From Betaproteobacteria bacterium (GTDB taxonomy: Bacteria; Pseudomonadota; Gammaproteobacteria; Burkholderiales; Burkholderiaceae_C), in assembly GCA_947453725.1 (NCBI GenBank), contig CANGHH010000004.1, positions 1 to 64,000 of the forward strand: a stretch of 64,000 nucleotides of DNA, in the 5' to 3' direction. How positions within the stretch are numbered: position 1 is the first letter of the stretch; each line of letters starts with the position of its first letter. The notes under the pieces are model-generated. The model made no database searches, was not told where the DNA came from, and worked only from the letters and a program-made list of their open reading frames with translations. Of the stretch, positions 1 to 64,000 are shown one piece after another. A program made the position numbers and the translations under genes.

Positions 1-10
1 AACTTATCCG

Positions 11-2428
11 ATGCGAATGCCTTCCCTGCACTGCCATTTCGACCGTCGATCGCGTGTCCTGGGTCTTTGCATCGCGGCGCTGCTGTCGGCCAGCCCGCTG
101 GTCGCTCGGGCACAAACCCAGTCCCAGTCTTCATCGGCCAGCGGTTCGGCCGACGCCGCAAGCACCATGTCCTCCGCGTCGACCGCCAACCTGACGCCTT
201 CGGCGGCTGGCGCGGTGCCGGCGAACCCGACGATCACCAACAACCCTGCGAAGAGCGGTCCCAGTGCGGGACAGCCAGCCGGTGATCGGCCCACTGCCAC
301 CCCAGGACAGGCAGAACAGTCCGTGCGCAACCCGTCCGGTCAAGGCCCGGGTCGGGCGCCTACGGCACCGAATGAATTCCAGCGTTTCGTCGCCGCTGCG
401 ACGGGCGTGACACTGCCCATCTTCGGTGAAACGTATTTCACCGGTACGCCGCAGACCTTTGCACCGCTGGACCGTGTGCCTGTCCCAGCCGACTACGTCC
501 TGGGCCCCGGCGACGAGCTCTACATCAGGGCATGGGGCAACCTGGACATGGACTGGCGCGCCACCATAGACCGCAATGGCCAGGTCAGCATTCCCCGAGT
601 CGGCACCGTCAACGTGGCCGGCGTCAAGGCATCGGAAATCGAAGGGCACTTGCGCAACCAGGTTGGCCGCGTCTTCAAGGGGTTCAGCCTGACCGTCACG
701 CTGGGCCAATTGCGCAGCATCCAGGTGTTTGTCGTGGGCCAGGCCCTCCAGCCGGGCACCTACACGGTGGGCAGCTTGTCGACCCTGATCAATGCCGTTT
801 TTGCCAGTGGCGGACCGGCCTCGAACGGCAGCATGCGCCGGGTTCAGTTGAAGCGCGGCAGCACGGTCATCACCGAACTCGACCTGTATGACTTCATTCT
901 GCAGGGCGACAAGTCGAAGGACGCCAGGCTACTGCCCGGCGACGTGATCGTCTACACCGCAGCCGGCCCGCGGGTTGCCGTGGCCGGTGCGGTGGACACG
1001 CCCGCCATCTATGAATTGAAGCCCAAGGGCAATACGGTGGGCGAGCTGATTGCCATTTCAGGCGGGAATCGTGTGCATGCCAACTTGCTGCGGGCCCAGC
1101 TCGAGCGCATCGACCCGACGGCCTTGAAGGCACCGCGCAGCGTGGTGACCGTGGATCTGCAGCAAGCGAAATCGACACCCCTGCGGGATGGCGATGTGCT
1201 GACCGTTTTTGCGGTGAGTCCGCAATTCGCCAACGCCGTGACGCTGAGAGGCAATGTCGCTGCCTCGCTGCGCTACCCCTTCACTTTGGGCATGCGCATC
1301 AGCGACCTGATCCCGGAGCGCGAAGCCCTGATCACGCCCGACTACTACCTGCGCAAGAACCGCCTGGTGCAGTTCGTGGAAGGGCGGCGCACCGGCAACC
1401 GCGAAGGTGAACTGTCGGTCAAGAACCTGGTGGACGAGCCGAATTGGGAATACGCGACGATCGAACGCCTGGACACCGACCGAATTTCAACGCGCTTGAT
1501 TCCCTTCAACCTGGGCAAGGCGGTTCTGCTGCAAGACCCTGAAAACAACCTGCTCCTGCAGGCGGGCGACATCGTCACCGTCTTCAGCACGCGCGACATC
1601 CGCGGGCCGCAGGCCCGCGTCAACCGCATGGTGCGCGTTGAAGGTGAAGTCGACAGGCCGGGCGTCTACCAACTGCAGCCGGGCGAAACGCTCAAGGCCT
1701 TGCTGCAAAGGGCCGGTGGTTTGACGCCGCAGGCTTATCTTTACGGATTGGACTTCAGCCGCGAAGAAACCCGAGTCCGGCAGCGGGAGAACCTGGCCGC
1801 GGCAACGGCGCGCCTTGAGGCGCTGGCTGCGACGCAAAGTGCCCGAACAGCAGCCAACCGGGTCGAGACTTCCAACAACAACGGTGGCGCCTTCACCGGG
1901 GCCGCGGCCGCTATCAGCAATACAGCGCTGCAGGCGCAAATTGCCAGGCTGTCGCGGGTGGAGCCGAATGGGCGCATCGCACTCGAACTGGAACCCACCA
2001 TCAGCGGCCTGGACGCGCTGCCTGACTTACCCCTGGAAGATGCCGATCGCATCAGCATTCCGGCACGGCCGGGCTTCGTCACGGTGGCTGGCGCCGTGGT
2101 CAACAACAACGCATTCCTATGGAAGCCGGGCCGCACGGCTGGCGACTACATCAACCTGGCCGGCCTGGACGAGGGCGCGGAAGTGTCAAACATGTTCATC
2201 TTGCGCGCTGACGGCACGGTCCTGAACGCCAACGGTACACGCGGTTTCTTCGGCCAGCGCAGCAACCTGCAATCGCAGCCGCTGTACGCGGGAGACTCGG
2301 TGGTCGTGCCCAGTCAGCTGGACTACGAAACCTGGGGCACGGCGTTGGTGCGCGGGCTAAAGGACTGGTCGCAGATCCTGTCGAACTTCGGCCTGAGCGC
2401 GGCTGCGATCAAGACACTCAGACAATGA
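11..2428 (+). CDS. Outer-membrane polysaccharide export protein with SLBB domains
   Basis: This 805-residue Wza-like protein probably forms the outer-membrane channel through which the exopolysaccharide leaves the cell. A signal peptide covers about residues 1-34 (Arg-rich start, then LGLCIAALLSASPLVARA). A low-complexity Ser/Ala/Thr/Pro linker follows, and a polysaccharide-export domain starts near residue 155 (DYVLGPGDELYIRAWG). Several SLBB-type segments follow (VEGEVDRPGVYQLQPGETL and VAGAVVNNNAFLWKPGRTAGDYINLAG among them). It is about twice as long as Escherichia coli Wza, typical of the multi-SLBB exporters of beta- and deltaproteobacteria. Its stop overlaps the start of the Wzz-type gene (ATGA), so the two are co-translated. 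Only 10 bases upstream are in the window, so its promoter cannot be judged. Confidence 0.9.
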   Translation: MRMPSLHCHFDRRSRVLGLCIAALLSASPLVARAQTQSQSSSASGSADAASTMSSASTANLTPSAAGAVPANPTITNNPAKSGPSAGQPAGDRPTATPGQAEQSVRNPSGQGPGRAPTAPNEFQRFVAAATGVTLPIFGETYFTGTPQTFAPLDRVPVPADYVLGPGDELYIRAWGNLDMDWRATIDRNGQVSIPRVGTVNVAGVKASEIEGHLRNQVGRVFKGFSLTVTLGQLRSIQVFVVGQALQPGTYTVGSLSTLINAVFASGGPASNGSMRRVQLKRGSTVITELDLYDFILQGDKSKDARLLPGDVIVYTAAGPRVAVAGAVDTPAIYELKPKGNTVGELIAISGGNRVHANLLRAQLERIDPTALKAPRSVVTVDLQQAKSTPLRDGDVLTVFAVSPQFANAVTLRGNVAASLRYPFTLGMRISDLIPEREALITPDYYLRKNRLVQFVEGRRTGNREGELSVKNLVDEPNWEYATIERLDTDRISTRLIPFNLGKAVLLQDPENNLLLQAGDIVTVFSTRDIRGPQARVNRMVRVEGEVDRPGVYQLQPGETLKALLQRAGGLTPQAYLYGLDFSREETRVRQRENLAAATARLEALAATQSARTAANRVETSNNNGGAFTGAAAAISNTALQAQIARLSRVEPNGRIALELEPTISGLDALPDLPLEDADRISIPARPGFVTVAGAVVNNNAFLWKPGRTAGDYINLAGLDEGAEVSNMFILRADGTVLNANGTRGFFGQRSNLQSQPLYAGDSVVVPSQLDYETWGTALVRGLKDWSQILSNFGLSAAAIKTLRQ

Positions 2429-3684
2429 GCCCGACCGAATTGAACACTGCGGTGATCGACCCAGCTGAACAGCAGACTGCCTTTGCGGCAGATGAGGCCA
2501 ATGCGGCCCAGCCCGGCGTCAGCATCCTGGACCTGATCACCTGGGTGGGACAAGGCAAACGCCTGGTCGGTATCGTCACCTTGTGCGGTCTGGCCCTTTC
2601 GTTGGCCCTGGCACTGCTGCTGCCTTCCATTTACACCGCACGCACCAGCCTGCTACCGCCGGGCGGGCAGCAACAGAGTTCGTCGGCGTCGGCGCTGGCT
2701 GCGCTGGGCTCGCTGGGCGGACTGGCCGGCGGACTGGGCGGCAAGTCGCCCGACGAGTTGTACGTCGCGCTATTGAAGAGCGACAGCGTCTTGCGCGGAC
2801 TGGATGCACGCTTCGATCTCAAGCTGAAGTACCAGGTCAAGACCTTCGAAGCCCTGCGGCTGAAGGTTCCGAAATTCGTGCGCGTGTCATCGGACCGCAA
2901 GAGCGGCGTCATCAGCCTCGAAGTCGATGACAAGGACCCTCAATTCGCCGCTGACCTGGCCAACGCCCACGTGCTGGAAGTCACCCGGGTGCTGGGGCGC
3001 CTGTCGGTGAGCGAGGCGCAACAGCGCCGCGTCTTCTTCGAAGGACAACTCAAGGAAACCAAGGAGAAACTGGTCAAGGCCGAGAATGACCTGCGCAGCA
3101 TGCAAGAGAAGACGGGCGTGGTGGTGCTGGAAAGGCAAGCCGATGCGCTGGTAACAGGCGCAGCCCAGATGCGCGCGATGATCGCCACGCGCGAAGTGCA
3201 GTTGAAGGTGATGCGCACCAGCGGCACCGAGCGCAACCCCGACGTCATGCGCTTGGCCTCCGAGATTGCGGCCTTGCGTTCGGAGTTGGCGCGGATGGAA
3301 TCCACCCAAAGCAGCAACCCAGGGAGTGCGGTGGACATGCCGGTGAACAAAATTCCTGAAGCTGCCGTCGAATACATCCGCGCTCGTCGGGAACTCAAGC
3401 TGCAGGAAACCATCCTCGAGGCCATGATTCGCCAGTTCGAAGCGGCCAAGCTGGACGAGGCCAAGGAAGGGCCACTTTTGCAGCAAGTCGATAAGGCCTT
3501 GCCACCTGACTACAAGTCGAAGCCATCGCGCGCGTCCATCGTCCTGACGGGCACCCTGTTGGGGCTTTTCGGCTCAGTAGCCTGGGTGATATTGCGTCGC
3601 TACACGGGACTCAAGGGTGAGACTCAGGACGGGCCATCCGAAGCATGGCTTGCGGCCAGTCAGGCCTGGCGCTGGCGCAGTTGA
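2425..3684 (+). CDS. Wzz-type polysaccharide chain-length / co-polymerase protein
   Basis: This 419-residue inner-membrane protein likely sets chain length and couples polymerisation to export. It has an N-terminal transmembrane segment at about residues 47-70 (LVGIVTLCGLALSLALALLLPSIYTA), a long periplasmic part rich in coiled-coil sequence (about 190-330), and a C-terminal transmembrane helix (ASIVLTGTLLGLFGSVAWVIL). A Pro-rich stretch (LPPDYKSKPSRAS) sits just before that helix, as is usual in the family. No tyrosine-kinase domain is fused to it. It overlaps the export gene by four bases. Confidence 0.88.
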   Translation: MSPTELNTAVIDPAEQQTAFAADEANAAQPGVSILDLITWVGQGKRLVGIVTLCGLALSLALALLLPSIYTARTSLLPPGGQQQSSSASALAALGSLGGLAGGLGGKSPDELYVALLKSDSVLRGLDARFDLKLKYQVKTFEALRLKVPKFVRVSSDRKSGVISLEVDDKDPQFAADLANAHVLEVTRVLGRLSVSEAQQRRVFFEGQLKETKEKLVKAENDLRSMQEKTGVVVLERQADALVTGAAQMRAMIATREVQLKVMRTSGTERNPDVMRLASEIAALRSELARMESTQSSNPGSAVDMPVNKIPEAAVEYIRARRELKLQETILEAMIRQFEAAKLDEAKEGPLLQQVDKALPPDYKSKPSRASIVLTGTLLGLFGSVAWVILRRYTGLKGETQDGPSEAWLAASQAWRWRS

Positions 3685-3840
3685 ATTGGCGCAGGACATT
3701 GCCTGAGCTTTGATCGTTGCGAAGCCAATGGCTCCGACAGTTGGAAATGGCGGCCGGCCGCTTGCATCAACGACCAGGACGCGGCTTGCAGCGAGCGCCT
3801 ACCTCCACACTCTTGAAAGACAACGGTTCGCAATTCTCCA

Positions 3841-4533
3841 ATGAAGCTGAAACGTCTATTTGCTCGCCTGGGCAAGCCCAAGTTCCGAGAAACGGTGGCC
3901 ATCATGCCACTGCCGCGCCGCATCCTCGATGTTGGAATTGCCAACGATTCCTACCTGGAGTGCAAATCCGTCTTCCAGGGCGCCGTCTATACCGGATTGG
4001 ATCTGGAACCGCCCGGCTTCGCGATGGAACCGGGGGACGACTTCATTCTCCGCAATCTCGAGGACAAAGATGCGCTGAACGGAATTCAGACCACTTATGA
4101 CCTCATCATCGTCAACCACGTGCTGGAGCACTTGAGCGCTGGCGAGAAAGTGTTTGCCCGACTGTGCCAACTGCTTGCGCCGGGCGGCGTGCTTTACGCC
4201 GAGTTTCCCTCGCTGCGCACGGCATATAGCCGCAAGACAGCATCAAGTTACCACTTTCATGACGATCGGACGCACCGCCGCTTCTATAGCCTGGAGACTC
4301 TGGCCAACACAGCCATCATGGAGAACTGCAAGATTCTCAGCTGCGGACCTATTTCAACACCATTGAAAGATGTGCTGGCGATTCCTCGAGCGCTCGTGGG
4401 TTGGGTGCGAGGACAGGGGTACGGACCGTTCCTGCTCCACGCTCTGCGCAAGATCGATCACATCATGGTTCGTCGCGAATTCAATACCGAGACCAACCAG
4501 AACCTTGAAGCGTCTCATCGATCTGGCCCCTGA
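3841..4533 (+). CDS. SAM-dependent methyltransferase (class I)
   Basis: This 230-residue protein has the class I methyltransferase layout. A motif I-like region near residues 28-35 (ILDVGIAN) departs from the usual GxGxG glycine pattern. A typical post-motif (TYDLIIVNHVLEHLSAGEKVF) and LLAPGGVLYAEFPS follow. It probably methylates a sugar or glycan end in the neighbouring polysaccharide pathway, but the substrate is not visible. It stands about 150 bases after the Wzz gene and converges with the flippase-like gene. Base composition is less GC-rich than in the housekeeping part of the window, as is usual for polysaccharide loci. Confidence 0.75.
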   Translation: MKLKRLFARLGKPKFRETVAIMPLPRRILDVGIANDSYLECKSVFQGAVYTGLDLEPPGFAMEPGDDFILRNLEDKDALNGIQTTYDLIIVNHVLEHLSAGEKVFARLCQLLAPGGVLYAEFPSLRTAYSRKTASSYHFHDDRTHRRFYSLETLANTAIMENCKILSCGPISTPLKDVLAIPRALVGWVRGQGYGPFLLHALRKIDHIMVRREFNTETNQNLEASHRSGP

Positions 4534-4558
4534 AAAATCCACCGCCCCGACCTGGTGG
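4532..4558 (-). terminator. Candidate intrinsic terminator for the minus-strand operon
   Basis: Read on the minus strand, CCACC (4558-4554) pairs with GGTGG (4543-4539) across a 10-base GC-rich loop and is followed by ATTTTTC. It lies just after the stop of the flippase-like gene in the convergent gap. The five-pair stem is short, so this is only a candidate. Confidence 0.4.
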
Positions 4559-4575
4559 CACCGCTGTACGGTTGC

Positions 4576-5742
4576 TCATTTGAGATCTTCAAATGCTCGC
4601 ATCACACGACGTGTCACCATCTGCAGGCCGAACAACAAGAGGCAGACAAGCGCCGCGAGGGGTGCAGTTTCTCTGTGGATCATGCCCGCGGCGATCAGTG
4701 AGCTGACGAAAACAACGATCTGGCAAGTGAGGGCTAGCACAGGCCGTCCGAAGGACGCCAAGGTGGATGACAGGTAATTCATGAGTGCGACCACTGCCGT
4801 GCAGGCAGCCAGTGCGACGTAGCCGACCGCGTGCGTATCACGCGCCAGAAGACTGAAAGCGATAGCGATCGGCATGGCGACCGCGAACCGTTGGATCCAA
4901 TGTTGGTGCAGGGCCAACATGCCGGCAGCTTGGCTGAATCGGGAGACGTCCATCGACCGATAGAAGATGCGTGAACCGAACACGTTGACCACCGAAGCTG
5001 GTAGCGCGCCCAGTGTGTGCACCCAACGCAAGACCACCAGTGAGAGCGTGTAGGCCGCCTGGTCTGGATAAAAAGTGTTGTAGATGACCGCAGACGATGC
5101 AGAAAGCGAACAAATCAGTTGCACGCTGACGTGCGACGTGATGAAAGTGATGGCACCGCCTTTCGCACCCGAACCTTCATCTGAGCTGAGATTGTCCGCG
5201 CTCTCTGGAGTACGCCGAACAGCACGTCGGACTAGGTAGCCGACAAGACGGCTCGTGACGAATGTGGAGAAGGGCAGAACAAGAGCGATGCCGTCAATCT
5301 GACCTTTTGGCTCGAAGCGAAGCAAACTCAAAGCGAGGCCGATCAGGCCCAACTCTGTGACAGCGGTAATCAGTACGCACGCGCGTTCGCTCAAGTCACG
5401 CTCCCGGAGCATGAGCATCGAGTGCAACAGATACAGCGCGCCAATACCCAAGATTGCGCTGTTAGGGCCGTGGCGGCTGACGGCATGGCCCATAACGAGT
5501 ACCGAGACACACAGGCTAAGCGCAACAATCAACCACGGTGCGGGGACTTTACGGAACATCGTAGAGGCACGCGCGTACGCCTGCGTCAAAGCGTCTGCGA
5601 CTGCGAAGAGTCCGAGGTAGCCGATGTAATCCAGCAAGTCGGCATTCAGCCCCTGGGCACGCAGTTTGAGCACGGCGTAGGTGAACAGCAGCGGTCTGAT
5701 GATCGAGACCAGCAATTGCAGTGGAACGTCCAACCGTCTCAT
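4576..5742 (-). CDS. Multi-spanning membrane protein, probable polysaccharide flippase (Wzx-like)
   Basis: This 388-residue protein consists almost wholly of hydrophobic segments (about 10-11 by eye), with Arg-rich loops, including LLVSIIRPLLFTYAVLKLRAQGL at the N-terminus and IVVFVSSLIAAGMIH near the C-terminus. The size and helix pattern suit a MOP/Wzx-type flippase that moves lipid-linked repeat units across the inner membrane, though it is a little short for that family. It overlaps the O-antigen ligase/polymerase gene by four bases and lies in the same minus-strand run as a glycosyltransferase. A second, clearer Wzx-like gene lies at 37306-38640. The family assignment rests on pattern and context, not on a diagnostic motif. 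Confidence 0.6.
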   Translation of the reverse strand: MRRLDVPLQLLVSIIRPLLFTYAVLKLRAQGLNADLLDYIGYLGLFAVADALTQAYARASTMFRKVPAPWLIVALSLCVSVLVMGHAVSRHGPNSAILGIGALYLLHSMLMLRERDLSERACVLITAVTELGLIGLALSLLRFEPKGQIDGIALVLPFSTFVTSRLVGYLVRRAVRRTPESADNLSSDEGSGAKGGAITFITSHVSVQLICSLSASSAVIYNTFYPDQAAYTLSLVVLRWVHTLGALPASVVNVFGSRIFYRSMDVSRFSQAAGMLALHQHWIQRFAVAMPIAIAFSLLARDTHAVGYVALAACTAVVALMNYLSSTLASFGRPVLALTCQIVVFVSSLIAAGMIHRETAPLAALVCLLLFGLQMVTRRVMRAFEDLK

Positions 5743-7061
5743 CGCCGTATAGCCGCCCGGGCGGGATTGAATCGCCGGCTGACTGAGGCCCTGAACTGCG
5801 GACGGTCATGGATCCACATCGCCACGAAGATCGATGGCAGGACCCACATCAGGCGCCACTGGATCAGGTCTTGAAACAGTCCACAGAACACCAGGGCTGC
5901 AAGCCCGCTGGCAACCACTGCCGTGCTGATACCCAAACTGCTGGTTCCTTGCCAAGCAGCCCTCAGTGCAGCTTTCAGCATAGAAAACATAGCGAAGACA
6001 AAGGTGCAGCCTGCCACCCAGCCATTGTCAGAGAACAGTTGAACAAAAGCGTTGTGGGCGCCAATCAGGTTTCCATCTACAGGCTCGAAGCCCGTGGCGG
6101 AGCTGGTCATGCCCGGACCGACGCCGAGCGGATGGTCCATTGCCACGCTTAACGCAGCCAATGTGTAGAGAAATCCGAATCGCTCTTCTTCTGCACTGCT
6201 CGAGGGCTCTGCCACCGTGGAAAGCCGCTCGACCAATTGCTCGCCGAGCTCGGTTGTGGCCGAGAGCGCAGAAGCCGCGGCGACAGTCACCACGAACGCC
6301 AGCGTGAGCCGCTTGAGGGCTTGCAAGCCCAGCGTCCTGATGCTGAGCACACCGTAGATGAACAGCCCGACAGCCAGTCCAAGCCATGCCGAGCGCGATT
6401 GACTGGTCAACAATTGCACAGCGGCAGACAACAAAAAGGCGAGGGCAACAAGAGTTGTCTTGAAAGCCGATCGGCGGGCCGATACCAATACATCGAGCCA
6501 ATAAATGATGATCAGGACAGAAAAGGCTCCCAGGATGTTTGGATCACCGTACAAGCCCATGAACCTGCCGCTGCGAACCACCTCGAATTGGCTTGCCAGT
6601 GTCGGAAGACCTGCTAGATGCTGCAGCCCGGCGATGAGGCCACAGACGCTGTAGCCGAGACTCATCAGGAACATCCACCGGCTAGCGGCTCCCGCTGTTC
6701 GCACCCCTGCTACCAGCACGACCAGCAACATGACATTGAGCATGAGATTTGCCGCAAAGCTGACGTTCGCCCCGCCAGCAGCCATGGAAAGCAAATAAGA
6801 CACGACGAACATCATGACAAGGATTGAAACCGGCCGGCTTATCCGGACCCGGCGGGTCGACGCCCTCAGGATCGGAATCGCCAGGAAGATCATCGTCACG
6901 AGCAGGGCGTCGATGGGGTCGGGCCCTTCCAGATTCAGGAACAACGCGAAGGCCAATAGGCCAAGCATCGCCCGATACGGGGATTCGAAGCCCTTCGACT
7001 GCCGGGGGCGCGAGCCGCTAACGTTTCTCGACGTCACGTTTCTGGTGGGTAAGTCGTTCAT
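5739..7061 (-). CDS. O-antigen ligase / Wzy-type polymerase family membrane protein
   Basis: This is a roughly 440-residue integral membrane protein with about 10-12 helices and a large periplasmic loop near the middle of the C-terminal half (TTELGEQLVERLSTVAEPSSSAEEERFGF). That loop is followed by HPLGVGPGMTSS and NLIGAHNAFVQLFSDNGWV, the Wzy_C/O-antigen ligase hallmark region with its conserved His-Asn. It would polymerise or ligate repeat units on the periplasmic face. I chose the ATG at 7061 (MNDLPTRN). An upstream start at 7145 would add 28 residues of unlikely sequence and overlap the glycosyltransferase further. With the chosen start the overlap is 44 bases. Confidence 0.83.
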   Translation of the reverse strand: MNDLPTRNVTSRNVSGSRPRQSKGFESPYRAMLGLLAFALFLNLEGPDPIDALLVTMIFLAIPILRASTRRVRISRPVSILVMMFVVSYLLSMAAGGANVSFAANLMLNVMLLVVLVAGVRTAGAASRWMFLMSLGYSVCGLIAGLQHLAGLPTLASQFEVVRSGRFMGLYGDPNILGAFSVLIIIYWLDVLVSARRSAFKTTLVALAFLLSAAVQLLTSQSRSAWLGLAVGLFIYGVLSIRTLGLQALKRLTLAFVVTVAAASALSATTELGEQLVERLSTVAEPSSSAEEERFGFLYTLAALSVAMDHPLGVGPGMTSSATGFEPVDGNLIGAHNAFVQLFSDNGWVAGCTFVFAMFSMLKAALRAAWQGTSSLGISTAVVASGLAALVFCGLFQDLIQWRLMWVLPSIFVAMWIHDRPQFRASVSRRFNPARAAIRR

Positions 7062-8169
7062 ACACGTCGGCGAACTGTTCGGCCATGATCCGAGGGTCAG
7101 AGTGCTCGGCAAGTGCAAACTGAAGGCCTGCCTCGGCAAATTCACGCTGGAAATCCTGGCGCTGCAACAAATTCAGAATGTGTTGTGCGCCCAACTCTGC
7201 TTCGTGAAGGCCGAACAAGAGGCCATCGACCCCGTGGTGCACAACTGCATCCACTCCCGGATAGCGACCGGCCACCACCGGCAGCCCGGACAACTTGGCC
7301 TCCAGAATAGCAAGTGGCACACCTTCGAAAGTAGAAGTAAAGAGCAGCACGCTGGCCGCCGCCAGTTCTGCGTCCACCTCTTCGCGACTGCGGCTGCCCG
7401 GGAAATGCACACTCTGATCAATTCCTAACCGTGCTGCTTCGGCTTTGACGGTTGCCATCAGGTCGCCATCTCCGAGCCATAGAAACCGCACATCGCGACG
7501 TTGCCGCAGTACTTTGGCTGCAACATCGAGGAACAGCAATGGGTTCTTGCGTGCGTTGAGCGTGCCGACATTGACCACTGTCGGGGTCGACGCCACCAGT
7601 TCCGCTTGATCGCCAAACCGCCGCTCGATCACCCCGGCCGTGCAGGGTGCAGTGATCCGAGTGTTGATGGCCACCGACCGGTCTGCCCGCACAAGTCCCT
7701 GGCTCAGGCCGAAATCGCGGTCTCGGGCCGTCAGGAAAGTGACGAAATCTGCAGTCAGCGAGATATGGCGTTCCAGCAATCGAAACACTGCGCGATCGAC
7801 GCTCCGGCTCTTCTGTTCAAACCGCCATGAGTGACCCGAATACACAATGGGGATAGGCATGCCAGCGCAGGCGAGCATGCCGAGAAAGCCGCTGCGTGCA
7901 GTGTGCAAGTGCACCAAATCGGGCTTGACGGTCAGCACCAGCCGACGCAACGCAGAAATCCTGGCCCACAGCGAGCTCAGGCTGTAATGACCGGTGAATT
8001 CATGCAGTTGCAGGCGCGATGACAAGAACCTCTGACCCGACGAACTTGTGACAGTGGCATGGAACTCACATCGCCCTGCACCCAGATTGTCGGCAATGGC
8101 GTTGATGTAGCCAGCGACACCGCCCGGCGAATTGTCGGCGCCAATGTGGAGGATACGAAGCGGGTTCAA
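7018..8169 (-). CDS. GT4-family glycosyltransferase (GT-B fold)
   Basis: This 383-residue cytosolic glycosyltransferase starts with the Rossmann-like LRILHIGADNSPGGVAGYI, typical of GT4 N-domains. It has the C-domain sugar-nucleotide region (FLWLGDGDLMATVKAEAARLGI) and the E-x7-E motif region FEGVPLAILEAKLSGLPVVA. It should add a sugar to a lipid-linked glycan. It is the first gene of a three-gene minus-strand unit with the ligase/polymerase and the flippase-like gene, and its promoter must lie in the long gap on its left flank (8170-9065). Confidence 0.85.
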   Translation of the reverse strand: MNPLRILHIGADNSPGGVAGYINAIADNLGAGRCEFHATVTSSSGQRFLSSRLQLHEFTGHYSLSSLWARISALRRLVLTVKPDLVHLHTARSGFLGMLACAGMPIPIVYSGHSWRFEQKSRSVDRAVFRLLERHISLTADFVTFLTARDRDFGLSQGLVRADRSVAINTRITAPCTAGVIERRFGDQAELVASTPTVVNVGTLNARKNPLLFLDVAAKVLRQRRDVRFLWLGDGDLMATVKAEAARLGIDQSVHFPGSRSREEVDAELAAASVLLFTSTFEGVPLAILEAKLSGLPVVAGRYPGVDAVVHHGVDGLLFGLHEAELGAQHILNLLQRQDFQREFAEAGLQFALAEHSDPRIMAEQFADVYERLTHQKRDVEKR

Positions 8170-9065
8170 AGTGATACGGTATCCCGGTAAGGTCTTGGTT
8201 GGCAGTCCGTTCGCCGCCGTTCAGCGCGGTGCGGCCAGAAGGCTGCGCACGGAGTCACGATCCAGAGCCGGAACTTGGCCGCCGCGGTGATGCGGTGGCG
8301 GCGGTGCACAGACACAAGCTGCACAGTACGCTGCCTGCCGTGGACGCGGTTGTCATATGCACCCTGGCTCCGGATTACAAACAGGCATGGCAGACTTCAG
8401 CTTTGAACGTCCGCTGGCACGCAACTCATTAAAAGCTGGAAGCTGCGTTTTGGCATGGGGGTTACGGGGATGTCCGGCTTGCTTCAATGCCGGTGAGTCG
8501 TCTGGACATCTGGAGGGCAACTGAAGAATGGGACGCGGCCTCGAGCTTCGGCGGTCATGTGAATTCGTGGGTGCGGCCGTCGCAGTTGGTGAAGCCAGTC
8601 TCGGCTGACCCGCAACGGAACTTCCCAAACATGCAGGCTGGCCAAGGAGGCCCGTTGCAGTCACCCCAGACAGATTGTATCGCCGCGCTTTCTCCTGTCT
8701 CGGCGTGGCTCAACGCCCGCACAGACATCCATACGCCCACCGTCCCGCTGGAAATCACAGAGTCAGCGCATGCCAACCTTGCTGCACTGGCATGGAGTGC
8801 CTGACGGCAGCCTGCTCGCCACCGCACGGCCACCGGTCGTGACACGCCCGCCACCACACACGAAGGAGACTCGCGCAGGGAAAACAGTCGGGCATGCGTG
8901 CCACAGGACACCCATGGGCCTTGGCAGCAACACGCGCATGAACAGCCTGCGTTGCACGCCCTGATCCGGGGGCGCAGGCATACGCTGAGATCCTTGGCGG
9001 CGGCAAGGAAGTGGCTGTCGGCTGATCTTCTATGATCCCGGCGTCAGCCAACGAGGCCACTACGC
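8170..9065. other. Long divergent intergenic region without a recognisable gene
   Basis: About 900 bases lie between the divergently oriented glycosyltransferase genes at 7018-8169 (minus) and 9066-9869 (plus). Short open frames exist on both strands, but their translations look like compositional shadows rich in Arg, Pro and Ala, with no family pattern. The region must hold promoters for both flanking units. I could not identify convincing -35/-10 pairs, repeats, or an RNA fold by eye. A decayed glycosyltransferase gene is possible but not shown. Confidence 0.5.
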
Positions 9066-9869
9066 TTGACCACCACCTGCTCCGTCCTCATGTCGATCTA
9101 CCATCGGGAGAAGCCGGCCTACCTTCGCAATTGCTTTGACAGCCTCGTGCAGCAAAGCCTCCCTGCTGCAGAGGTCGTGCTGGTTGAAGATGGTGAAATC
9201 ACCCCAGAATTGCATGCCGTCATTGACGAATTCGCCGGTGTGCTGCCGATTAAGCAAATTAAGTTACGCACCAACGTTGGCTTGGCCGCCGCTTTGAATG
9301 CGGGACTGGACCATTGCAGCCATGCGCTGGTAGCCCGCATGGACACTGACGATGTGGCCCGTCCCGAGCGATTGGCTAAACAAGTGGCCTTCATGAATGC
9401 GCATCCGGACATCAGTGTCTGCGGAAGCTGGGTGGCCGAGAAGGACGAGGCCATGGCGCACACGGTATTCCTGAAGAAATTGCCGCTGGAACACGCCGCA
9501 ATGGCAGCCTTTGCAAAGCAGCGGAATCCCCTCTGCCATCCAGCGTGCATCTACCGCAAGCAGGCAGTGCTGGCCGTGGGCGGCTACCCTCTGGTCTTTC
9601 CGGAAGACTATGCGCTGTGGTCCTTGATGATGGTGAGGGGCATGAGGTTTGCGAACCTGCCGGAAGTGCTGCTCGATATGCGCACCGGCGGCGATTTCAT
9701 CGAGCGCCGCGGCTTCGGCTTTCTCAAGCGAGAGATCAGTTTGGTCAGATTTCAGCAGGCGATAGGCTTCTTCAGTTTCAGCGAGGCAACGCGCTTCTTT
9801 GTCGTGAGGGCCGCAGTCCGCCTGCCACCAGCCTGGCTTCGCACGCTGCTCTACAAGTACACGCGCTGA
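9066..9869 (+). CDS. GT2-family glycosyltransferase
   Basis: This 267-residue GT-A fold transferase starts at a TTG. The family N-terminus CSVLMSIYHREKPAYLRNCFDSL requires sequence upstream of the first in-frame ATG, so the TTG is preferred. Nucleotide-binding features are VVLVEDGE near residues 38-45 and the metal-binding MDTDDVARPERLAKQ (DxD-type) near residue 95. It resembles amylovoran/WcaA-type transferases. A stretch of about 180 bases separates it from the fucosyltransferase gene downstream. Confidence 0.83.
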   Translation: MTTTCSVLMSIYHREKPAYLRNCFDSLVQQSLPAAEVVLVEDGEITPELHAVIDEFAGVLPIKQIKLRTNVGLAAALNAGLDHCSHALVARMDTDDVARPERLAKQVAFMNAHPDISVCGSWVAEKDEAMAHTVFLKKLPLEHAAMAAFAKQRNPLCHPACIYRKQAVLAVGGYPLVFPEDYALWSLMMVRGMRFANLPEVLLDMRTGGDFIERRGFGFLKREISLVRFQQAIGFFSFSEATRFFVVRAAVRLPPAWLRTLLYKYTR

Positions 9870-10048
9870 GCGAGATGCAGACACCGCCCGACGGGCGCCT
9901 CCACTCTGTGTCACAGCTTCTCGGTCGCCGCTACTGCATAGTCCGAGGCGCCAGCCGACTGGGCTCGACGGATGACCCGCAGGCCGGCCATCAGCGGGCC
10001 GGCCGCGTGCAGCCGGGCTACGCCGACTCGAACAAAGGACTCTGAGCC

Positions 10049-10903
10049 ATGATCTGCACCCGACTTGCCGGCGGTCTCGGCAACCAATTGTTCCAACTCG
10101 CCGCTGCGGTCGCCATGCGCGCGGAAGGGCAGAGCAAGGTCTATCTGGGCACAGCTGGCCTGGGCAGCTACAGGGCGCAACGCAGCTTCGACATGGCACA
10201 GCTGTTGGACCTCCCGCCTTGGTGCGTGGGCGGTGCCGCGCAGGCAGGGGAGCACAAGTTGGCCGACAGATTGATGACCGCTCGCATTGGGCGTTGGCTT
10301 CTTGGGTCTGGGGTGAGCGACCGCAACTTCGGCGTCAGGCTTGCTGCCGGGCGTCGGGAACCTGCTGCGCGCTGGCTGTGGCTGGATGGCTACTTTCAGC
10401 AGTGCTGGGGCTGGGAAGAATTCGGACCTGTCCTCTCCACGATGCTGCCTTGGGTTCGCACTGCGGCTATGGAAGAATCTCCGCCGGCTGCAGACTGCCT
10501 GATACATGTACGGGGCGGCGACTTCCTGGGCAGTGAAGTACATCGCGTGGTCGACGTGTCGTTCTACGTTCGGGCACTTGAGTCGATGCGACTTCAGCGG
10601 CCGACATTGCGATCTGCCTGGGTCGTCACCGACGACAGAGCATATGCAGGGCCTGTGCTCGACGCACTTGCAAGAGCTCATCCTGATGTGGACCTGGCTT
10701 TTGGCACTCACGCCACAGGCGGCTGGCTTGGTGATTTCGCACTGTTGCGCAGAGCCCCTGCACGCATCCTGGGCAACAGCACATTTTCCTGGTGGGCCGC
10801 AGCGCTAGACAGCCACCACAGCCTGACCCTGTCCCCCAATCAGTGGACACGCGGGGTTCCGCGCCGCCTGTTCCTGCCGTGGGAAGCCGTTGTGCCGGTC
10901 TGA
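10049..10903 (+). CDS. GT11 alpha-1,2-fucosyltransferase-like protein
   Basis: This 284-residue protein matches GT11 fucosyltransferases. The N-terminus ICTRLAGGLGNQLFQLAAAVAM is the family signature, the HVRGGDFLG region (about residues 152-160) is the HxRRxD-like donor-binding motif, and WVVTDD and ILGNSTFSWWAAAL are the usual C-terminal blocks. It would transfer fucose (or a related sugar) from GDP-fucose to a galactose of the repeat unit. No GDP-fucose synthesis genes are in the window. The third position of the RRGD-like motif is Gly rather than Arg, a small departure from the common form. Confidence 0.85.
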   Translation: MICTRLAGGLGNQLFQLAAAVAMRAEGQSKVYLGTAGLGSYRAQRSFDMAQLLDLPPWCVGGAAQAGEHKLADRLMTARIGRWLLGSGVSDRNFGVRLAAGRREPAARWLWLDGYFQQCWGWEEFGPVLSTMLPWVRTAAMEESPPAADCLIHVRGGDFLGSEVHRVVDVSFYVRALESMRLQRPTLRSAWVVTDDRAYAGPVLDALARAHPDVDLAFGTHATGGWLGDFALLRRAPARILGNSTFSWWAAALDSHHSLTLSPNQWTRGVPRRLFLPWEAVVPV

Positions 10904-10934
10904 GGCGCGTCAGGGTCCCTACAGAAAGATAACC

Positions 10935-11921
10935 ATGAAAGTTCTCGTCACTGGCTGCAGCGGCTACATCGGCTCGGCGCTCATCGAGACCCTGCTGGCA
11001 GACCCGCAGTACCAAGTGGTGGGTGTCGACCGGGTCAAGCCCGCGCTTCTCCAGCGGCCGCGGTTCGAATTCGTGCAGTGCGACCTCTCGGCACCGGGTG
11101 GAGCGCTGGACGCACCGGTGTTCGAAGGCACGGACGCCGTCGTGCATCTGGCGGCGGCGCGGGGCGACTGGGCCATATCAACGGCCGAGTACTGGCGCGA
11201 CAACCGGGATGCCACCGCTGGCCTGCTGGCGGCCACCTGGGCACGCACGGTGCCGCGCTGGGTGTTCACGAGTTCGGTATCGGTCTATGGCCCGGCGGCC
11301 ACTGCGCTGGGTGAGGACGCGGACCTCCGTCCGATTGGGGCCTACGGCGAAAGCAAGCTGGCCTCGGAACGTCTCTTCGCGGCGTTCATCGCTGATGCAG
11401 GCGTCAAAGGTCGGGTGATACGACCTTCGGCCGTCTTCAGCGCCGGGCACCCGGCAAACACCAATGTCTACAAGCTGATCGAGAGCCTGCGGCGCTTTCC
11501 GTTGCCGCTGATCGGTGGCGGTGCCAACCGCAAGACACTGACCTACCTGCCGAACCTGCTGGACCTGTTCTTCTGGTGCCTGGACAGCATGCGTGACGGC
11601 GGCGGCGCCTACGAGGTGTTCAACTATGTCGAGGAACCCGTGCAGACGGTCCTCGAACTGATCACGGCGCTGAAAGATGCAGGCATCCTGCCCGCGCGCC
11701 ACATGTCGGTGCCCATGCCCCTGGCACTGGCGGCCGCCTACCCGGTCTACGCAGTGGCCAAGTTGACGGGCGTGGACCTGCGGGTCACCCCTGAAAGGGT
11801 GCGAAAGTACGCCGCCAGCACGTGGTACGACGCCACGCGCGTGCGGCAGGCCGGTTTTGTACCCCGCGTCGGCTTGGCAGAGGCCTTGCGTGTGACCGCG
11901 GCCTGGCATTTGTCAAGATGA
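10935..11921 (+). CDS. NAD-dependent epimerase/dehydratase (extended SDR)
   Basis: This 328-residue extended short-chain dehydrogenase resembles UDP-sugar 4-epimerases and reductases. TGCSGYIG (residues 6-13) binds NAD(P), YGESK holds the catalytic Tyr-Lys pair, and VFTSSVSVYG supplies the catalytic Ser/Thr. It probably makes or modifies a nucleotide sugar for the polysaccharide. I chose the ATG at 10935, which is preceded by AGAAAGAT and begins directly with the Rossmann strand. An upstream frame-open start at 10890 would overlap the fucosyltransferase gene by 14 bases. Confidence 0.85.
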   Translation: MKVLVTGCSGYIGSALIETLLADPQYQVVGVDRVKPALLQRPRFEFVQCDLSAPGGALDAPVFEGTDAVVHLAAARGDWAISTAEYWRDNRDATAGLLAATWARTVPRWVFTSSVSVYGPAATALGEDADLRPIGAYGESKLASERLFAAFIADAGVKGRVIRPSAVFSAGHPANTNVYKLIESLRRFPLPLIGGGANRKTLTYLPNLLDLFFWCLDSMRDGGGAYEVFNYVEEPVQTVLELITALKDAGILPARHMSVPMPLALAAAYPVYAVAKLTGVDLRVTPERVRKYAASTWYDATRVRQAGFVPRVGLAEALRVTAAWHLSR

Positions 11922-11977
11922 GCGACCCCGGCGTGCCTGAATATCGCCTGCGCCGCGGTGCTGCGAACTTCAACTGA

Positions 11978-13441
11978 GTGCTGACGATGACTACGACGAC
12001 CCGACTCCAGCCGTTCAACCCCGACAGGCCGCATCACCCAGGCGGCCTGATCATCCTGCAACTCAACGAAGTCAACTTCGATCTGGTCGAGCGCTACCTG
12101 GCCCAGCACGCCCTACCCGGTTTCCGCCAGTTGCTGTCGAGATTTGACCGCGTCGAGACCTTCGCCGAGACCAAATACGAAGAACTGGAGCCCTGGATCC
12201 AGTGGGTCTCGGCCCATTCCGGCCTGCCCTACGGCGAACACCGCATCTTTCGCCTGGGGGACGCCGTCAACAGCCGGGTGCCGCAGATCTTCGAAATGAT
12301 GGAACAGCAAGGCCTGACCGTCGGTGCCATTTCGCCGATGAATGCCCGCAACGAACTGCGGCACCCGGCCTACTTCATTCCCGACCCGTGGACCGCGACG
12401 CCGTCTGACGCGTCCGGCTATTCGCGCCGGCTGACTGCGATGCTGCAGCAAACGGTCAATGAGAACGCCCAGGGGCGCATCGGGGTACGGTCGCTGTTGA
12501 CCATCGCCGAGGCCATGCTGCGCAGTTTCAACCCCGCCGGCACCGTGCGCCTGCTGAAGCTGATCGGCCAGGCCAAGGGCCGGCACTGGATCAAGGCGCT
12601 GGTGCTGGACCAGCTGATCCACCTGGTGCACCTGCGCCTGTTCAAGCAGAAGCGCCCGGATGTGTCCTTCGTGTTCCTGAACGCTGGCGCGCACATCCAG
12701 CACCACTACTTGTTCAATTCCCCGCACTCGAACACCACGGCAAAGAATCCGGCGTGGTACGCACCGCCCGACGCCGACCCGGTGCTCGACATGCTGCAGG
12801 TCTATGACCGCATCCTGCTGGACCACCTGGCGCTCAGCGAGCAGCGCGGTACGCGGCTTATCGTGGCCACCGGTTTGACTCAGGTGGCCTACGACCGCGT
12901 GAAGTTCTATTACCGCCTGCGTCATCACGCGCAATTCCTGGCGCTGTTCGGCGTGGCGCCCCAGCAGGTGCTGCCGCGCATGACGCGCGACTTCGAGGCC
13001 CTGTTCGATGACGAAGGCGCCGCGCAGCGCGCTGCAGCCGTGTTGCGCAGCGTGCGCATGGTGCGCGACGGCGTGCCGCTGTTCGGCGAGATCGAAGAGC
13101 GCGGCGCCAGCCTCTTCGTCACGCTGACCTACCCGCACGAGATCCTGCCGGCCGACGCGGTGGCCTACGCCGGGGGCACGGTCGGCCCGGTGTTGCCGCA
13201 TGTGGCTTTCGTGGCCGTCAAGAACGGCATGCATTCGACGAAAGGCTTTGCCTTCTTTTCGCCAGGCAGCCCGGCCAGCCTGCCGGCCCAGCCGGTGCAT
13301 GTGTCTGCCCTCTTCGGTCTGACACTGCAGGCGGCCGGACTGGCGCCTGGCACAACCGCTTCAACTGCCGGTGCTTCGCGCACCCCGCCAGCGTCTGACA
13401 CCGCGCAGCAACGGCCTGAGAAGGCGGTACAAGGGGAATAG
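11978..13441 (+). CDS. Alkaline-phosphatase-fold-like protein of a polysaccharide locus, function unknown
   Basis: This 487-residue protein (GTG at 11978; an ATG three codons later is equally possible) has no signal peptide. The start LIILQLNEVNFDLVERYL and the later DVSFVFLNAGAHIQHHYLFNS and RLIVATGLTQVAYD resemble the strand-metal-site rhythm of the alkaline phosphatase/phosphodiesterase superfamily. The usual metal ligands are only partly visible (Asn where an Asp is common, HIQHH). It may trim or transfer a phospho-group on the glycan or on a carrier, but this is inference. Its 3' end overlaps the convergent nucleotidyltransferase gene by 81 bases. Confidence 0.55.
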   Translation: MLTMTTTTRLQPFNPDRPHHPGGLIILQLNEVNFDLVERYLAQHALPGFRQLLSRFDRVETFAETKYEELEPWIQWVSAHSGLPYGEHRIFRLGDAVNSRVPQIFEMMEQQGLTVGAISPMNARNELRHPAYFIPDPWTATPSDASGYSRRLTAMLQQTVNENAQGRIGVRSLLTIAEAMLRSFNPAGTVRLLKLIGQAKGRHWIKALVLDQLIHLVHLRLFKQKRPDVSFVFLNAGAHIQHHYLFNSPHSNTTAKNPAWYAPPDADPVLDMLQVYDRILLDHLALSEQRGTRLIVATGLTQVAYDRVKFYYRLRHHAQFLALFGVAPQQVLPRMTRDFEALFDDEGAAQRAAAVLRSVRMVRDGVPLFGEIEERGASLFVTLTYPHEILPADAVAYAGGTVGPVLPHVAFVAVKNGMHSTKGFAFFSPGSPASLPAQPVHVSALFGLTLQAAGLAPGTTASTAGASRTPPASDTAQQRPEKAVQGE

Positions 13442-14602
13442 TCGATCTGGCAATGCGAGAACCCGCAAGTCGTGCGGGTTGAGCGAGATGCGCCACAGCA
13501 CGTCCACCCCTGCCCGCCAACTGCCCATCAGCAGCAGTCGGCTGAGCGTCCAACTGACATGCCATCGCAGGGGCAAGGCATAGGCCTCGCTCCACCAAAC
13601 GCCAGGGGCCCCCAAAGCAATGGCCACCGTGCGGCTGAGCAGCCGTTGCGCCAGCAAAGGCCGAAGGTGTCGCGTCAACGCGGCAGGTATGGTCCAGCCG
13701 AACAAGTCGCGAGCCAGCGCCAGAGCCAGGAGCAGCGAGCGCGTGCATCCCGCCTGCTCGGCGCGCCGCAGCACCGCAGGCCAGTCCCAGGCACAGTGAT
13801 CCAGAATTCGAGGCAGGTCAGCCAGCCACTTCAAACGGTACCAGCCATGGCGCCCGCCGTGCTCGCAGATGTAGAGCAGGAGGTCCACGCTGTTCATCAC
13901 CGGCAGCGTGGCGTCTCCGGCGGCCAGGCGCTCTCCCTCCAGCAAAAGCTGTTCAGGTTGGAGCCGGAACAGATGCGGGTTGTCGCTGAGTTGCCAATGC
14001 AGTTCGACCTTGCCGTGCTCAGCACTCCTGTGAGTTTCCTCGAACTGATGACGCTCCAGAAAGCGGCGGTGCAGGGGGCCTCGCTCTGCCAGGTCCCAGC
14101 AGGTCTCCTCAGGGTCCCACTTCAGACCATGCGCCGAAAGCACGGCGCGCGCCTCGTCGAGTTGCGCGGGCGACACCCACACATCGTGGTCATTGACGTG
14201 ACGCTGGCCCGCATCGCCGTAGTAGCGCAGGCCGGTGGTGCAGCCCTTGAAAGTCAGCCACGGAATGCCAGCTTCGCCGAACCAGCGCTCAAAGAGCAGC
14301 AGGGTGCGCAAGCCTTGCATCGCCTTGAGCGCGTTGTGGCGCGCCTCGGCTGCCAGCGGCGCGATCAGGCCGGGCGGCAGCAGGCTGGCGTGCAGTCGTT
14401 TGAGTCGGGCGTGAACCAGCGGGCCGATACGGTGGCGCGTGATGACCAGTTCGAGGAAGGCTGGAACGTCGATGATCGCCAGAAGGCGCTCGACTGTACC
14501 TTGGTCAGATTCGGGGCGCTGGGCGCCGCAGCACGCGCAGGCCAGTTGAAATTCGGGCGAAAATTGAGCGATGTTGAGTGCGTATGGGCGCATGTCAGTC
14601 AT
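13361..14602 (-). CDS. PF14907-type nucleotidyltransferase family protein of lasso-type clusters
   Basis: This is a 413-residue protein when started at the ATG at 14602 (MTDMRPYALN; ATG 14593 is an alternative). The block WLTFKGCTTGLRYYG...RHVNDHDVWVSPAQLDEA (about residues 125-165) is the KG...DxD nucleotidyltransferase core of the PF14907 family, where Asp residues hold the metal. Members are commonly found beside PqqD-like, HPr-kinase-like and asparagine-synthetase-like genes, including the paeninodin lasso cluster, but their substrate is unsettled. Here it is divergent from the PqqD gene across 77 bases, so it likely shares its control region. It ends inside the 3' end of the gene at 11978-13441. 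Confidence 0.8.
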   Translation of the reverse strand: MTDMRPYALNIAQFSPEFQLACACCGAQRPESDQGTVERLLAIIDVPAFLELVITRHRIGPLVHARLKRLHASLLPPGLIAPLAAEARHNALKAMQGLRTLLLFERWFGEAGIPWLTFKGCTTGLRYYGDAGQRHVNDHDVWVSPAQLDEARAVLSAHGLKWDPEETCWDLAERGPLHRRFLERHQFEETHRSAEHGKVELHWQLSDNPHLFRLQPEQLLLEGERLAAGDATLPVMNSVDLLLYICEHGGRHGWYRLKWLADLPRILDHCAWDWPAVLRRAEQAGCTRSLLLALALARDLFGWTIPAALTRHLRPLLAQRLLSRTVAIALGAPGVWWSEAYALPLRWHVSWTLSRLLLMGSWRAGVDVLWRISLNPHDLRVLALPDRLFPLYRLLRPLLRGVRRWRGARSTGS

Positions 14603-14679
14603 GCATCCGCTCGTGTTTCTTCCAGGCTGGCGCGCCACCCGCCAAGAATTCTTCCATCCATCCAGCGTACTTGCACACC
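14603..14679. promoter_or_regulatory. Divergent control region of the lasso-type cluster
   Basis: These 77 bases separate the minus-strand nucleotidyltransferase gene from the plus-strand PqqD-like gene, so they should carry both promoters. No clear sigma-70 boxes or Shine-Dalgarno were visible. The assignment rests on position alone. Confidence 0.35.
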
Positions 14680-14961
14680 ATGACCGACATCCTCGCTACC
14701 ACCACCATCAGCCGAATCGAAGGCCTGCTCGCCACCGAGGTCGATGGCGAAACCGTGCTGATGCATGTGGAACGTGGCAATTATTACGGCTTGGCGCGCA
14801 CCGCCCACCGCATCTGGGAATTGCTGGAGACGCCCCAGACCTTTGTGGCGCTTTGCAGTCAGCTGCAGTCCAGTTTCGCCGGCCCCGCCGAACGCATCGA
14901 GGCCGACACGCGACGCTTCTTGCTGGCCATGGCAGCAGAGTCTTTGGTCCTGTTGACATGA
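14680..14961 (+). CDS. PqqD-like peptide-recognition protein (lasso B1 / RRE)
   Basis: This 93-residue winged-helix RiPP recognition element is expected to bind the precursor leader and present it to the B2 protease and cyclase. The signature stretch is ATEVDGETVLMHVERGNYYGL followed by ARTAHRIWELLETPQTFVALCSQL, as in PqqD and lasso B1 proteins. I chose the ATG at 14680 (MTDIL). The open frame runs back to 14578, but those residues look non-coding. Its stop overlaps the start of the cyclase gene (ATGA at 14958-14961), so the two are translationally coupled. Confidence 0.85.
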   Translation: MTDILATTTISRIEGLLATEVDGETVLMHVERGNYYGLARTAHRIWELLETPQTFVALCSQLQSSFAGPAERIEADTRRFLLAMAAESLVLLT

Positions 14962-16904
14962 ACCTGATCTACGGCGTCCATGGCATGGGCGCCGCGCTTG
15001 ACCCGGAGACGGCTCGACAGGCCTTGGCCAGCATGAGCCATGCGGCTGTGGCAACGGTCGTTCCTGCCAACGGCCTGTGCTGCGCCCACCAGATTGTGCC
15101 CAGTGGCCCAGCGTGGGGGTATCTCGGCCATCCACCGCAGGCTGCAGTCCCTTGCCCTGCACCAGGATCACCGGGCGCACGAGTCAAGATCCAGGCACAG
15201 TGCCGGCTCGACAACCGCACAGAGTTGTTGCACCGATTCGGCTGGCCCGACGACGCTCCGCACCCCGATGCATCGCTGATCGTCGAAGCCTATGGCCGCT
15301 ACGGCGTGGACTGCGTTTCGCACCTCAGGGGCGACTGGGCCTTCGCCCTGTGGGACGCCGATCAGCAGCGCCTGCTGCTGGCACGCGACGCCACCGGCAA
15401 CAGCGCGCTGTTCTGGTGCCAAGGCAGAGGTCTGCTGGTGTTCGCCAGCACCCTGCCAACCTTGCTGGCCGCCAGGGCCCTGCCCGCCCGACCCAACGCG
15501 CGGTGGATGGCCGGTTTGCTGACCGTCTTCACCGACCCGGCGCACCCCACCGAAACAGCGTTTGACGGCGTACACAGCCTGCCGCCCGGGCACTTGCTGA
15601 GCGTCCAGGGTCGTTCAGCGAATGCCCATCGTTGGTGGCTGCCTGAGACTTTGGCGCCCCTCGACGGCGTTCCACACCCGGTGCTGGAGGAAGAGTTCCT
15701 GGCGCTGTACGACGACGCCGTACGCCAGCGGCTACGTCGTGATGGCGGAACAGTGGCCGCCACGCTCAGCGGCGGGCTGGACTCGGGCTCCGTGGTGGCA
15801 CTGGCGGCGCCCGCGCTGGCTGCAACGGGCCAGCGCCTGACGGCCTACGTGCACGTCCCTGGCTTCGACGTCCATGCCGCAACCGCCGGAAGAACCACCG
15901 ATGAGTGGCCGCTGGCACTGGCCACCGCGCGCCATGTGGGCCATGTAGACCCGGTGGCCTGCCGCAGCTTGCAGGGCACGCCACTGGGCGCCATGCGGCG
16001 CTGGCTGGATATGGCGGCCTACCCGACGCACGGACCCAGCCACTGGTACTGGATTCTGGACATCCTGCAGCAGGCGCATGACGCCGGCGCCAGTGTGCTG
16101 TTGACAGGCCAGGGCGGCAACGCGACCGTGTCTTTCGCGGGATCGGGCGATCTGCGGCCGCAGCTGGCCGCGATGCAGTTCGGGCACGTTGTGCGCGAAC
16201 TGTGGCGAGAGGACGCCGGGCTGCGGTTGGCCATCGCGCGACGCTTGCTCAAGCCCGCGCTGCGGCCGGCCTGGCATGGGTTGAAACGAGCAAGGGCGCG
16301 CAGCCTGCAGCCCGTGTCCTGGCAGGACTACGCCCTGCTCAACCCGGCGCTGGCCGAGGACCTGAAGCTGACGGCGGCCATGGAACGGGCGGGTCAAGAC
16401 CCGACCTTTGTGGCGGTATCGAAGCAAAAAATGGCGCTCTGGCGCCTGGGCCTGAACCGCTGGGCAAACGGACCGGGTGTGCACTGGGCCCAGTTGAGCC
16501 TGCATTTTCAAGTCGAGGCACGCGACCCCACGCGTGACCAGCGGCTGGTGGAGTTCTGCGCCCGCCTGCCCGATGCCCTGTTCTGGGCAAACGGCAAGCA
16601 AAGGGGCTTGATTCGCCACACCATGCGGAAGCACTTGCCGGAAGCGGTGCTGGCCAGCACGCGCAAAGGTTTGCAGTCGGCCGACCTGCGCGCCCGGCTG
16701 CTGGCCAGCAAAGCCGAGCTGTTGCACGAAGTGGATGCGGTGTCGCAAAACGCCCAGGTGCGGGCCTGGCTGGACGTGCCCAGGCTTCAGCGGTCGGCCC
16801 TGGCGGCGGTGGCTGGCGGCAGCCCGACGGCGGGCGACCATGTCAGCGCCGGTCACCTGCTCAGGGCCCTGATGGCGGCGATGTTCATCGTCCGCCACAC
16901 CTGA
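14958..16904 (+). CDS. Asparagine-synthetase-like lasso cyclase (C protein)
   Basis: This 648-residue protein has two parts. The N-terminal third is a class II glutamine-amidotransferase-like domain without the catalytic Cys2 (it starts MNLIYGVHG). The C-terminal part is an ATP-pyrophosphatase domain with the PP-loop SGGLDSG at residues 271-277. Loss of Cys2 fits lasso cyclases, which AMP-activate an Asp or Glu side chain and let the core N-terminus attack it. RGDWAFALWDADQQRLLLARDATG is the usual AsnB-type stretch. The open frame extends upstream to 14571, but the ATG at 14958 overlaps the PqqD stop and gives the family N-terminus. An ordinary asnB is unlikely given the neighbours. Confidence 0.85.
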   Translation: MNLIYGVHGMGAALDPETARQALASMSHAAVATVVPANGLCCAHQIVPSGPAWGYLGHPPQAAVPCPAPGSPGARVKIQAQCRLDNRTELLHRFGWPDDAPHPDASLIVEAYGRYGVDCVSHLRGDWAFALWDADQQRLLLARDATGNSALFWCQGRGLLVFASTLPTLLAARALPARPNARWMAGLLTVFTDPAHPTETAFDGVHSLPPGHLLSVQGRSANAHRWWLPETLAPLDGVPHPVLEEEFLALYDDAVRQRLRRDGGTVAATLSGGLDSGSVVALAAPALAATGQRLTAYVHVPGFDVHAATAGRTTDEWPLALATARHVGHVDPVACRSLQGTPLGAMRRWLDMAAYPTHGPSHWYWILDILQQAHDAGASVLLTGQGGNATVSFAGSGDLRPQLAAMQFGHVVRELWREDAGLRLAIARRLLKPALRPAWHGLKRARARSLQPVSWQDYALLNPALAEDLKLTAAMERAGQDPTFVAVSKQKMALWRLGLNRWANGPGVHWAQLSLHFQVEARDPTRDQRLVEFCARLPDALFWANGKQRGLIRHTMRKHLPEAVLASTRKGLQSADLRARLLASKAELLHEVDAVSQNAQVRAWLDVPRLQRSALAAVAGGSPTAGDHVSAGHLLRALMAAMFIVRHT

Positions 16905-16927
16905 AACCACCCCTCGAGACGTCTCAC

Positions 16928-17515
16928 ATGGCCGATCTTCAGTTTTTCAGGGCGCAGGGTGTCTGCACACTTTGGTTCACCGGTCTGCCAGGTGCAGGCA
17001 AGAGCACGCTCGCCGATGCGCTGCACGTTGAGTTGCTGGCAGGCGGCTTGCCTTCGATTCGTCTGGACGGCGATCAACTCCGTACAGGTCTGAATGCCGA
17101 CCTGGGCTTTGGCCTCGAGCACCGACGCGAAAACGTGCGCCGTGCAGCCGAGGTGGCCAAGCTGTTCAATGGCACCGGCTTCATCGTCCTGGCCTCTTTC
17201 GTGTCACCGGTGGCAGCGGACAGGTGCCTGGTACGCCAGATCGTTGGCCGAGGGCGCTATGTTGAAATTCACGTCGACGCGCCGCTGGCGACCTGCGAAG
17301 CACGCGACCCCAAGGGCCTGTATCGGCAGGCACGCCAGGGTCAGATCGACCATTTCACCGGCGTTTCGGCCGCTTACGAGGTGCCCAGCGGCCCGGATGT
17401 CCTGCGCGTGGATGCTGCTTCGTGCGGGCCCGCGGCCTCGATCGCAGCACTGCTGCCAGCCTTGGCGGCTCTTGGACGGTCGCGCAACACACCGAACAAT
17501 CCTCAAATCAGGTGA
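16928..17515 (+). CDS. cysC: Adenylylsulfate (APS) kinase
   Basis: This 195-residue APS kinase converts APS and ATP to PAPS, the donor for sulfotransferases. The P-loop GLPGAGKST is at residues 19-27. DGDQLRTGLNADLGF and HRRENVRRAAEVAKLF are the APS-binding blocks, and DPKGLYRQARQGQIDHFTGV is the lid region. It stands alone, without cysD, cysN or sulfate-uptake genes, between the lasso cyclase and the precursor. The sulfotransferase three genes downstream would use its product. This placement points to dedicated PAPS supply for a tailoring reaction rather than sulfate assimilation. Confidence 0.9.
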   Translation: MADLQFFRAQGVCTLWFTGLPGAGKSTLADALHVELLAGGLPSIRLDGDQLRTGLNADLGFGLEHRRENVRRAAEVAKLFNGTGFIVLASFVSPVAADRCLVRQIVGRGRYVEIHVDAPLATCEARDPKGLYRQARQGQIDHFTGVSAAYEVPSGPDVLRVDAASCGPAASIAALLPALAALGRSRNTPNNPQIR

Positions 17516-17542
17516 CAGGCGCTGCACCATCCGCGTCATTTC

Positions 17543-17570
17543 TTGGTTATCATTTTCGCGGCATTTGAAT
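17543..17570 (+). promoter_or_regulatory. Candidate promoter of the lasso precursor gene
   Basis: TTGGTT (17543-17548) and TTGAAT (17565-17570) are 16 bases apart in a locally AT-rich patch upstream of the precursor. The -10 is a poor match, so this is a guess supported mainly by base composition and by the 92-base gap after the APS kinase gene. Confidence 0.3.
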
Positions 17571-17607
17571 TAAGCGCAATCCCTTACTCCCTTCCTAGGT
17601 GATCTAC

Positions 17608-17751
17608 ATGGAAAAGCAAATCGTTTCTGTCGAACCAACCCACTTGGTCTTGCCGGACTGGGAAGCCCCCGAACTGGTGAAGGTCGATGTGTCGACTGGA
17701 ACCCTCGCATGGTTATCCGGCACCGATGACGGCGCTGCCGCGTCGTCCTGA
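17608..17751 (+). CDS. Putative lasso-peptide precursor (47 residues)
   Basis: This small gene has an AGGTGA Shine-Dalgarno at 17597-17602, five bases before the ATG. The leader holds Trp18-x2-Pro21-x-Leu23-x3-Asp27-Val28, close to the Tyr-x2-Pro-x-Leu leader pattern bound by B1 proteins and, as I recall it, to the paeninodin leader, which also has Asp-Val at this point. Thr32 sits at the expected -2 position if the core starts at Ala34. The predicted core, AWLSGTDDGAAASS, would place Asp40 at ring position 7 or Asp41 at position 8. The last residue is Ser, the site phosphorylated by HPr-kinase-like enzymes of this class. There is no Tyr, so any sulfation would be on Ser or Thr. The cleavage site and ring are inference. 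Confidence 0.7.
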   Translation: MEKQIVSVEPTHLVLPDWEAPELVKVDVSTGTLAWLSGTDDGAAASS

Positions 17752-17773
17752 TCGGGCAAAGGCTTCCGAACTG

Positions 17774-17800
17774 AATGGCCGGCGCAAGCCGGCCATTTTC
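17774..17800 (+). terminator. Perfect GNRA-loop hairpin after the precursor gene
   Basis: AATGGCCGGC (17774-17783) pairs perfectly with GCCGGCCATT (17788-17797) around a GCAA tetraloop (17784-17787), and TTC follows. It lies 22 bases after the precursor stop and ahead of the kinase gene. It looks like a partial terminator or an mRNA-stabilising stem that would give more precursor than enzyme transcript. The U-run is short, so readthrough into the tailoring genes is expected. Confidence 0.7.
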
Positions 17801-17850
17801 ATGTGGCCAGCGATGTGGCCCGCAGCGCGAAACCACCGCCCACGACCATC

Positions 17851-18771
17851 ATGACCGAGCCCTTTGCCGGTCAGGCCTTCGGTCTGACTTTCCACTGCCA
17901 GCAGGTCTTGCCTGAGTTAACCCCTTGCGCGCGCAGCACGGCGCATGGGTCGACCGTCTCCATCGACTGGTTGGCCGACACAGCCCCAGCGCCAGCACTG
18001 AACCTGGACCTGGACCAAGGGCTGTTCAGGGGCACACCCAGCAGCTTCGACCTGCGAGTGCCCGGCATCGCCGGTTACCACGTCACCGCCGAGCGCATTG
18101 CGATCAGCCCGGCGCCCGGCGTAGCCCCAGGCAGCGTACGGGCCTTTCTCTTCGGCTCGGCCCTGGGCGCCCTGCTGCAACTGCGCGGATTGACCGTGTT
18201 GCACGGGTCGGCGGTGCAACGGCCCGACGGCACCGCGGCGGTGTTCTGCGGTTCTTCGACCGCGGGCAAATCGACACTCGCCGCGGCGCTGGCCCAGCGC
18301 GGCCACCCGCTGCTGTCTGACGACCTGACGGCGCTGCGCTTCGACGGCGATGGCCAGGTCTGGTGCCTGCCCGGCCTGGCGCGCACCAAGCTCTGGCGCC
18401 ATGCCCTGGATGCACTGGGCCTCGCAGACCAAGCCCACGCCGGCACCCAGGTGAGGCCGGATCTGGACAAGTACTCGCTGCCCTTCGGGCTGGCGACGCA
18501 GCCAGCGCCCTTGCGCCGCTTCTACGAACTGCGCGCCCATGAGCAAGGCGAGCTGGCCTTTTCCGAGGTCAAGGGCTTGGCGAAGTTCAACGTGCTGATG
18601 GCCCACACCTTCCGCCCGACCTTCTTGCCTGCCATGGGGCTGCAAGCGCAGCACCTGCGACGAATTTCGGCGCTGGTGCCGCTGCTGTCGGTGTCGCGCA
18701 TCGACCGGCCAAGGTCAGCTCAGACGCTCGACGCCATCTCCAGCCAGCTGGAGGACGAGTGGCAGGCCTAG
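17851..18771 (+). CDS. HPr-kinase-like peptide kinase of the lasso cluster
   Basis: This 306-residue protein (ATG 17851; an in-frame GTG at 17803 lies close to the hairpin and is less likely) carries a Walker A-type motif GSSTAGKST at about residues 134-142, after the strand TVLHGSAVQRPDGTAAVFCG. LLSDDLTALRFDGDGQVWCLPG follows, as in HprK-related kinases. In paeninodin-type clusters this family phosphorylates the C-terminal Ser of the precursor, and the local precursor ends in Ser-Ser. It follows the precursor and hairpin directly, and its stop overlaps the sulfotransferase start by 13 bases. HprK-related kinases of polysaccharide/exosortase loci are the main alternative family. Confidence 0.8.
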   Translation: MTEPFAGQAFGLTFHCQQVLPELTPCARSTAHGSTVSIDWLADTAPAPALNLDLDQGLFRGTPSSFDLRVPGIAGYHVTAERIAISPAPGVAPGSVRAFLFGSALGALLQLRGLTVLHGSAVQRPDGTAAVFCGSSTAGKSTLAAALAQRGHPLLSDDLTALRFDGDGQVWCLPGLARTKLWRHALDALGLADQAHAGTQVRPDLDKYSLPFGLATQPAPLRRFYELRAHEQGELAFSEVKGLAKFNVLMAHTFRPTFLPAMGLQAQHLRRISALVPLLSVSRIDRPRSAQTLDAISSQLEDEWQA

Positions 18772-19622
18772 CCACACCGGTGCTGGTCAGCGGGCAGATC
18801 GTCTGGCTGGCGTCCTACCCCAAGTCGGGCAACACCTGGCTGCGCAGCCTGATCACGGCCTGTCGCCAGCCGCCTGGACGGAACCTGGATATCAATGCCC
18901 TGACGGCCCAGGGCGCAGCCAGCCGCGCAACCCTGGATGAACTGCTGGGACTGGACACCGGTGACCTGACGCGGGACGAATTGCGCCAGTTGCTGCCGCT
19001 GGCCTACCGCCGTTGGTCGGCTCAACCGGCCGATCTGGTGTTTCTGAAGACCCATGACGCCCATGCCACCGGTCCAAGCGGCGAGCCCATCTTTCCGTCG
19101 GATGCCACGCGTGCGGTGGTGCACCTGGTGCGCGACCCGCGCGATGTGGCGGTTTCGGCCATGCACCACTGGGGCCTGAGCCTGGACCAGACCATCGCCC
19201 GCCTGAACAACCCGGGGCTATGGGTGGCAGAGGATGCCGGTGGCGGCCCGCTGGTGCCCCAATGGCTGTCTGACTGGACCGGCCATACCCGAAGTTGGCT
19301 CGGCTGCCCGCTGCCGGTGCTGACCGTCCGCTACGAAGACCTGCTGGCCGACACACCGAGGCTGTTTCGGAAAATCCTCGACCACATCGGCATGGACGTC
19401 GAAGCGGCTCGGGTCGTCGATGCGATCGAGCAATGCCGCTTCGACCGCTTGCAGGCTCAGGAGCGTGATGGCGGCTTTGTCGAGCGCAGGCGCACGGCGA
19501 CCTCGCCCTTTTTCCGCACGGGCAAGGCCGGCGGCTGGCGGCAGGTACTGACGGAGGCCCAGAACGCTGCGCTGGTGGCCGCGCACGGCGACCTGATGCG
19601 CCAGTATGGCTACCTGACATGA
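18759..19622 (+). CDS. PAPS-dependent sulfotransferase
   Basis: This 287-residue Sulfotransfer_1-type protein starts at a GTG overlapping the kinase gene. The 5'-phosphosulfate loop YPKSGNTWLR is at residues 20-29, the 3'-phosphate-binding region VRDPRDVAVS is near 124-133, and the C-terminal RTGKAGGWRQVLT matches the RKGxxGDWK-type PAPS motif. It would move sulfate from PAPS to a hydroxyl or amine. Its place between the kinase and the B2 protease, with an APS kinase in the same unit, suggests the lasso peptide as acceptor. A glycan acceptor in the surrounding polysaccharide locus cannot be excluded. It overlaps the B2 gene by four bases. Confidence 0.85.
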   Translation: MAGLATPVLVSGQIVWLASYPKSGNTWLRSLITACRQPPGRNLDINALTAQGAASRATLDELLGLDTGDLTRDELRQLLPLAYRRWSAQPADLVFLKTHDAHATGPSGEPIFPSDATRAVVHLVRDPRDVAVSAMHHWGLSLDQTIARLNNPGLWVAEDAGGGPLVPQWLSDWTGHTRSWLGCPLPVLTVRYEDLLADTPRLFRKILDHIGMDVEAARVVDAIEQCRFDRLQAQERDGGFVERRRTATSPFFRTGKAGGWRQVLTEAQNAALVAAHGDLMRQYGYLT

Positions 19623-20140
19623 ATGGGGTGGCGCCTGGCCGCAGCCGTCTGCAGCGCCTCTGGCACCTGCCAGGACGTCGCAAGCAACTGCTGATGGAGG
19701 CGGGCTGGGCGCTGGCCCGCACGGCCTGGCGCGTGCGCCGCTGGCGGTTTGCAAGGCTGGCGGCCACACTGGGCCAACTGTCCGCAGCCGGCGCCTGCAG
19801 CGTCGCCCCTGAAAGGCAGCCCGCGCCCAGTGAGCTGGTCACGGCCAGGGAGGTGCAGTGGGCCATCGGCGCCTGGACGCGCAGGCTGCGACCGGCGCCC
19901 ACCTGCCTGATGCAGGCGGCCGCTGCGCAAGGTCTGCTGGCCCGCCGTGGCCTTGCCAGCACGCTGTATTTCGGGGTGCAGAGCCTGACGGCAACCGCCA
20001 GCGGCCCAGGCAGCCAGAGCGCCCGGGGCGCCCACGCCTGGTTGCAGTGTGCAGGCTTGATCGTCACCGGCGAGCGCGAGGCCGCCGCCTTCCGCCCCAT
20101 TGCGGCCTACCGCCTGGCGCCCGAGGACCGGAACCCGTGA
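19619..20140 (+). CDS. Lasso peptide B2 protease (transglutaminase-like)
   Basis: This 173-residue B2-type leader peptidase (PF13471-like) carries Cys96 in PTCLMQAAAAQGLLARRGL, the expected nucleophile context, and His139 in GAHAWLQCAG, the HAW block. The Asp often seen two to six residues after that His is not evident (Ala145 stands in the usual xDG spot), so the third catalytic residue is uncertain. It would cut the leader before the core Ala in concert with the PqqD-like B1. Start and stop overlap the sulfotransferase and ABC genes by four bases each. Confidence 0.82.
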   Translation: MNGVAPGRSRLQRLWHLPGRRKQLLMEAGWALARTAWRVRRWRFARLAATLGQLSAAGACSVAPERQPAPSELVTAREVQWAIGAWTRRLRPAPTCLMQAAAAQGLLARRGLASTLYFGVQSLTATASGPGSQSARGAHAWLQCAGLIVTGEREAAAFRPIAAYRLAPEDRNP

Positions 20141-21909
20141 GAAGCGAGGATGCCGGTTCGACGGCCACCCAGGTGGGTGCCGGACTGCGCGCCTACCTCG
20201 CCGATCTGATCCAGGTGCTGGGCCCCAGACGCGTGCTGTCCGCCGTCGCGCTGGTGCTCTGTGGCACGCTCTTCGAGAGCCTGGGCCTGCTGATGCTGGT
20301 GCCGCTGCTGCAACTGGTCAACGGAACGACCCGCACCCCCGCGCTGCAATGGCTGGTCGACCACGGCCTGCAGCCCAGCCTGGGCGCGGTGCTGTCGCTG
20401 TTCACCTTGCTGATGCTGCTGCGGGCCGCGGCGGCGCGGCAGCGCGAGCTCAGCCTGCTGAAGCTGCGGCTGGACTATGTGGAACGGCTGCGCCGCAGGC
20501 TGGAGCAGGCGCTGGCCGGGGCGTCGTGGACCTTCCTGGTCCGGCTGCGCCATGGCGAGGTCATGCACCTGTTGTTCGAGCAACTGGCGCGCATCAACCA
20601 GGGCACGCATCAGCTGATGCAGGTGCTCTCGGGCGCGGGGCTGGGGCTGGCCAGCCTGCTGGTGGCCGCCTTCATCGCCCCACTCTGGACCCTGGCCCTG
20701 GTGGCGCCCTTTGCGCTGCTGATCTGGGCCTTGCGGCGCCGGCCGGGATCGGCGGCGGCCATGGGCCAGCGGCTGGGTCAGGGTCAGCGGGCGTCGATGT
20801 CGGTGGCGCGCGATTTTCTGGCCGGTCTCAAGCTGGTCAAGGCCCACGCCGCTGAAAGCCAGCACCTGGCCGAGTTCCAACGACGGGCCCAGACCCTGCG
20901 CATCGAGCAGCTGGACTTCGTCCACCACCAATCCGTGACCCGGGGCTGGTTCGAGGTGGTGGGCGCCTTGCTGTTGTCGGCGCTGCTGTACGGTGCGGCC
21001 ACCTGGGGCGGCATGGGTCTGCCCGAACTGTTGCTGATCGTGCTGGTGTTCTCGCGCCTGCTGCCCGTGCTGCGGGATGGCCAGTTGCAGGTGCAGCAAC
21101 TGGCCCACATGCTGCCGGCTTTCCAGGAGCTGCAGGGCTGGATCCAGCGCTGCGAGGCCCATGTCGAGCCGGCCCCCGACACCGCGCTGCCGCCGCTACC
21201 GCTGCAACACAGCCTGACTTTCGAGCAGGTCGTGGTGAACCACGGCGGTGCCAGCCCAGCAGCCTTGGCGGGCGTCAACCTGGTGCTGCCTGCACGCGAG
21301 ACCACCGCGCTGATGGGACCATCGGGATCGGGCAAGACCACGCTGGCAGACATCGCCCTGGGCCTGTTGCCACCGTCGTCGGGCGCGGTGCGGGTCGACG
21401 GACTGTCCCTGGCGGACCCGCAGGTGCAGCGCCGCTGGCGGCGCTCGGTGGCCTATGTCGCGCAGGACACGTATCTGTTCCCTGGAACCATCCGCGAGAA
21501 CCTCTGCTGGTTGTCTGGCCAACGCCCCGACGCCGACTTGTGGGCCGCGCTGGAACAAGCCGACGCCACGCCCTTCGTGCAAGCCCTGGCGGCGGGCCTG
21601 GACCACCGCCTCGGCGAGCGCGGTGAGGGCCTGTCGGGCGGCGAACGTCAGCGCATCGCCCTGGCCAGGGCGCTCCTTTGCCAGCCCGAACTGCTCGTTC
21701 TGGACGAAGTGACCAGTCAACTGGACCTGGCCAGCGAAGAACGCGTGCTGGCCGCGCTGGATAGGCTGCGCGGCCAGGTGACGATCCTGCTGATCGCGCA
21801 CCGGGAAGCCGCCCTGCGCCATGCGGACCTGGTCGTTGTCCTGGAGCAGGGCCGGGTGGTTGAGGTTAGCCAGGGCCGGCCAGATGCGCAGGCAGCCTGC
21901 CAAACTTGA
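20137..21909 (+). CDS. ABC exporter (permease-ATPase half-transporter) of the lasso cluster
   Basis: This 590-residue protein has about six transmembrane helices in residues 1-330 and an ATPase domain behind them. Walker A is GPSGSGKTT at about 394-402, the signature is LSGGERQRIALARAL, Walker B is LLVLDEVTSQLD, and the H-loop is LLIAHREAAL. It should work as a homodimer exporting the mature peptide, which is also the usual self-protection. I chose the GTG at 20137, which overlaps the B2 stop (GTGA). The open frame upstream to 19858 is a shadow inside the B2 gene. The domain lacks the N-terminal C39 peptidase of bacteriocin exporters, which suits a cluster with its own B2 protease. Confidence 0.88.
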   Translation: MRSEDAGSTATQVGAGLRAYLADLIQVLGPRRVLSAVALVLCGTLFESLGLLMLVPLLQLVNGTTRTPALQWLVDHGLQPSLGAVLSLFTLLMLLRAAAARQRELSLLKLRLDYVERLRRRLEQALAGASWTFLVRLRHGEVMHLLFEQLARINQGTHQLMQVLSGAGLGLASLLVAAFIAPLWTLALVAPFALLIWALRRRPGSAAAMGQRLGQGQRASMSVARDFLAGLKLVKAHAAESQHLAEFQRRAQTLRIEQLDFVHHQSVTRGWFEVVGALLLSALLYGAATWGGMGLPELLLIVLVFSRLLPVLRDGQLQVQQLAHMLPAFQELQGWIQRCEAHVEPAPDTALPPLPLQHSLTFEQVVVNHGGASPAALAGVNLVLPARETTALMGPSGSGKTTLADIALGLLPPSSGAVRVDGLSLADPQVQRRWRRSVAYVAQDTYLFPGTIRENLCWLSGQRPDADLWAALEQADATPFVQALAAGLDHRLGERGEGLSGGERQRIALARALLCQPELLVLDEVTSQLDLASEERVLAALDRLRGQVTILLIAHREAALRHADLVVVLEQGRVVEVSQGRPDAQAACQT

Positions 21910-21978
21910 CGGCGGTACCGCGTCGTTATGATCTTTCGTTAACTTATCTCAGACTGCGCCAGCAGCTGACAGAACGCC

Positions 21979-22590
21979 ATGCATCAAGAACCTCTCGATC
22001 TGCTTGCCCACCTTCGCCTGGGCATCGAAGACTCGATACAGACTCACCAGGCACTGCGGGCAGACGAGAGTGTCTTGGCCACCGTGGTTCGCAGCAGCCA
22101 ACTGATGATCGACGCGTTCAAGCGCGGCAACCGTGTCATCTTTGCCGGCAACGGCGGCAGCGCTGCAGATGCTCAACACCTGGCTGCCGAATTCGTCAGC
22201 CGCTTCGCATTCGACCGCCCTGGCCTGCCATCGCTGTCGCTGTCCACCGACACGTCGATGCTCACCGCGATCGGCAACGACTACGGCTACGACATGCTGT
22301 TCCGGCGCCAATTGGAGGCGCAGGCCCGGCCGGGCGATGTCTTTGTGGGCATCACGACCTCGGGCCGTTCCAGGAACATCTTGGCCGCCTTCGAGGTGTG
22401 CAAGCAACTGGAAGTCACGTCAATTGCCCTTTGCGGTCTGGGCGGTGAACTGGCCGACAAGGCCGACATCGTGCTGCGCATGCCGTCTTCACACACGCCC
22501 CGCATCCAGGAATGCCACATCTTGGTTGGCCACATGCTGTGCGCGCAAGTCGAGTTGGTCCTCTTCGGGCATCTGGCGCCGAAGAAATGA
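21979..22590 (+). CDS. gmhA: Sedoheptulose-7-phosphate isomerase (GmhA)
   Basis: This 203-residue SIS-domain protein turns sedoheptulose 7-phosphate into D-glycero-D-manno-heptose 7-phosphate. Diagnostic blocks are GNRVIFAGNGGSAADAQHLAAEFVSRF and STDTSMLTAIGNDYGYDMLFRRQLEA, with GITTSGRSRNILAAF as the SIS phosphate-binding loop and ECHILVGHMLC near the C-terminus. It overlaps gmhB by four bases. A 69-base gap after the ABC exporter suggests its own weak promoter or readthrough. The heptose would feed LPS core or the neighbouring polysaccharide. No heptose kinase or nucleotidyltransferase (hldE/hddA/hddC type) is adjacent. Confidence 0.92.
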   Translation: MHQEPLDLLAHLRLGIEDSIQTHQALRADESVLATVVRSSQLMIDAFKRGNRVIFAGNGGSAADAQHLAAEFVSRFAFDRPGLPSLSLSTDTSMLTAIGNDYGYDMLFRRQLEAQARPGDVFVGITTSGRSRNILAAFEVCKQLEVTSIALCGLGGELADKADIVLRMPSSHTPRIQECHILVGHMLCAQVELVLFGHLAPKK

Positions 22591-23156
22591 CTTCAGGCTG
22601 GGGGCGTCGCGCCGCGTTCATAGACCGCGACGGTGTCATCAACGAAGAACGCAACTACGTGAGCCAGATCGAGGACTTTCATCTGATTCCAGGTGCCGTC
22701 GAGGGATTGGCGCAATTGAGCGACGCAGGGTTTTCCTTGGTGGTCATCACCAACCAGTCAGGTATCGGCCGTGGCCTTTACTCCGAAGCGGACTTCGACT
22801 ACCTCACCGAGCATATGCGGCATGAGCTGGCCCGGCAGGGCATAGAAATCGCGGGCGTCTATTACTGCCCGCACCACCCGAAGGCTGGCTTGGGCCACTA
22901 TCGGGTCGAATGCAACTGCCGCAAGCCCCAACCCGGAATGCTCCTGGACGCCGCGCGCGAACTGGGCTTGTCGCTAGCCGATTCGGTGCTGGTGGGCGAC
23001 AAGACCAGCGACATTGAAGCCGGCCGCCGCGCGGGATTGCGTCGATGTGTGCTGGTGGAATCGGGACACGCCCTGAGCGCAGCCGAAAGGGCCACTGCAG
23101 ATGCTTGCGTCGTGGATCTGCAAGCTGCGGGCCGCTGGTTGACTTCGCATGGTTAA
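22587..23156 (+). CDS. gmhB: D-glycero-D-manno-heptose 1,7-bisphosphate 7-phosphatase (GmhB)
   Basis: This 189-residue HAD phosphatase starts at the ATG at 22587, overlapping the gmhA stop. It has the nucleophile motif FIDRDGVINEE (residues 10-20), motif II TNQSGIGRG, the zinc-binding Cys/His cluster CPHHPKAG...CNCRKPQPGM, and VGDKTSDIEAG as motif IV. It removes the 7-phosphate of heptose 1,7-bisphosphate. Together with gmhA it makes two of the steps to an activated heptose. The frame extends upstream to 22512, inside gmhA, which I reject as the start because the overlap would be unusually large. Confidence 0.92.
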   Translation: MTSGWGRRAAFIDRDGVINEERNYVSQIEDFHLIPGAVEGLAQLSDAGFSLVVITNQSGIGRGLYSEADFDYLTEHMRHELARQGIEIAGVYYCPHHPKAGLGHYRVECNCRKPQPGMLLDAARELGLSLADSVLVGDKTSDIEAGRRAGLRRCVLVESGHALSAAERATADACVVDLQAAGRWLTSHG

Positions 23157-23373
23157 TACTTCGAAAGGATTCCTGACGAAGCGCGAACTGCCGCCGGTCC
23201 GCCTTCAGGCAACGGGTAGTTTTTCGCCAGCTGCGCCCAGCCTAAGGCGACAGGCGCACGCGCTGCGTCACCGACGATGATGGATCTCGCACCACCCTTT
23301 CGGCAAGGGCAGCCCGATGCACCGCACCCGCCCAGCGCGTGAGACGCGTCGACGTTGGACTGGACCACTCGAA

Positions 23374-23732
23374 TTAAGCCACCAGCAGCCGCCGCGCATC
23401 GGCATAGCGCCGGCAAGCCAGCGCAAACGCCACCAGCATGGGCACCTGTTCGTGCGCGGCGTTCACCGCCTCGGCCAGCACCGACGGGCTGCGGATGTAT
23501 GCGTACACCATCCGGTTTCGCAGCGTGCGGGCGGCCACCCAGGTTTCGCTGGTCTGTGGCAGCAGGCCCAGGCGGCCTGCGCGGTCCAGGTTGTCCAGCA
23601 CGCTGCCCAGCGGTTCGCCCAGCCGGGTCAACAGGGCGGACGCTCGTCCGTGGCTTGCAGGTGTTCGGCTTCCAGGGCCACCGTTTCCAGCAGGAAGGCC
23701 AGGCGCGCACGCGCCGCTTCGCTGGCCGTCAT
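23374..23732 (-). pseudogene. Broken HEPN toxin partner of the MNT antitoxin
   Basis: The ATG at 23732 overlaps the end of the MNT gene and starts a normal HEPN N-terminus (LAFLLETVALEAEHLQATDER), which then hits a stop near 23632. The reading resumes in another frame as LLTRLGEPLGSVLDNLDRAGRLG and runs to the TAA at 23374. Compared with complete HI0074/HepT-type partners, a central segment of perhaps 40 residues is missing together with the frame. The RNxxxHxY catalytic motif reads RNRMVYAY, with Tyr in place of His. The gene is therefore doubly inactivated. Confidence 0.7.
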
Positions 23733-24034
23733 GCCTGCAACACCACGCCCTCAGCCCGTGCGATGCGGTGCACCGGCTCCAGGGCCGTCGCCGGGTCCAG
23801 CACCAGCACGTCGATCTGGCGGTCGCCCAAAGCGCGCTGCAGGCGCGCCGTGATCTGCGCAGCCAGCCACACCGGCCGCGCCACCGGGCTGGCGCATTCC
23901 ACCAGCAGGTCGATGTCACCGCCCCGCAGTTCGTCGTGCAGGCGCGAGCCGAACAGCCGAACCTGCGCGTCGGGGCCGGCCAGGGCGCGGGTGGCGTCGA
24001 CGATGGAGCGGACCTGGTCGGCGGAAAGGCGCAT
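23729..24034 (-). CDS. MNT-type nucleotidyltransferase antitoxin
   Basis: This 101-residue minimal nucleotidyltransferase has the motif LFGSRLHDELRGGDIDLLV (GSx...DxD) at about residues 27-45 and a third acidic position in RQIDVLVLD. MntA-type proteins silence HEPN ribonuclease toxins by nucleotidylation. Its partner gene, overlapping by four bases, is broken, so the antitoxin is orphaned. It is divergent from the BrnA-type antitoxin gene. Confidence 0.82.
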   Translation of the reverse strand: MRLSADQVRSIVDATRALAGPDAQVRLFGSRLHDELRGGDIDLLVECASPVARPVWLAAQITARLQRALGDRQIDVLVLDPATALEPVHRIARAEGVVLQA

Positions 24035-24122
24035 GGCGGGATGCTAGCGCAGGGGCTGGGCGCAGCAAGGGGGACGTGCTGCTTCCGTGCGGTCTTCCGC
24101 ACCGGCGCTACACGGCTGGACA

Positions 24123-24142
24123 TTACACATTTTTATACACAT
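24123..24142 (+). promoter_or_regulatory. AT-rich promoter of the brnT/brnA-type locus with direct repeats
   Basis: TACACAT occurs at 24124-24130 and again at 24136-24142, exactly 12 bases apart, in a sharply AT-rich stretch just before the brnT remnant. TATACA (24134-24139) could be a -10 box. The repeat is a candidate operator for the BrnA-type autorepressor. The assignment is by position and composition. Confidence 0.4.
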
Positions 24143-24151
24143 ACTGCAGCC

Positions 24152-24187
24152 ATGCGCTACAGCTTCGATCCGGCCCAGCCAGCATGA
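24152..24187 (+). pseudogene. BrnT toxin remnant (11 codons)
   Basis: ATG at 24152 begins MRYSFDPAQPA and stops at 24185-24187. The first residues match the usual BrnT start (MRxxFDPAK-like). The stop overlaps the BrnA-type ATG in the normal brnT-brnA manner. The body of the toxin seems to have been deleted, leaving the start region and the junction. Confidence 0.5.
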
Positions 24188-24486
24188 GCAAAGCATCTAC
24201 CGCGAAAACCTTGGCTGATGCGCCTGAAGGCGCCCCGCTGCGGCAACGCGACATCGCCGCCGGGAAGCTGGTGCTGCGCCAGCGTGGCCCTTTTGGCGCC
24301 GTGCTGCCGAACAAGCAGCGGGTGAACATTTTCCTGGACGGCGTGGTTGTCGAACACTTCAAGGCGAAGGCGGGCGCGCGCGGCTACCAGACCTTGATCA
24401 ACGAGGCGCTGAAGCAAGCGATGCAAGCCGAAAGCCTGGAAGACGTGGTCAGGAAGACCATCCGCGAGGAATTGAGCAGCAGCTGA
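24184..24486 (+). CDS. BrnA-family antitoxin (orphan)
   Basis: This 100-residue protein has the core KQRVNIFLDGVVVEHFKAKAGARGYQTLINEALKQAM, the ribbon-helix-helix-type DNA-binding end of BrnA antitoxins. These bind BrnT and repress the operon. The ATG at 24184 overlaps the stop of the brnT remnant. Open frame upstream to 24076 is not coding. With no toxin left, it may persist as a repressor or as an anti-addiction protein. Confidence 0.78.
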   Translation: MSKASTAKTLADAPEGAPLRQRDIAAGKLVLRQRGPFGAVLPNKQRVNIFLDGVVVEHFKAKAGARGYQTLINEALKQAMQAESLEDVVRKTIREELSSS

Positions 24487-24512
24487 GCGCTAGAGCCCGC
24501 CCGGAGAACGCC

Positions 24513-24752
24513 ATGGATGCCATTCGGGCCTTGATGCAGGTGACGGGCCGCAAACTGACCCTGCGCTTGCCTGAACACTTCAACGCGAAGTGGGTGGAGG
24601 TCATCGTGTTGGATGCAGACGATGCAACCCGAATGCCAGCCGACGCCGCGCCGGCAAGACGCCGGCCGTCGCCGCTGATGGCTGGCGCGCGCATCGTCGG
24701 CGGCATCATGTCGCCGGTGGTCGAGCACGACCGTTGGGTCGTCCTGAAGTGA
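24513..24752 (+). CDS. Small antitoxin-like protein without visible toxin
   Basis: This 79-residue protein has a CGGAGAA ribosome site. It has two parts: an N-terminal AbrB-like strand pattern (GRKLTLRLPEHFNAKWVEVIVL) and a tail with ARRRPSPLMAGARIVGGIMSPVVEHDRW. The tail resembles that of small antitoxins that normally sit before a PIN-domain toxin gene. No such toxin follows, only a broken BrnA-like gene. The assignment is by pattern, at moderate confidence. Confidence 0.5.
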   Translation: MDAIRALMQVTGRKLTLRLPEHFNAKWVEVIVLDADDATRMPADAAPARRRPSPLMAGARIVGGIMSPVVEHDRWVVLK

Positions 24753-24786
24753 TGCGACGGCCTGGCCGCTTGCATGCGTAAGGCCC

Positions 24787-25066
24787 ATGACCGTGAGCAA
24801 ACCCACCTCGCGCCGACCTTCGGGCTCTGACCTGGCGCGCGTGGACGCGCACCACATCAAGCCCCACGAGTACAAGGAGCTGCCTGAACTGACCGACGAC
24901 CTGCTGACACGGGCCGTCGTCAACAAGGGCGGCCGGCCCCGCGTGGAGAACCCGCGCCAATTGATCAGCCTTCGCCTGCCCCCGGATGTCATCGCCCGGT
25001 TGGCAGACCCGAATGGCTGAGCGCCTGGCGACAGGCCCCGCTGCCTGCGCCAAAGACGGTGCTTGA
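24787..25066 (+). pseudogene. Frameshifted BrnA-family antitoxin
   Basis: The frame from ATG 24787 reads a normal BrnA-like body (SGSDLARVDAHHIKPHEY, ELPELTDDLLTRAVV, GGRPRVENPRQLISLRLPPDVIAR) and stops at 25018-25020. In the next frame the expected continuation appears directly: WQTRMAERLATGP from 25001, ending at 25064-25066. The RATGPG-type segment that normally precedes WQTRM is missing. A small deletion that changed frame explains this. A 76-residue truncated product could still be made. Confidence 0.65.
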
Positions 25067-25086
25067 GGCGGTCGGCGGCGGGGGCT

Positions 25087-25145
25087 GTCAGCCTGTGGCC
25101 ACCCAGTCTTCCAACGCCAGGCCGGCAGGAACAAGGCCGAGGGCC
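25087..25145. repeat. 59-base direct repeat, copy 1 (vapC 3' end)
   Basis: These 59 bases recur at 25787-25845 with only two differences (25101/25801 and 25133/25833). On the minus strand they encode the end of a PIN-domain toxin (ALGLVPAGLALEDW plus stop). The two copies are exactly 700 bases apart and bracket the RelE/Phd-type toxin-antitoxin pair. Confidence 0.85.
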
Positions 25146-25154
25146 GCCGACGGC

Positions 25155-25475
25155 TCAGGTCTTCAAGCGTGACCGAGCGGACCCGTAGACCACACCGTCC
25201 TCGCGTTTGTCGACGGCCACAACCGTGACCAGCAGGTGGTCGTCTTCCACGGCATAGACGAGACGAATCCCTTGCTGGCGCAACTTGATCTTGTAGCAGC
25301 CGGCAAGCGGCCCGTGCAGCGCGCCACCGGGAACGTGCGGGCTGTCCAGCCTTTTGGCGAGCAACTTCTTGAGGTTGACCTGGACCGATCCGTCCAGGCT
25401 GCGCCACTCGTCCAATGCCTCGGGCATGAAGCGAAGCTTGTACCTGTGCTTGGCCTTGACCTCAGAGGTCGTCAA
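25155..25475 (-). CDS. RelE/StbE-type mRNA interferase toxin
   Basis: This 106-residue RelE-fold protein begins at a TTG overlapping the antitoxin stop by 14 bases. Its blocks are YKLRFMPEALDEWRSLDG, RLDSPHVPGGALHGPLAGCYKIKLRQQGIRLVYAVEDDHLLVTVVAVDKRE, typical of StbE/RelE toxins that cut mRNA at the ribosome. Arg and Lys residues of the active cleft are present. It forms an intact module with the antitoxin at 25462-25713. Confidence 0.87.
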   Translation of the reverse strand: MTTSEVKAKHRYKLRFMPEALDEWRSLDGSVQVNLKKLLAKRLDSPHVPGGALHGPLAGCYKIKLRQQGIRLVYAVEDDHLLVTVVAVDKREDGVVYGSARSRLKT

Positions 25476-25713
25476 TGTCCACCTCGATGGCCCGTGCCTT
25501 CTGGGCCAGTCGGCTGGCGACCTTGCGATACAGCGCTTGGTCTGCGATTTCGTCGAGCATGGCCTCGAAGAGGCGGGGCTCGACCATGTAGAACGCGGCG
25601 CGGTTGTGGTTGAGCACCGCGACCGGGCGGTTGTTCGCCTCGCGCAGCACGGCGGCCGGGTTCTTCTTGAATTCGGACATGCTCACGGCAATGTCGGCAA
25701 GGATGGCTTCCAT
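25462..25713 (-). CDS. Phd/YefM (StbD-type) antitoxin
   Basis: This 83-residue antitoxin starts at ATG 25713, preceded by GGAG. An upstream TTG at 25737 lies inside the operator-like palindrome and is less likely. MEAILADIAVSMSEFKKNPAAVLREANNRPVAVLNHNRAAFYMV is the Phd/StbD DNA-binding half. The C-terminal part (KARAIEVDIDDL) should neutralise the RelE-type toxin. The pair is flanked by 59-base direct repeats. Confidence 0.87.
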   Translation of the reverse strand: MEAILADIAVSMSEFKKNPAAVLREANNRPVAVLNHNRAAFYMVEPRLFEAMLDEIADQALYRKVASRLAQKARAIEVDIDDL

Positions 25714-25714
25714 G

Positions 25715-25738
25715 TTTGGCTCCGTATTGAGAGCCAAA
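25715..25738 (-). promoter_or_regulatory. Palindromic operator overlapping the antitoxin ribosome site
   Basis: TTTGGCTC (25715-25722) and GAGCCAAA (25731-25738) form a perfect 8-base inverted repeat with an 8-base spacer. On the minus strand the GGAG Shine-Dalgarno of the antitoxin lies in the arm next to its ATG. Binding by the antitoxin-toxin complex would block transcription, and the RNA stem could also mask the ribosome site. Confidence 0.6.
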
Positions 25739-25786
25739 TATAGCTACGCAGCAGCCGACTGTCTATTCAGGCAGCAATCGCACACC

Positions 25787-25845
25787 GTCAGCCTGTGGCC
25801 GCCCAGTCTTCCAACGCCAGGCCGGCAGGAACGAGGCCGAGGGCC
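25787..25845. repeat. 59-base direct repeat, copy 2 (vapC 3' end)
   Basis: This is the second copy of the repeat at 25087-25145, with two mismatches. It is the 3' end of the truncated PIN toxin gene at 25788-26000. Confidence 0.85.
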
Positions 25846-26000
25846 CGGTCGCGCGTCACGAGCACCGCGCCGACGGCCTGGGCATGGGCGGCGATCATCA
25901 GGTCCAGGGGTGCCAGCGTGACGCCTGCGGCTTCGCAGCGGGCGTGCAGGTCACCGTAGGCAGCCGCCACCGGCTGGTCCTGTGGCAACACGGTCACGCG
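25788..26000 (-). pseudogene. Truncated VapC/PIN toxin (C-terminal half)
   Basis: About 70 residues match the C-terminal half of VapC proteins: VTVLPQDQPVAAAYGDLHARCEAAG, LAPLDLMIAAHAQAVGAVLVTRDRALG, EDW. The N-terminal half with the first catalytic Asp (xxDTN) is absent. Upstream sequence changes to the control region of the HTH gene at 26058. The product cannot be an active PIN nuclease. Confidence 0.7.
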
Positions 26001-26057
26001 GATCAAGCTTGCCGGCACACGCGTCAAGGCGAAAATGCAAGCAACAGGAGTCTGGTG

Positions 26058-26423
26058 ATGAAAACACTGAAGGTCGGCATCGCTTCCTACGAAGACATGA
26101 AGGCCCGCACCCTGGCCATTGCGAGAGGGGATTTCAAGCCCAAGACGAGCGACCCGACGGTGTGGTTCGCATCGGCTGAGAGCTTCGCCAAGCTGCTGTC
26201 GAACCACAACCGGGCCTTGTTGGGCGTCATTGCACAGACACAGCCGCAGTCGCTCAGCGCTCTGGCCCATGCGAAGGGGCGCACAGCGGGCAACCTGTCA
26301 CGCACCCTGCGCACCATGGAACGCTACGGGCTCGTTCGCCTGCACAAAGGCGCACGCGGCGTCGTGCGGCCCGAAGTGCCTTACCGCGCGGTCCAATTGG
26401 CGATCAGCCTGGCCCATGGCTAA
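26058..26423 (+). CDS. HTH transcriptional regulator (HVO_A0114-like, MarR fold)
   Basis: This 121-residue winged-helix protein has an AGGAG ribosome site 7 bases before the ATG. Blocks are LKVGIASYEDMKARTLAIARGDFKP, VWFASAESFAKLLSNHNRALLGVIAQ and the recognition helix region AGNLSRTLRTMERYGLVRLHKG. Such proteins often act as antitoxin/repressor of small modules. No cognate toxin is evident next to it. It overlaps the small frame at 26416 by eight bases. Confidence 0.75.
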   Translation: MKTLKVGIASYEDMKARTLAIARGDFKPKTSDPTVWFASAESFAKLLSNHNRALLGVIAQTQPQSLSALAHAKGRTAGNLSRTLRTMERYGLVRLHKGARGVVRPEVPYRAVQLAISLAHG

Positions 26424-26661
26424 GGTCAAGTTGGCGGTGCGCTTGAGCGAGGCCGATGGAGCGGTGACCATCAAGCCCAGGCGTGCCAGCGTGACGCCAG
26501 CGGCCTCGCAACGGGCGCTGAACGCAGTCGACGGCAGCCTGTCCATCCGGCCAGCGCAATCGAATCGCCAGGCATTTGCGCTCGAGCTGACAGCGGCCCG
26601 CAGTGGCATGCCCCTGAGCGAGCCGGTGATGGAGGCGTTGCGCGGCGGGGCGCGGTATTGA
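26416..26661 (+). CDS. Small chimeric frame ahead of the PIN toxin (possible antitoxin)
   Basis: This 81-residue frame starts inside the end of the HTH gene and stops at 26659-26661, overlapping the PIN gene. The C-terminal part (RQAFALELTAARSGMPLSEPVMEALRGG) looks like the toxin-binding end of a small antitoxin. The middle (about residues 16-37) is antisense to a VapC fragment at 26463-26525. It may be a fusion product made by rearrangement. Function is not established. Confidence 0.4.
   Translation: MAKVKLAVRLSEADGAVTIKPRRASVTPAASQRALNAVDGSLSIRPAQSNRQAFALELTAARSGMPLSEPVMEALRGGARY
26463..26525 (-). pseudogene. Third vapC fragment
   Basis: On the minus strand this stretch encodes ARCEAAGVTLARLGLM, near-identical to ARCEAAGVTLAPLDLM in the truncated vapC at 25788-26000. 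The DNA also matches (GTGCCAGCGTGACGCC in both). It is inserted antisense within the small frame at 26416-26661. Confidence 0.6.
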
Positions 26662-27097
26662 CAGGGTCTATGTCGACACGAGCGTGCTCGTGCCCTTGTT
26701 CCTGAACGAGCCGCACAGCGTGGCGCTTGCAAGCTGGTACGCGGGCGAAAAAAGCGAACTCGTTGCCGCGGCTTGGTGCGTGACGGAGTTCGCCAGCGCG
26801 CTCGGCATCAAGCAGCGCACCGGCGCCATCGACGCGCAGCAGGCCCAGGGCGCTTGGACGCGCTTCGAGCGCATGGTGGCTGCCGACCTCCGGCTGCTGC
26901 CGGTAGAGCCCGCGCACTTTCATCGGGCGGCCGAACTGGTGCTGGACGCGGCGAGCGCCTTGCGCGCTGGTGACGCCTTGCACCTGGCGTGTGCCGAGGC
27001 TGGGGGTGCCAAGCACATGGCAACCCTGGATGACGTCTTGAGCCGCAACGCACAGCGCCTGAAGATCCAGCCGGTGGTGCTGCGCAGCGTGCCCTGA
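26657..27097 (+). CDS. PIN-domain toxin (VapC-like) with no canonical start codon
   Basis: The frame reads VYVDTSVLVPLF...AAWCVTEFASAL...ALRAGDALHLACA...MATLDDVL, so all four acidic sites of a PIN ribonuclease are present. The first catalytic Asp lies upstream of the first GTG (26684), and no ATG, GTG or TTG exists between the in-frame stop at 26627 and that point. An ATT at 26657 overlaps the preceding stop (ATTGA), exactly where a coupled start would sit. Either ATT is used or the start was mutated. Confidence 0.7.
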   Translation: MDRVYVDTSVLVPLFLNEPHSVALASWYAGEKSELVAAAWCVTEFASALGIKQRTGAIDAQQAQGAWTRFERMVAADLRLLPVEPAHFHRAAELVLDAASALRAGDALHLACAEAGGAKHMATLDDVLSRNAQRLKIQPVVLRSVP

Positions 27098-27272
27098 TGG
27101 CGATGATGGGCCCGCCCGCTGGGCGAGGTGCTGGTCTCGGCAGCATGGGTCCGTCCAGCGTGTCGAAGCGAAGTTGCCCCGCCAATTCACTTTTTACGGG
27201 GTAATTCCTGGCTGGTACTGGCTGCGCCGCGCCCCCGGCCCGTGGCGGTGGCGGGCCAGGCCGCCCCAGCCG

Positions 27273-27686
27273 CTACGCCTTGAACGGGTTGAGCAGCGGC
27301 ACACCGAAAGCCTTGAAGTCGGCCACGTTGCGGGTCACGACCGTCAGGCCATGGATCTTGGCTGTCGCGGCGATCATCGCGTCCTCGTACACGGTCTCGG
27401 ATTGCCGGTGCATCAGACGGGCGCTAGCCCTGAAGGCCAGCGCGTCCATCGGCAGCACGTTGTAGGTGGCCGCCACCTGTTCCAGCCAGGTTTCGAGTTC
27501 CAGCGCCTTCGCAGGGTCCTGCTCGCGGGTCAGCTCGATGCCGGCCTGAATCTCGCCGATGGTCACCGCAGCCAGGTACATCTGCTGGTCTTCGAGGCCA
27601 GCCAACCAGGCCAGCACCGCACCGTGCGGTTTGGGCTTGCGCAGCTCAGAAACCACATTCGTGTCCAGCAGGTACATGACGGTCAC
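27273..27686 (-). CDS. VapC/FitB-type PIN-domain toxin
   Basis: This 137-residue PIN protein has MYLLDTNVVSELRKPKPHGAVLAWL (first Asp), VTIGEIQAGIEL, the third acidic block TVYEDAMIAATAKIHGLTVVTRN, and DF near the end. It is the intact toxin of a pair with the antitoxin at 27683-27940, whose stop it overlaps (ATGA). A second ATG three codons later is also possible. Expected activity is RNA cleavage. Confidence 0.87.
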   Translation of the reverse strand: MTVMYLLDTNVVSELRKPKPHGAVLAWLAGLEDQQMYLAAVTIGEIQAGIELTREQDPAKALELETWLEQVAATYNVLPMDALAFRASARLMHRQSETVYEDAMIAATAKIHGLTVVTRNVADFKAFGVPLLNPFKA

Positions 27687-27940
27687 CGCAGGGCTGGCGT
27701 CACGCGTCGGCGGGCCTGACCCCGGAGGGGCAGCCGCAGTTCTGCGCGCCCCTCATCGGCCAGCAAGAGCTGCTTCAACGAGGGCCGTGCCGCTGCCTGC
27801 AGCCGCCGCCACTCGTCCACGGGCACCAGCACCGCAGCCTCGGCCCCCCGCTTGGTGACCATCTGCGGGCCTTCTGCCAGGCAGGTCTCCAGGAATTCGC
27901 TGAAGCGCGCCTTGGCGTCTTGTATCGGCCATGTCTGCAT
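27683..27940 (-). CDS. Phd/YefM-family antitoxin
   Basis: This 85-residue antitoxin reads WPIQDAKARFSEFLETCLAEGPQMVTKRGAEAAVLVPVDEWRRL, the canonical Phd/YefM fold, followed by a basic C-terminal tail. It precedes and overlaps the PIN toxin gene, a typical translationally coupled module. Its upstream region borders the CapD-like gene's 3' side. Confidence 0.87.
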   Translation of the reverse strand: MQTWPIQDAKARFSEFLETCLAEGPQMVTKRGAEAAVLVPVDEWRRLQAAARPSLKQLLLADEGRAELRLPLRGQARRRVTPALR

Positions 27941-28025
27941 CGAGGACTCCGAAATGACCAGTCGGCTAACCAGTTTAGCGGACCGTCACGGAGGCGCCAG
28001 ACGCCTGAGCCGCGGGGCGCGTGGT

Positions 28026-29932
<1,907 letters not shown>

Positions 29933-29936
<4 letters not shown>

Positions 29937-31108
29937 CGCAGGTCGCGCCAGCTCAGCACCTGGTGATCGGCGCGCACATGGCTGCTGTCGCCGCCGTAGA
30001 CCAGCAGCGGGTCGGCGGCTTGCGCGCCCGCCAGCACGCGCCAGCGGCGCGCGGGATTGAGCCAGTCCGCGGCATAGGTGGTACCCGACTTGCACTCGAC
30101 ACCGTGCAGCCGGCCCTCGTGTTCGAACACCAGATCGACCTCCAGGCCATGATTGTCGCGCCAGAAATGCAGGTCGGGCGGCAAGCCGCGGTTGTAGCGG
30201 TGCTTGAGCGTTTCGGCCACCACCCAGGTCTCGAAGACCGCGCCTCGCGCGGCATGCACCTGCAGTTCGCGCGCGCTGGCGATGCGCAGCAACTGGCACA
30301 GCAAGCCGGTGTCCAGCAGGTACAGCTTGGGCGCCTTGACCAGCCGCTTGCCGAAGTTGCGGTGGTGGGGCGGCAGCAGCGTGACGATGTGGCTGGCCTG
30401 CAGCACCGTCAACCACTGACGCGCGGTGGGCTGGCTGATGCCGCAATCCGAAGCCAGGCTGTTGAGGTTGAGCAACTGCGCGCTGCGCGCCGCGCACATG
30501 GCCAGGAAGCGCTGGAAGGTGGCCAGGTTGCCGACGTTCAGCAGTTGCCGCACGTCGCGCTCGACATAGGTGACCAGGTAGGCGGCCAGCCACTGCGCGG
30601 CGTCCACGTCGCGGTGGCTGGCGTGCAAAGCGGGGTAGCTGCCCTGCCACAGCGTGTCTTCGAGCGTGCGCTGGGGCTTGTGCGCGGCCAATTCCGATTG
30701 CGACAGCGGCAACAAGGTGAGCATGCCGACGCGGCCGGCCAGGGACTGGCCGATGCCGTTCATCAAGCCAAACTGCTGCGAACCGGTCAGCACGAAGCGG
30801 CCCATGCGGGGCGAAGCATCGGCGATGCCCAGCAGGTAGCTCAAGAGCGCCGGGGCGCGCTGCACTTCGTCGAGGATGGCGCCATCCTCGAATCGCGCCA
30901 GGAAGCGGCGCGGATCGGCCAGCGCCAGTTCCCGCGTGTCGAGGTCTTCGAGGTTGATGTGCGGCAGCTTGGGGAAGGCCGAACGTGCCAGCGTGGTCTT
31001 GCCCGACTGCCGCGGTCCGGTCACCGCCAGGATCGGAAAGCCCCGCGCCATGCGCTGCAACGTGGGCACGGCGTCGCGGGTGATCAGATCGGGCGGAACG
31101 TAAGACAC
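29933..31108 (-). CDS. AAA ATPase with DUF4143 domain
   Basis: This 391-residue AAA_14/DUF4143 protein starts at GTG 31108 (SYVPPDLITRDA). Walker A is VTGPRQSGKTTLARSAF, Walker B region AILDEVQRAPALLSYL, sensor VLTGSQQFGLM. The C-terminal DUF4143 part (VFETWVVAETLKHRYNRG, FWRDNHGLEVDLVFEHEG, GVECKSG) has the nuclease-like D-E-K pattern. The role of the family is unclear; it is common in mobile or defence-type contexts. It sits inside the polysaccharide operon with its own AT-rich control region and overlaps the CapD gene by four bases. Confidence 0.85.
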
Positions 31109-31113
31109 GGCTG

Positions 31114-31139
31114 TTTCAAAGTTGGATTTTGAAATTGTA
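31114..31139 (-). promoter_or_regulatory. Promoter/operator of the AAA-DUF4143 gene
   Basis: TTTCAAA (31114-31120) and TTTGAAA (31128-31134) form a perfect 7-base inverted repeat with a 7-base spacer. On the minus strand TACAAT (31139-31134) directly precedes it and resembles a -10 box. The AT-rich patch contrasts with the GC-rich operon around it. Confidence 0.5.
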
Positions 31140-31170
31140 CAGTTCGTGTGCGCAGGCCTTGTTGCAGGCC

Positions 31171-31761
31171 TCACCGAGACAGCAAGCGCCGCACGGTACG
31201 CAGCAACACGCCCAGATCGGTCCACAACGAGGCCTGCTGGGCGTAGTCCGCTGCGCCTTGCAATTTGATGGGCAGGATGCGCTCGATGTATTCGCGCTCG
31301 GGGTCGGCAGCGGCGGCCAGCAGGCTGGCTTCGTCCAGGAAGTCCAGCGACGAGGGGTCGGTGATGCCGGGCCGCACGGCCAGAACCAGCGCGCGCAAGG
31401 CCGGCGGGTAATGCGCCACGTAGCGCGGCACCTCGGGGCGCGGGCCGACCAGGCTCATCGTGCCTTGCAGCACGTCGATCAGCTGCGGCAGTTCGTCCAG
31501 CCGCTTGCCCCGCAGCCAGGCGCCGGCGCGGGTGATGCGCGGGTCCACGCCGACGGTCAGTTGCAGGCCGGCGGCGCCGGTGCGCATGCTGCGGAACTTG
31601 TGGATGCGAAAGGGCGCGCCGTGGCGGCCGACGCGCTCTTGGCGGAAGAAGACCGGACCCGGGCTGTCGAGCTTGATCCACAGCGCGATGGCCAGCAGCA
31701 ACGGAGACAGCAGCAGCAGGCCCAGGCCCGCCGCAAAGAGGTCGAACAGGCGCTTGGTCAA
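31171..31761 (-). CDS. Initiating sugar transferase (polyprenyl-phosphate phosphoglycosyl transferase)
   Basis: This 196-residue PglC/WcaJ-type monotopic transferase has one N-terminal reentrant helix (LFDLFAAGLGLLLLSPLLLAIALWIKLDSPGPVFFRQ), the KFRSM block, the catalytic Asp-Glu in RLDELPQL, and MSLVGPRPEVP. It moves a sugar-1-phosphate to undecaprenyl phosphate, the first step of repeat-unit assembly. It is short, lacking the N-terminal four-helix domain of WcaJ. It overlaps the Uma2 gene by four bases. Confidence 0.9.
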   Translation of the reverse strand: MTKRLFDLFAAGLGLLLLSPLLLAIALWIKLDSPGPVFFRQERVGRHGAPFRIHKFRSMRTGAAGLQLTVGVDPRITRAGAWLRGKRLDELPQLIDVLQGTMSLVGPRPEVPRYVAHYPPALRALVLAVRPGITDPSSLDFLDEASLLAAAADPEREYIERILPIKLQGAADYAQQASLWTDLGVLLRTVRRLLSR

Positions 31762-32339
31762 GCTGGGGGCTGGCTTTCAGCAGGCGCGTCTATGCCGTCG
31801 AAGACATCCACCAGGGCCACGCGGCAACCCACGCTGGCCGCTTCCAGGGTTTCGGACTCGCTCATGTCGTCCAGCACCCAGCGGTCATCAGCACCCCGGC
31901 GGAAGGCTTCGACGCGGCGGGTCTCAGGGTCCACCAGGATGTATTCCTGCAACGCGGGGATGCGCCGGTAGAGCGCGAACTTGTGGCTGCGGTCATAGGC
32001 CTGCGTGGAGGGCGACAGCACCTCGACCACCAGCGTGGGCGCGCGGAAGATCATGTCGGTGGCCAGGTCGGCCTTGTCGCAGGTGACGAAGACGTCGGGG
32101 TAGAGCACCGTGTCTTCGCCGATCTGCAGCTTCATCCCTTCGTGGAAAGCCCTGCAAGGTGTTCCAGCCAGTTGATTACCCAAATGCCGGGCGATATTGG
32201 CGACAACACACCCGTGGGCCCGCCGGGCACCGACCATCGCAAAGACCTCACCTTGGTGGAATTCGTGCTTTTCAGGCTGCTCGTTTTCCCACGCCAGATA
32301 GGCTTCCAGCGTCAGCTTGGGCTGTGTCAATGCGTTCAT
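31758..32339 (-). CDS. Uma2-family (DUF820) putative nuclease
   Basis: This 193-residue protein has the family start LTLEAYLAWENEQPEKHEFHQGEVFAMVGA and PD-(D/E)xK-like core YPDVFVTCDK...APTLVVEVLSPSTQAYDRSHKFALYRRIPALQEYILVDP. The family looks like a restriction-type nuclease but its role is unknown. It lies between the aminotransferase and sugar transferase genes, an odd place, and is translationally coupled to the latter. Confidence 0.85.
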   Translation of the reverse strand: MNALTQPKLTLEAYLAWENEQPEKHEFHQGEVFAMVGARRAHGCVVANIARHLGNQLAGTPCRAFHEGMKLQIGEDTVLYPDVFVTCDKADLATDMIFRAPTLVVEVLSPSTQAYDRSHKFALYRRIPALQEYILVDPETRRVEAFRRGADDRWVLDDMSESETLEAASVGCRVALVDVFDGIDAPAESQPPA

Positions 32340-32358
32340 GGTGGCGGGCCTCCGGGCC

Positions 32359-33537
32359 TCATCCTAGCGCCGCGCGCACCGCCTGGGCCACGCGCTGCAC
32401 GTCGTCCAGCGTCATGCGCGTGTACAGCGGCAGGCTCAGCATGCGCTCGAAGGCGTGCTGGCTGTGCGGGAACTGTTCAGGCTTCAGGTCGTAGCGGTCG
32501 CGCCAGTAGGGGTGCAGGTGCAGCGGGATGTAGTGCACGCTGCAGCCGATGCCGTCGGCGTACAGGCGCTCGATGAAGGCGTTGCGCTCGACCTTCGCAC
32601 CGTCGGCCAGGCGGATCACGTACAGGTGCCAGGCGTGCTGGTCGCCGGCCGGCGGGCGCGGCGGCAGCACGATGGGCAGGCCGGCCAGCGCTTCGTCGTA
32701 GGCGGCGGCCAGCTGTTCGCGCTTCAGTTGGAAGGCGTCCAGCCGCTTCAACTGGTGGATGCCCAGCGCCGCGGCGATGTCGGTCAGGTTGTACTTGTAG
32801 CCCGGCGCCACGATCTCGTAGGCCCAACTCGGCACGGTGGACGTGTAGCGGTCGAAGGCGTCGCGGCTCATGCCGTGCAGGCGCATGACCTTGGCCCGTT
32901 TCGCCAGTTCGGCGTCGCGCGTCACCAGCATGCCGCCCTCGCCCGTCGTCATGGTCTTGTTGGCGTAGAAACTGAACACCGTGGCGTCGCTGGCCAGCAG
33001 GCCGATGCGCTGGCCGGCGCTGGTCGTCGGCAGCGCGTGCGCCGCGTCCTCGATGACTTTGAGGCCATGGCGCTGCGCGATGGCCAGCAGCGCGGGCATG
33101 TCGGCGGCCAGCCCGGCGTAGTGGACCGGGATGATGGCCTTGGTCCGCGGCGTGATGGCGGCTTCGACGGCGGCGGGGGCGATGTTCAGCGTGGCCGGGT
33201 CGATATCGACCAGCCTGACGTCGGCGCCCAGGTAGCGCACGACCTCGGCGGTGGCGGTGAAGGTGTGGGTGGTGGTGATGACCTCGTCGCCCGGGCCGAC
33301 GCCCACCGCTTCCAGCGCCAGGTGCAGGCCGGCGGTGGCCGAGTTGACGGCGATGCAGTGCAAGGTCTCGTCGCTGCTCAGGTAGGCCGCGAAGTCGCGC
33401 TCGAAACGCTGCGTCTTCGGGCCGGTGGTGACCCAGCCGCTGCGCAGCGCGTCAACGACTTCGGCGATCTCTTCTTCGCCGATCTCCGGCAGCGCGAAGG
33501 GCATGAAAGGCAGCTTGGGCGGGGTGGGTGTGTTCAT
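32359..33537 (-). CDS. DegT/DnrJ/EryC1/StrS aminotransferase (PLP-dependent)
   Basis: This 392-residue enzyme transfers an amino group to a keto-sugar nucleotide, fitting the CapD-like dehydratase of the same operon. Blocks are [69 protein letters not shown], and the PLP-lysine region [19 protein letters not shown]. The ATG at 33537 overlaps the methyltransferase stop by four bases. A PLP Lys and adjacent Thr are visible. Confidence 0.92.
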
Positions 33538-34241
33538 GCGGGTTTGGCGATCCAGGCCAGACGGTGCGTGCGCAGCAGCGGCAAGGTGTTGAGAAGGTTG
33601 CAGGCTTGCGGATGCAGCCGCGCCACGCGGCGGGCGATGGGCGGCGCCAGCGTGATGCGCCGGGCGTCGATGCGGGCTTGCGGGAACAGCGCCCGCACGC
33701 GGGCCAGCGGCACGCCGCGCACGTCGGGGTTGCGCGGGTTGTCGACGGTGAAGTCGTACCAGACGACGGCGCCACCGGGCCGCAGCCACTGCCACAGGCG
33801 GTCGGCCAGCCGGGCCTGGAAGGCGTCGTCGAGGATCGAGCTGAACACCGTGTACTGCAGCACGAGGTCGAAGCTGGCGTCGGGCAGCGGCATCTGCAGC
33901 GCGTCGCCTTCGTGGACGGCCACGCTGGCCGGCAGGCGCAGGCGGGCGGCGGCGGCGCGCTCGGGCAGCAATTCGTTGCCGAACAGCCGCGCCGGGTCGC
34001 AGCCCAGCCGGATCAGCTCCAGCAGGTTGTCGCCGCCGCCGCAGCCCACCTCCAGCACGTCCAGCTCGGCCAGCGGGCGTTGCAGGTGGCGCGCCAGCAG
34101 CGCGGCCAGCGCGCGCTCACGCTCCTGGCGCGCGTGCAGCACCTCGGGGCGCAGCGGGTTGTAGCGGTCGCCGACATGGCGCCGGGCGTAGCGCTCGGCG
34201 ATGGCCTGCGGCTCGTCGGGGGTCGGCTGGACGGGCGGCAT
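33534..34241 (-). CDS. Class I SAM-dependent methyltransferase
   Basis: This 235-residue protein has motif [22 protein letters not shown] (residues 60-80) and the acid-rich [20 protein letters not shown], then [24 protein letters not shown]. The substrate is presumably a sugar of the repeat unit. I chose ATG 34241. The gene lies six bases after the GT2 stop and overlaps the aminotransferase start. Confidence 0.83.
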
Positions 34242-34246
34242 GTCGG

Positions 34247-35284
34247 TCAGCGCGTCAGGCGGGTGGCCGAATCGCGCGCGCCGCGCTTCAGCCAGACGAA
34301 ATCGATCAGCCCGCGGCCGAAGCCGATGCCGTAGCCGATGTGCATGCAGCCGCAGGCCCAGACCACGCCCAGCATCTGCTGCAGCGACCCTTCGGCCACG
34401 GCCACTGCGTTGACCGCGCCGGCCGCGGCGTACAGGCCAAGGACCGCCGCCAGCGCCCACCAGGCGGGCGTCCACAGCAGCCCGGCGACCGCCAGCAGCG
34501 CCAGCACCGCGACGAAGGCGAAAGGCACCAGGTGGCGCGGCGCGGCCGGCAGGCGGTGCTTGCGGATCACCGGCACCTTCCAGTAGCCGTACTGGTGGAA
34601 CTGGCGGAACAGCGCGATGAAGGAAGCCCGCGGCGCATAGCGCGAATGGATGGCCGCGCTCTGCCAGACGCGGCCGCCGCCGCGCGTGATGCGCAGCGCC
34701 AGTTCGTCGTCCTGGTTGCGCACCAGGGCTTCGTCGAAACCGCCGATGGCGAGCAGTTGCTCGCGCGGCCAGGCGCCGAGGTAGACGGTGTCGACCTCGC
34801 CGTTGAAGTCGGTTCGCCGCGACGCCGCGCCGCCCGAGCCGAAGCGGCTCTCGAAGGCCGCCGCGATCGCCGCCTGCGGCCAGCCCCGCCCCACCGGCAC
34901 CCAGGGGCCGCCGACGCAGGCCGCGCCGCTGTCGCGCAGCGCAACCAGGCATTGCGCGGCGTAGTCGGGGGCGTAGGTGGTGTGCACGTCCATGCGCACG
35001 ATGGTGCCACCAAGCGCTGCCGCGATGGCCGCGTTCAGCGCCGCCGAGGTGATGCGCGCCGGGTTGTCGATGACGCGCAGCCGCGCGTCGCCGGCGGCGC
35101 GCTCGGCCAGCCGTTCGCGGGTGCCGTCGTCGCTGCGGCCGTCGGCCACCAGCACCTCGAGCGTCACGCCGTCTGGCAGCTGCTGGCCCAGCGCCGAATC
35201 GAGGAAATCGTCGATGAAAGCCGCCTCGTTGCGGCAGGGCACGACGATGCTGATGACGCTGTCCATCGCCGCCATAGCCGTCAT
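34247..35284 (-). CDS. GT2-family glycosyltransferase with C-terminal membrane helices (ExoA-like)
   Basis: This 345-residue protein has the GT-A start VISIVVPCRNEAAFIDDFLDSALGQQL, VLVADGRSDDGTRERL, the metal motif region IVRMDVHTTYAPDY, and the acceptor block AWPREQLLAIGGFDEALVRNQDDELALRI. Two or three hydrophobic helices follow (VPFAFVAVLALLAVAGLLW, LAAVLGLYAAAGAVNAVAV). The layout suits ExoA-like succinoglycan-type transferases. ATG 35284 overlaps the previous stop. Confidence 0.87.
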   Translation of the reverse strand: MTAMAAMDSVISIVVPCRNEAAFIDDFLDSALGQQLPDGVTLEVLVADGRSDDGTRERLAERAAGDARLRVIDNPARITSAALNAAIAAALGGTIVRMDVHTTYAPDYAAQCLVALRDSGAACVGGPWVPVGRGWPQAAIAAAFESRFGSGGAASRRTDFNGEVDTVYLGAWPREQLLAIGGFDEALVRNQDDELALRITRGGGRVWQSAAIHSRYAPRASFIALFRQFHQYGYWKVPVIRKHRLPAAPRHLVPFAFVAVLALLAVAGLLWTPAWWALAAVLGLYAAAGAVNAVAVAEGSLQQMLGVVWACGCMHIGYGIGFGRGLIDFVWLKRGARDSATRLTR

Positions 35285-36408
35285 GCCGGCGCTCCGCGGT
35301 GGGTGCCGGCGGCCACGCGGCGCACCAGTGCCGTCCACTGCTGGACGTGCTGCGCCGGGCTGAACAGCGCCTGGCTGCGTGCGATGGCGGCTTGGCCCAT
35401 GCGCTCGCGCAGCGGCGCGTCGGCCAACAGGCGCAGCAGCGCGTCGGCCAGGGCCTGGGTGTCGCCGGCCGGCACGACGATGCCGGTGTCGAAGCGGATG
35501 ATCTCGGCCGGCCCGGTCGGGCAGTCGAAAGCCACCGCCGGCACGCCCAGCGCCTGCGCTTCGAGCAGCGCCAGCGGCATGCCTTCGTAGCGCGAGGGCA
35601 GCACGAAGACGGCGGCTTCGCGGTATTGCACCTGGACCTGCGCGGTCGGCGCCAACCACTGCACGCTGCCGCTCACGCCCAGCGCTTGCGCCTGGGCCTG
35701 CAGCGCGGCGGTCAGCGGGCCGTCACCGAGGATGCGCAAGCGGGCCGCCGGCATCTGCGCCTGCACGCGCACCCAGGCGCTCAGCAGCAGGTCCAGGCCC
35801 TTCTGCGCGACGTGGCGGCCCACCGCCAGGACCAAAGGCGCAGCCGGCGCAGCGGGTACCTCGGCGCGCAGTGAAGCGGCGTTGTAGATGACCTCGGTGC
35901 GCGGGTTGATGGCCGCGAAGCGCGGCGCGTCGGCGCGGCTCAGGCTGACCACGGCGGCCACGCGGCGGTAGAGCCAGCGGCGCAGCACGCGCCAGGGCTT
36001 GCTGCGCGCGTCGAAGTGGTTGTGGTCGCAGCAGATGGCGCGCGGCGCGACGCCGGGGGCCGTCAGCGCCGTGACGGCCAGCACCGAGCAGGCGGTCGTC
36101 AGGCCGTTGAGGATCACCACATCGGGCCGTTCGGCGCGGACCAGCGCCGCCAGCGCCAGGCCGGTGCGCCACTGCTTGCGCAGCAGCGCCCAGGCGCCCT
36201 CGCCCGCCGGCAGCGCGCGGGCCCCGTGCAGCACGCGCACGCGCTCGGGCAGCGGGTAGCGCAGTGCGGCGCGCGGCGTGGCGACGCTGCCGACGGCCAC
36301 CTGCATGCCGGCCGTATCGAGCTGCCCGGCCAGCGTGCAGACGAAACGCTCGACGCCGCCGGCCAGGTCCAGCCGGTCGCACAGCAGCAACACGCGCGGT
36401 TCGCTCAT
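35281..36408 (-). CDS. GT4-family glycosyltransferase
   Basis: This 375-residue GT-B transferase begins RVLLLCDRLDLAGGVERFV and has LVLAVGRHVAQKGLDLLLSAW, LRILGDGPLTAAL and the E-x7-E region RYEGMPLALLEAQALGVPAVAF with PTGPAEII. It would add a sugar to the lipid-linked repeat unit. ATG 36408 overlaps the preceding stop by four bases. Confidence 0.9.
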   Translation of the reverse strand: MSEPRVLLLCDRLDLAGGVERFVCTLAGQLDTAGMQVAVGSVATPRAALRYPLPERVRVLHGARALPAGEGAWALLRKQWRTGLALAALVRAERPDVVILNGLTTACSVLAVTALTAPGVAPRAICCDHNHFDARSKPWRVLRRWLYRRVAAVVSLSRADAPRFAAINPRTEVIYNAASLRAEVPAAPAAPLVLAVGRHVAQKGLDLLLSAWVRVQAQMPAARLRILGDGPLTAALQAQAQALGVSGSVQWLAPTAQVQVQYREAAVFVLPSRYEGMPLALLEAQALGVPAVAFDCPTGPAEIIRFDTGIVVPAGDTQALADALLRLLADAPLRERMGQAAIARSQALFSPAQHVQQWTALVRRVAAGTHRGAPA

Positions 36409-37301
36409 CGGCTCAGCAATGGCGCCACATCCAGCCGTTCGTAGTCGGGCGCCGGCAGCGCCAGACCGGCGCTGCCCAGGGCCTGCAGCGTGGCGCGCCA
36501 ACGCCGGGCGGCGTCGAGCAGGCCCAGCGCGGCCAGCGGCGCCTGCCAGCCGCTGACGCCGGTGGCCAGCGCCTTGCCGCCGTCCTGCAGCCATTCGTCC
36601 TGCGCGTAGTCGCTCTGCTGCGGCGCGGCCAGCAGGCCCGGTTCGCGCAACTTCTGCGCCAGCACCAGCACATAGACCTCGTGGCTGTTGCGCAGGTTGA
36701 CGCGGCGCTTGACGTCCAGCGGGCTGGCCACGCGCCACCAGTGCGCCGGGTCGGCCTTCTGCACGAAGAGAACGGCCTTCATCTGGAAGCCGCGTTCGGG
36801 CGTGTACAGGCTGAAGAAGAGCTCGGGGCTGAACTGGTAGAAGCCGTGCCCGGACAGGTTGTTGGCCGGCAACGCGTGCAGGATGTGGCCGCCGACCCGG
36901 CACAGGTCCACCGCGTTGCGCCAGGCGGTGGGGAAGTCGAAGACATGCTCCAGGCAGCCGAAGTCGAGCACCGCGTCGTACTGGCCGCGCTGCGGTGAAA
37001 GGACCGGCCACGGCAGGTTCATGTCGTGGACGAAGGTGGCGCTTTCGTAGTCCGAAGCGTCGACCGAATCGGCCTGCTGCGCGCCGAACCACTGCTGCAT
37101 CAGCGGCTCGAAATAGGTCGGCCGGCCCGGCGCCACCGCCGGCAGTTGCAGCGGCTGTTGCCGGCGCCAGGTGGCATGCGCCCGCAGCGCGCGGTCTTCG
37201 ACGAACAGCGCCTGGCGGCCGATGGCCAGCGTGCGGCCGTACTGGACGCCCAGGTCTTGCGCGTGGGCCAGGAAGTTCAGGTTGTGTGCGTCGATGCCCA
37301 T
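36405..37301 (-). CDS. Methyltransferase-like protein of the polysaccharide operon
   Basis: This 298-residue protein reads YDAVLDFGCLEHVFDFPTAWRNAVDLCRVGGHILHALPANNLSGHGFYQFSPELFFSLY in its middle, the post-I to motif III part of class I methyltransferases. The motif I glycine loop is weak. It may be a sugar methyltransferase or a related SAM-fold protein. The substrate is unknown. Confidence 0.65.
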   Translation of the reverse strand: MGIDAHNLNFLAHAQDLGVQYGRTLAIGRQALFVEDRALRAHATWRRQQPLQLPAVAPGRPTYFEPLMQQWFGAQQADSVDASDYESATFVHDMNLPWPVLSPQRGQYDAVLDFGCLEHVFDFPTAWRNAVDLCRVGGHILHALPANNLSGHGFYQFSPELFFSLYTPERGFQMKAVLFVQKADPAHWWRVASPLDVKRRVNLRNSHEVYVLVLAQKLREPGLLAAPQQSDYAQDEWLQDGGKALATGVSGWQAPLAALGLLDAARRWRATLQALGSAGLALPAPDYERLDVAPLLSR

Positions 37302-37305
37302 GGTT

Positions 37306-38640
37306 TCAGCCGGCTTTGTGGTTTTCGTTCGGGTTCGCGGCGCGCGCTTTGGCTTGCAGGTGCTGCGTCAGGGCCATGCCGGCCAGCGCGGCGGCGATGA
37401 CCAGCCCCTCGACGGCCAGCGCCACGCGTGACAGGGCCGCCGCGCCGTCGCCGCCGAACTGCCAGGCGCCGGCCACGCCGGCCAGCCCGCCGACGACGAC
37501 GCAGGCGCGGTAGGCGCGGTCGAAGCGGCCGCTGCCGAGCATCCAGTAGCCGAAGAATTTCCAGCCCAGCAGCAGCGGCAGCAGCAGGCCGAGCGTGGCC
37601 ATCACCGGCGCCACGCGGGCGGCGTCGAAAGCGCCCGGGCGGGCGGCCAGCAGGCCGCTGAGCAGCGGCCAGGCCAGCACGCCAGCCAGCAGCAGCAGGC
37701 CACCGGCGACGGCGCCGAGCAGCGCCCAGCGCGCCGTGTAGAACCAGGCCGCGCGGGCACCGAGCTGGAAGTGGGACACGATGCGCGGGTAGACGATCTG
37801 GAACACCGGGTCGGCCGCGCCCAGCACCGCGCGGACGATGCGGTCGGCCAGGAAGTAGACGCCGAGTTCGCTGCGGCTCATCGAAGCCGAAGCGACGGCC
37901 GGCAGCGCGTAGGAATAGGCCGCGCCAGCCACCGACACCGGCAGCATCGTCCAGCCCAGCCGCAGCCCCGGGCGCACCGCGGCGGCGGTCCACAGCGGCG
38001 CGCTGCTGCGCTGGTCCGCGGCGGGTTCGCGCACATCCGGGCGCAGATCAGGGTGCAGGTCGCGGCGCAGCCACCACCAGCCGGTGGCGGCCAGCAGCCC
38101 GGTCGCCAGCACCTGCATCGCCAGATAGGCCAGCGCGCTGTGGCCCAGCGCCAGCACGGCCAGCGCCCAGGCGGCGTAGACCGCCATCTCGACCCAGGCC
38201 CAGCGGTGCAGCTGCTCGCTGGCCTGCAGGTACCAGGTGGCCTGCCAGCCGATCGCGCAGGCCGCCGCGCCGAGCAGCGCGGCGCCGGCCAGCGCCTCGG
38301 CGGCCGACGGCGCCTGCAGCAGCGTCAAGGCCACCGCCGCCGACAGCAGCAGCACCGCGCCGCTGAGCGCCACCCGGGCGCTGAAGATCTGCCGCGCCAG
38401 CGCCCAGCGGCCGGCCGCGTCGGCGACCACCGCCAGCCGCGTCGCCGCCGCCAGGAAACCGCCTTCGACCAGCGTCGACAGCAGCGCGGCCCAGACCAGG
38501 AGCAGGCTCAGCCGGCCGAATTCATCCGCCCCCAGCCGCGCCGCCATCACCGGCAGCAGCAGCGCCGGAAACGCCAGGCGCAAGGCCGCCGCGCCGTAGA
38601 CGGGCGGCAGGCTGCGGGCCAGCGGCGGGCGCGATTTCAT
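37306..38640 (-). CDS. Wzx-type polysaccharide flippase
   Basis: This 444-residue protein has about 12 hydrophobic helices, starting AALRLAFPALLLPVMAARLGADEFGRLSLLLVWAALLSTLVEGGFLAAATR, the usual Wzx/MOP N-terminus. It flips undecaprenyl-linked repeat units to the periplasm. It is very GC-rich and Ala/Leu-rich. Ten bases separate it from the TylF-like gene. Confidence 0.85.
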   Translation of the reverse strand: MKSRPPLARSLPPVYGAAALRLAFPALLLPVMAARLGADEFGRLSLLLVWAALLSTLVEGGFLAAATRLAVVADAAGRWALARQIFSARVALSGAVLLLSAAVALTLLQAPSAAEALAGAALLGAAACAIGWQATWYLQASEQLHRWAWVEMAVYAAWALAVLALGHSALAYLAMQVLATGLLAATGWWWLRRDLHPDLRPDVREPAADQRSSAPLWTAAAVRPGLRLGWTMLPVSVAGAAYSYALPAVASASMSRSELGVYFLADRIVRAVLGAADPVFQIVYPRIVSHFQLGARAAWFYTARWALLGAVAGGLLLLAGVLAWPLLSGLLAARPGAFDAARVAPVMATLGLLLPLLLGWKFFGYWMLGSGRFDRAYRACVVVGGLAGVAGAWQFGGDGAAALSRVALAVEGLVIAAALAGMALTQHLQAKARAANPNENHKAG

Positions 38641-38650
38641 CGGCGGGCGT

Positions 38651-39412
38651 TCAGGGTTTGATGACCAGGCGGGCCGTGTAGTCCACGCGGTGCAGGAAGT
38701 GGTGCACCTCGCTGGCCGCGAAGTACTCGTCCACCGCCTGGCGCGCGCCCTGCCAGTGGCCGTAGTCGTCGATGACCATCACGCCCTGGCTGACCAGCCG
38801 CGGGTAGAGGTGCAGCAGCTCGTGGCGCGTCGATTCGTACCAGTCGGTATCCAGGCGCAGCAGCGCGATGGCGCCGGGCACGCGCGCCGGTATCGTGTCT
38901 TCGACCTTGCCCTGGATGAAGTGGATCTTGTCGCGCGGGTAGCCGGTGGACCACAGGTTGGCCTGCACGTCGTCGAGCCCGGCTTCGCACCAGACGCCCT
39001 CGCCGCGCGCGGTACGCGCCAGTTGCGCTTCGGCCGACTCGCCCGTGTGGCTGCGGTCTTCGGCGGTGGGCTCGCTCATGCCCTCGTAGGTGTCGTAGAG
39101 GTAGAGGTGGCGGCTGGTATCGCCGCGCGCCAGCAACGCCAGCGCCACGGCCATCATGCTGCCGCCGCGCCAGACGCCGCACTCGACGATGTCGCCGGCG
39201 ATGCCCTGCTTGACGATGTAGTCCACCGCCAGGATCAGCCCGGCGCGGCGGTCCAGACCGGTGTGGGTGAACGGCGCGACGCGGGCGACGATGGCCTGGT
39301 CGGCCGGCGACAGGTCGGCCACCGCCGCCTGGTCGCGTGACGCGCTGTGCACGAGTTCCCAGCCGAAACGGGCCAGCGTCGAGCGGACGGCTTTCTTGAT
39401 CAGTTGTTTCAT
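38651..39412 (-). CDS. TylF/MycF-type O-methyltransferase
   Basis: This 253-residue protein matches the macrocin O-methyltransferase family: GDIVECGVWRGGSMMAVALALLARGD, LYLYDTYEGMSEPTAEDRSHTGESAEA, IHFIQGKVEDTIP, LLRLDTDWYESTRHELLHLYPRLVSQGVMVIDDYGHWQGARQAVDEYF. Asp residues of the magnesium site (DTDWYES, DDYG) are present. It should methylate a sugar hydroxyl of the glycan. Overlaps the next gene by four bases. Confidence 0.92.
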   Translation of the reverse strand: MKQLIKKAVRSTLARFGWELVHSASRDQAAVADLSPADQAIVARVAPFTHTGLDRRAGLILAVDYIVKQGIAGDIVECGVWRGGSMMAVALALLARGDTSRHLYLYDTYEGMSEPTAEDRSHTGESAEAQLARTARGEGVWCEAGLDDVQANLWSTGYPRDKIHFIQGKVEDTIPARVPGAIALLRLDTDWYESTRHELLHLYPRLVSQGVMVIDDYGHWQGARQAVDEYFAASEVHHFLHRVDYTARLVIKP

Positions 39413-40530
39413 GCGCTTGGCACCGGGCCGTAGACGTTTGCAGCGTCGGCCAGGGTGATGTCCCAGGTGGTTTGTTGTTGGGCGGTTTGCAGCGACTGCG
39501 CGACCGCTGCGGCCTGCTGCCGCAGGTGCTGCAGGGCCGCCAGCACGGCGGCCGCGCTGCGTTCGGGCAGCAGCAGGCCGGGCAGGTCGAAACGGCGCAG
39601 GAAGGCGCCGAGGTCGCCCGCGTCGCTGCAGGCGAAGGTGCAGCCCTGGTGCAGCAGCGTGTACAGCGCGCCGGACTGCGAGGCGTCGCGGTAGGGCAGC
39701 ACGAACAGCACCGGGCGCGCCATCAGCGCGTGCATCGCGACGGCGTCGAGGTAGCGGTCTTCGACGCGCACGCCCAGCGCGATGAGTTCATCGCGCAGCG
39801 GGTGCAGCCCGGCGTCCCAGCGGCCGTGGACTTCCAGCGGCAGGCCTTGTTGTTGCCACTCGGCAGATCGGGCCAGTTCGGCGAACAGCTCGATGCCCTT
39901 GTAGCCCTTGACCGTGCCCCAGAAGACCAGCGCCCGCGGCTCGGCGCACAGCTGCACCGGCTGAACCGCGTCGCGCGGCGCGATCGGCAGCAGGCCGTGC
40001 GGCAGGACGAGCGCCTTGGCGCCGAAGCCCGCGCCGTAGCGGCGCAGGAAGTCGTCGCGGGTGGCTGCGCTGACGAAGACCAGCTGCCGCGCCAGCCCGG
40101 CGATCCAGCGCGTCGGCGCGTGCTGCCGGCCCGGGTGGCCGTGCGGCACCGCGTTGTGCACGGTGTAGACGAGCTGGCGGCGCAGCAGCCACCACAGCGG
40201 CAGCTCCAGCGGCCACAGCACGCTGAACTGCAGGTTGATGGCGCCGAATTCGCGGCGCCGACGCCACAGCGCCCGCAGCAGGCCGACATAGGCCAGCCCG
40301 CCGCGCAGCCGCGAGCTGACGCTGCCCGAGACCGCGCGCTCGACGACGCAGACGCCGGCCATCGTTCGCAGGTCGTCGAGGAACTCGGCGTTGTAGCGGG
40401 TGCGCGAGGCGAAGACGGTGACCCGTTGGCCCTGGCGCAGCAGGCCGCCGGCCAGCCCGTGGTCGTAGGGCAGCACGAAGGAGCCGCCATCGACGATGGC
40501 GATGGCCGCGCCGGTCTGCAGCGAATTCAA
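39409..40530 (-). CDS. Glycosyltransferase (GT-B fold)
   Basis: This 373-residue protein starts at a TTG (40530) that overlaps the acyltransferase stop (TTGA). The N-terminal domain (AIAIVDGGSFVLPYDHGLAGGLL) and C-terminal domain (PRALVFWGTVKGYKGIELFAELA, RPVLFVLPYRDASQSGALYTLLHQGCTFACSD) follow the GT4-like pattern, with a Ser-Gly loop in place of the usual E-x7-E. Donor and acceptor are unknown. Confidence 0.78.
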   Translation of the reverse strand: MNSLQTGAAIAIVDGGSFVLPYDHGLAGGLLRQGQRVTVFASRTRYNAEFLDDLRTMAGVCVVERAVSGSVSSRLRGGLAYVGLLRALWRRRREFGAINLQFSVLWPLELPLWWLLRRQLVYTVHNAVPHGHPGRQHAPTRWIAGLARQLVFVSAATRDDFLRRYGAGFGAKALVLPHGLLPIAPRDAVQPVQLCAEPRALVFWGTVKGYKGIELFAELARSAEWQQQGLPLEVHGRWDAGLHPLRDELIALGVRVEDRYLDAVAMHALMARPVLFVLPYRDASQSGALYTLLHQGCTFACSDAGDLGAFLRRFDLPGLLLPERSAAAVLAALQHLRQQAAAVAQSLQTAQQQTTWDITLADAANVYGPVPSA

Positions 40531-41078
40531 TGGGCGAACCAGTAGCGCCGGCTCAGGCGGTACTGCGGGTCCAGCTCGCGCGGCCCGATGTCGCGCGCCG
40601 GGTTGCCACCGACCAGCCGCAGCGGCGGCACGTCCTTGGTCACCACGGCCCCGGCCATCACCACCGCGCCGCGGCCCAGGTGCACGCCGGGCATGATCAT
40701 CGCGCCGGCAAAGACCACCGCGTGGTCGTCGATGCGCACCGGCCGGCCCTTGGTCGCGAAGCCCGCGTCGTGCGGGTCGTGGCCCAGCGTGTAGATGCGC
40801 ACGTCGTGGGCGATCGAGACCTGCTGGCCGATGGCGATGCCGGCGCGGTTGTCCAGCAGCACGCCGCGGTTGATCAGCGTGCCGGCGCCCACCCGCAGGC
40901 GGCCGATGTGGAAGAAGCGCACACCGCCCTGCAGGGTGGCTGTCGCGGCGATGTCGTATCGGCACAGTCGGTAGAGCAGCGGTCGCAGGCTGAAGGGCAA
41001 CAGGCCGTGCACGGTGTTCAGCGCCGCCAGACCGAGGAAATAGATCTGCGACTGCAGGTGCGCGCGCCAACGGCTCAT
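40527..41078 (-). CDS. Left-handed beta-helix acyltransferase (WcaF/CysE-like)
   Basis: This 183-residue hexapeptide-repeat protein has the repeats [35 protein letters not shown] and [42 protein letters not shown], with the catalytic-type His in LGHD. It would O-acetylate a sugar. It is the first gene of the minus-strand operon and diverges from lysS across 118 bases, where its promoter must lie. Confidence 0.88.
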
Positions 41079-41196
41079 GGGTGGGTGTGGGGGTGCGCCG
41101 GGCGGGTCCCGGAACGGGCCGAATTATCACACCCCACCTGCCGCCCAGCCGCCGCCCCTGCGGCCTTGCAAGCTGGGGTTTCTAGAATGCAGGCCC

Positions 41197-42741
<1,545 letters not shown>

Positions 42742-42761
42742 ATCGCGACGGACACGGCGCC

Positions 42762-43355
42762 GTGCAGCCCGATGACCCCGCCCCGCCGCGCCTGGATGAG
42801 CTGGGCGAGATCGAGGCCGCGGTCTGGCGGGAACTGGAGTGCGCTGTGCAGGGCCGCGGCCGCGCGCCGCCGCAGACGCCACCGCACCCGTGGCGCGTCG
42901 GCGTGCTGGCCACGCGCGACGGCGACGGCGTCGACGCGCGCAGCGTGGTGCTGCGCGAAATCGACCGCGCCAGCCGCACGCTGCTGATCTACACCGACGC
43001 CCGCAGCCCGAAGGCGCAGCAGCTGGTGCAGCACCCGCAGGGCACGCTGGTGCTGTGGTCGGCCGCACTCGGCTGGCAGTTGCGCCTGCAGGTGGCGCTG
43101 ACGCTGGAGACCAGCGGCCTGGCGGTGCTGTCGCGCTGGGCGCGCCTGAAGTTGACGCCCGCCGCGCACGACTACCTGTCGCCGCTACCGCCCGGCGCGG
43201 CGCTCGACACGCCGCACGCGCCGCCGAGAGAAAGCCGCGACCACTTTGCGGTGATCGCGGCTTCGGTGCAGGACATCGACTGGCTGGAACTCGACGCCCG
43301 GGGCCACCGCCGCGCCCGCTTCGGCAGCGGCCCGTCGCGCTGGGTCGCGCCCTAG
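42762..43355 (+). CDS. Pyridoxamine 5'-phosphate oxidase-like flavoprotein (Alr4036-type)
   Basis: This 197-residue split-barrel FMN-binding protein starts at a GTG 20 bases after lysS. Key blocks are DGDGVDARSVVLREIDRASRTLLIYTDARSPKAQQLVQHPQGTLVLW, the FMN-phosphate region, and WVAP at the C-terminus. The family resembles PdxH, but activity on pyridoxamine phosphate is not assured. The reading on the opposite strand is a shadow. Confidence 0.85.
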   Translation: MQPDDPAPPRLDELGEIEAAVWRELECAVQGRGRAPPQTPPHPWRVGVLATRDGDGVDARSVVLREIDRASRTLLIYTDARSPKAQQLVQHPQGTLVLWSAALGWQLRLQVALTLETSGLAVLSRWARLKLTPAAHDYLSPLPPGAALDTPHAPPRESRDHFAVIAASVQDIDWLELDARGHRRARFGSGPSRWVAP

Positions 43356-43369
43356 CGGCGCGCCAGCCT

Positions 43370-44158
43370 TCAGGCGTTCTTGAAAGCCGGCTTGCGCTTG
43401 CCGAGGAAGGCGTCCATGCCCTCCTGCTGGTCGGCGGTGCCGAACAGCGCGTGGAACATCCGCCTTTCGTAGCCGACGCCATCCGACAGGCCGCTCTCGA
43501 AGGCGCGGTTGACGCATTCCTTGGCCGCCATCACGCTGGGGCCACCCAGGGCGCAGATCAACTCGGCGGCGGCGAGGGCCTCGGCCAGCAGCTGGGTCGC
43601 CGGCACCACGCGAGACACCAGGCCGGCGCGCTCGGCTTCGCCGGCGTCCATCATGCGGCCGGTCAGCACCAGGTCCATGGCCTTGGCCTTGCCCACCGCG
43701 CGCGGCAGGCGCTGGGTGCCGCCGGCGCCGGGGATGATGCCCAGCTTGATCTCGGGCTGGCCGAATTTGGCGTTGTCGGCGGCGATGATGAAGTCGCACA
43801 TCATCGCCAGCTCGCAGCCGCCGCCCAGGGCGAAGCCGGCCACCGCCGCGATGACCGGCTTGCGCACCTGGCGGATGGTTTCCCAGTTGCGCGTGATGAA
43901 GTCGCCGGTGTAGGCCTCGATGAAGGTCTTGGTCGCCATCGCGGCGATGTCGGCACCGGCCGCGAAGGCCTTCTCGCTGCCGGTGATGACGATGCAGCCC
44001 ACCGTGTCGTCGCGGTCCCAGGCCAGCAGCGCGGCGCCGAGCTGGTCCATCAGCGCGTCGTTCAGCGCGTTCAGCTGCTTGGGCCGGTTCAGCGTGATGA
44101 GGCCGACGCGGCGCTCGGTGCTGCCGACCAGCTCGGTGAGGATCAGGGCTTCGGTCAT
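43370..44158 (-). CDS. Enoyl-CoA hydratase
   Basis: This 262-residue crotonase-fold enzyme starts at ATG 44158, behind an AGGAG site. [15 protein letters not shown] forms the first oxyanion-hole segment, and [29 protein letters not shown] the second. The two catalytic Glu are in [24 protein letters not shown]. It hydrates trans-2-enoyl-CoA in fatty acid or aromatic acid degradation. It converges with the PNPOx-like gene. Confidence 0.95.
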
Positions 44159-44237
44159 GGTGTTGGTCTCCTGGGGTGTTCGGCGCAAGGGCGCGGCCGC
44201 AATATACGGCCCGGCCCCGCCCGCTGGCGGGCGCTGG

Positions 44238-45365
44238 CTAGCCGCCCGGCGCGGCCTGCTCGGGCAGTCGGTCGATGTTCAGGTCGATCCAGGTCTCGGC
44301 GTTCTGGCGGATCAGGATGCGGACCGGCAGGTACTGCAGGCTGGGCGCGACCCAGATCTCGGCCGTCAGGTCGACACCCGGCCGCGCTTCGCGGCGCGGC
44401 TTGACGTGCACGGCGTCGACCGGTCCGGCCGGCGTGGCCAGCGTTTCGCTGCCCAGCACGTCGTAGGTCCACGTTTCGACCTGGCGCGGCAGGGCCAGCG
44501 GCAAGGTGATGCTGCGGCCGGGCTGCAGCAGACCGGGCCGGGTCGTGAACAGCCAGGTCAGCTGCACGAACTGGCTGGCGCTGTCCTGCAGGCCGGGCGG
44601 GCGCGGGCGGCGGCTGCCGTCGGCGATCCGCACGCTGTCGGGGTCCATCTCGATGGCCAGCCGGCGCGGCGCCATCAGCAGCACGCGGGTTTCCTCGTCG
44701 TAGCGGCTCGGCTGCAGGCCTTGTTCGGTGACCTCGCCTTCGCTGCTGACGCGGCGGCTCATCAGCGGCGCGAACGACGGTCCGATGCCGAGGTCCATGA
44801 AGACCTGGTAGCGCGACCCTGAACGCAGCCATTCGACGCGGGCCTGGCCCTCGACGGGCCCGCGGTAGTTGCCGGTCAGGCGGTAGCTGAGGCGGGTCGA
44901 CGGCGGCCACTCGAAGGCCGCGGCCGCGGCCGACGACGCGCTGGCGGGCGCAGCGGGCGGCACGATCGCCAGGGCGGCGGGCGCCGCGGCCAGTTCGGGT
45001 GCGAGGCCCTCGGCGACAGCGACCGCCACCTCGGGCTCAGGCGCCGCCACCAGGGCGGCCGGCGCCGACGCGGCTGACGCCGAAGTGGCCGGCGTGGCCG
45101 GCGTGGCCGAAATAGCCGAATTGGCCGCGGAAGCCGCCGCAGCGACAGCCGCCGTCCGCGCCGGCACGGCCGTTCGGTGAGGCGGGCGCGGCGGTGGCGC
45201 CACCGGCGCCTGCGGCTGCAGGGACCGCACGAAGGCCACCTCGATGCGGGCCGGCCCGCCGCGGGCCGCAGCGCCGTCGGGCAAGGCCTGATCGGCCAGC
45301 CACAGGTGGACGGCCAGCACCGCGGCGACCAGGGCCGCCAGCGGCCAGCCGCGCCGCTTCAGCAC
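44238..45365 (-). CDS. DUF3108 domain protein with TonB-like N-terminus
   Basis: This 375-residue protein starts at a GTG. It has an N-terminal signal-anchor ([19 protein letters not shown]), then about 100 residues of Ala/Pro/Val-rich linker with short repeats ([14 protein letters not shown]), and a DUF3108 domain from about residue 150 ([36 protein letters not shown]). It probably sits in the periplasm anchored to the inner membrane. Its function is not known. It is close to the DUF3429 and dsbC genes in the same direction. Confidence 0.85.
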
Positions 45366-45376
45366 CGGGGGTCCGG

Positions 45377-45838
45377 TCAGCTACCGGCCGCGCCGATGAA
45401 ACAGCACAGTCTGGCCCCGGCGCTGAGGCGGAAACGCAGCGTCAGCCAGTGCGCCACGCCCTCTTCAGCGTAGAGCCGGCGGTCGACCGCATAGCAGGCC
45501 GCCAGCATCGCGCCGAGGATCACCAGGCCGGCGCTGGGCGGCATCATCACGGCCAGCCAGGCCACGGTGGACGGCACCACGCCCCAGACCAGCAGGCGCG
45601 TCGGCGGTTCGGCGTGGCGAAAGGCCAGGCCCCAGTGGATGCCGCCCAGGAAGCTGACGATGACCGCGCCGTAGGCCGACAAGGCCAGCGCGACGTAAGG
45701 GTGGGCGTCTTCGCGCACCAGCCAGACCAGCAGCGCGCCGAAGGCGAAAGGCAGCAGCCCGGCGTAGCCCAGGCGCCAGGCCGTGGGCGTCAGGCTCGCT
45801 GCCGTGGTGGCGTCGGGGGCAGCCAGCGTCGTGCTCAC
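45377..45838 (-). CDS. DUF3429 family membrane protein
   Basis: This 153-residue protein has about four to five hydrophobic helices (LGYAGLLPFAFGALLVWLV, YVALALSAYGAVIVSFLGGIHWGLAF, LLVWGVVPSTVAWLAVMM, AGLVILGAMLAACYAVD) and the family motif GGIHWG. It starts at a GTG overlapping the dsbC stop (GTGA). Function is not known. Confidence 0.85.
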   Translation of the reverse strand: MSTTLAAPDATTAASLTPTAWRLGYAGLLPFAFGALLVWLVREDAHPYVALALSAYGAVIVSFLGGIHWGLAFRHAEPPTRLLVWGVVPSTVAWLAVMMPPSAGLVILGAMLAACYAVDRRLYAEEGVAHWLTLRFRLSAGARLCCFIGAAGS

Positions 45839-46608
45839 GGCTTCTTGGCGCCGGCAGCGGCCGCGGCGACCAGCAGTTTTTCGATCTGCGGGCCCGGGAT
45901 GGCACCCGGCTTGCGCGTGCCGTCGGCGAACAGCACCGCCGGGGTGCCGTTGATCTTGTACTTCTGCGCGAAGGCCACGTTGCGGTCGATGGCCGCGGTG
46001 TCGCACTTGGCGTCGGTCTTGGCCGGCACCACGCCGTCCAGCATCCAGGACCGCCAGGTCTGCGCGGCGTCCTTGGCGCACCAGATGTCATGCGTCTTGA
46101 CGGTGGAATCGGGCCCCAGGATGGGGATCAGGAAGGCGTAGACCGTGACGTCCTTGATCGCCGCCAGGTCGCGCTCGAAACGCTTGCAGTAGCCGCAGTT
46201 CGGGTCGACGAAGACCGCCATCTTGCGGGTGCCGGCACCCTGCTTGATCAGCACGGCGTCCTTCAGCGGCAGCTTGTCGAAATCGATGGCCGTCAGCTTC
46301 TCGACGCGGGCTTCGGTCAGGTCGGTCCGGGTCCGGGTCTCGATCATCGAGCCGGTCAGGATGTGCTCGCCCTTCTCGTCGCTGTAGAAGATTTCGGTGC
46401 CGCCGTAGCGCACCTCGTACAGGCCGGGCACCGGTGACTTGCTGATCTCGTCGATCTTGGGCAGGTTGGGCAGGCGTTCGACCAGGGCCTTGCGGATCGC
46501 GGCCTCCTGTGCGCCCGCGCTGGCGCTGGCCAGCAGGACCGACAGGACGGCGGTGGCCAGCAGGGTGCGGACAGCGGGGCTGGCGGCATGGCGGTTTGCG
46601 GTGTTCAT
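45835..46608 (-). CDS. dsbC: Thiol:disulfide interchange protein DsbC
   Basis: This 257-residue periplasmic disulfide isomerase has a signal peptide (about residues 1-33, ending SASAGA), an N-terminal dimerisation domain and a thioredoxin domain with the active site CGYC (DPNCGYCKRFERDL), plus cis-Pro in NGTPAVLFADG. It repairs wrong disulfides. A second Cys pair (IWCAKD...DAKCDTAA) is also as in DsbC. ATG 46608 is chosen because it starts the signal peptide. Confidence 0.95.
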   Translation of the reverse strand: MNTANRHAASPAVRTLLATAVLSVLLASASAGAQEAAIRKALVERLPNLPKIDEISKSPVPGLYEVRYGGTEIFYSDEKGEHILTGSMIETRTRTDLTEARVEKLTAIDFDKLPLKDAVLIKQGAGTRKMAVFVDPNCGYCKRFERDLAAIKDVTVYAFLIPILGPDSTVKTHDIWCAKDAAQTWRSWMLDGVVPAKTDAKCDTAAIDRNVAFAQKYKINGTPAVLFADGTRKPGAIPGPQIEKLLVAAAAAGAKKP

Positions 46609-46628
46609 GGTGTCTTTCGAAAACAGGG

Positions 46629-47759
46629 CTAGCGACCGAGGGCGCCTTGCGTCAGCAGGCGCTTCAGCGGTGACAGGCGGTTGACCAGCGCCAGCCCGCG
46701 GTTGCGGCATTCACGGGCCAGCGGCGCCGGGCTGGCGAACAGGTGCAGCAGCGCGTCGGTCACCTGGGCCATGGCGCGCACCGGGCCGCGGCGTTCACGG
46801 GCGTAGCGGGCCAGCAGCTTGGGGTCGCCCAGGCCGCGCCAGGGCTCGCGGGCAGCCAGCGTCGCGGCCAGCGCCCGCACGTCGCCGAAACCCAGGTTCA
46901 GGCCCTGGCCGGCCAGCGGGTGGACGAGGTGGGCGGCGTCGCCGACCAGCACCCAGCCGGGGCCGTGCAGCGCGTCGGCGTGGGCCAGCGCCAGCGGCCA
47001 CTGGGCGCGCGGGCTGGCCAGCGTCAGCGTGCCGGCGGCACCGGCGGTGGCATCCATCAGCGTGGCGGTGAAGTCGGCGTCGGACAGCGCCATCAATTCG
47101 TCGGCGCGGGCGTCGGGGACCGACCAGACCAGGCCCAGGCCATGCCCGCTGACCGGGCCGGTCGGGCCCTCGAACAGCGGCCGGTCCAGCGGCAGCAGGG
47201 CCAGGATGTCGGGGCTGCGGAACCATTGCCGCGCCAGACCGGCGTGCGCCTGGTCGCTGATGAGGCGCGCCGCCACGCCGCGCTGGCCGTAGGCGTGGCG
47301 CGCCATCTGCACGCCCAGGCGGGCGCGGCTGGCGGCGTCCTTGCCTTCAGCGAGCACCTGCAGCGCGGCCGGCACGTCCTGGCTGACGAGCTCGACGTGG
47401 GGCGCGAAGCGCACCGCGGCGCGCAGCGCGCGTTCCAGCTCGGCCGCGTCGACGATCCAGGCCAGTTCGCCCAGCGACTGCTGCCAGGCCGAGAAGTCGA
47501 GCACCGCGCCGGGCGCGTCGCCTTCGATGTGCATCTCGTGCACCGCGGTGCGGGCCTCGGCCGGCATCGCGTCCCAGACCTTCAGCGTCTGCAGCAGTTG
47601 CACCGAGGCCGCGTTCAGCGCGTAGGCCCGCACGTCGGCGGTGTCGGGTTCTGCCAGCGTGCCGAGCAGTGCGACCGCCAGGCCCTGGCGCGACAAGGCC
47701 AGCGCGGTGGCCAGGCCGACTGCGCCGGCGCCACGGACGAGAACGTCGGGTTCGGACAT
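46629..47759 (-). CDS. FAD-dependent UbiH/UbiF-type ubiquinone hydroxylase
   Basis: This 376-residue monooxygenase has the N-terminal FAD motif DVLVRGAGAVGLATALALSRQG (GxGxxG) and the second FAD block GWVLVGDAAHLVHPLAGQGLNLGFGDV. It would hydroxylate a ubiquinone ring precursor, but which position cannot be told. It is 20 bases upstream of dsbC in the same direction. Confidence 0.88.
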   Translation of the reverse strand: MSEPDVLVRGAGAVGLATALALSRQGLAVALLGTLAEPDTADVRAYALNAASVQLLQTLKVWDAMPAEARTAVHEMHIEGDAPGAVLDFSAWQQSLGELAWIVDAAELERALRAAVRFAPHVELVSQDVPAALQVLAEGKDAASRARLGVQMARHAYGQRGVAARLISDQAHAGLARQWFRSPDILALLPLDRPLFEGPTGPVSGHGLGLVWSVPDARADELMALSDADFTATLMDATAGAAGTLTLASPRAQWPLALAHADALHGPGWVLVGDAAHLVHPLAGQGLNLGFGDVRALAATLAAREPWRGLGDPKLLARYARERRGPVRAMAQVTDALLHLFASPAPLARECRNRGLALVNRLSPLKRLLTQGALGR

Positions 47760-47836
47760 GGCCTCGATTGTAGGGAGGCCACCGCGTCAGAATCACGACC
47801 TCCGAAAGCCCTTGCGCCCAGCCCTTCGCCACGACC

Positions 47837-48715
47837 GTGACAGCCGCCACCGAACCCTTCGCCACGACCCCGCCCTGCACCGTGGCGGCGGTCTTCGTCC
47901 ACCCGATCAAATCCTGCGGCGCCGTCGCGGTGGACGGCAGCCTGCTGATCGAGACCGGCCTGGAGCTCGACCGCGCCTGGATGGTGGTGGACGCGCAGGG
48001 CGCGATGCTGACCCAGCGCGTGCTGCCGCGGCTGGCGCTGGTGCAGCCGACGCTGCGCAGCAGCGACATGGTGCTGCGCGCACCGGGCATGCTGGCGCTG
48101 CACATCCGCCTGGACACGGTGGAGAAGCCGACCCGCGCCCAGGTCTGGGACGACATCGTCAAGGCCTACGACATGGGCGACCTGGCGGCCCAGTGGTTCA
48201 GCGACTTCCTCGGCGTCCAGGCCCGCCTGGTGCGCTTCGACCCCGAGGAAAAGCGCCTGGCCGACGCGCGCTGGACCGGCGACATCGCCGCCGAAACCGC
48301 TTTCGCCGACGGTTTTCCGCTGCTGGTGACCAGCAGCGCCAGCCTGGACGGGCTGAACGCCCGCCTGGCGGCGCGCGGCGTGGCGGCGGTGACGATGCAG
48401 CGCTTCCGGCCGAACATCGTGCTCGGCGGCCTGCAGGCCCACGACGAAGACCACCTGCACGAGATCACCATCACGACCGACCAGGGCCCGGTCGTGCTGC
48501 GCCTGGTCAAACCCTGTCCGCGCTGCAGCATCCCCGACGTCGACCCGCTGACGGCCGAGACCGCGCACGCCGTCGGCGACACGCTGGCCGGCTACCGAGC
48601 CGACGCCCGGCTCGACGGCGCCCTCACCTTCGGCATGAACGCGGTCGTGGTCAGCGGCATCGACTGCACGCTGCGGCCCGGGCAGCCGGCGACGCTGAGC
48701 TGGAACTTCGACTGA
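47837..48715 (+). CDS. MOSC domain protein (molybdenum cofactor-linked)
   Basis: This 292-residue protein starts at a GTG. It has an N-terminal MOSC_N barrel (VAAVFVHPIKSCGAVAVDGSLLIETGLELDRAWMVVD) and a MOSC domain ending with MQRFRPNIVLGGLQAHDEDHLH and LVKPCPRCSIPDVDPLTAE, with the conserved Cys in CPRC. It is likely a YcbX-like/mARC-type reductase partner. Confidence 0.9.
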   Translation: MTAATEPFATTPPCTVAAVFVHPIKSCGAVAVDGSLLIETGLELDRAWMVVDAQGAMLTQRVLPRLALVQPTLRSSDMVLRAPGMLALHIRLDTVEKPTRAQVWDDIVKAYDMGDLAAQWFSDFLGVQARLVRFDPEEKRLADARWTGDIAAETAFADGFPLLVTSSASLDGLNARLAARGVAAVTMQRFRPNIVLGGLQAHDEDHLHEITITTDQGPVVLRLVKPCPRCSIPDVDPLTAETAHAVGDTLAGYRADARLDGALTFGMNAVVVSGIDCTLRPGQPATLSWNFD

Positions 48716-48740
48716 GCCGTCGGCCGGCGGGCTTGCAGGG

Positions 48741-48780
48741 CGGCCGCTTTCAGGTCGGCCGCTTTCAGGTCGGCCGTTTG
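48741..48780. repeat. Tandem 15-base repeat at the 3' end of the pirin gene
   Basis: CGGCCGCTTTCAGGT occurs at 48741-48755 and 48756-48770, followed by a partial third unit from 48771 (CGGCCGTTTG). The repeat spans the stop codon of the pirin-like gene. Slippage there could change the C-terminal tail. Confidence 0.8.
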
Positions 48781-49628
48781 TCGGGCAGCGGGATGAAATC
48801 GGTCTCGCCGGGCACACTGCCCAGGCGCTGCGCGGCCCAGTCGTCGGCGGCCTGCAGCAGACGGGCCTTGCGCGACGACACGAAGTTCCACCAGAGGTGG
48901 CGCGGCCCCAGCGGCGTGCCGCCGATCAGCACCACCCGCGCATCGGCGTCGGCCGACAGCATGGCGTCGTCGCCCTCGGCCAGCAGCACCATGCGGCCGC
49001 GCGGGATGTCTTCGCCGTCGAGCTGGGCGGCGCCTTCGACGACGTAGACCGCGCGCTCCACCGCCGGCGGCAGCGGGAAGGCGTCGCCGGCGCCGAGCGT
49101 GATGTCGACGAACAGCGTCGGCGAACGCACCGCCACCGGCGACACCGCGCCGTAGGCCTCGCCGACCAGCACGCGCAGCCAGGCACCGCCGACTTCGATC
49201 TCGGGGATGGCGCTGGCCGGCGTGTGCGCGAAGGCCGGCGCCATCTCTTCGTCGGCCGCCGGCAGCGCCAGCCACAGCTGCAGGCCGTGGATGCGGCGCT
49301 GCAGGCCGCGCAGCTCGTCGGGCGTGCGCTCGCTGTGCACGATGCCGCGGCCGGCGCTCATCCAGTTGACGGCGCCGGGCTCGATGCGCTGCAGCGCGCC
49401 GGTCGAGTCGTGGTGCTGCATCGCGCCTTCAAACAAGTACGTCACCGTGGCCAGCCCGATGTGCGGGTGCGGGCGCACGTCATGGTTGTCGGCCGGGCCG
49501 ACGTCGACCGGGCCGAAATGGTCGAAGAAGACGAAGGGCCCGACGCCCTGGCGCCCGGCGGCGGGCAGCAGCCGGCTGACGGTGAAACCGCCGCCGAGGT
49601 CCTTGCGTTGTGGGTTCAGGAGGTCCAA
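48765..49628 (-). CDS. Pirin-family cupin protein
   Basis: This 287-residue bicupin has the pirin metal block FFDHFGPVDVGPADNHDVRPHPHIGLATVTYLFEGAMQHHDSTGALQRIEPG, with His residues that bind iron, and MSAGRGIVHSERTP. The probable role is a redox sensor or a quercetinase-like enzyme. The start is a TTG at 49628, since no ATG fits the family N-terminus. The tail crosses a tandem repeat. Confidence 0.92.
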   Translation of the reverse strand: MDLLNPQRKDLGGGFTVSRLLPAAGRQGVGPFVFFDHFGPVDVGPADNHDVRPHPHIGLATVTYLFEGAMQHHDSTGALQRIEPGAVNWMSAGRGIVHSERTPDELRGLQRRIHGLQLWLALPAADEEMAPAFAHTPASAIPEIEVGGAWLRVLVGEAYGAVSPVAVRSPTLFVDITLGAGDAFPLPPAVERAVYVVEGAAQLDGEDIPRGRMVLLAEGDDAMLSADADARVVLIGGTPLGPRHLWWNFVSSRKARLLQAADDWAAQRLGSVPGETDFIPLPDKRPT

Positions 49629-49758
49629 AGGACGTGCAGGCTAACTTGAAAAGTCTGTGTGTCAATCGCTGAAAGTGAGGATGACAAGCGAGGGGGCCCC
49701 ATCAGAATTCGGCGGCGGGGGCCGATTGCGGTCAACGAATCAAACTCTGGAGATCGAA

Positions 49759-50754
49759 TTGTCACGCCACACCTGGATCCGCGTCACCGCCCTTGCCCTC
49801 GCCCTGCCTGCCGGCATGGCTGCGCAGGCCACGTCATTTGACCTGCGCGCCATCCAGGCCTACCGCAATTGGACAGGGAATGCCGATCCGGAAACGGCGC
49901 CGCAGGGCTACGTCGACCGGTTCAACAACGCCAGTCTCACGACCGGTGCGACGTACACGGGTGGACTCACCACACCGGCATCGCTGTACACGGTGACTGG
50001 CGGCAGTGCGCCGGCGGAAGTGACGCCGGGCGACCTGACGACACCGTCCCCCGGCAGCACGCCCGTCGGGCTGGTTCGTTTCGATCAGACCAACGCTGCG
50101 GCATCTGCGCTGGTTCAGATCAACGGCACGGCCTATTCGAACCAAGCCTACCGGCTGAACCTGACGAATCCCACGCAGGGCGCGTTCTTCAGCAGCAGCC
50201 AGACGCAGTTCATGGGCGAAGGCTATTTCGGCTTCATCGCGCCGGCTGCGGACGAACGCTACGGTGTGCGCTTCAGCGACGCCACCGGCGTCGCGGGTTC
50301 CAGCTTCGACGACATCATCACGCTGGACGTGGTGCGCATGACGAACGGCGCCCCGGGCGTGCAAATACGCCGGCTGAGCGGAACCTCCACCAATCTCGCC
50401 ACAAGCGGTGTTCAAACCGTGGCGGTGTCGTCCTTCCTGTCAGGCAGTGCCACACTGGCCGACGTCAGCCTGATCGATTTGCGCCTGTTTTGGGAACCCA
50501 ACGGCAGCGGCACCAATGTGGTGACAGGGCGGGTCGATCTGATCCAGGTCCAGAGCGGCGTGCCGACCGGTTCGGTGGGATCGACCACCCTGAGCAGCAC
50601 CTTCGACATCTTCCACGGCGAAAGTTTCACCAATTTCCAGGTCGGCGCTTCCTGGTCACCACTGGCTGCGGTACCGGAACCCGCAAGCTGGGCAATGATG
50701 CTGGCCGGTGCGCTGGCCGTGGCGTGCCGGGCGCGCCGCGACCGCGCCGCCTGA
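49759..50754 (+). CDS. PEP-CTERM sorted exported protein
   Basis: This 331-residue secreted protein has an N-terminal signal (WIRVTALALALPAGMAAQA) and a C-terminal VPEPASWAMMLAGALAVACRARRDRAA: PEP motif, hydrophobic helix, basic tail. That signal is cleaved by exosortase and marks proteins of exopolysaccharide-producing cells. The start is taken as TTG 49759, six bases after GGAG. The middle part is Ser/Thr/Gly-rich and matches no family I know. No exosortase gene is in the window. Confidence 0.85.
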   Translation: MSRHTWIRVTALALALPAGMAAQATSFDLRAIQAYRNWTGNADPETAPQGYVDRFNNASLTTGATYTGGLTTPASLYTVTGGSAPAEVTPGDLTTPSPGSTPVGLVRFDQTNAAASALVQINGTAYSNQAYRLNLTNPTQGAFFSSSQTQFMGEGYFGFIAPAADERYGVRFSDATGVAGSSFDDIITLDVVRMTNGAPGVQIRRLSGTSTNLATSGVQTVAVSSFLSGSATLADVSLIDLRLFWEPNGSGTNVVTGRVDLIQVQSGVPTGSVGSTTLSSTFDIFHGESFTNFQVGASWSPLAAVPEPASWAMMLAGALAVACRARRDRAA

Positions 50755-50843
50755 GCACCGCCTGCGCCTGAAGGCCGCACAGGCCGCCGCTTAAACTTCG
50801 GGGATCGCGCGTCGCCGACGCGCCACCCCGAAAGTCAGCTTCC

Positions 50844-51934
<1,091 letters not shown>

Positions 51935-51938
<4 letters not shown>

Positions 51939-54900
51939 AGCACCGGGCGGTGGGCGTGGCGCTGCTCTGCGCCTTGGCCTATGCCATCGCCGGTTGCCTC
52001 TCGATGGCGCTCGGCGCGCCGCTGGGCTACGCCCTGGCGCTGTACCCGCCGGCCGGCATCGCGCTGGCGGCGGCCCTGGTCTACGGGCCGGCAGCCTGGC
52101 CCGGCATCTGGCTGGGGTCCTGCACCGTCAACCTGGTGCTGGCTGCGCAGCTGGGTCCGCTGGACCTGGCGCAGCTGATCGCCCCGCCGCTGATCGCCGC
52201 CGGCGCTACGCTGCAAGCCGTCGCTGGCGCGGCGCTGGTGCGGCGCCACGTGCGCCAGCCGGTGGTGCTGGACGCGCCGCGCGACATCCTGCGCTTCGGC
52301 CTGCTGGCCGCGCTGCTGGCCTGCTGCATCAGTGCCAGCTCGGCCACCGCCGTGCTGCTGGCCACCGGCAACCTGGCGCCCGGCGCGGCGCTGAGCAACT
52401 GGCTGACCTGGTGGGTGGGCGACGCGCTGGGCGTGTTCATCGCCACACCGCTGGCGCTGAGCTTCGTCGGCCAGCCCGCCGCCGACTGGCGGCCGCGGCG
52501 CCGCACGCTGGCGCTGCCGCTGCTGATCGCCATGACCCTGGTGGGGGTCGGCATCCACGAGTTTTCGAGGCTCGACGAACAGCGCCTGCGCGCCAGCTTC
52601 GAACGCGATGCCGACCGCCTGATCAGCGAAGCGCAGCTGCGCATGACCGCGCCGCTGCACGCACTGCAGGCGCTGCACGGCGCCAGCCGCGGGCACAGCG
52701 GCTTCGACCGCACGACCCTGCAAGGAGCCGCGCAGTGGTGGCTGGCGCAGCCCACCGAACTGCAGGCCCTGGGCTACAGCGTGCGCGTGCAGCTGCGCGA
52801 TCTGGCCGCCTTCGAAGCCGGCGCACGGACCCAGGGCGAAGCCGGCTACCGGGTCTTCGACCGCGACGGTGGCGCCGTGCGACAGGCTGACGGCGAAGTG
52901 GTGGCGCTGCGCTACATCGAGCCGGCCGCCGGCAACCAGGCCGCGCTGGGCGTCAATGCGCTGTCGATACCGGCAGCCCGGGCCGCCGTGCTGGCCAGCC
53001 GCGACAGCGGCGAACCGACGGCCACCGCGGGCTTCATCCTGACCCAGTCGGCCGCCCGCGAAAGCGGCTTGGTGGTCTACCAGGCCCTGTACAGCGGCGC
53101 CGCCACCAGCACCGCCGAGCGCCAGGCGAAATTCAGCGGTGTCGTCTTCGTCACGGTGCGCACCGAGCGCATGCTGCAGGCCCTGGCGCGACCCGACCAG
53201 CAGTACCTGCGCTGGTGCCTGGTCGACAGCGACCCGGGTGCCGAGAGCCAGCGGCTGGCGGGCCCGCCCGGCTGTGAGAGCGCCGCGACCTCGGCCGGCG
53301 AACTGCAGGCCCGCCGGCTGCTCGACCTGGGCACGCGGCATGCCGAACTGCGCGTCCGCGCGCCACGCGCTGATGTGCCCGGCAGCCAGGGCGAAGCCGC
53401 CGGGCTGCTGGCCATGGCGGGCCTGGCGGCGTCGGCCCTGCTCGGCGCGCTCTTGCTGACGGTGACCGGCCACAGCCGGCGCACCGAGTTGGCGGTGCAG
53501 GCCAGCACCGCCAGCCTGCGCCGCGGCATGCAGGACCGCGACCACGCCGAGGCCGCGCTGCGCGAGAGCGAGGCCCGCTTGCGCAACATTCTCGACCATG
53601 TGCCGCTGGGCGTGATGTTCCTGGACCCGCAAGGCCACATCATCGAAACCAATCCGGCGCTGCGCCGCATGCTGGGGTACAGCAAGCAGCGCCTGCAGAG
53701 CCTCTCGCTGGTCGAGCTGGTCAGCGCAGGCGAGGTGGTCCGGCTGCTGGCCTGGCGGCGCGACTTGATGCGCGGGCCGCGCGACACCCGGGTCGAACGC
53801 TTCCAGCTGCGCGACAGCCTGGGCATCGAGCACGTGGTCAGCGGCACGGCCAGCGTGATGCGCGGCCCCGACGGCCGCGTGATGCGCATGGTCTGCACGC
53901 TGCAGGACATTACCGAAACGCTGCGCCTGGAAGCCTCGGAGCGGGCCCGCCTGCGGGCCGAAGCAGCCAGCCGCGCGAAGTCGGCCTTCGTCTCGCGCAT
54001 GAGCCACGAACTGCGCACGCCGCTGAACGCGATGATCGGCTTCGCGCAGCTGCTCGACCTGGACCGCGACACGCCGCTGTCGCCGCGCCAGCTGGGCTGG
54101 ACCCAGCGCATCCAGCGCGCCGGCTGGCACCTGCTGGAAATGGTCAACGAAACGCTGGAACTGGCGCGCATCGAGTCGGGCACGGTGGAACTCAGCCTGG
54201 GCCCGGTGGCGCTGGAGCCCCTGCTCGCGGCCTGCCTCGAACTGGTGACCGCCGATGCGGCGCTGCGCGGCATCAGCGTGGCCCACGCCGTCGATGCCGA
54301 CGCGCAGGGCGTCATCGCGGACCCGCTGCGGCTCAAGCAGGTGCTGACCAACCTGCTGTCGAATGCCGTCAAGTACAACCGCGACGGCGGCGCCTTGAGC
54401 GTCACGGCGCGGCGCTTGCCGGCCCAGGGCGGCGACGGCGTGGAGCTGGCCGTCAGCGACAGCGGTCTGGGCCTGACGCCCGAGCAGCTGGCCGCGCTGT
54501 TCCAGCCCTACAACCGCCTGGGCCGCGAGAACAGCGGCATCGAAGGCACGGGCATCGGCCTGGTCATCAGCCGCAGCCTGGCCGAGCTGATGGGCGGCAC
54601 CCTGGTTGCCAGCAGCGAAACCGGTGTCGGCACGACCTTCACGCTGCGCCTGCCCGCCGCCGACGGCGCACCCGCGCCCGAGGTGCGCCGCAGCGACACC
54701 CAGGTCGCGCCCTACCGCGAACGCCGGGTTCACATCGTCGAGGACAACGAGACCAACGTCGAGGTCATGCGCGGCATCTTTGCCCAGCGCCCGCAGGTGC
54801 TGCTGGATGTGTCGCTGCGCGGCCTGCAAGGGCTGGCGGCGATCCGCAAAACGCCGCCCGACCTGGTGCTGCTGGACCTGCAGTTGCCCGACATCGACGG

Positions 54901-55099
54901 TCTGGACGTCCTGCGCCAGCTGCAGCAGGACCCGACGCTGGCCGCCATCCCGGTGGTGGTGGTGTCGGCCGATGCCAGCAGCGGGCAGATGCAGGAAGCG
55001 CTGCAGGCCGGCGCGCTGCACTACGTGACCAAGCCGGTGGACGTGGCGCATTTCCTGGCGCTGGTCGACAGCGTGCTGGACGACGCGGGACGGGCCTGA
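51935..55099 (+). CDS. Hybrid sensor histidine kinase (MASE1-CHASE-PAS-HisKA-HATPase-REC)
   Basis: This 1054-residue membrane-bound kinase has MASE1-like transmembrane helices (residues 1-195), a CHASE-like periplasmic domain (about 200-490), a second helix near 490-510, a PAS domain ([31 protein letters not shown]) and a HisKA region with His in [21 protein letters not shown]. The ATPase domain shows [21 protein letters not shown]-terminal receiver domain has the acceptor Asp in [18 protein letters not shown]. It starts at GTG overlapping ychF. Partner output regulators are not in the window. The long antisense frame is a shadow. Confidence 0.93.
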
Positions 55100-55126
55100 G
55101 CCGCGCCCCGGCGCGGGCGGGCAGCC

Positions 55127-56098
55127 TCAGTCCGGCGTGATGTTGTGCTGCCGGATGAAGGCGCCCCAATCGGCCTGTTCGGCCTTCAGCGAGGCCGCGA
55201 ACTGCTCGGGCGTGTCGAGCACCGGCAGCAGCGCCACCTGTTCCAGCCGCTGCACGTTGACCGGGTTCTTCATCGCCTTGGCGATCTCGGCGGCGATGCG
55301 CCTGACCAGCGCCGGCGGCACCTTGGCCGGCAGCATCACCGAGAAGGCCGTGAAGGCCTTGAGGCCGGGGTAGCCGGCTTCTGCCAGGGTCGGCACCGCC
55401 GGCAGCAACGCGCTCTTGTCGGTGATGGCCAGCGCCAGCAACTTGCCGGCGTCGATGTAGGGCCGCACGCTGGCCAGGTCGGTCAGCATGAACTGCAGGC
55501 GGCCGGCCAGCAGGTCCTGGTAGGCCGGGCCCACGCCCTTGTAGGGCACGTGGCTGAAGCGCGCGCCTGTCGCTTCCTCCAACATTCTCACGCCGATGTA
55601 CAGCGGGCTGCCCACGCCGGCCGTGCCGTAGAACAGGCCCTGCGGGTCGCGCTTGCCGGCTTCGACCAGGTCGCGCAGCGTCTTCAGCTTGGCGCCCGGG
55701 TGGGCCACGATGACCATCGGCGCGATGACGCCCCGCGTGACGGGCGCGAAGTCGCGTGCCACGTCGTAGGTCAGCGTCTTGTACAGCGCCGGGTTGATCC
55801 CCAGCGACGAGTTGCTGGCCACCAGCACCGTGTAGCCGTCGGGGGCGGCGCCGGCCACCGCGGTGGCGCCGATGGCGCCGCTGGCGCCGGGCTTGTTCTC
55901 GACGATGAAGGTCTGCTTCAGTTGCTCGGTCAAGGCCTGGGCCAGCAGGCGGCCGTAGGTGTCGGTGCCGCCGCCGGGCGACGAAGGCACGACCACGGTC
56001 ACGGGCTTGGCCGGCCAATCGGCCTGGGCCGCGGCCATCATGGGCAGGGCCGCAGCGACCAGCCCCATCCCCAGCGCGAGCACCGACTTCCAATTCAT
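55127..56098 (-). CDS. Bug-type tripartite tricarboxylate transporter substrate-binding protein
   Basis: This 323-residue periplasmic receptor of the Bug/TctC family has a signal peptide (MNWKSVLALGMGLVAAALPMMAAAQA). Family blocks are WPAKPVTVVVPSSPGGGTDTYGRLLA, VENKPGASGAIGATAVAGAAPDGYTVLV and HVPYKGVGPAYQDLLAGRLQFMLTD. The ligand is probably a carboxylic acid. ATG 56098 has a GGAG site; the earlier ATG at 56110 is less likely. It diverges from the aldolase gene. Confidence 0.92.
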   Translation of the reverse strand: MNWKSVLALGMGLVAAALPMMAAAQADWPAKPVTVVVPSSPGGGTDTYGRLLAQALTEQLKQTFIVENKPGASGAIGATAVAGAAPDGYTVLVASNSSLGINPALYKTLTYDVARDFAPVTRGVIAPMVIVAHPGAKLKTLRDLVEAGKRDPQGLFYGTAGVGSPLYIGVRMLEEATGARFSHVPYKGVGPAYQDLLAGRLQFMLTDLASVRPYIDAGKLLALAITDKSALLPAVPTLAEAGYPGLKAFTAFSVMLPAKVPPALVRRIAAEIAKAMKNPVNVQRLEQVALLPVLDTPEQFAASLKAEQADWGAFIRQHNITPD

Positions 56099-56218
56099 TG
56101 CGAACTCCATTCAAAAGGTGCGCGAGGTTAGTCGCTCGGCCGCTGCCGTGACAAGTCGAGATACCCTGGCGGCCTGCACGCACCCCCACCCGCCCGCAAC
56201 CCGAACGACGAAGCCCCC

Positions 56219-56941
56219 ATGAACCCCTTGCCTGCCGCCCTGATCCAGGACCTGGTCGATGCCAACCGCATCCTCTTCGACCAGCGCATCGTCGATGCCT
56301 TCGGCCACGTCAGTGCGCGCCACCCGGAACGCGCCGACCGCTTCCTGATGGCCCGCAATGTGGCGCCGGGCCAGGTCGTGGCCGCCGACATCGTGGAATA
56401 CGAGGTCGCCACCGGCGAAGCAGTGGCCGCCGACCCGCCGCGGCTGTACCTGGAGCGCTTCATCCACAGCGAGATCTTCAAGGCCCGGCCCGACGTGATG
56501 GCGGTGGTCCACAACCACTCGCCGGCGGTGCTGCCCTTCGCCATCGCCAAGGGCGCGCGCTTCCGGCCGGTCTGCCACATGTGTGGCTTCCTGGGCGCCG
56601 GTGCGCCCTTGTTCGAGGTCCGCGACAGCGCCGGTCCGGCCAGCGACCTGCTGATCCGAAACCGAGAACTCGGCGCCGCGCTGGCCACGACGCTGGGCGA
56701 CGCCAGCCTGGTGCTGATGCGCGGCCACGGCTGCACCGTGGTGGCCGCCTCGCTGCGCGTGGCGGTCTACCGCGCGGTCTACGCCGAAGTCAACGCGCAA
56801 CTGCTGCTGCAGACCCTGCCGCTGGGCGAGCCCGAATACCTGACGCCGGCCGAAGCCGATGCCGCCCGCGAGACCTGTGAGGGCCAGATCGACCGGCCCT
56901 GGAAACTGTGGAAACAACAAGCCGAAGCGAGCGCCGCATGA
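56219..56941 (+). CDS. Class II aldolase/adducin family protein
   Basis: This 240-residue zinc-type aldolase fold protein has metal ligands in VVHNHSPAVLPFA (HxHS) and VLMRGHGCTVV, with FGHVSARHPER near the N-terminus. Similar proteins act as decarboxylases or aldolases on small hydroxy acids or aromatic acids. The substrate is not evident. It overlaps the hemerythrin gene by four bases and diverges from a Bug receptor gene. Confidence 0.88.
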   Translation: MNPLPAALIQDLVDANRILFDQRIVDAFGHVSARHPERADRFLMARNVAPGQVVAADIVEYEVATGEAVAADPPRLYLERFIHSEIFKARPDVMAVVHNHSPAVLPFAIAKGARFRPVCHMCGFLGAGAPLFEVRDSAGPASDLLIRNRELGAALATTLGDASLVLMRGHGCTVVAASLRVAVYRAVYAEVNAQLLLQTLPLGEPEYLTPAEADAARETCEGQIDRPWKLWKQQAEASAA

Positions 56942-57375
56942 GCACCGAAGCCCCGATCGAATGGACCGACCGCCTGCTGCTGGGCTACGCCGAGATGGAC
57001 GCCGAGCACCGCGATTTCGTCGTCTGCGTGCGGGCCTTGCAAGAGGCCGAACCGGCCCAGGTCGCCGACCGGCTGGCCGCCTTCGCCGACCACGCGCGGC
57101 GCCATTTCGGCGCCGAGAACGCCTGGATGATGGACACCGAGTTCCCGGCCCGCGACTGCCACATCGACGAGCACGCGGCGGTGCTGAAGTCGGTCGAGGA
57201 GGTGCAGGCGCTGGTCGCCCTGGGCAACACCGCCATCGTGCGCTCGCTGGCCGATGAACTGGCGCGCTGGTTTCCCGGCCACGCCGACTACCTGGACTCG
57301 GCGCTGGCCGCGTGGATGAGCAAACGGCGCTGGAACGCCAAGCCGGTGGTCCTGCGCCGCAACATCCTGGAATAA
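56938..57375 (+). CDS. Bacteriohemerythrin
   Basis: This 145-residue four-helix protein has the di-iron ligands: His in MDAEHRDFVV, His/Glu in HARRHFGAENAWM, His in CHIDEHAAVL, and His-x4-Asp in WFPGHADYLD. It binds oxygen or senses redox or iron. It is translationally coupled to the aldolase gene. Confidence 0.9.
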   Translation: MSTEAPIEWTDRLLLGYAEMDAEHRDFVVCVRALQEAEPAQVADRLAAFADHARRHFGAENAWMMDTEFPARDCHIDEHAAVLKSVEEVQALVALGNTAIVRSLADELARWFPGHADYLDSALAAWMSKRRWNAKPVVLRRNILE

Positions 57376-57397
57376 CTTAGGGCACTAAGTTTATAGT
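57374..57397 (+). promoter_or_regulatory. Palindromic operator and -10 box of the decarboxylase-MarR operon
   Basis: AACTTAG (57374-57380) and CTAAGTT (57385-57391) form a perfect 18-base palindromic site with a GGCA spacer, right before TATAGT (57392-57397), a plausible -10 box. Size and shape suit a MarR-family operator, and a MarR gene closes the operon downstream. Confidence 0.65.
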
Positions 57398-57440
57398 CGG
57401 CGGCCTACCGGCCGTCGCCGGTCGCCAAGGAACGCTGCCC

Positions 57441-58430
57441 ATGTCCAAGCTCCAACTCTCGATCGCCCTGGGCGATTACGACCGCACCCGCGCGCTGCTC
57501 GACGGCAGCGTGCAGATCGATGGTGTCGATCCGGTGTGCATGACGCTGTCACCCGAAGAGACCTTCTTCCGCGCTTTCCGCGGGCTGGAATTCGACATCA
57601 GCGAGCTGTCTTTCAGCAGCTACCTGGTCAAGCACAGCCGCGGCGAATGCCCCTACATCGCGGTGCCGGTGTTCCTGTCGCGCGCCTTCCGCCACACCAG
57701 CATCTACGTGCGCAAGGACCGCATCAAGCGGCCTGAAGACTTGAAGGGCAAGCGCATCGGCCTGCCCGAGTACCAGCTGACTGCCCACGTCTGGGCGCGC
57801 GCCGTGCTGGAAGACGATTTCGGCGTCAAGCCGTCCGACGTGCAGTGGGTCCGCGGCGGCATCGACACGCCGGGCCGGCCCGAGAAGATCAAGCTGCAGC
57901 TGCCGCCCGACGTGAAGCTGGAAAACGCGCCCGAAGGCGTGACCATTTCCGAGATGCTCGACCGCGGCGAGATCGACGGCTTCATCGCCCCGCGCCCGCC
58001 CAGCGGCGCGGCGCTGAAAAACCCGAATGTGGGCTGGCTGTTCGACGACCCGACGGCCACGGCGAAGGACTACTACCGCCGCACCGGCGTCTTCCCCATC
58101 ATGCACGTGGTCGGCATCAAGAAGGAGTTGGCGGCGCAGCACGCCTGGCTGCCCGGCGCGGTGCTGAAAGCCTTCACGCAGGCCAAGGCCGTGGCGCTGG
58201 AAAAGCTGGCCGACACCTCGGCCACCAAGGTCACCCTGCCCTTCGTCGAAGAGCAGCTGAAAGCCGCGCGCGACGCGATGGGCGAGGACTACTGGAGCTA
58301 CGGCGTGGCGCCCAACATCCGCACGCTGGAAACCTTCGTGCGCCACCACCACAGCCAGGGCCTGTCGGGCCGGCTGATGAAGGTCGACGAGCTGTTCCAC
58401 CCGGCCACTTACGAGACCTACAGCATTTGA
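57441..58430 (+). CDS. 4,5-dihydroxyphthalate decarboxylase-like protein
   Basis: This 329-residue protein lacks a signal peptide. Blocks LSIALGDYDRTRALLDGSVQIDGVDP, SPEETFFRAFRGLEFDISELSFSSYLVKHSRG, FRHTSIYVRKDRIKRPEDLKGKRIGLPEYQLTAHVWARAVLEDDFG are those of proteins annotated as Pht5-like 4,5-dihydroxyphthalate decarboxylases, which share the fold of substrate-binding proteins. The true substrate is uncertain. It is first in an operon with TauE, NadC and MarR. Confidence 0.82.
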   Translation: MSKLQLSIALGDYDRTRALLDGSVQIDGVDPVCMTLSPEETFFRAFRGLEFDISELSFSSYLVKHSRGECPYIAVPVFLSRAFRHTSIYVRKDRIKRPEDLKGKRIGLPEYQLTAHVWARAVLEDDFGVKPSDVQWVRGGIDTPGRPEKIKLQLPPDVKLENAPEGVTISEMLDRGEIDGFIAPRPPSGAALKNPNVGWLFDDPTATAKDYYRRTGVFPIMHVVGIKKELAAQHAWLPGAVLKAFTQAKAVALEKLADTSATKVTLPFVEEQLKAARDAMGEDYWSYGVAPNIRTLETFVRHHHSQGLSGRLMKVDELFHPATYETYSI

Positions 58431-59197
58431 GCGCCAGCCTCGCGGACCTCAGCCTGCTGGGCGTCAGCGCCACGATGCTGGCCTTGGGTGCGCTGATCTT
58501 CATCGCCGGCGGCATCGTCAAGGGCATGCTGGGCATCGGCCTGCCGCTGGTGCTGGTGCCCTTGCTGTCGCTGGGCATGCCGGCCACGCGCGCCATCGCC
58601 ACGGTGGCTGTGCCGGTGCTGCTGAGCAACGGCTGGCAGGCCTACGACACCGGCTTCTCGTGGGCCGGCGTGCGGCGCTTCCTGCCGCTGATCGCCACGC
58701 TGCTGATCGCCACGCTGATCACCGTGCCGATGACGCTGGCGATGTCCGAAGGCGCGCTGCGCACGTCGATGGCGGTGGTGCTGCTGATTGCGGTGACGCT
58801 GATCGCGCTGCCGCTGCACCTGACCGTGCCGCCGGCGCAAGAGCGCTGGTGGAGTGCCGGCGTGGGCGTGCTGTCGGGCCTGATGGGCGGCGTCTCGTCG
58901 CTGACCGGGCCCATCATCATCAGCTACCTGGTCAGCCTGCGGCTGCCGCGCGATGTCTTCGTCGGCACCATCAGCGTGATCTACCTGGCTGGTGCAATCC
59001 CGCTGTACGGTTCGATGGCCGCGCACGGCCGCATCACGCTGCACGACGTGGCGCTGTCGGCGCTGGCGCTGCTGCCGATGGCGCTGGGCCTGCGCTGGGG
59101 AAAATGGCTGCGCGGCAAACTCAGCGAAATGCTGTTCCGCCGCGTGCTGCTGGGCTTCCTGGTGCTGGTGGCCTTCAGCCTGATCTTCAAGCGTTGA
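58427..59197 (+). CDS. TauE/SafE-family membrane permease
   Basis: This 256-residue protein has about eight transmembrane helices and the family N-terminus GALIFIAGGIVKGMLGIGLPLVLVPLLSLG, repeated as VLSGLMGGVSSLTGPIIISYLVSL in the second half. It likely exports or imports a sulfonate or organic anion. It starts at a TTG overlapping the preceding stop (TTGA), and the long upstream frame is a shadow. Confidence 0.88.
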   Translation: MSASLADLSLLGVSATMLALGALIFIAGGIVKGMLGIGLPLVLVPLLSLGMPATRAIATVAVPVLLSNGWQAYDTGFSWAGVRRFLPLIATLLIATLITVPMTLAMSEGALRTSMAVVLLIAVTLIALPLHLTVPPAQERWWSAGVGVLSGLMGGVSSLTGPIIISYLVSLRLPRDVFVGTISVIYLAGAIPLYGSMAAHGRITLHDVALSALALLPMALGLRWGKWLRGKLSEMLFRRVLLGFLVLVAFSLIFKR

Positions 59198-59226
59198 ATC
59201 GCCCTGCCGCAACGGGAAACCTGACC

Positions 59227-60096
59227 ATGTTCGACACCAACGAAAACCTCCGCGAGGCCCTGGCCCGCAATGTGCGCGACGCGCTGAAGGAAGACATCGG
59301 CCGCGGCGACTGGACCGCCATGCTGGTGCCGGCGAACCACCGTGTCAGCGGCCGCGTCATGGCCAAGGAAGCGGCCGTGATCTGCGGCCGCCCGTGGTTC
59401 GACGCCTGCGTGCTGGCGCTGGACCCGACCGCCACGGTCAGCTGGGCGGTGACCGAGGGCAGCGCCATCAGCGCCGGCACCGAGGTCTGCCGCATCGCCG
59501 GCGATGCCCGCGCGCTGCTCAGCGCCGAGCGGCCGGCGCTGAACTTCCTGCAGACCCTGTCGGCGGTGGCCACCGTGACGCGCCAGTACGTCGACGCCAT
59601 CGCCGGCCTGTCGCCCAACCCCAAGGGCTGCTCGGTGCTGGACACGCGCAAGACCCTGCCCGGCCTGCGCCAGGCGCAGAAATACGCGGTGCGGACCGGC
59701 GGCGGCAGGAACCACCGCATGGCGCTGTGGGACGGCATCCTGATCAAGGAAAACCACATCGCCGCGGCCGGCGGCATCGCGCCCGCGCTGGCTGCAGCCT
59801 TCGCGCTCGAATCGGGTGTCGTCGTGCAGATCGAGGTCGAGAGCGTCGAGGAAATGGCCGTCGCGCTGGCTGCCGGCGCCGAGCACATCCTGCTCGACGA
59901 TTTCACGCTGGCCGACATGCACCACGCCTTCGCGGCGAATGCCGCGCACCCGAAACCCGCGGTGCTGGAAGTCTCGGGCGGCGTGAACCTGGACAGCATC
60001 CGCGAAATCGCGAAGACCGGCGTCGACCGCATCAGCGTCGGCAAGCTGACCAAGGACGTCCACGCCGTCGACCTGTCCTGGCGCATCGACGCCTGA
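59227..60096 (+). CDS. nadC: Quinolinate phosphoribosyltransferase (decarboxylating)
   Basis: This 289-residue enzyme converts quinolinate and PRPP to nicotinate mononucleotide and CO2 in NAD synthesis. Blocks are LKEDIGRGDWTAMLVP, SAERPALNFLQTLSAVATVTRQYVDAI, CSVLDTRKTLPGLRQAQKYAVRTGGGRNHRMALWDGILIKENHI, and VEVESVEEM-like VEVESV...HILLDDFTLADM. The position inside a likely catabolic operon without nadA or nadB is unusual. Confidence 0.95.
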   Translation: MFDTNENLREALARNVRDALKEDIGRGDWTAMLVPANHRVSGRVMAKEAAVICGRPWFDACVLALDPTATVSWAVTEGSAISAGTEVCRIAGDARALLSAERPALNFLQTLSAVATVTRQYVDAIAGLSPNPKGCSVLDTRKTLPGLRQAQKYAVRTGGGRNHRMALWDGILIKENHIAAAGGIAPALAAAFALESGVVVQIEVESVEEMAVALAAGAEHILLDDFTLADMHHAFAANAAHPKPAVLEVSGGVNLDSIREIAKTGVDRISVGKLTKDVHAVDLSWRIDA

Positions 60097-60100
60097 GGCG

Positions 60101-60613
60101 ATGAACCCGCCGCGCGCGTCCGCCGAGCAGCGCGAAGCCGAGATCGCGCAGCGCGCGCTGCGCCACTGGCGCGAGGCCGTGCCCAACGACCGCATGGCCC
60201 ACCTGGTGAAAGACGCGATGCGCGGCCTGCACCGCGCGCTGCAGGTCCGGCTGGCGCAGCACGGCGTGCAGCCCGGGCACTGGGTCTTCCTGCGCGTGCT
60301 GTGGCTGCGCGACGGCATCACGCAGCGCGAGCTGAGCCTGGAAGCCGGCGTGATGGAGCCGACCACCTGCGTCGCGCTGCGCGCCATGGCGGCGCTGGGC
60401 TACGTCAAGCTGGACCACCGCGAAGGCAACCGCAAGAAGCTCTACGTCACGCTGCAACCGCTGGGCCGCCAGCTGCAGCAGACACTGGTACCGCTGGCCG
60501 AAGAAATCAACGCGCTGGCGCTGCACGGCCTGAGCGAAGCCGACATCGCGACGACGCGACGCGCGCTGCTGGCCATGATCGACAACCTGGCGCGCGACCT
60601 GGCGCAGGCCTGA
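60101..60613 (+). CDS. MarR-family transcriptional regulator
   Basis: This 170-residue winged-helix protein reads VFLRVLWLRDGITQRELSLEAGVMEPTTCVALRAMAALGYVKLDHREGNRKKLYVTLQPLGRQL, the MarR helix-turn-helix and wing with its Asp/Arg. Four bases after nadC, it is the last gene of the operon. It is the best candidate to bind the palindrome at 57374-57391, probably releasing it on binding an aromatic acid. Confidence 0.9.
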   Translation: MNPPRASAEQREAEIAQRALRHWREAVPNDRMAHLVKDAMRGLHRALQVRLAQHGVQPGHWVFLRVLWLRDGITQRELSLEAGVMEPTTCVALRAMAALGYVKLDHREGNRKKLYVTLQPLGRQLQQTLVPLAEEINALALHGLSEADIATTRRALLAMIDNLARDLAQA

Positions 60614-60646
60614 GGCGGGATGCAGCGGCGGCGCCGGAGCCGGCTG

Positions 60647-62227
60647 CTACCTGAAGACGTAGGCATCGAAGTTCTCCTCGACCGCATCGGGCCCGAGCTG
60701 CAGTCGGGTGCTGGCCTGGCGAAAGGCCTGCAACTCTGCCGGTGACACCGTGAAATCCAGACCCCAGCCGGCATGGAAAGTCTGCGTCGCCGAGCCGTCC
60801 TGCCACCGGAACATGGTGACGAAGAGGACCGGTCGACCGGTGCTGGCCTTGAAACGCTGCACCAGTTGCAGCAGGTCGCCCATGCTGACCTGGCGCCGGA
60901 TGTCGAGCGACTGCGTGGGCGTGTTGCCGAAGCCGCCTTCCCGGATCTTCCAGGCCGGGTTGTCCAGGTAATAGGGCAGCACCTCGAGCAATTCATCCGG
61001 CTGGGCCAGCACGACGGCACCGCGCAGCGTGGGGTCGGCGCGGACGGCGGCGCCGAGGGCCCGGCTCTTGCTGAGCTCGTTGAGGACGTCGTTGCGCAGG
61101 CTTTGGTAAGCCGACACGCACTGGATCAGCAGCAGCAAGGGCAGGACCCCATACAAACCGATGGGCAGCAGCCGGGCCTGCCAGCAGGCGGCAGTCGCCG
61201 GCCCGGCCGGCAAGGGATGGCCGAGGTGGATCCAGTAGAGGCTGACCAGGAAGATGAACCACAGCCCCTGGTGGCGGTAGCCGCCGTTGTAGATCAGCGC
61301 GAAGAACAGGGCCAGGGCCCACAAGCCCAGCAGGGCCGCAGCGGCGAACACCGGCCGCCGCGCCAGACCGGCCACGCCGGCCAGCAGCAGCAAGGTGCCC
61401 GGCAGCGCCGGCAGCAGCGTGAGCTTGCGGAAGTAGTAGCCCGGCTCGAACCAGGCCAGCGCGGTGCCGCCCAGGTACTGGCTGCTGTAGGCCTTGACCA
61501 TGCCGAGGTGCGCCGTGATCAGGCTGTGTTTCGACGGGTAGATGGCCAGCGCGCAACCGACCAGCCCGGCGGCGGCCAGCGCCAGGCCCAGGGCCAGTTC
61601 GGCCGCGCCGGGCTGAGCCGGTGCAGCGTCTTGTCGCTCGGCGGCCCACAAGGCGATCCACGGCAAGGTCAGCAGCGGGACCAGCAAGGCGGCATGCACA
61701 TTCGTCTGCGCCAGCACGAAGAGGACGGCGCCCAGGTGGACCGCCGAGCGCCGGGGGCGGCACAGCAGGGCCGCAAAGGCGAACATCAGCAGCATCGAGA
61801 TGCCGTAGTTCCGGGCCATCACGACGTATTCGTAGAGCGGCAGGCCGCCCAGCACGAACAAGGCCTTCCACCACATCGGGAACGGTGCGCGGGCGAGGAA
61901 GATCGCCAGCGCCACGGCGGCGCACAGGACGCTGACCCCGGGCAGCACTTCCTTCACCGGCCAGACATCGTGGGCCAGCCGCAGCAGCACGTACCAGGCC
62001 AGGGGATGGCTTTCACCCAGGTTGTCGGCGGGCAGGTTCCAGACATGGCGGGGCTCGGTCGCCGATGAGAGTGCACGCACCTCGTCACGCCAGAACTCAT
62101 GGTGGATCAGGCCGACCGAGACCAGCAGCACCCAGGCCAGCACCAGCAGGACCATCGGCAGGGCGGCCCTGGCGGTGCGGCGCCAGCCGGTCGGCGCCCC
62201 GTTCAAGGCCGGCAGTTCAATGGCCAT
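60647..62227 (-). CDS. Polytopic membrane protein, possible GT39/GT83-like glycosyltransferase
   Basis: This 526-residue protein has about ten to twelve transmembrane helices. After the first helix it reads LIHHEFWRDEVRALS, an Asp-Glu-bearing first periplasmic loop like that of PMT/ArnT-type C-fold transferases. A soluble C-terminal part follows (about residues 400-526). It may transfer sugars from polyprenyl-phosphate donors in the periplasm. The family assignment is tentative. Confidence 0.6.
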   Translation of the reverse strand: MAIELPALNGAPTGWRRTARAALPMVLLVLAWVLLVSVGLIHHEFWRDEVRALSSATEPRHVWNLPADNLGESHPLAWYVLLRLAHDVWPVKEVLPGVSVLCAAVALAIFLARAPFPMWWKALFVLGGLPLYEYVVMARNYGISMLLMFAFAALLCRPRRSAVHLGAVLFVLAQTNVHAALLVPLLTLPWIALWAAERQDAAPAQPGAAELALGLALAAAGLVGCALAIYPSKHSLITAHLGMVKAYSSQYLGGTALAWFEPGYYFRKLTLLPALPGTLLLLAGVAGLARRPVFAAAALLGLWALALFFALIYNGGYRHQGLWFIFLVSLYWIHLGHPLPAGPATAACWQARLLPIGLYGVLPLLLLIQCVSAYQSLRNDVLNELSKSRALGAAVRADPTLRGAVVLAQPDELLEVLPYYLDNPAWKIREGGFGNTPTQSLDIRRQVSMGDLLQLVQRFKASTGRPVLFVTMFRWQDGSATQTFHAGWGLDFTVSPAELQAFRQASTRLQLGPDAVEENFDAYVFR

Positions 62228-62263
62228 CTCGTCGCCCCCTCCTGTCCCTCGGACCGCGCGGCC

Positions 62264-64000
62264 CTAGTCAAGCTCGATCAGCGCTGCTTCGCCGGAACGC
62301 AGCAGCACGGCCTCGGAACCGAGCAGGGCGTCCAGGCCGGCCACGCAGGCGTTGGTGCGGTTCACCGGCACGAACAGGAAGCGGATGTTGCGTGCACGCA
62401 GCCAGGCCCGATCGAGGGTCCGGCAGACGTGGTCCCGGTAATTCGCATTGCTGTAGTCGTCCGAACCCTTGTAGTAGAAGAAAGCCGCCGGGAAGGTTTC
62501 GACAAAGGGCACGAAGGCCGCCGCGCCGACGGGCTTGATCCACTTTTCGATGAAGGCATCCGGGAACCGGTCCCCTACCGCGGGAAACTCGTGCGGGGCG
62601 TTGGGGAGCAGGATCCGGGGCACGGCGGCAGCGTCCAGCGACCCGCCGGCGGTGACGTAGTCGGCGTAGCGCTGCGTCAACGCGCGCAGCACGACGCGGT
62701 CGTCGGCGGTGATGCAGCCGAAATAGAAGCAACGGTCCAGACGGGGCTTCATGCGGACTTCATTGGCCAGGCTGTCGCGGGCGCGGTGCAGGGGCGCCGC
62801 GGCCAGGGTGGCCAGCAGAACGGCCAGCACCAGGCCCCAGCGCAGCGCGCCGGCGCGCTGGAGCAGCAGCGTCAGGGCCAGCAGGACGATGGCCAGGTAC
62901 CAGAGATAGCCGAAGCGCACGATGGCGCCGAAGAGATAGGGCCCGAGCAGGTAGAACAGGTCGCCCCGCGTCCGCAGCGCATGAAACAGCGGCAGCAGCG
63001 TGAATTCGAGCGCAAGGACCGGCACCGGCAGCAGCAGGATGAGGCGCCAGGTCGGTCCGCGTTGTACCTTGGGCAGCAGGCGCCAGATCAGCGACAGGGC
63101 CACCAGCAAAGGCACCGTCGACCAGGCCGTGCGACCGAAATACGGTGTCTGCAGAAACGGCTTGATCCCCTGCAGGCTGACCAGCAATTCGACGGCGTAA
63201 CGGCCGGCTTCGACCCCCACCGACGGGTCTGCTGCCTTCGCCACCACGGCAGGCTCGAAGTCGAAGGGCGCCGAGGGCCGGTGCAGCCAGAGCTTCAACA
63301 GGTAGTAGGGCTCGGTCAAGGCGACCACCAGGGGCACCGCGGCCAGCGCCAGCGCCAGGCCTGCACGCCCCGTGAACGGACCCGAAGGCTCGAACAGCCG
63401 CTTGCCGATGGCGCAGGCATAGAGGGCGCCGGGCACGAAGACCGCGGTCGGGTTGACCGCCGCCGAGAGGCCGACGCCGGCACCGGCCAGCACGAGCGCC
63501 AGGGTCTGCGGCCGGGCGGGCGGGCCGCTGGCGCCCCAGACAGCCAGGGCGACCGTGGTCAACAGCAGCAGCAGGGTGCTGATGCTGCCGGTCTTCTCGA
63601 GCAGATAGACCGACTGGATCAGGGTGAAGGGGAAGAAGCCGAAGAAGAGCAGCAGCGCGAGGAAGCCGCCGACCAGTGCCAAACGCCCGTCGACCGGCGC
63701 GACCCGGCGCGCCGCCAGCGCGGCCAGGGCCAGCACGGCGAGCACCGATTGCAGCAGCGGCAGGCCGGCCACCGCGTTTTGCGGCGGCCCGCCACCGAGC
63801 CACGTCCACAGGGCGCACAGCGCGGCGTAGCCGGCGGCATAGCCGAAGTCGTTCGGACCCCACAGGCCCAGGTGAAACGGCAGCCCCCCGCGCTGGAGGA
63901 TCTGCGCCGTGTAGAACAGGTGCAGCAGCGGGTCGCTGGAGACCATGTCCTCGCGCGGCAGTTCGCGCTGGGCGATCAGCATGACGGCGACCACGATCCA
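62264..64000 (-). CDS. Polytopic membrane protein, 5' end beyond the window
   Basis: The frame stays open to the right edge. The first visible residues (WIVVAVMLIAQ) look like the middle of a transmembrane helix, so the true start is probably outside, although GTG 63994 is possible. At least 576 residues are visible: about ten helices, then a soluble end (from about residue 420) with Cys pairs (CFYFGCITADDRVV) and a C-terminal MOT. It has no clear family by eye. It is 36 bases upstream of the other membrane protein in the same direction. Confidence 0.6.
   Translation of the reverse strand, partial: WIVVAVMLIAQRELPREDMVSSDPLLHLFYTAQILQRGGLPFHLGLWGPNDFGYAAGYAALCALWTWLGGGPPQNAVAGLPLLQSVLAVLALAALAARRVAPVDGRLALVGGFLALLLFFGFFPFTLIQSVYLLEKTGSISTLLLLLTTVALAVWGASGPPARPQTLALVLAGAGVGLSAAVNPTAVFVPGALYACAIGKRLFEPSGPFTGRAGLALALAAVPLVVALTEPYYLLKLWLHRPSAPFDFEPAVVAKAADPSVGVEAGRYAVELLVSLQGIKPFLQTPYFGRTAWSTVPLLVALSLIWRLLPKVQRGPTWRLILLLPVPVLALEFTLLPLFHALRTRGDLFYLLGPYLFGAIVRFGYLWYLAIVLLALTLLLQRAGALRWGLVLAVLLATLAAAPLHRARDSLANEVRMKPRLDRCFYFGCITADDRVVLRALTQRYADYVTAGGSLDAAAVPRILLPNAPHEFPAVGDRFPDAFIEKWIKPVGAAAFVPFVETFPAAFFYYKGSDDYSNANYRDHVCRTLDRAWLRARNIRFLFVPVNRTNACVAGLDALLGSEAVLLRSGEAALIELD

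Follow-up and report, generated by a model that had tools for sequence, protein, structure and literature searches.

Organization of the gene cluster

The window, a stretch of 64,000 nucleotides from a Betaproteobacteria bacterium (contig CANGHH010000004.1), carries nine genes with unbroken frames between positions 13361 and 21909. They encode a nucleotidyltransferase (NT), a PqqD-like RRE protein (B1), an asparagine-synthetase-like cyclase (C), an APS kinase, a precursor peptide (A), an HPr-kinase-like enzyme (K), a sulfotransferase (ST), a leader peptidase (B2), and an ABC exporter (D). A preliminary description had named the same nine genes, and each of them was confirmed at its place and in an intact frame. 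NT is encoded on the minus strand and points away from B1; all other features given below are on the plus strand. The 3′ end of NT overlaps a convergent ORF (11978–13441) by 81 bases. Four-base overlaps, which had been ascribed to most junctions, occur at only three of the seven same-strand junctions (B1/C, ST/B2, and B2/D). K and ST overlap by 13 bases, or not at all if ST starts at a later GTG, and gaps of 23, 92, and 99 bases separate C from the APS kinase gene, the APS kinase gene from A, and A from K, respectively.

Folding of the RNA revealed a GC-rich hairpin of 11 bp with a GCAA loop (17773–17798) on the 3′ side of the precursor gene; the fold of 17752–17815 has an energy of −28.4 kcal/mol (z −2.67). 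The hairpin is absent from the output of the terminator scan, and it is possibly an attenuator or an mRNA-end hairpin. The promoter scan gave one site against 0.6 expected.

Predicted lasso peptide machinery

B1 (93 aa, 14680–14961) matches PF05402 above its cut-off with 57 bits. Among the NCBI models it scores highest with the lasso PqqD family NF033536, where its 57 bits lie below the curated threshold of 80. C (648 aa, 14958–16904) matches PF00733 with 93 bits. Its best NCBI match is the lasso macrolactam cyclase NF033535 (E 1.4e-61), with 209 bits against a curated threshold of 525. The protein begins with MNLIYG, so that Cys2 is absent, and it has an SGGLDS motif. B2 (173 aa, 19619–20140) is a transglutaminase-like peptidase that matches Transglut_core3 with 65 bits and the lasso B2 model NF033537 also with 65 bits, above the cut-off of 33. 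D (590 aa, 20137–21909) contains the ABC domains PF00005 and PF00664 (108 bits), and the profile search found no peptidase domain in it. The cyclase is rare within the genus; at E ≤ 1e-40 it was detected in three of 81 genomes, namely the window genome itself, G037, and G460. A related-locus search of a collection of genome contigs gave three cyclase-like loci with 28–33% identity.

Precursor peptide

The 47-residue ORF between the APS kinase gene and K (17608–17751) has no family match in the profile search. Lasso rings are closed on an acidic residue at position 7, 8, or 9, and Asp8 occupies this place in the proposed core, AWLSGTDDGAAASS (14 codons, 17707–17748), which would form a ring from Ala1 to Asp8 followed by the tail GAAASS. 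The leader of A has W(−16)xxP(−13)xL(−11), in agreement with the motif [Y/W]xxPx[LVIAFY] described in PMC13381572, and T(−2), a feature of lasso precursors according to PMC10368454. The putative cut site after TL and the register of the core are based on T(−2) and the acid at position 8, and they also fit the relatives. The preliminary description had made its lasso reading depend on an RRE and a scoring precursor; B1 supplies the former, and A shows the features expected of the latter.

The precursor pattern, which was fixed after A and its relatives had been viewed, occurs in one of the 543 small ORFs (30–90 aa) of the window, with 0.025 expected from residue shuffles. In a search that left out the window's own loci, a homologue of A was found in the same-genus genome G037, behind a cyclase of 47% identity; the two peptides share 51% identity over residues 15–47. 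The rarity of the pattern and the homologue behind an orthologous cyclase indicate that the window ORF is more than a chance frame.

The precursor ends in SS, and its C-terminal Ser is a candidate acceptor for an HprK-type kinase. None of the 47 residues is Tyr, which rules out tyrosine sulfation of A. The register and the C-terminal Ser of A fit the precursor candidates in K loci, which were chosen by eye from regex lists with many chance ORFs and, for the Ser-ending ones, partly selected for that ending; these lists contained no candidate for G764. The cores from ST-containing loci show no obvious common acceptor except the C-terminal Ser, which is also common to relatives lacking ST and is the expected target of the kinase. 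Several of these cores have 13–15 residues in the proposed register, with an 8-residue ring and a tail of 5–7 residues (GAAASS in the window, GGASYS in G460, GSSVHS in G188, GAFYQTS in G731, and GNCGS in Tistrella). Other cores, in G096, G141, and G375, seem longer, and some tails contain Tyr, Phe, or His.

Predicted sulfation genes

ST (287 aa, 18759–19622) matches PF00685 (Sulfotransfer_1) with 80 bits. In the alignment, its PAPS-site motifs and catalytic His are present, including SYPKSGNTW and RDPRDVAVS, which we take to be the 5′-PSB and 3′-PB motifs, and KTHDA. This motif set predicts a PAPS-dependent sulfotransferase. The closest solved chains are Teg14, Teg12, and StaL, with 60 bits at best. 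The stand-alone APS kinase (195 aa, 16928–17515) matches PF01583 with 188 bits and both PRK03846 and TIGR00455 above their cut-offs, and its nearest solved chains are APS kinases. A homologue of CysD, which belongs to ATP sulfurylase, is encoded elsewhere in the genome.

It is improbable that the APS kinase is unconnected with ST, as a passing gene of sulfur assimilation. The gaps of 23 and 92 bases on its flanks would suit such a gene, as would the occurrence of PF01583 in 46 of 80 same-genus genomes, where many matches lie in frames of CysNC length and a few are weak. However, the gene is placed between C and A and is co-oriented with them, and it is the sole PF01583 match of the genome, 1.2 kb from the sole PF00685 match. 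Both families are missing from G037, in which A, C, B1, K, B2, NT, and an ABC gene are present. Among the ST-containing genomes examined, nine of 11 have a strong APS kinase match, and the other two are 88–89% complete.

In the loci read elsewhere, an APS kinase gene stands beside lasso genes only in G431 and G388. In G431, the set is split over two contigs with ST beside a cyclase, and it is probably a parallel to the window. In G388, the gene is flanked by D and NT and runs on the opposite strand, and the genome has no PF00685 match; this counter-case favors an unconnected gene. An in-cluster APS kinase is thus rarer than the pairing of K and ST described below and is not a regular member of these clusters.

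Kinase and nucleotidyltransferase

K (306 aa, 17851–18771) matches the HPr kinase family PF07475 weakly, with 21 bits against a cut-off of 33. However, its kinase motif (H...GxxxxGKS...DD) is intact in the alignment and its relatives occur in lasso loci; K is probably an HprK-like lasso precursor kinase. The same alignment shows a loss of catalytic residues in two kinases that adjoin ST, those of Tistrella pTM3 and Thalassobaculum. NT (413 aa, 13361–14602, minus strand) matches PF14907 (NTP_transf_5) with 163 bits (E 1e-47), and it has homologues in other kinase loci. NT matches were found in the K-ST stretches of G096, G731, and G460, and NT adjoins B2 in G141, G188, and G619. No NT match was found in the K-ST stretches of G375, G316, and G764; in this reading, NT matches with E > 1e-8 and ABC matches with E > 1e-40 were left out, and a separate neighbor search left out ABC and gmhA matches with E > 1e-10.

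Many bacterial sulfotransferases act on sugars. ST may sulfate a sugar, or the phosphate, placed on the C-terminal Ser by NT and K, so that the lasso peptide would be both phospho-glycosylated and sulfated. The window cluster contains NT as well as K, NT and ST often occur together in the six genomes with NT named above, and the phosphate of pseudomycoidin bears hexoses (PMC8498205). Given the three stretches without an NT match and the action of the closest solved sulfotransferases on peptide antibiotics, we regard this product as unlikely.

Linkage of the kinase and the sulfotransferase

An order-level sample of 398 other genomes contained six with an ST match, all of which are among the 11 genomes with a K match. 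In five of the six, ST abuts K, and in one (G431) it lies beside a cyclase; the hypergeometric probability is 9e-11 by genome and 5e-5 by genus. A class-level sample gave four genomes with an ST match out of 368 others, and in three of them ST abuts K (3e-5). Further K-ST pairs were found in G460, of the same genus, and in four plasmid loci, which were read out of five places found in four plasmid records. In total, K and ST adjoin in 13 further loci from several genera. A cyclase is in the same stretch for nine of the 13 pairs and not for four (L048, L087, L153, and L155); the cyclase of G188 is on another contig. A search of the whole G764 genome detected no lasso B2, so its K-ST pair may serve something else. 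In G519, which carries an ST relative, the 16 kb that were read contained no lasso genes. The preliminary description had proposed a search for the nine-gene order; the exact order was not found in the loci read, and it is the K-ST pair that recurs.

In the ST tree, eight of nine lasso sulfotransferases group together at 88/91, below the good-support line of the program, and L051 is placed outside. One unrelated sulfotransferase ORF of L084 carries a lasso label wrongly in this tree, and the broken ST of G316 was left out of the tree and of the motif alignment. The tree mildly supports a common grouping of lasso sulfotransferases. Because ST relatives are nearly confined to genomes with K and nine of the 13 pairs are accompanied by a cyclase, predicted lasso clusters with a kinase and a sulfotransferase are a recurrent proteobacterial subtype.

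The linkage also bears on the surroundings of the cluster, which are of the capsule/exopolysaccharide type (Poly_export, Wzz, Wzy_C, glycosyltransferases, an epimerase, and an SIS isomerase). The APS kinase and ST might serve this polysaccharide and merely be located in the lasso operon, and two papers on sulfated capsular polysaccharides mention an APS kinase (PMC11641403, PMC11766843). However, ST overlaps K and B2, its relatives abut a lasso-type kinase in several genera, and the cyclase and precursor of G037 likewise sit in an exopolysaccharide-type locus, in a genome without a PF00685 match. A role restricted to the capsule is therefore highly improbable. A glycan modification, which the preliminary description had named as the outcome that would speak against it, is weakened by the same linkage, although the capsule-type neighborhood is still there.

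Proposed pathway

We interpret the locus as an HprK-kinase-type lasso cluster with an added, dedicated sulfation branch, and we assign this reading a probability of roughly two in three. It retains the view of the preliminary description, a lasso-type cluster with genes for phosphorylation and sulfation, and the RRE, B2, the cyclase, the precursor, the K-ST linkage, and the sole ST and APS kinase genes all support it. The chemical steps, cut site, modified residues, threading, and function are predicted from sequence. A would be synthesized as a 47-residue peptide, and B1 would bind its leader at W(−16)xxPxL. In the linear precursor, K would phosphorylate the C-terminal Ser, and this phosphate may be decorated by NT. 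The APS kinase would convert APS, supplied by the ATP sulfurylase of the cell, to PAPS, and ST would use this PAPS to sulfate a hydroxyl residue of the core, which could be Ser4, Thr6, Ser13, or Ser14. B2 would then cleave after TL, C would close the ring between Ala1 and Asp8, and D would export a phosphorylated 14-residue lasso peptide with a sulfated Ser or Thr.

The tail GAAASS has no bulky residue able to hold the thread. A phosphate, a sulfate, or both, possibly with a sugar, on the C-terminal Ser might act as an enzyme-built stopper. The groups would be fixed before cyclization, the lasso would be locked by modification and not by side chains, and K and ST would be partner enzymes of threading. 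The degenerate kinases of Tistrella pTM3 and Thalassobaculum would fit a role as substrate presenters for ST. We consider this idea unlikely. The apparently longer cores of G096, G141, and G375 and the tails with Tyr, Phe, or His are contrary to it.

Comparison with known systems

Paeninodin and the proteobacterial HprK lasso peptides share with the window the split B1/B2, the cyclase, an HprK-like kinase with H/GxxGxGKS/DD, the C-terminal Ser, the ABC exporter, and often NT (Zhu 2016b,c as reviewed in PMC8498205; PMC10368454). BsfK uses Ser3 of BsfA and not the C-terminal Ser (PMC10368454). Unlike the window, the characterized members have no sulfotransferase or APS kinase named in the available text of these sources. 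In the strict sense, paeninodins form a clade of RREs from Bacillota (PMC13381572); the window cluster is likened to them by gene content and is not classed as a paeninodin. Pseudomycoidin, a phosphoglycosylated lasso peptide, shares the kinase and the nucleotidyltransferase, whereas no sulfation branch is described for it in the available text (PMC8498205).

Lasso clusters of anaerobes and Firmicutes with sulfotransferase and HPr-kinase genes were noted in 2014 (PMC4289311), and a review credits Zhu 2016c with the same kind of observation (PMC8498205). As far as the accessible parts of both sources go, these have mainly Gram-positive hosts, no product, and no mention of an APS kinase, and we liken them to the window by description only. 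A sulfotransferase gene in lasso clusters is thus already known, and the window cluster has an APS kinase gene in addition.

The product of RaxX is linear, and the glycopeptide sulfotransferases Teg12, Teg14, and StaL act on phenolic acceptors. The latter, the closest solved relatives of ST at low similarity, have non-ribosomal substrates. The Rax system resembles the window in having a ribosomal peptide with its own sulfotransferase and ABC export (PMC8872720) and the PAPS-forming enzymes RaxP/RaxQ (PMC9484694). However, RaxX has a Tyr acceptor, a GG leader, and a peptidase-transporter (PMC8872720), whereas the window has an RRE leader, B2, a cyclase, a precursor without Tyr, and an exporter without a peptidase domain.

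Linear polyphosphorylated peptides (LPPs) share the RRE, HprK, NTP transferase, ABC exporter, and capsule-locus neighborhood, and the modified product of the window might by analogy be branched-cyclic or linear rather than threaded. The 14-residue core with its small-residue tail and the K-ST-B1 locus of G764, whose genome lacks a lasso B2 match, point in that direction. However, LPP clusters are described from Bacillota with a signal-peptidase-like LppS in place of B2 and, in the text available, no cyclase (PMC13381572). The window has an unbroken cyclase and B2, its core has an acid at ring position 8, and the ten proteins scanned gave no match to a signal-peptidase family. An unthreaded product is accordingly quite improbable.

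Implications

No sulfated lasso peptide was found in a literature search that covered few subscription papers, and the window cluster is a compact test case for such a product. G037 offers a natural control within the genus, with the kinase branch and without the sulfation genes. The genome has one PF00685 gene and one APS kinase gene. High resolution would tell sulfate and phosphate apart by mass: the predicted [M+H]+ is 1290.5597 for the unmodified lasso, 1370.5165 with SO3, 1370.5260 with HPO3, 1450.4828 with both groups, 1532.5788 with phosphate and a hexose, and 1612.5356 with all three. The recurrence of the K-ST subtype across proteobacteria adds to the list of candidates, and it allows tests of what anionic groups do on lasso peptides, possibly as stoppers.

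Organization of the gene cluster

Nine genes with unbroken frames occupy positions 13361–21909 of the window. They were scanned, together with one upstream ORF, against Pfam and NCBIfam, and the gene families named in the preliminary description were all found. The nucleotidyltransferase (NT, PF14907) lies on the minus strand. The other genes encode a PqqD-family protein (B1), an asparagine synthase-like cyclase (C), an APS kinase, a 47-residue precursor (A), a kinase weakly matching HPr kinase (K), a Sulfotransfer_1 sulfotransferase (ST), a leader peptidase (B2), and an ABC exporter (D). The top NCBI model for C is the lasso cyclase, at a score under the curated value of that model; B2 exceeds the cut-off of the lasso B2 model, and the APS kinase exceeds those of PF01583, PRK03846, and TIGR00455. 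The 47-residue ORF had no family match in these scans. A convergent 487-residue ORF beside NT (11978–13441 of the window), which overlaps it by 81 bases, matched no Pfam model at E 0.01 and no NCBIfam model at E 1.

The description of most junctions as four-base overlaps was incorrect: these occur only at B1/C, ST/B2, and B2/D, while K/ST overlap by 13 bases and gaps of 23, 92, and 99 bases separate C from the APS kinase, the APS kinase from A, and A from K. A fold computation placed a stable 11-bp hairpin 21 bases past the stop codon of A, and this hairpin is absent from the list of the terminator scan. It may separate expression of the precursor from that of the enzymes.

The co-occurrence of HPr kinase and sulfotransferase genes, with an unclear role, in some lasso clusters of anaerobes was noted in 2014 (PMC4289311, available passages), and a review attributes the same gene-level mention to Zhu 2016c (PMC8498205, in part). 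In the accessible portion of the literature on lasso peptides with sulfotransferases, sulfation, APS kinase/PAPS, and RiPP sulfotransferases, only gene-level mentions were found, with no sulfated lasso product and no in-cluster APS kinase.

Precursor and putative core peptide

The full sequence of A is MEKQIVSVEPTHLVLPDWEAPELVKVDVSTGTLAWLSGTDDGAAASS. The lasso RRE motif, given as [Y/W]xxPx[L/V/I/A/F/Y] in the available text of PMC13381572, is present as WEAPEL. Because Thr is the usual residue at −2 of lasso precursors (PMC10368454, excerpt), the cut was placed after TL; the putative core would then be AWLSGTDDGAAASS, with Asp at core position 8. The motif Trp is located at −16 in this register, and W−15 is stated for a paeninodin-like precursor (PMC13381572). 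One of the 543 small ORFs in the window matches the precursor pattern (0.025 expected). In G037, a genome of the same genus, the cyclase is 47% identical to C, and the next gene encodes a homologous 50-residue peptide ending in ...DVTTATLAGPGQGPDGPFAGSLGS, which fits the register of A: its core would have Asp at position 8 and end in Ser. The AGPG start of the core is reminiscent of paeninodin.

Association of the kinase with the sulfotransferase

Matches to K were found in 11 of 398 non-self order-level genomes and 8 of 368 class-level genomes (E ≤ 1e-8), and matches to ST in 6/398 (E ≤ 1e-20) and 4/368 (E ≤ 1e-15), respectively. The K loci were fetched and then annotated with profiles built in this analysis. 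K adjoins ST in G096, G141, G188, G316, G375, G619, G731, and G764. Among the 19 non-self K loci, ST adjoins in eight and is on another contig in one (G431); an ST of this kind is absent from the stretch read in ten, some of which stop at a contig edge (G224). Because of the adjoining loci and the split set of G431, all six order-level and three of the four class-level ST relatives fall in K-positive genomes (hypergeometric probabilities: order level, 9e-11 counting genomes and 5e-5 counting genera; class level, 3e-5). G460, from the same genus, combines a precursor candidate with C, K, ST, B1, and NT. In G707, a PF00685 sulfotransferase of another kind lies some 7 kb from K, and G519 has an ST relative with no lasso genes within the 16 kb read.

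Four of 72,556 plasmid records match ST (E ≤ 1e-12) in five places. K adjoins ST in the four read: Tistrella mobilis pTM3 and pTM1, Hyphomicrobiales UR115, and Thalassobaculum OXR-137, the last with a complete lasso set.

A cyclase match lies in the same stretch as nine of the 13 K–ST pairs read outside the window (loci L031, L051, L052, L053, L082, L084, L151, L154, and L156) and is absent from the stretch read in four (L048, L087, L153, and L155). For L048 (G188), the cyclase, B2, B1, ABC, and NT genes are on another contig. L087 (G764) has a B1-ST-K locus at 8083–10189, and the whole genome has no lasso B2 match; this pair may serve a non-lasso peptide.

Three further features were observed in the loci read. 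An internal TAA breaks the sulfotransferase frame of L053 (1407–2252, G316), with intact relatives in the same family. In two genomes of family f38, genes with a Phage Tail Collar domain lie near the K–ST lasso genes (L031 11737–12892, L051 13641–14177). One ORF of G388 (L055 8813–9220) joins a lasso-like precursor (KKTYQRPVL..TQ|GSAGKASD..) and an endosialidase-chaperone domain (Peptidase_S74, 38 bits in Pfam).

The published lasso-kinase motif comprises H, G, GxGKS, and DD (PMC10368454, in part), and in the alignment K retains it as LHG, GSSTAGKS, and SDD. Loss of the His and second Asp is seen in the kinases that adjoin ST in Tistrella pTM3 (L153 7997–8971) and Thalassobaculum (L156 8021–8971), the latter being a second kinase in addition to a first that retains both; the L155 kinase has Glu in place of the second Asp. 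ST retains SYPKSGNTW, KTH, and RDPRDVAVS. HDA/HEA and GF-E stretches are common to most lasso STs, and an FFR-G stretch is found in the non-lasso L147 as well. Among solved structures, ST is closest to three sulfotransferases of glycopeptide antibiotics, Teg14, Teg12, and StaL (60 to 51 bits).

Predicted PAPS supply

The genome of the window (G000) has one APS kinase and one PF00685 sulfotransferase, both inside the cluster. The APS kinase can be aligned over 153 residues to PAPS synthetase 1, within the APS-kinase part of that protein. A CysD homologue elsewhere in the genome scores 381.5 bits, under the 396.6 of its model. A strong APS-kinase match is present in nine of the 11 ST-positive genomes examined (G000, G096, G141, G188, G316, G375, G431, G460, G619, G731, and G764); G316 and G375, 88 and 89% complete, have none. 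Of the 80 same-genus genomes, 46 have a PF01583 match; many of these matches fall in frames of CysNC length, and a few are weak. The stand-alone APS kinases of six same-genus genomes (L090–L095) have no lasso genes in the 5.7–16 kb read.

The set of G431 is split between two contigs: one has ST beside a cyclase close to its start, and the other has the APS kinase, B2, K, B1, NT, and D at its start. In this genome too, the sole PF00685 match and the only strong APS kinase are both beside lasso genes. The frames at these contig ends (L050 1–260 and L081 1–450) are transposase-like, and the N-terminal residues of this APS kinase resemble the end of an ATP sulfurylase. The APS kinase of G388 (L055 4227–4787) is inside a lasso locus, where it lies between D and NT but on the opposite strand, and this genome has no PF00685 match; the case counts against a strict APS kinase–ST rule. 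A sulfated bacterial RiPP whose PAPS-making partners have been named has a precedent in RaxX, with RaxST (PMC8872720) and the PAPS enzymes RaxP/RaxQ (PMC9484694).

Candidate acceptors and the capsule locus

Kinases of this kind are described as phosphorylating the linear precursor at its C-terminal Ser, and in pseudomycoidin the nucleotidyltransferase puts hexoses onto the phosphate (PMC8498205). BsfK (PMC10368454) and LppK (PMC13381572) use Ser3 instead, according to the excerpts of these papers. The Ser-ended precursor candidates near K agree with C-terminal phosphorylation, within lists partly filtered on a Ser ending. A has no Tyr; therefore, Ser/Thr, the phosphate, or a sugar is left as the sulfate acceptor. 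A sulfated sugar is a possible product of ST, because an NT match accompanies K–ST in six genomes, within the stretch in G096, G731, and G460 and elsewhere in the genome in G141, G188, and G619.

The cluster is situated within a capsule/exopolysaccharide-type locus. The lasso genes of G037 are on two contigs (L030 4861–7200 and 9423–11888; L144 6305–8154): the cyclase and precursor are likewise, by inspection, in an exopolysaccharide-type locus with HprK/NT genes of its own; B1, K, B2, and NT are elsewhere. Since the cluster is tied to a capsule locus, a glycan acceptor for ST is retained as a rival to a sulfated, phosphorylated lasso peptide. Paeninodins and linear polyphosphorylated peptides in Bacilli frequently co-localise with capsular loci, in a role described as unknown (PMC13381572, in part). 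By this analogy, the tie to the capsule locus may be a hint on the function of the cluster.
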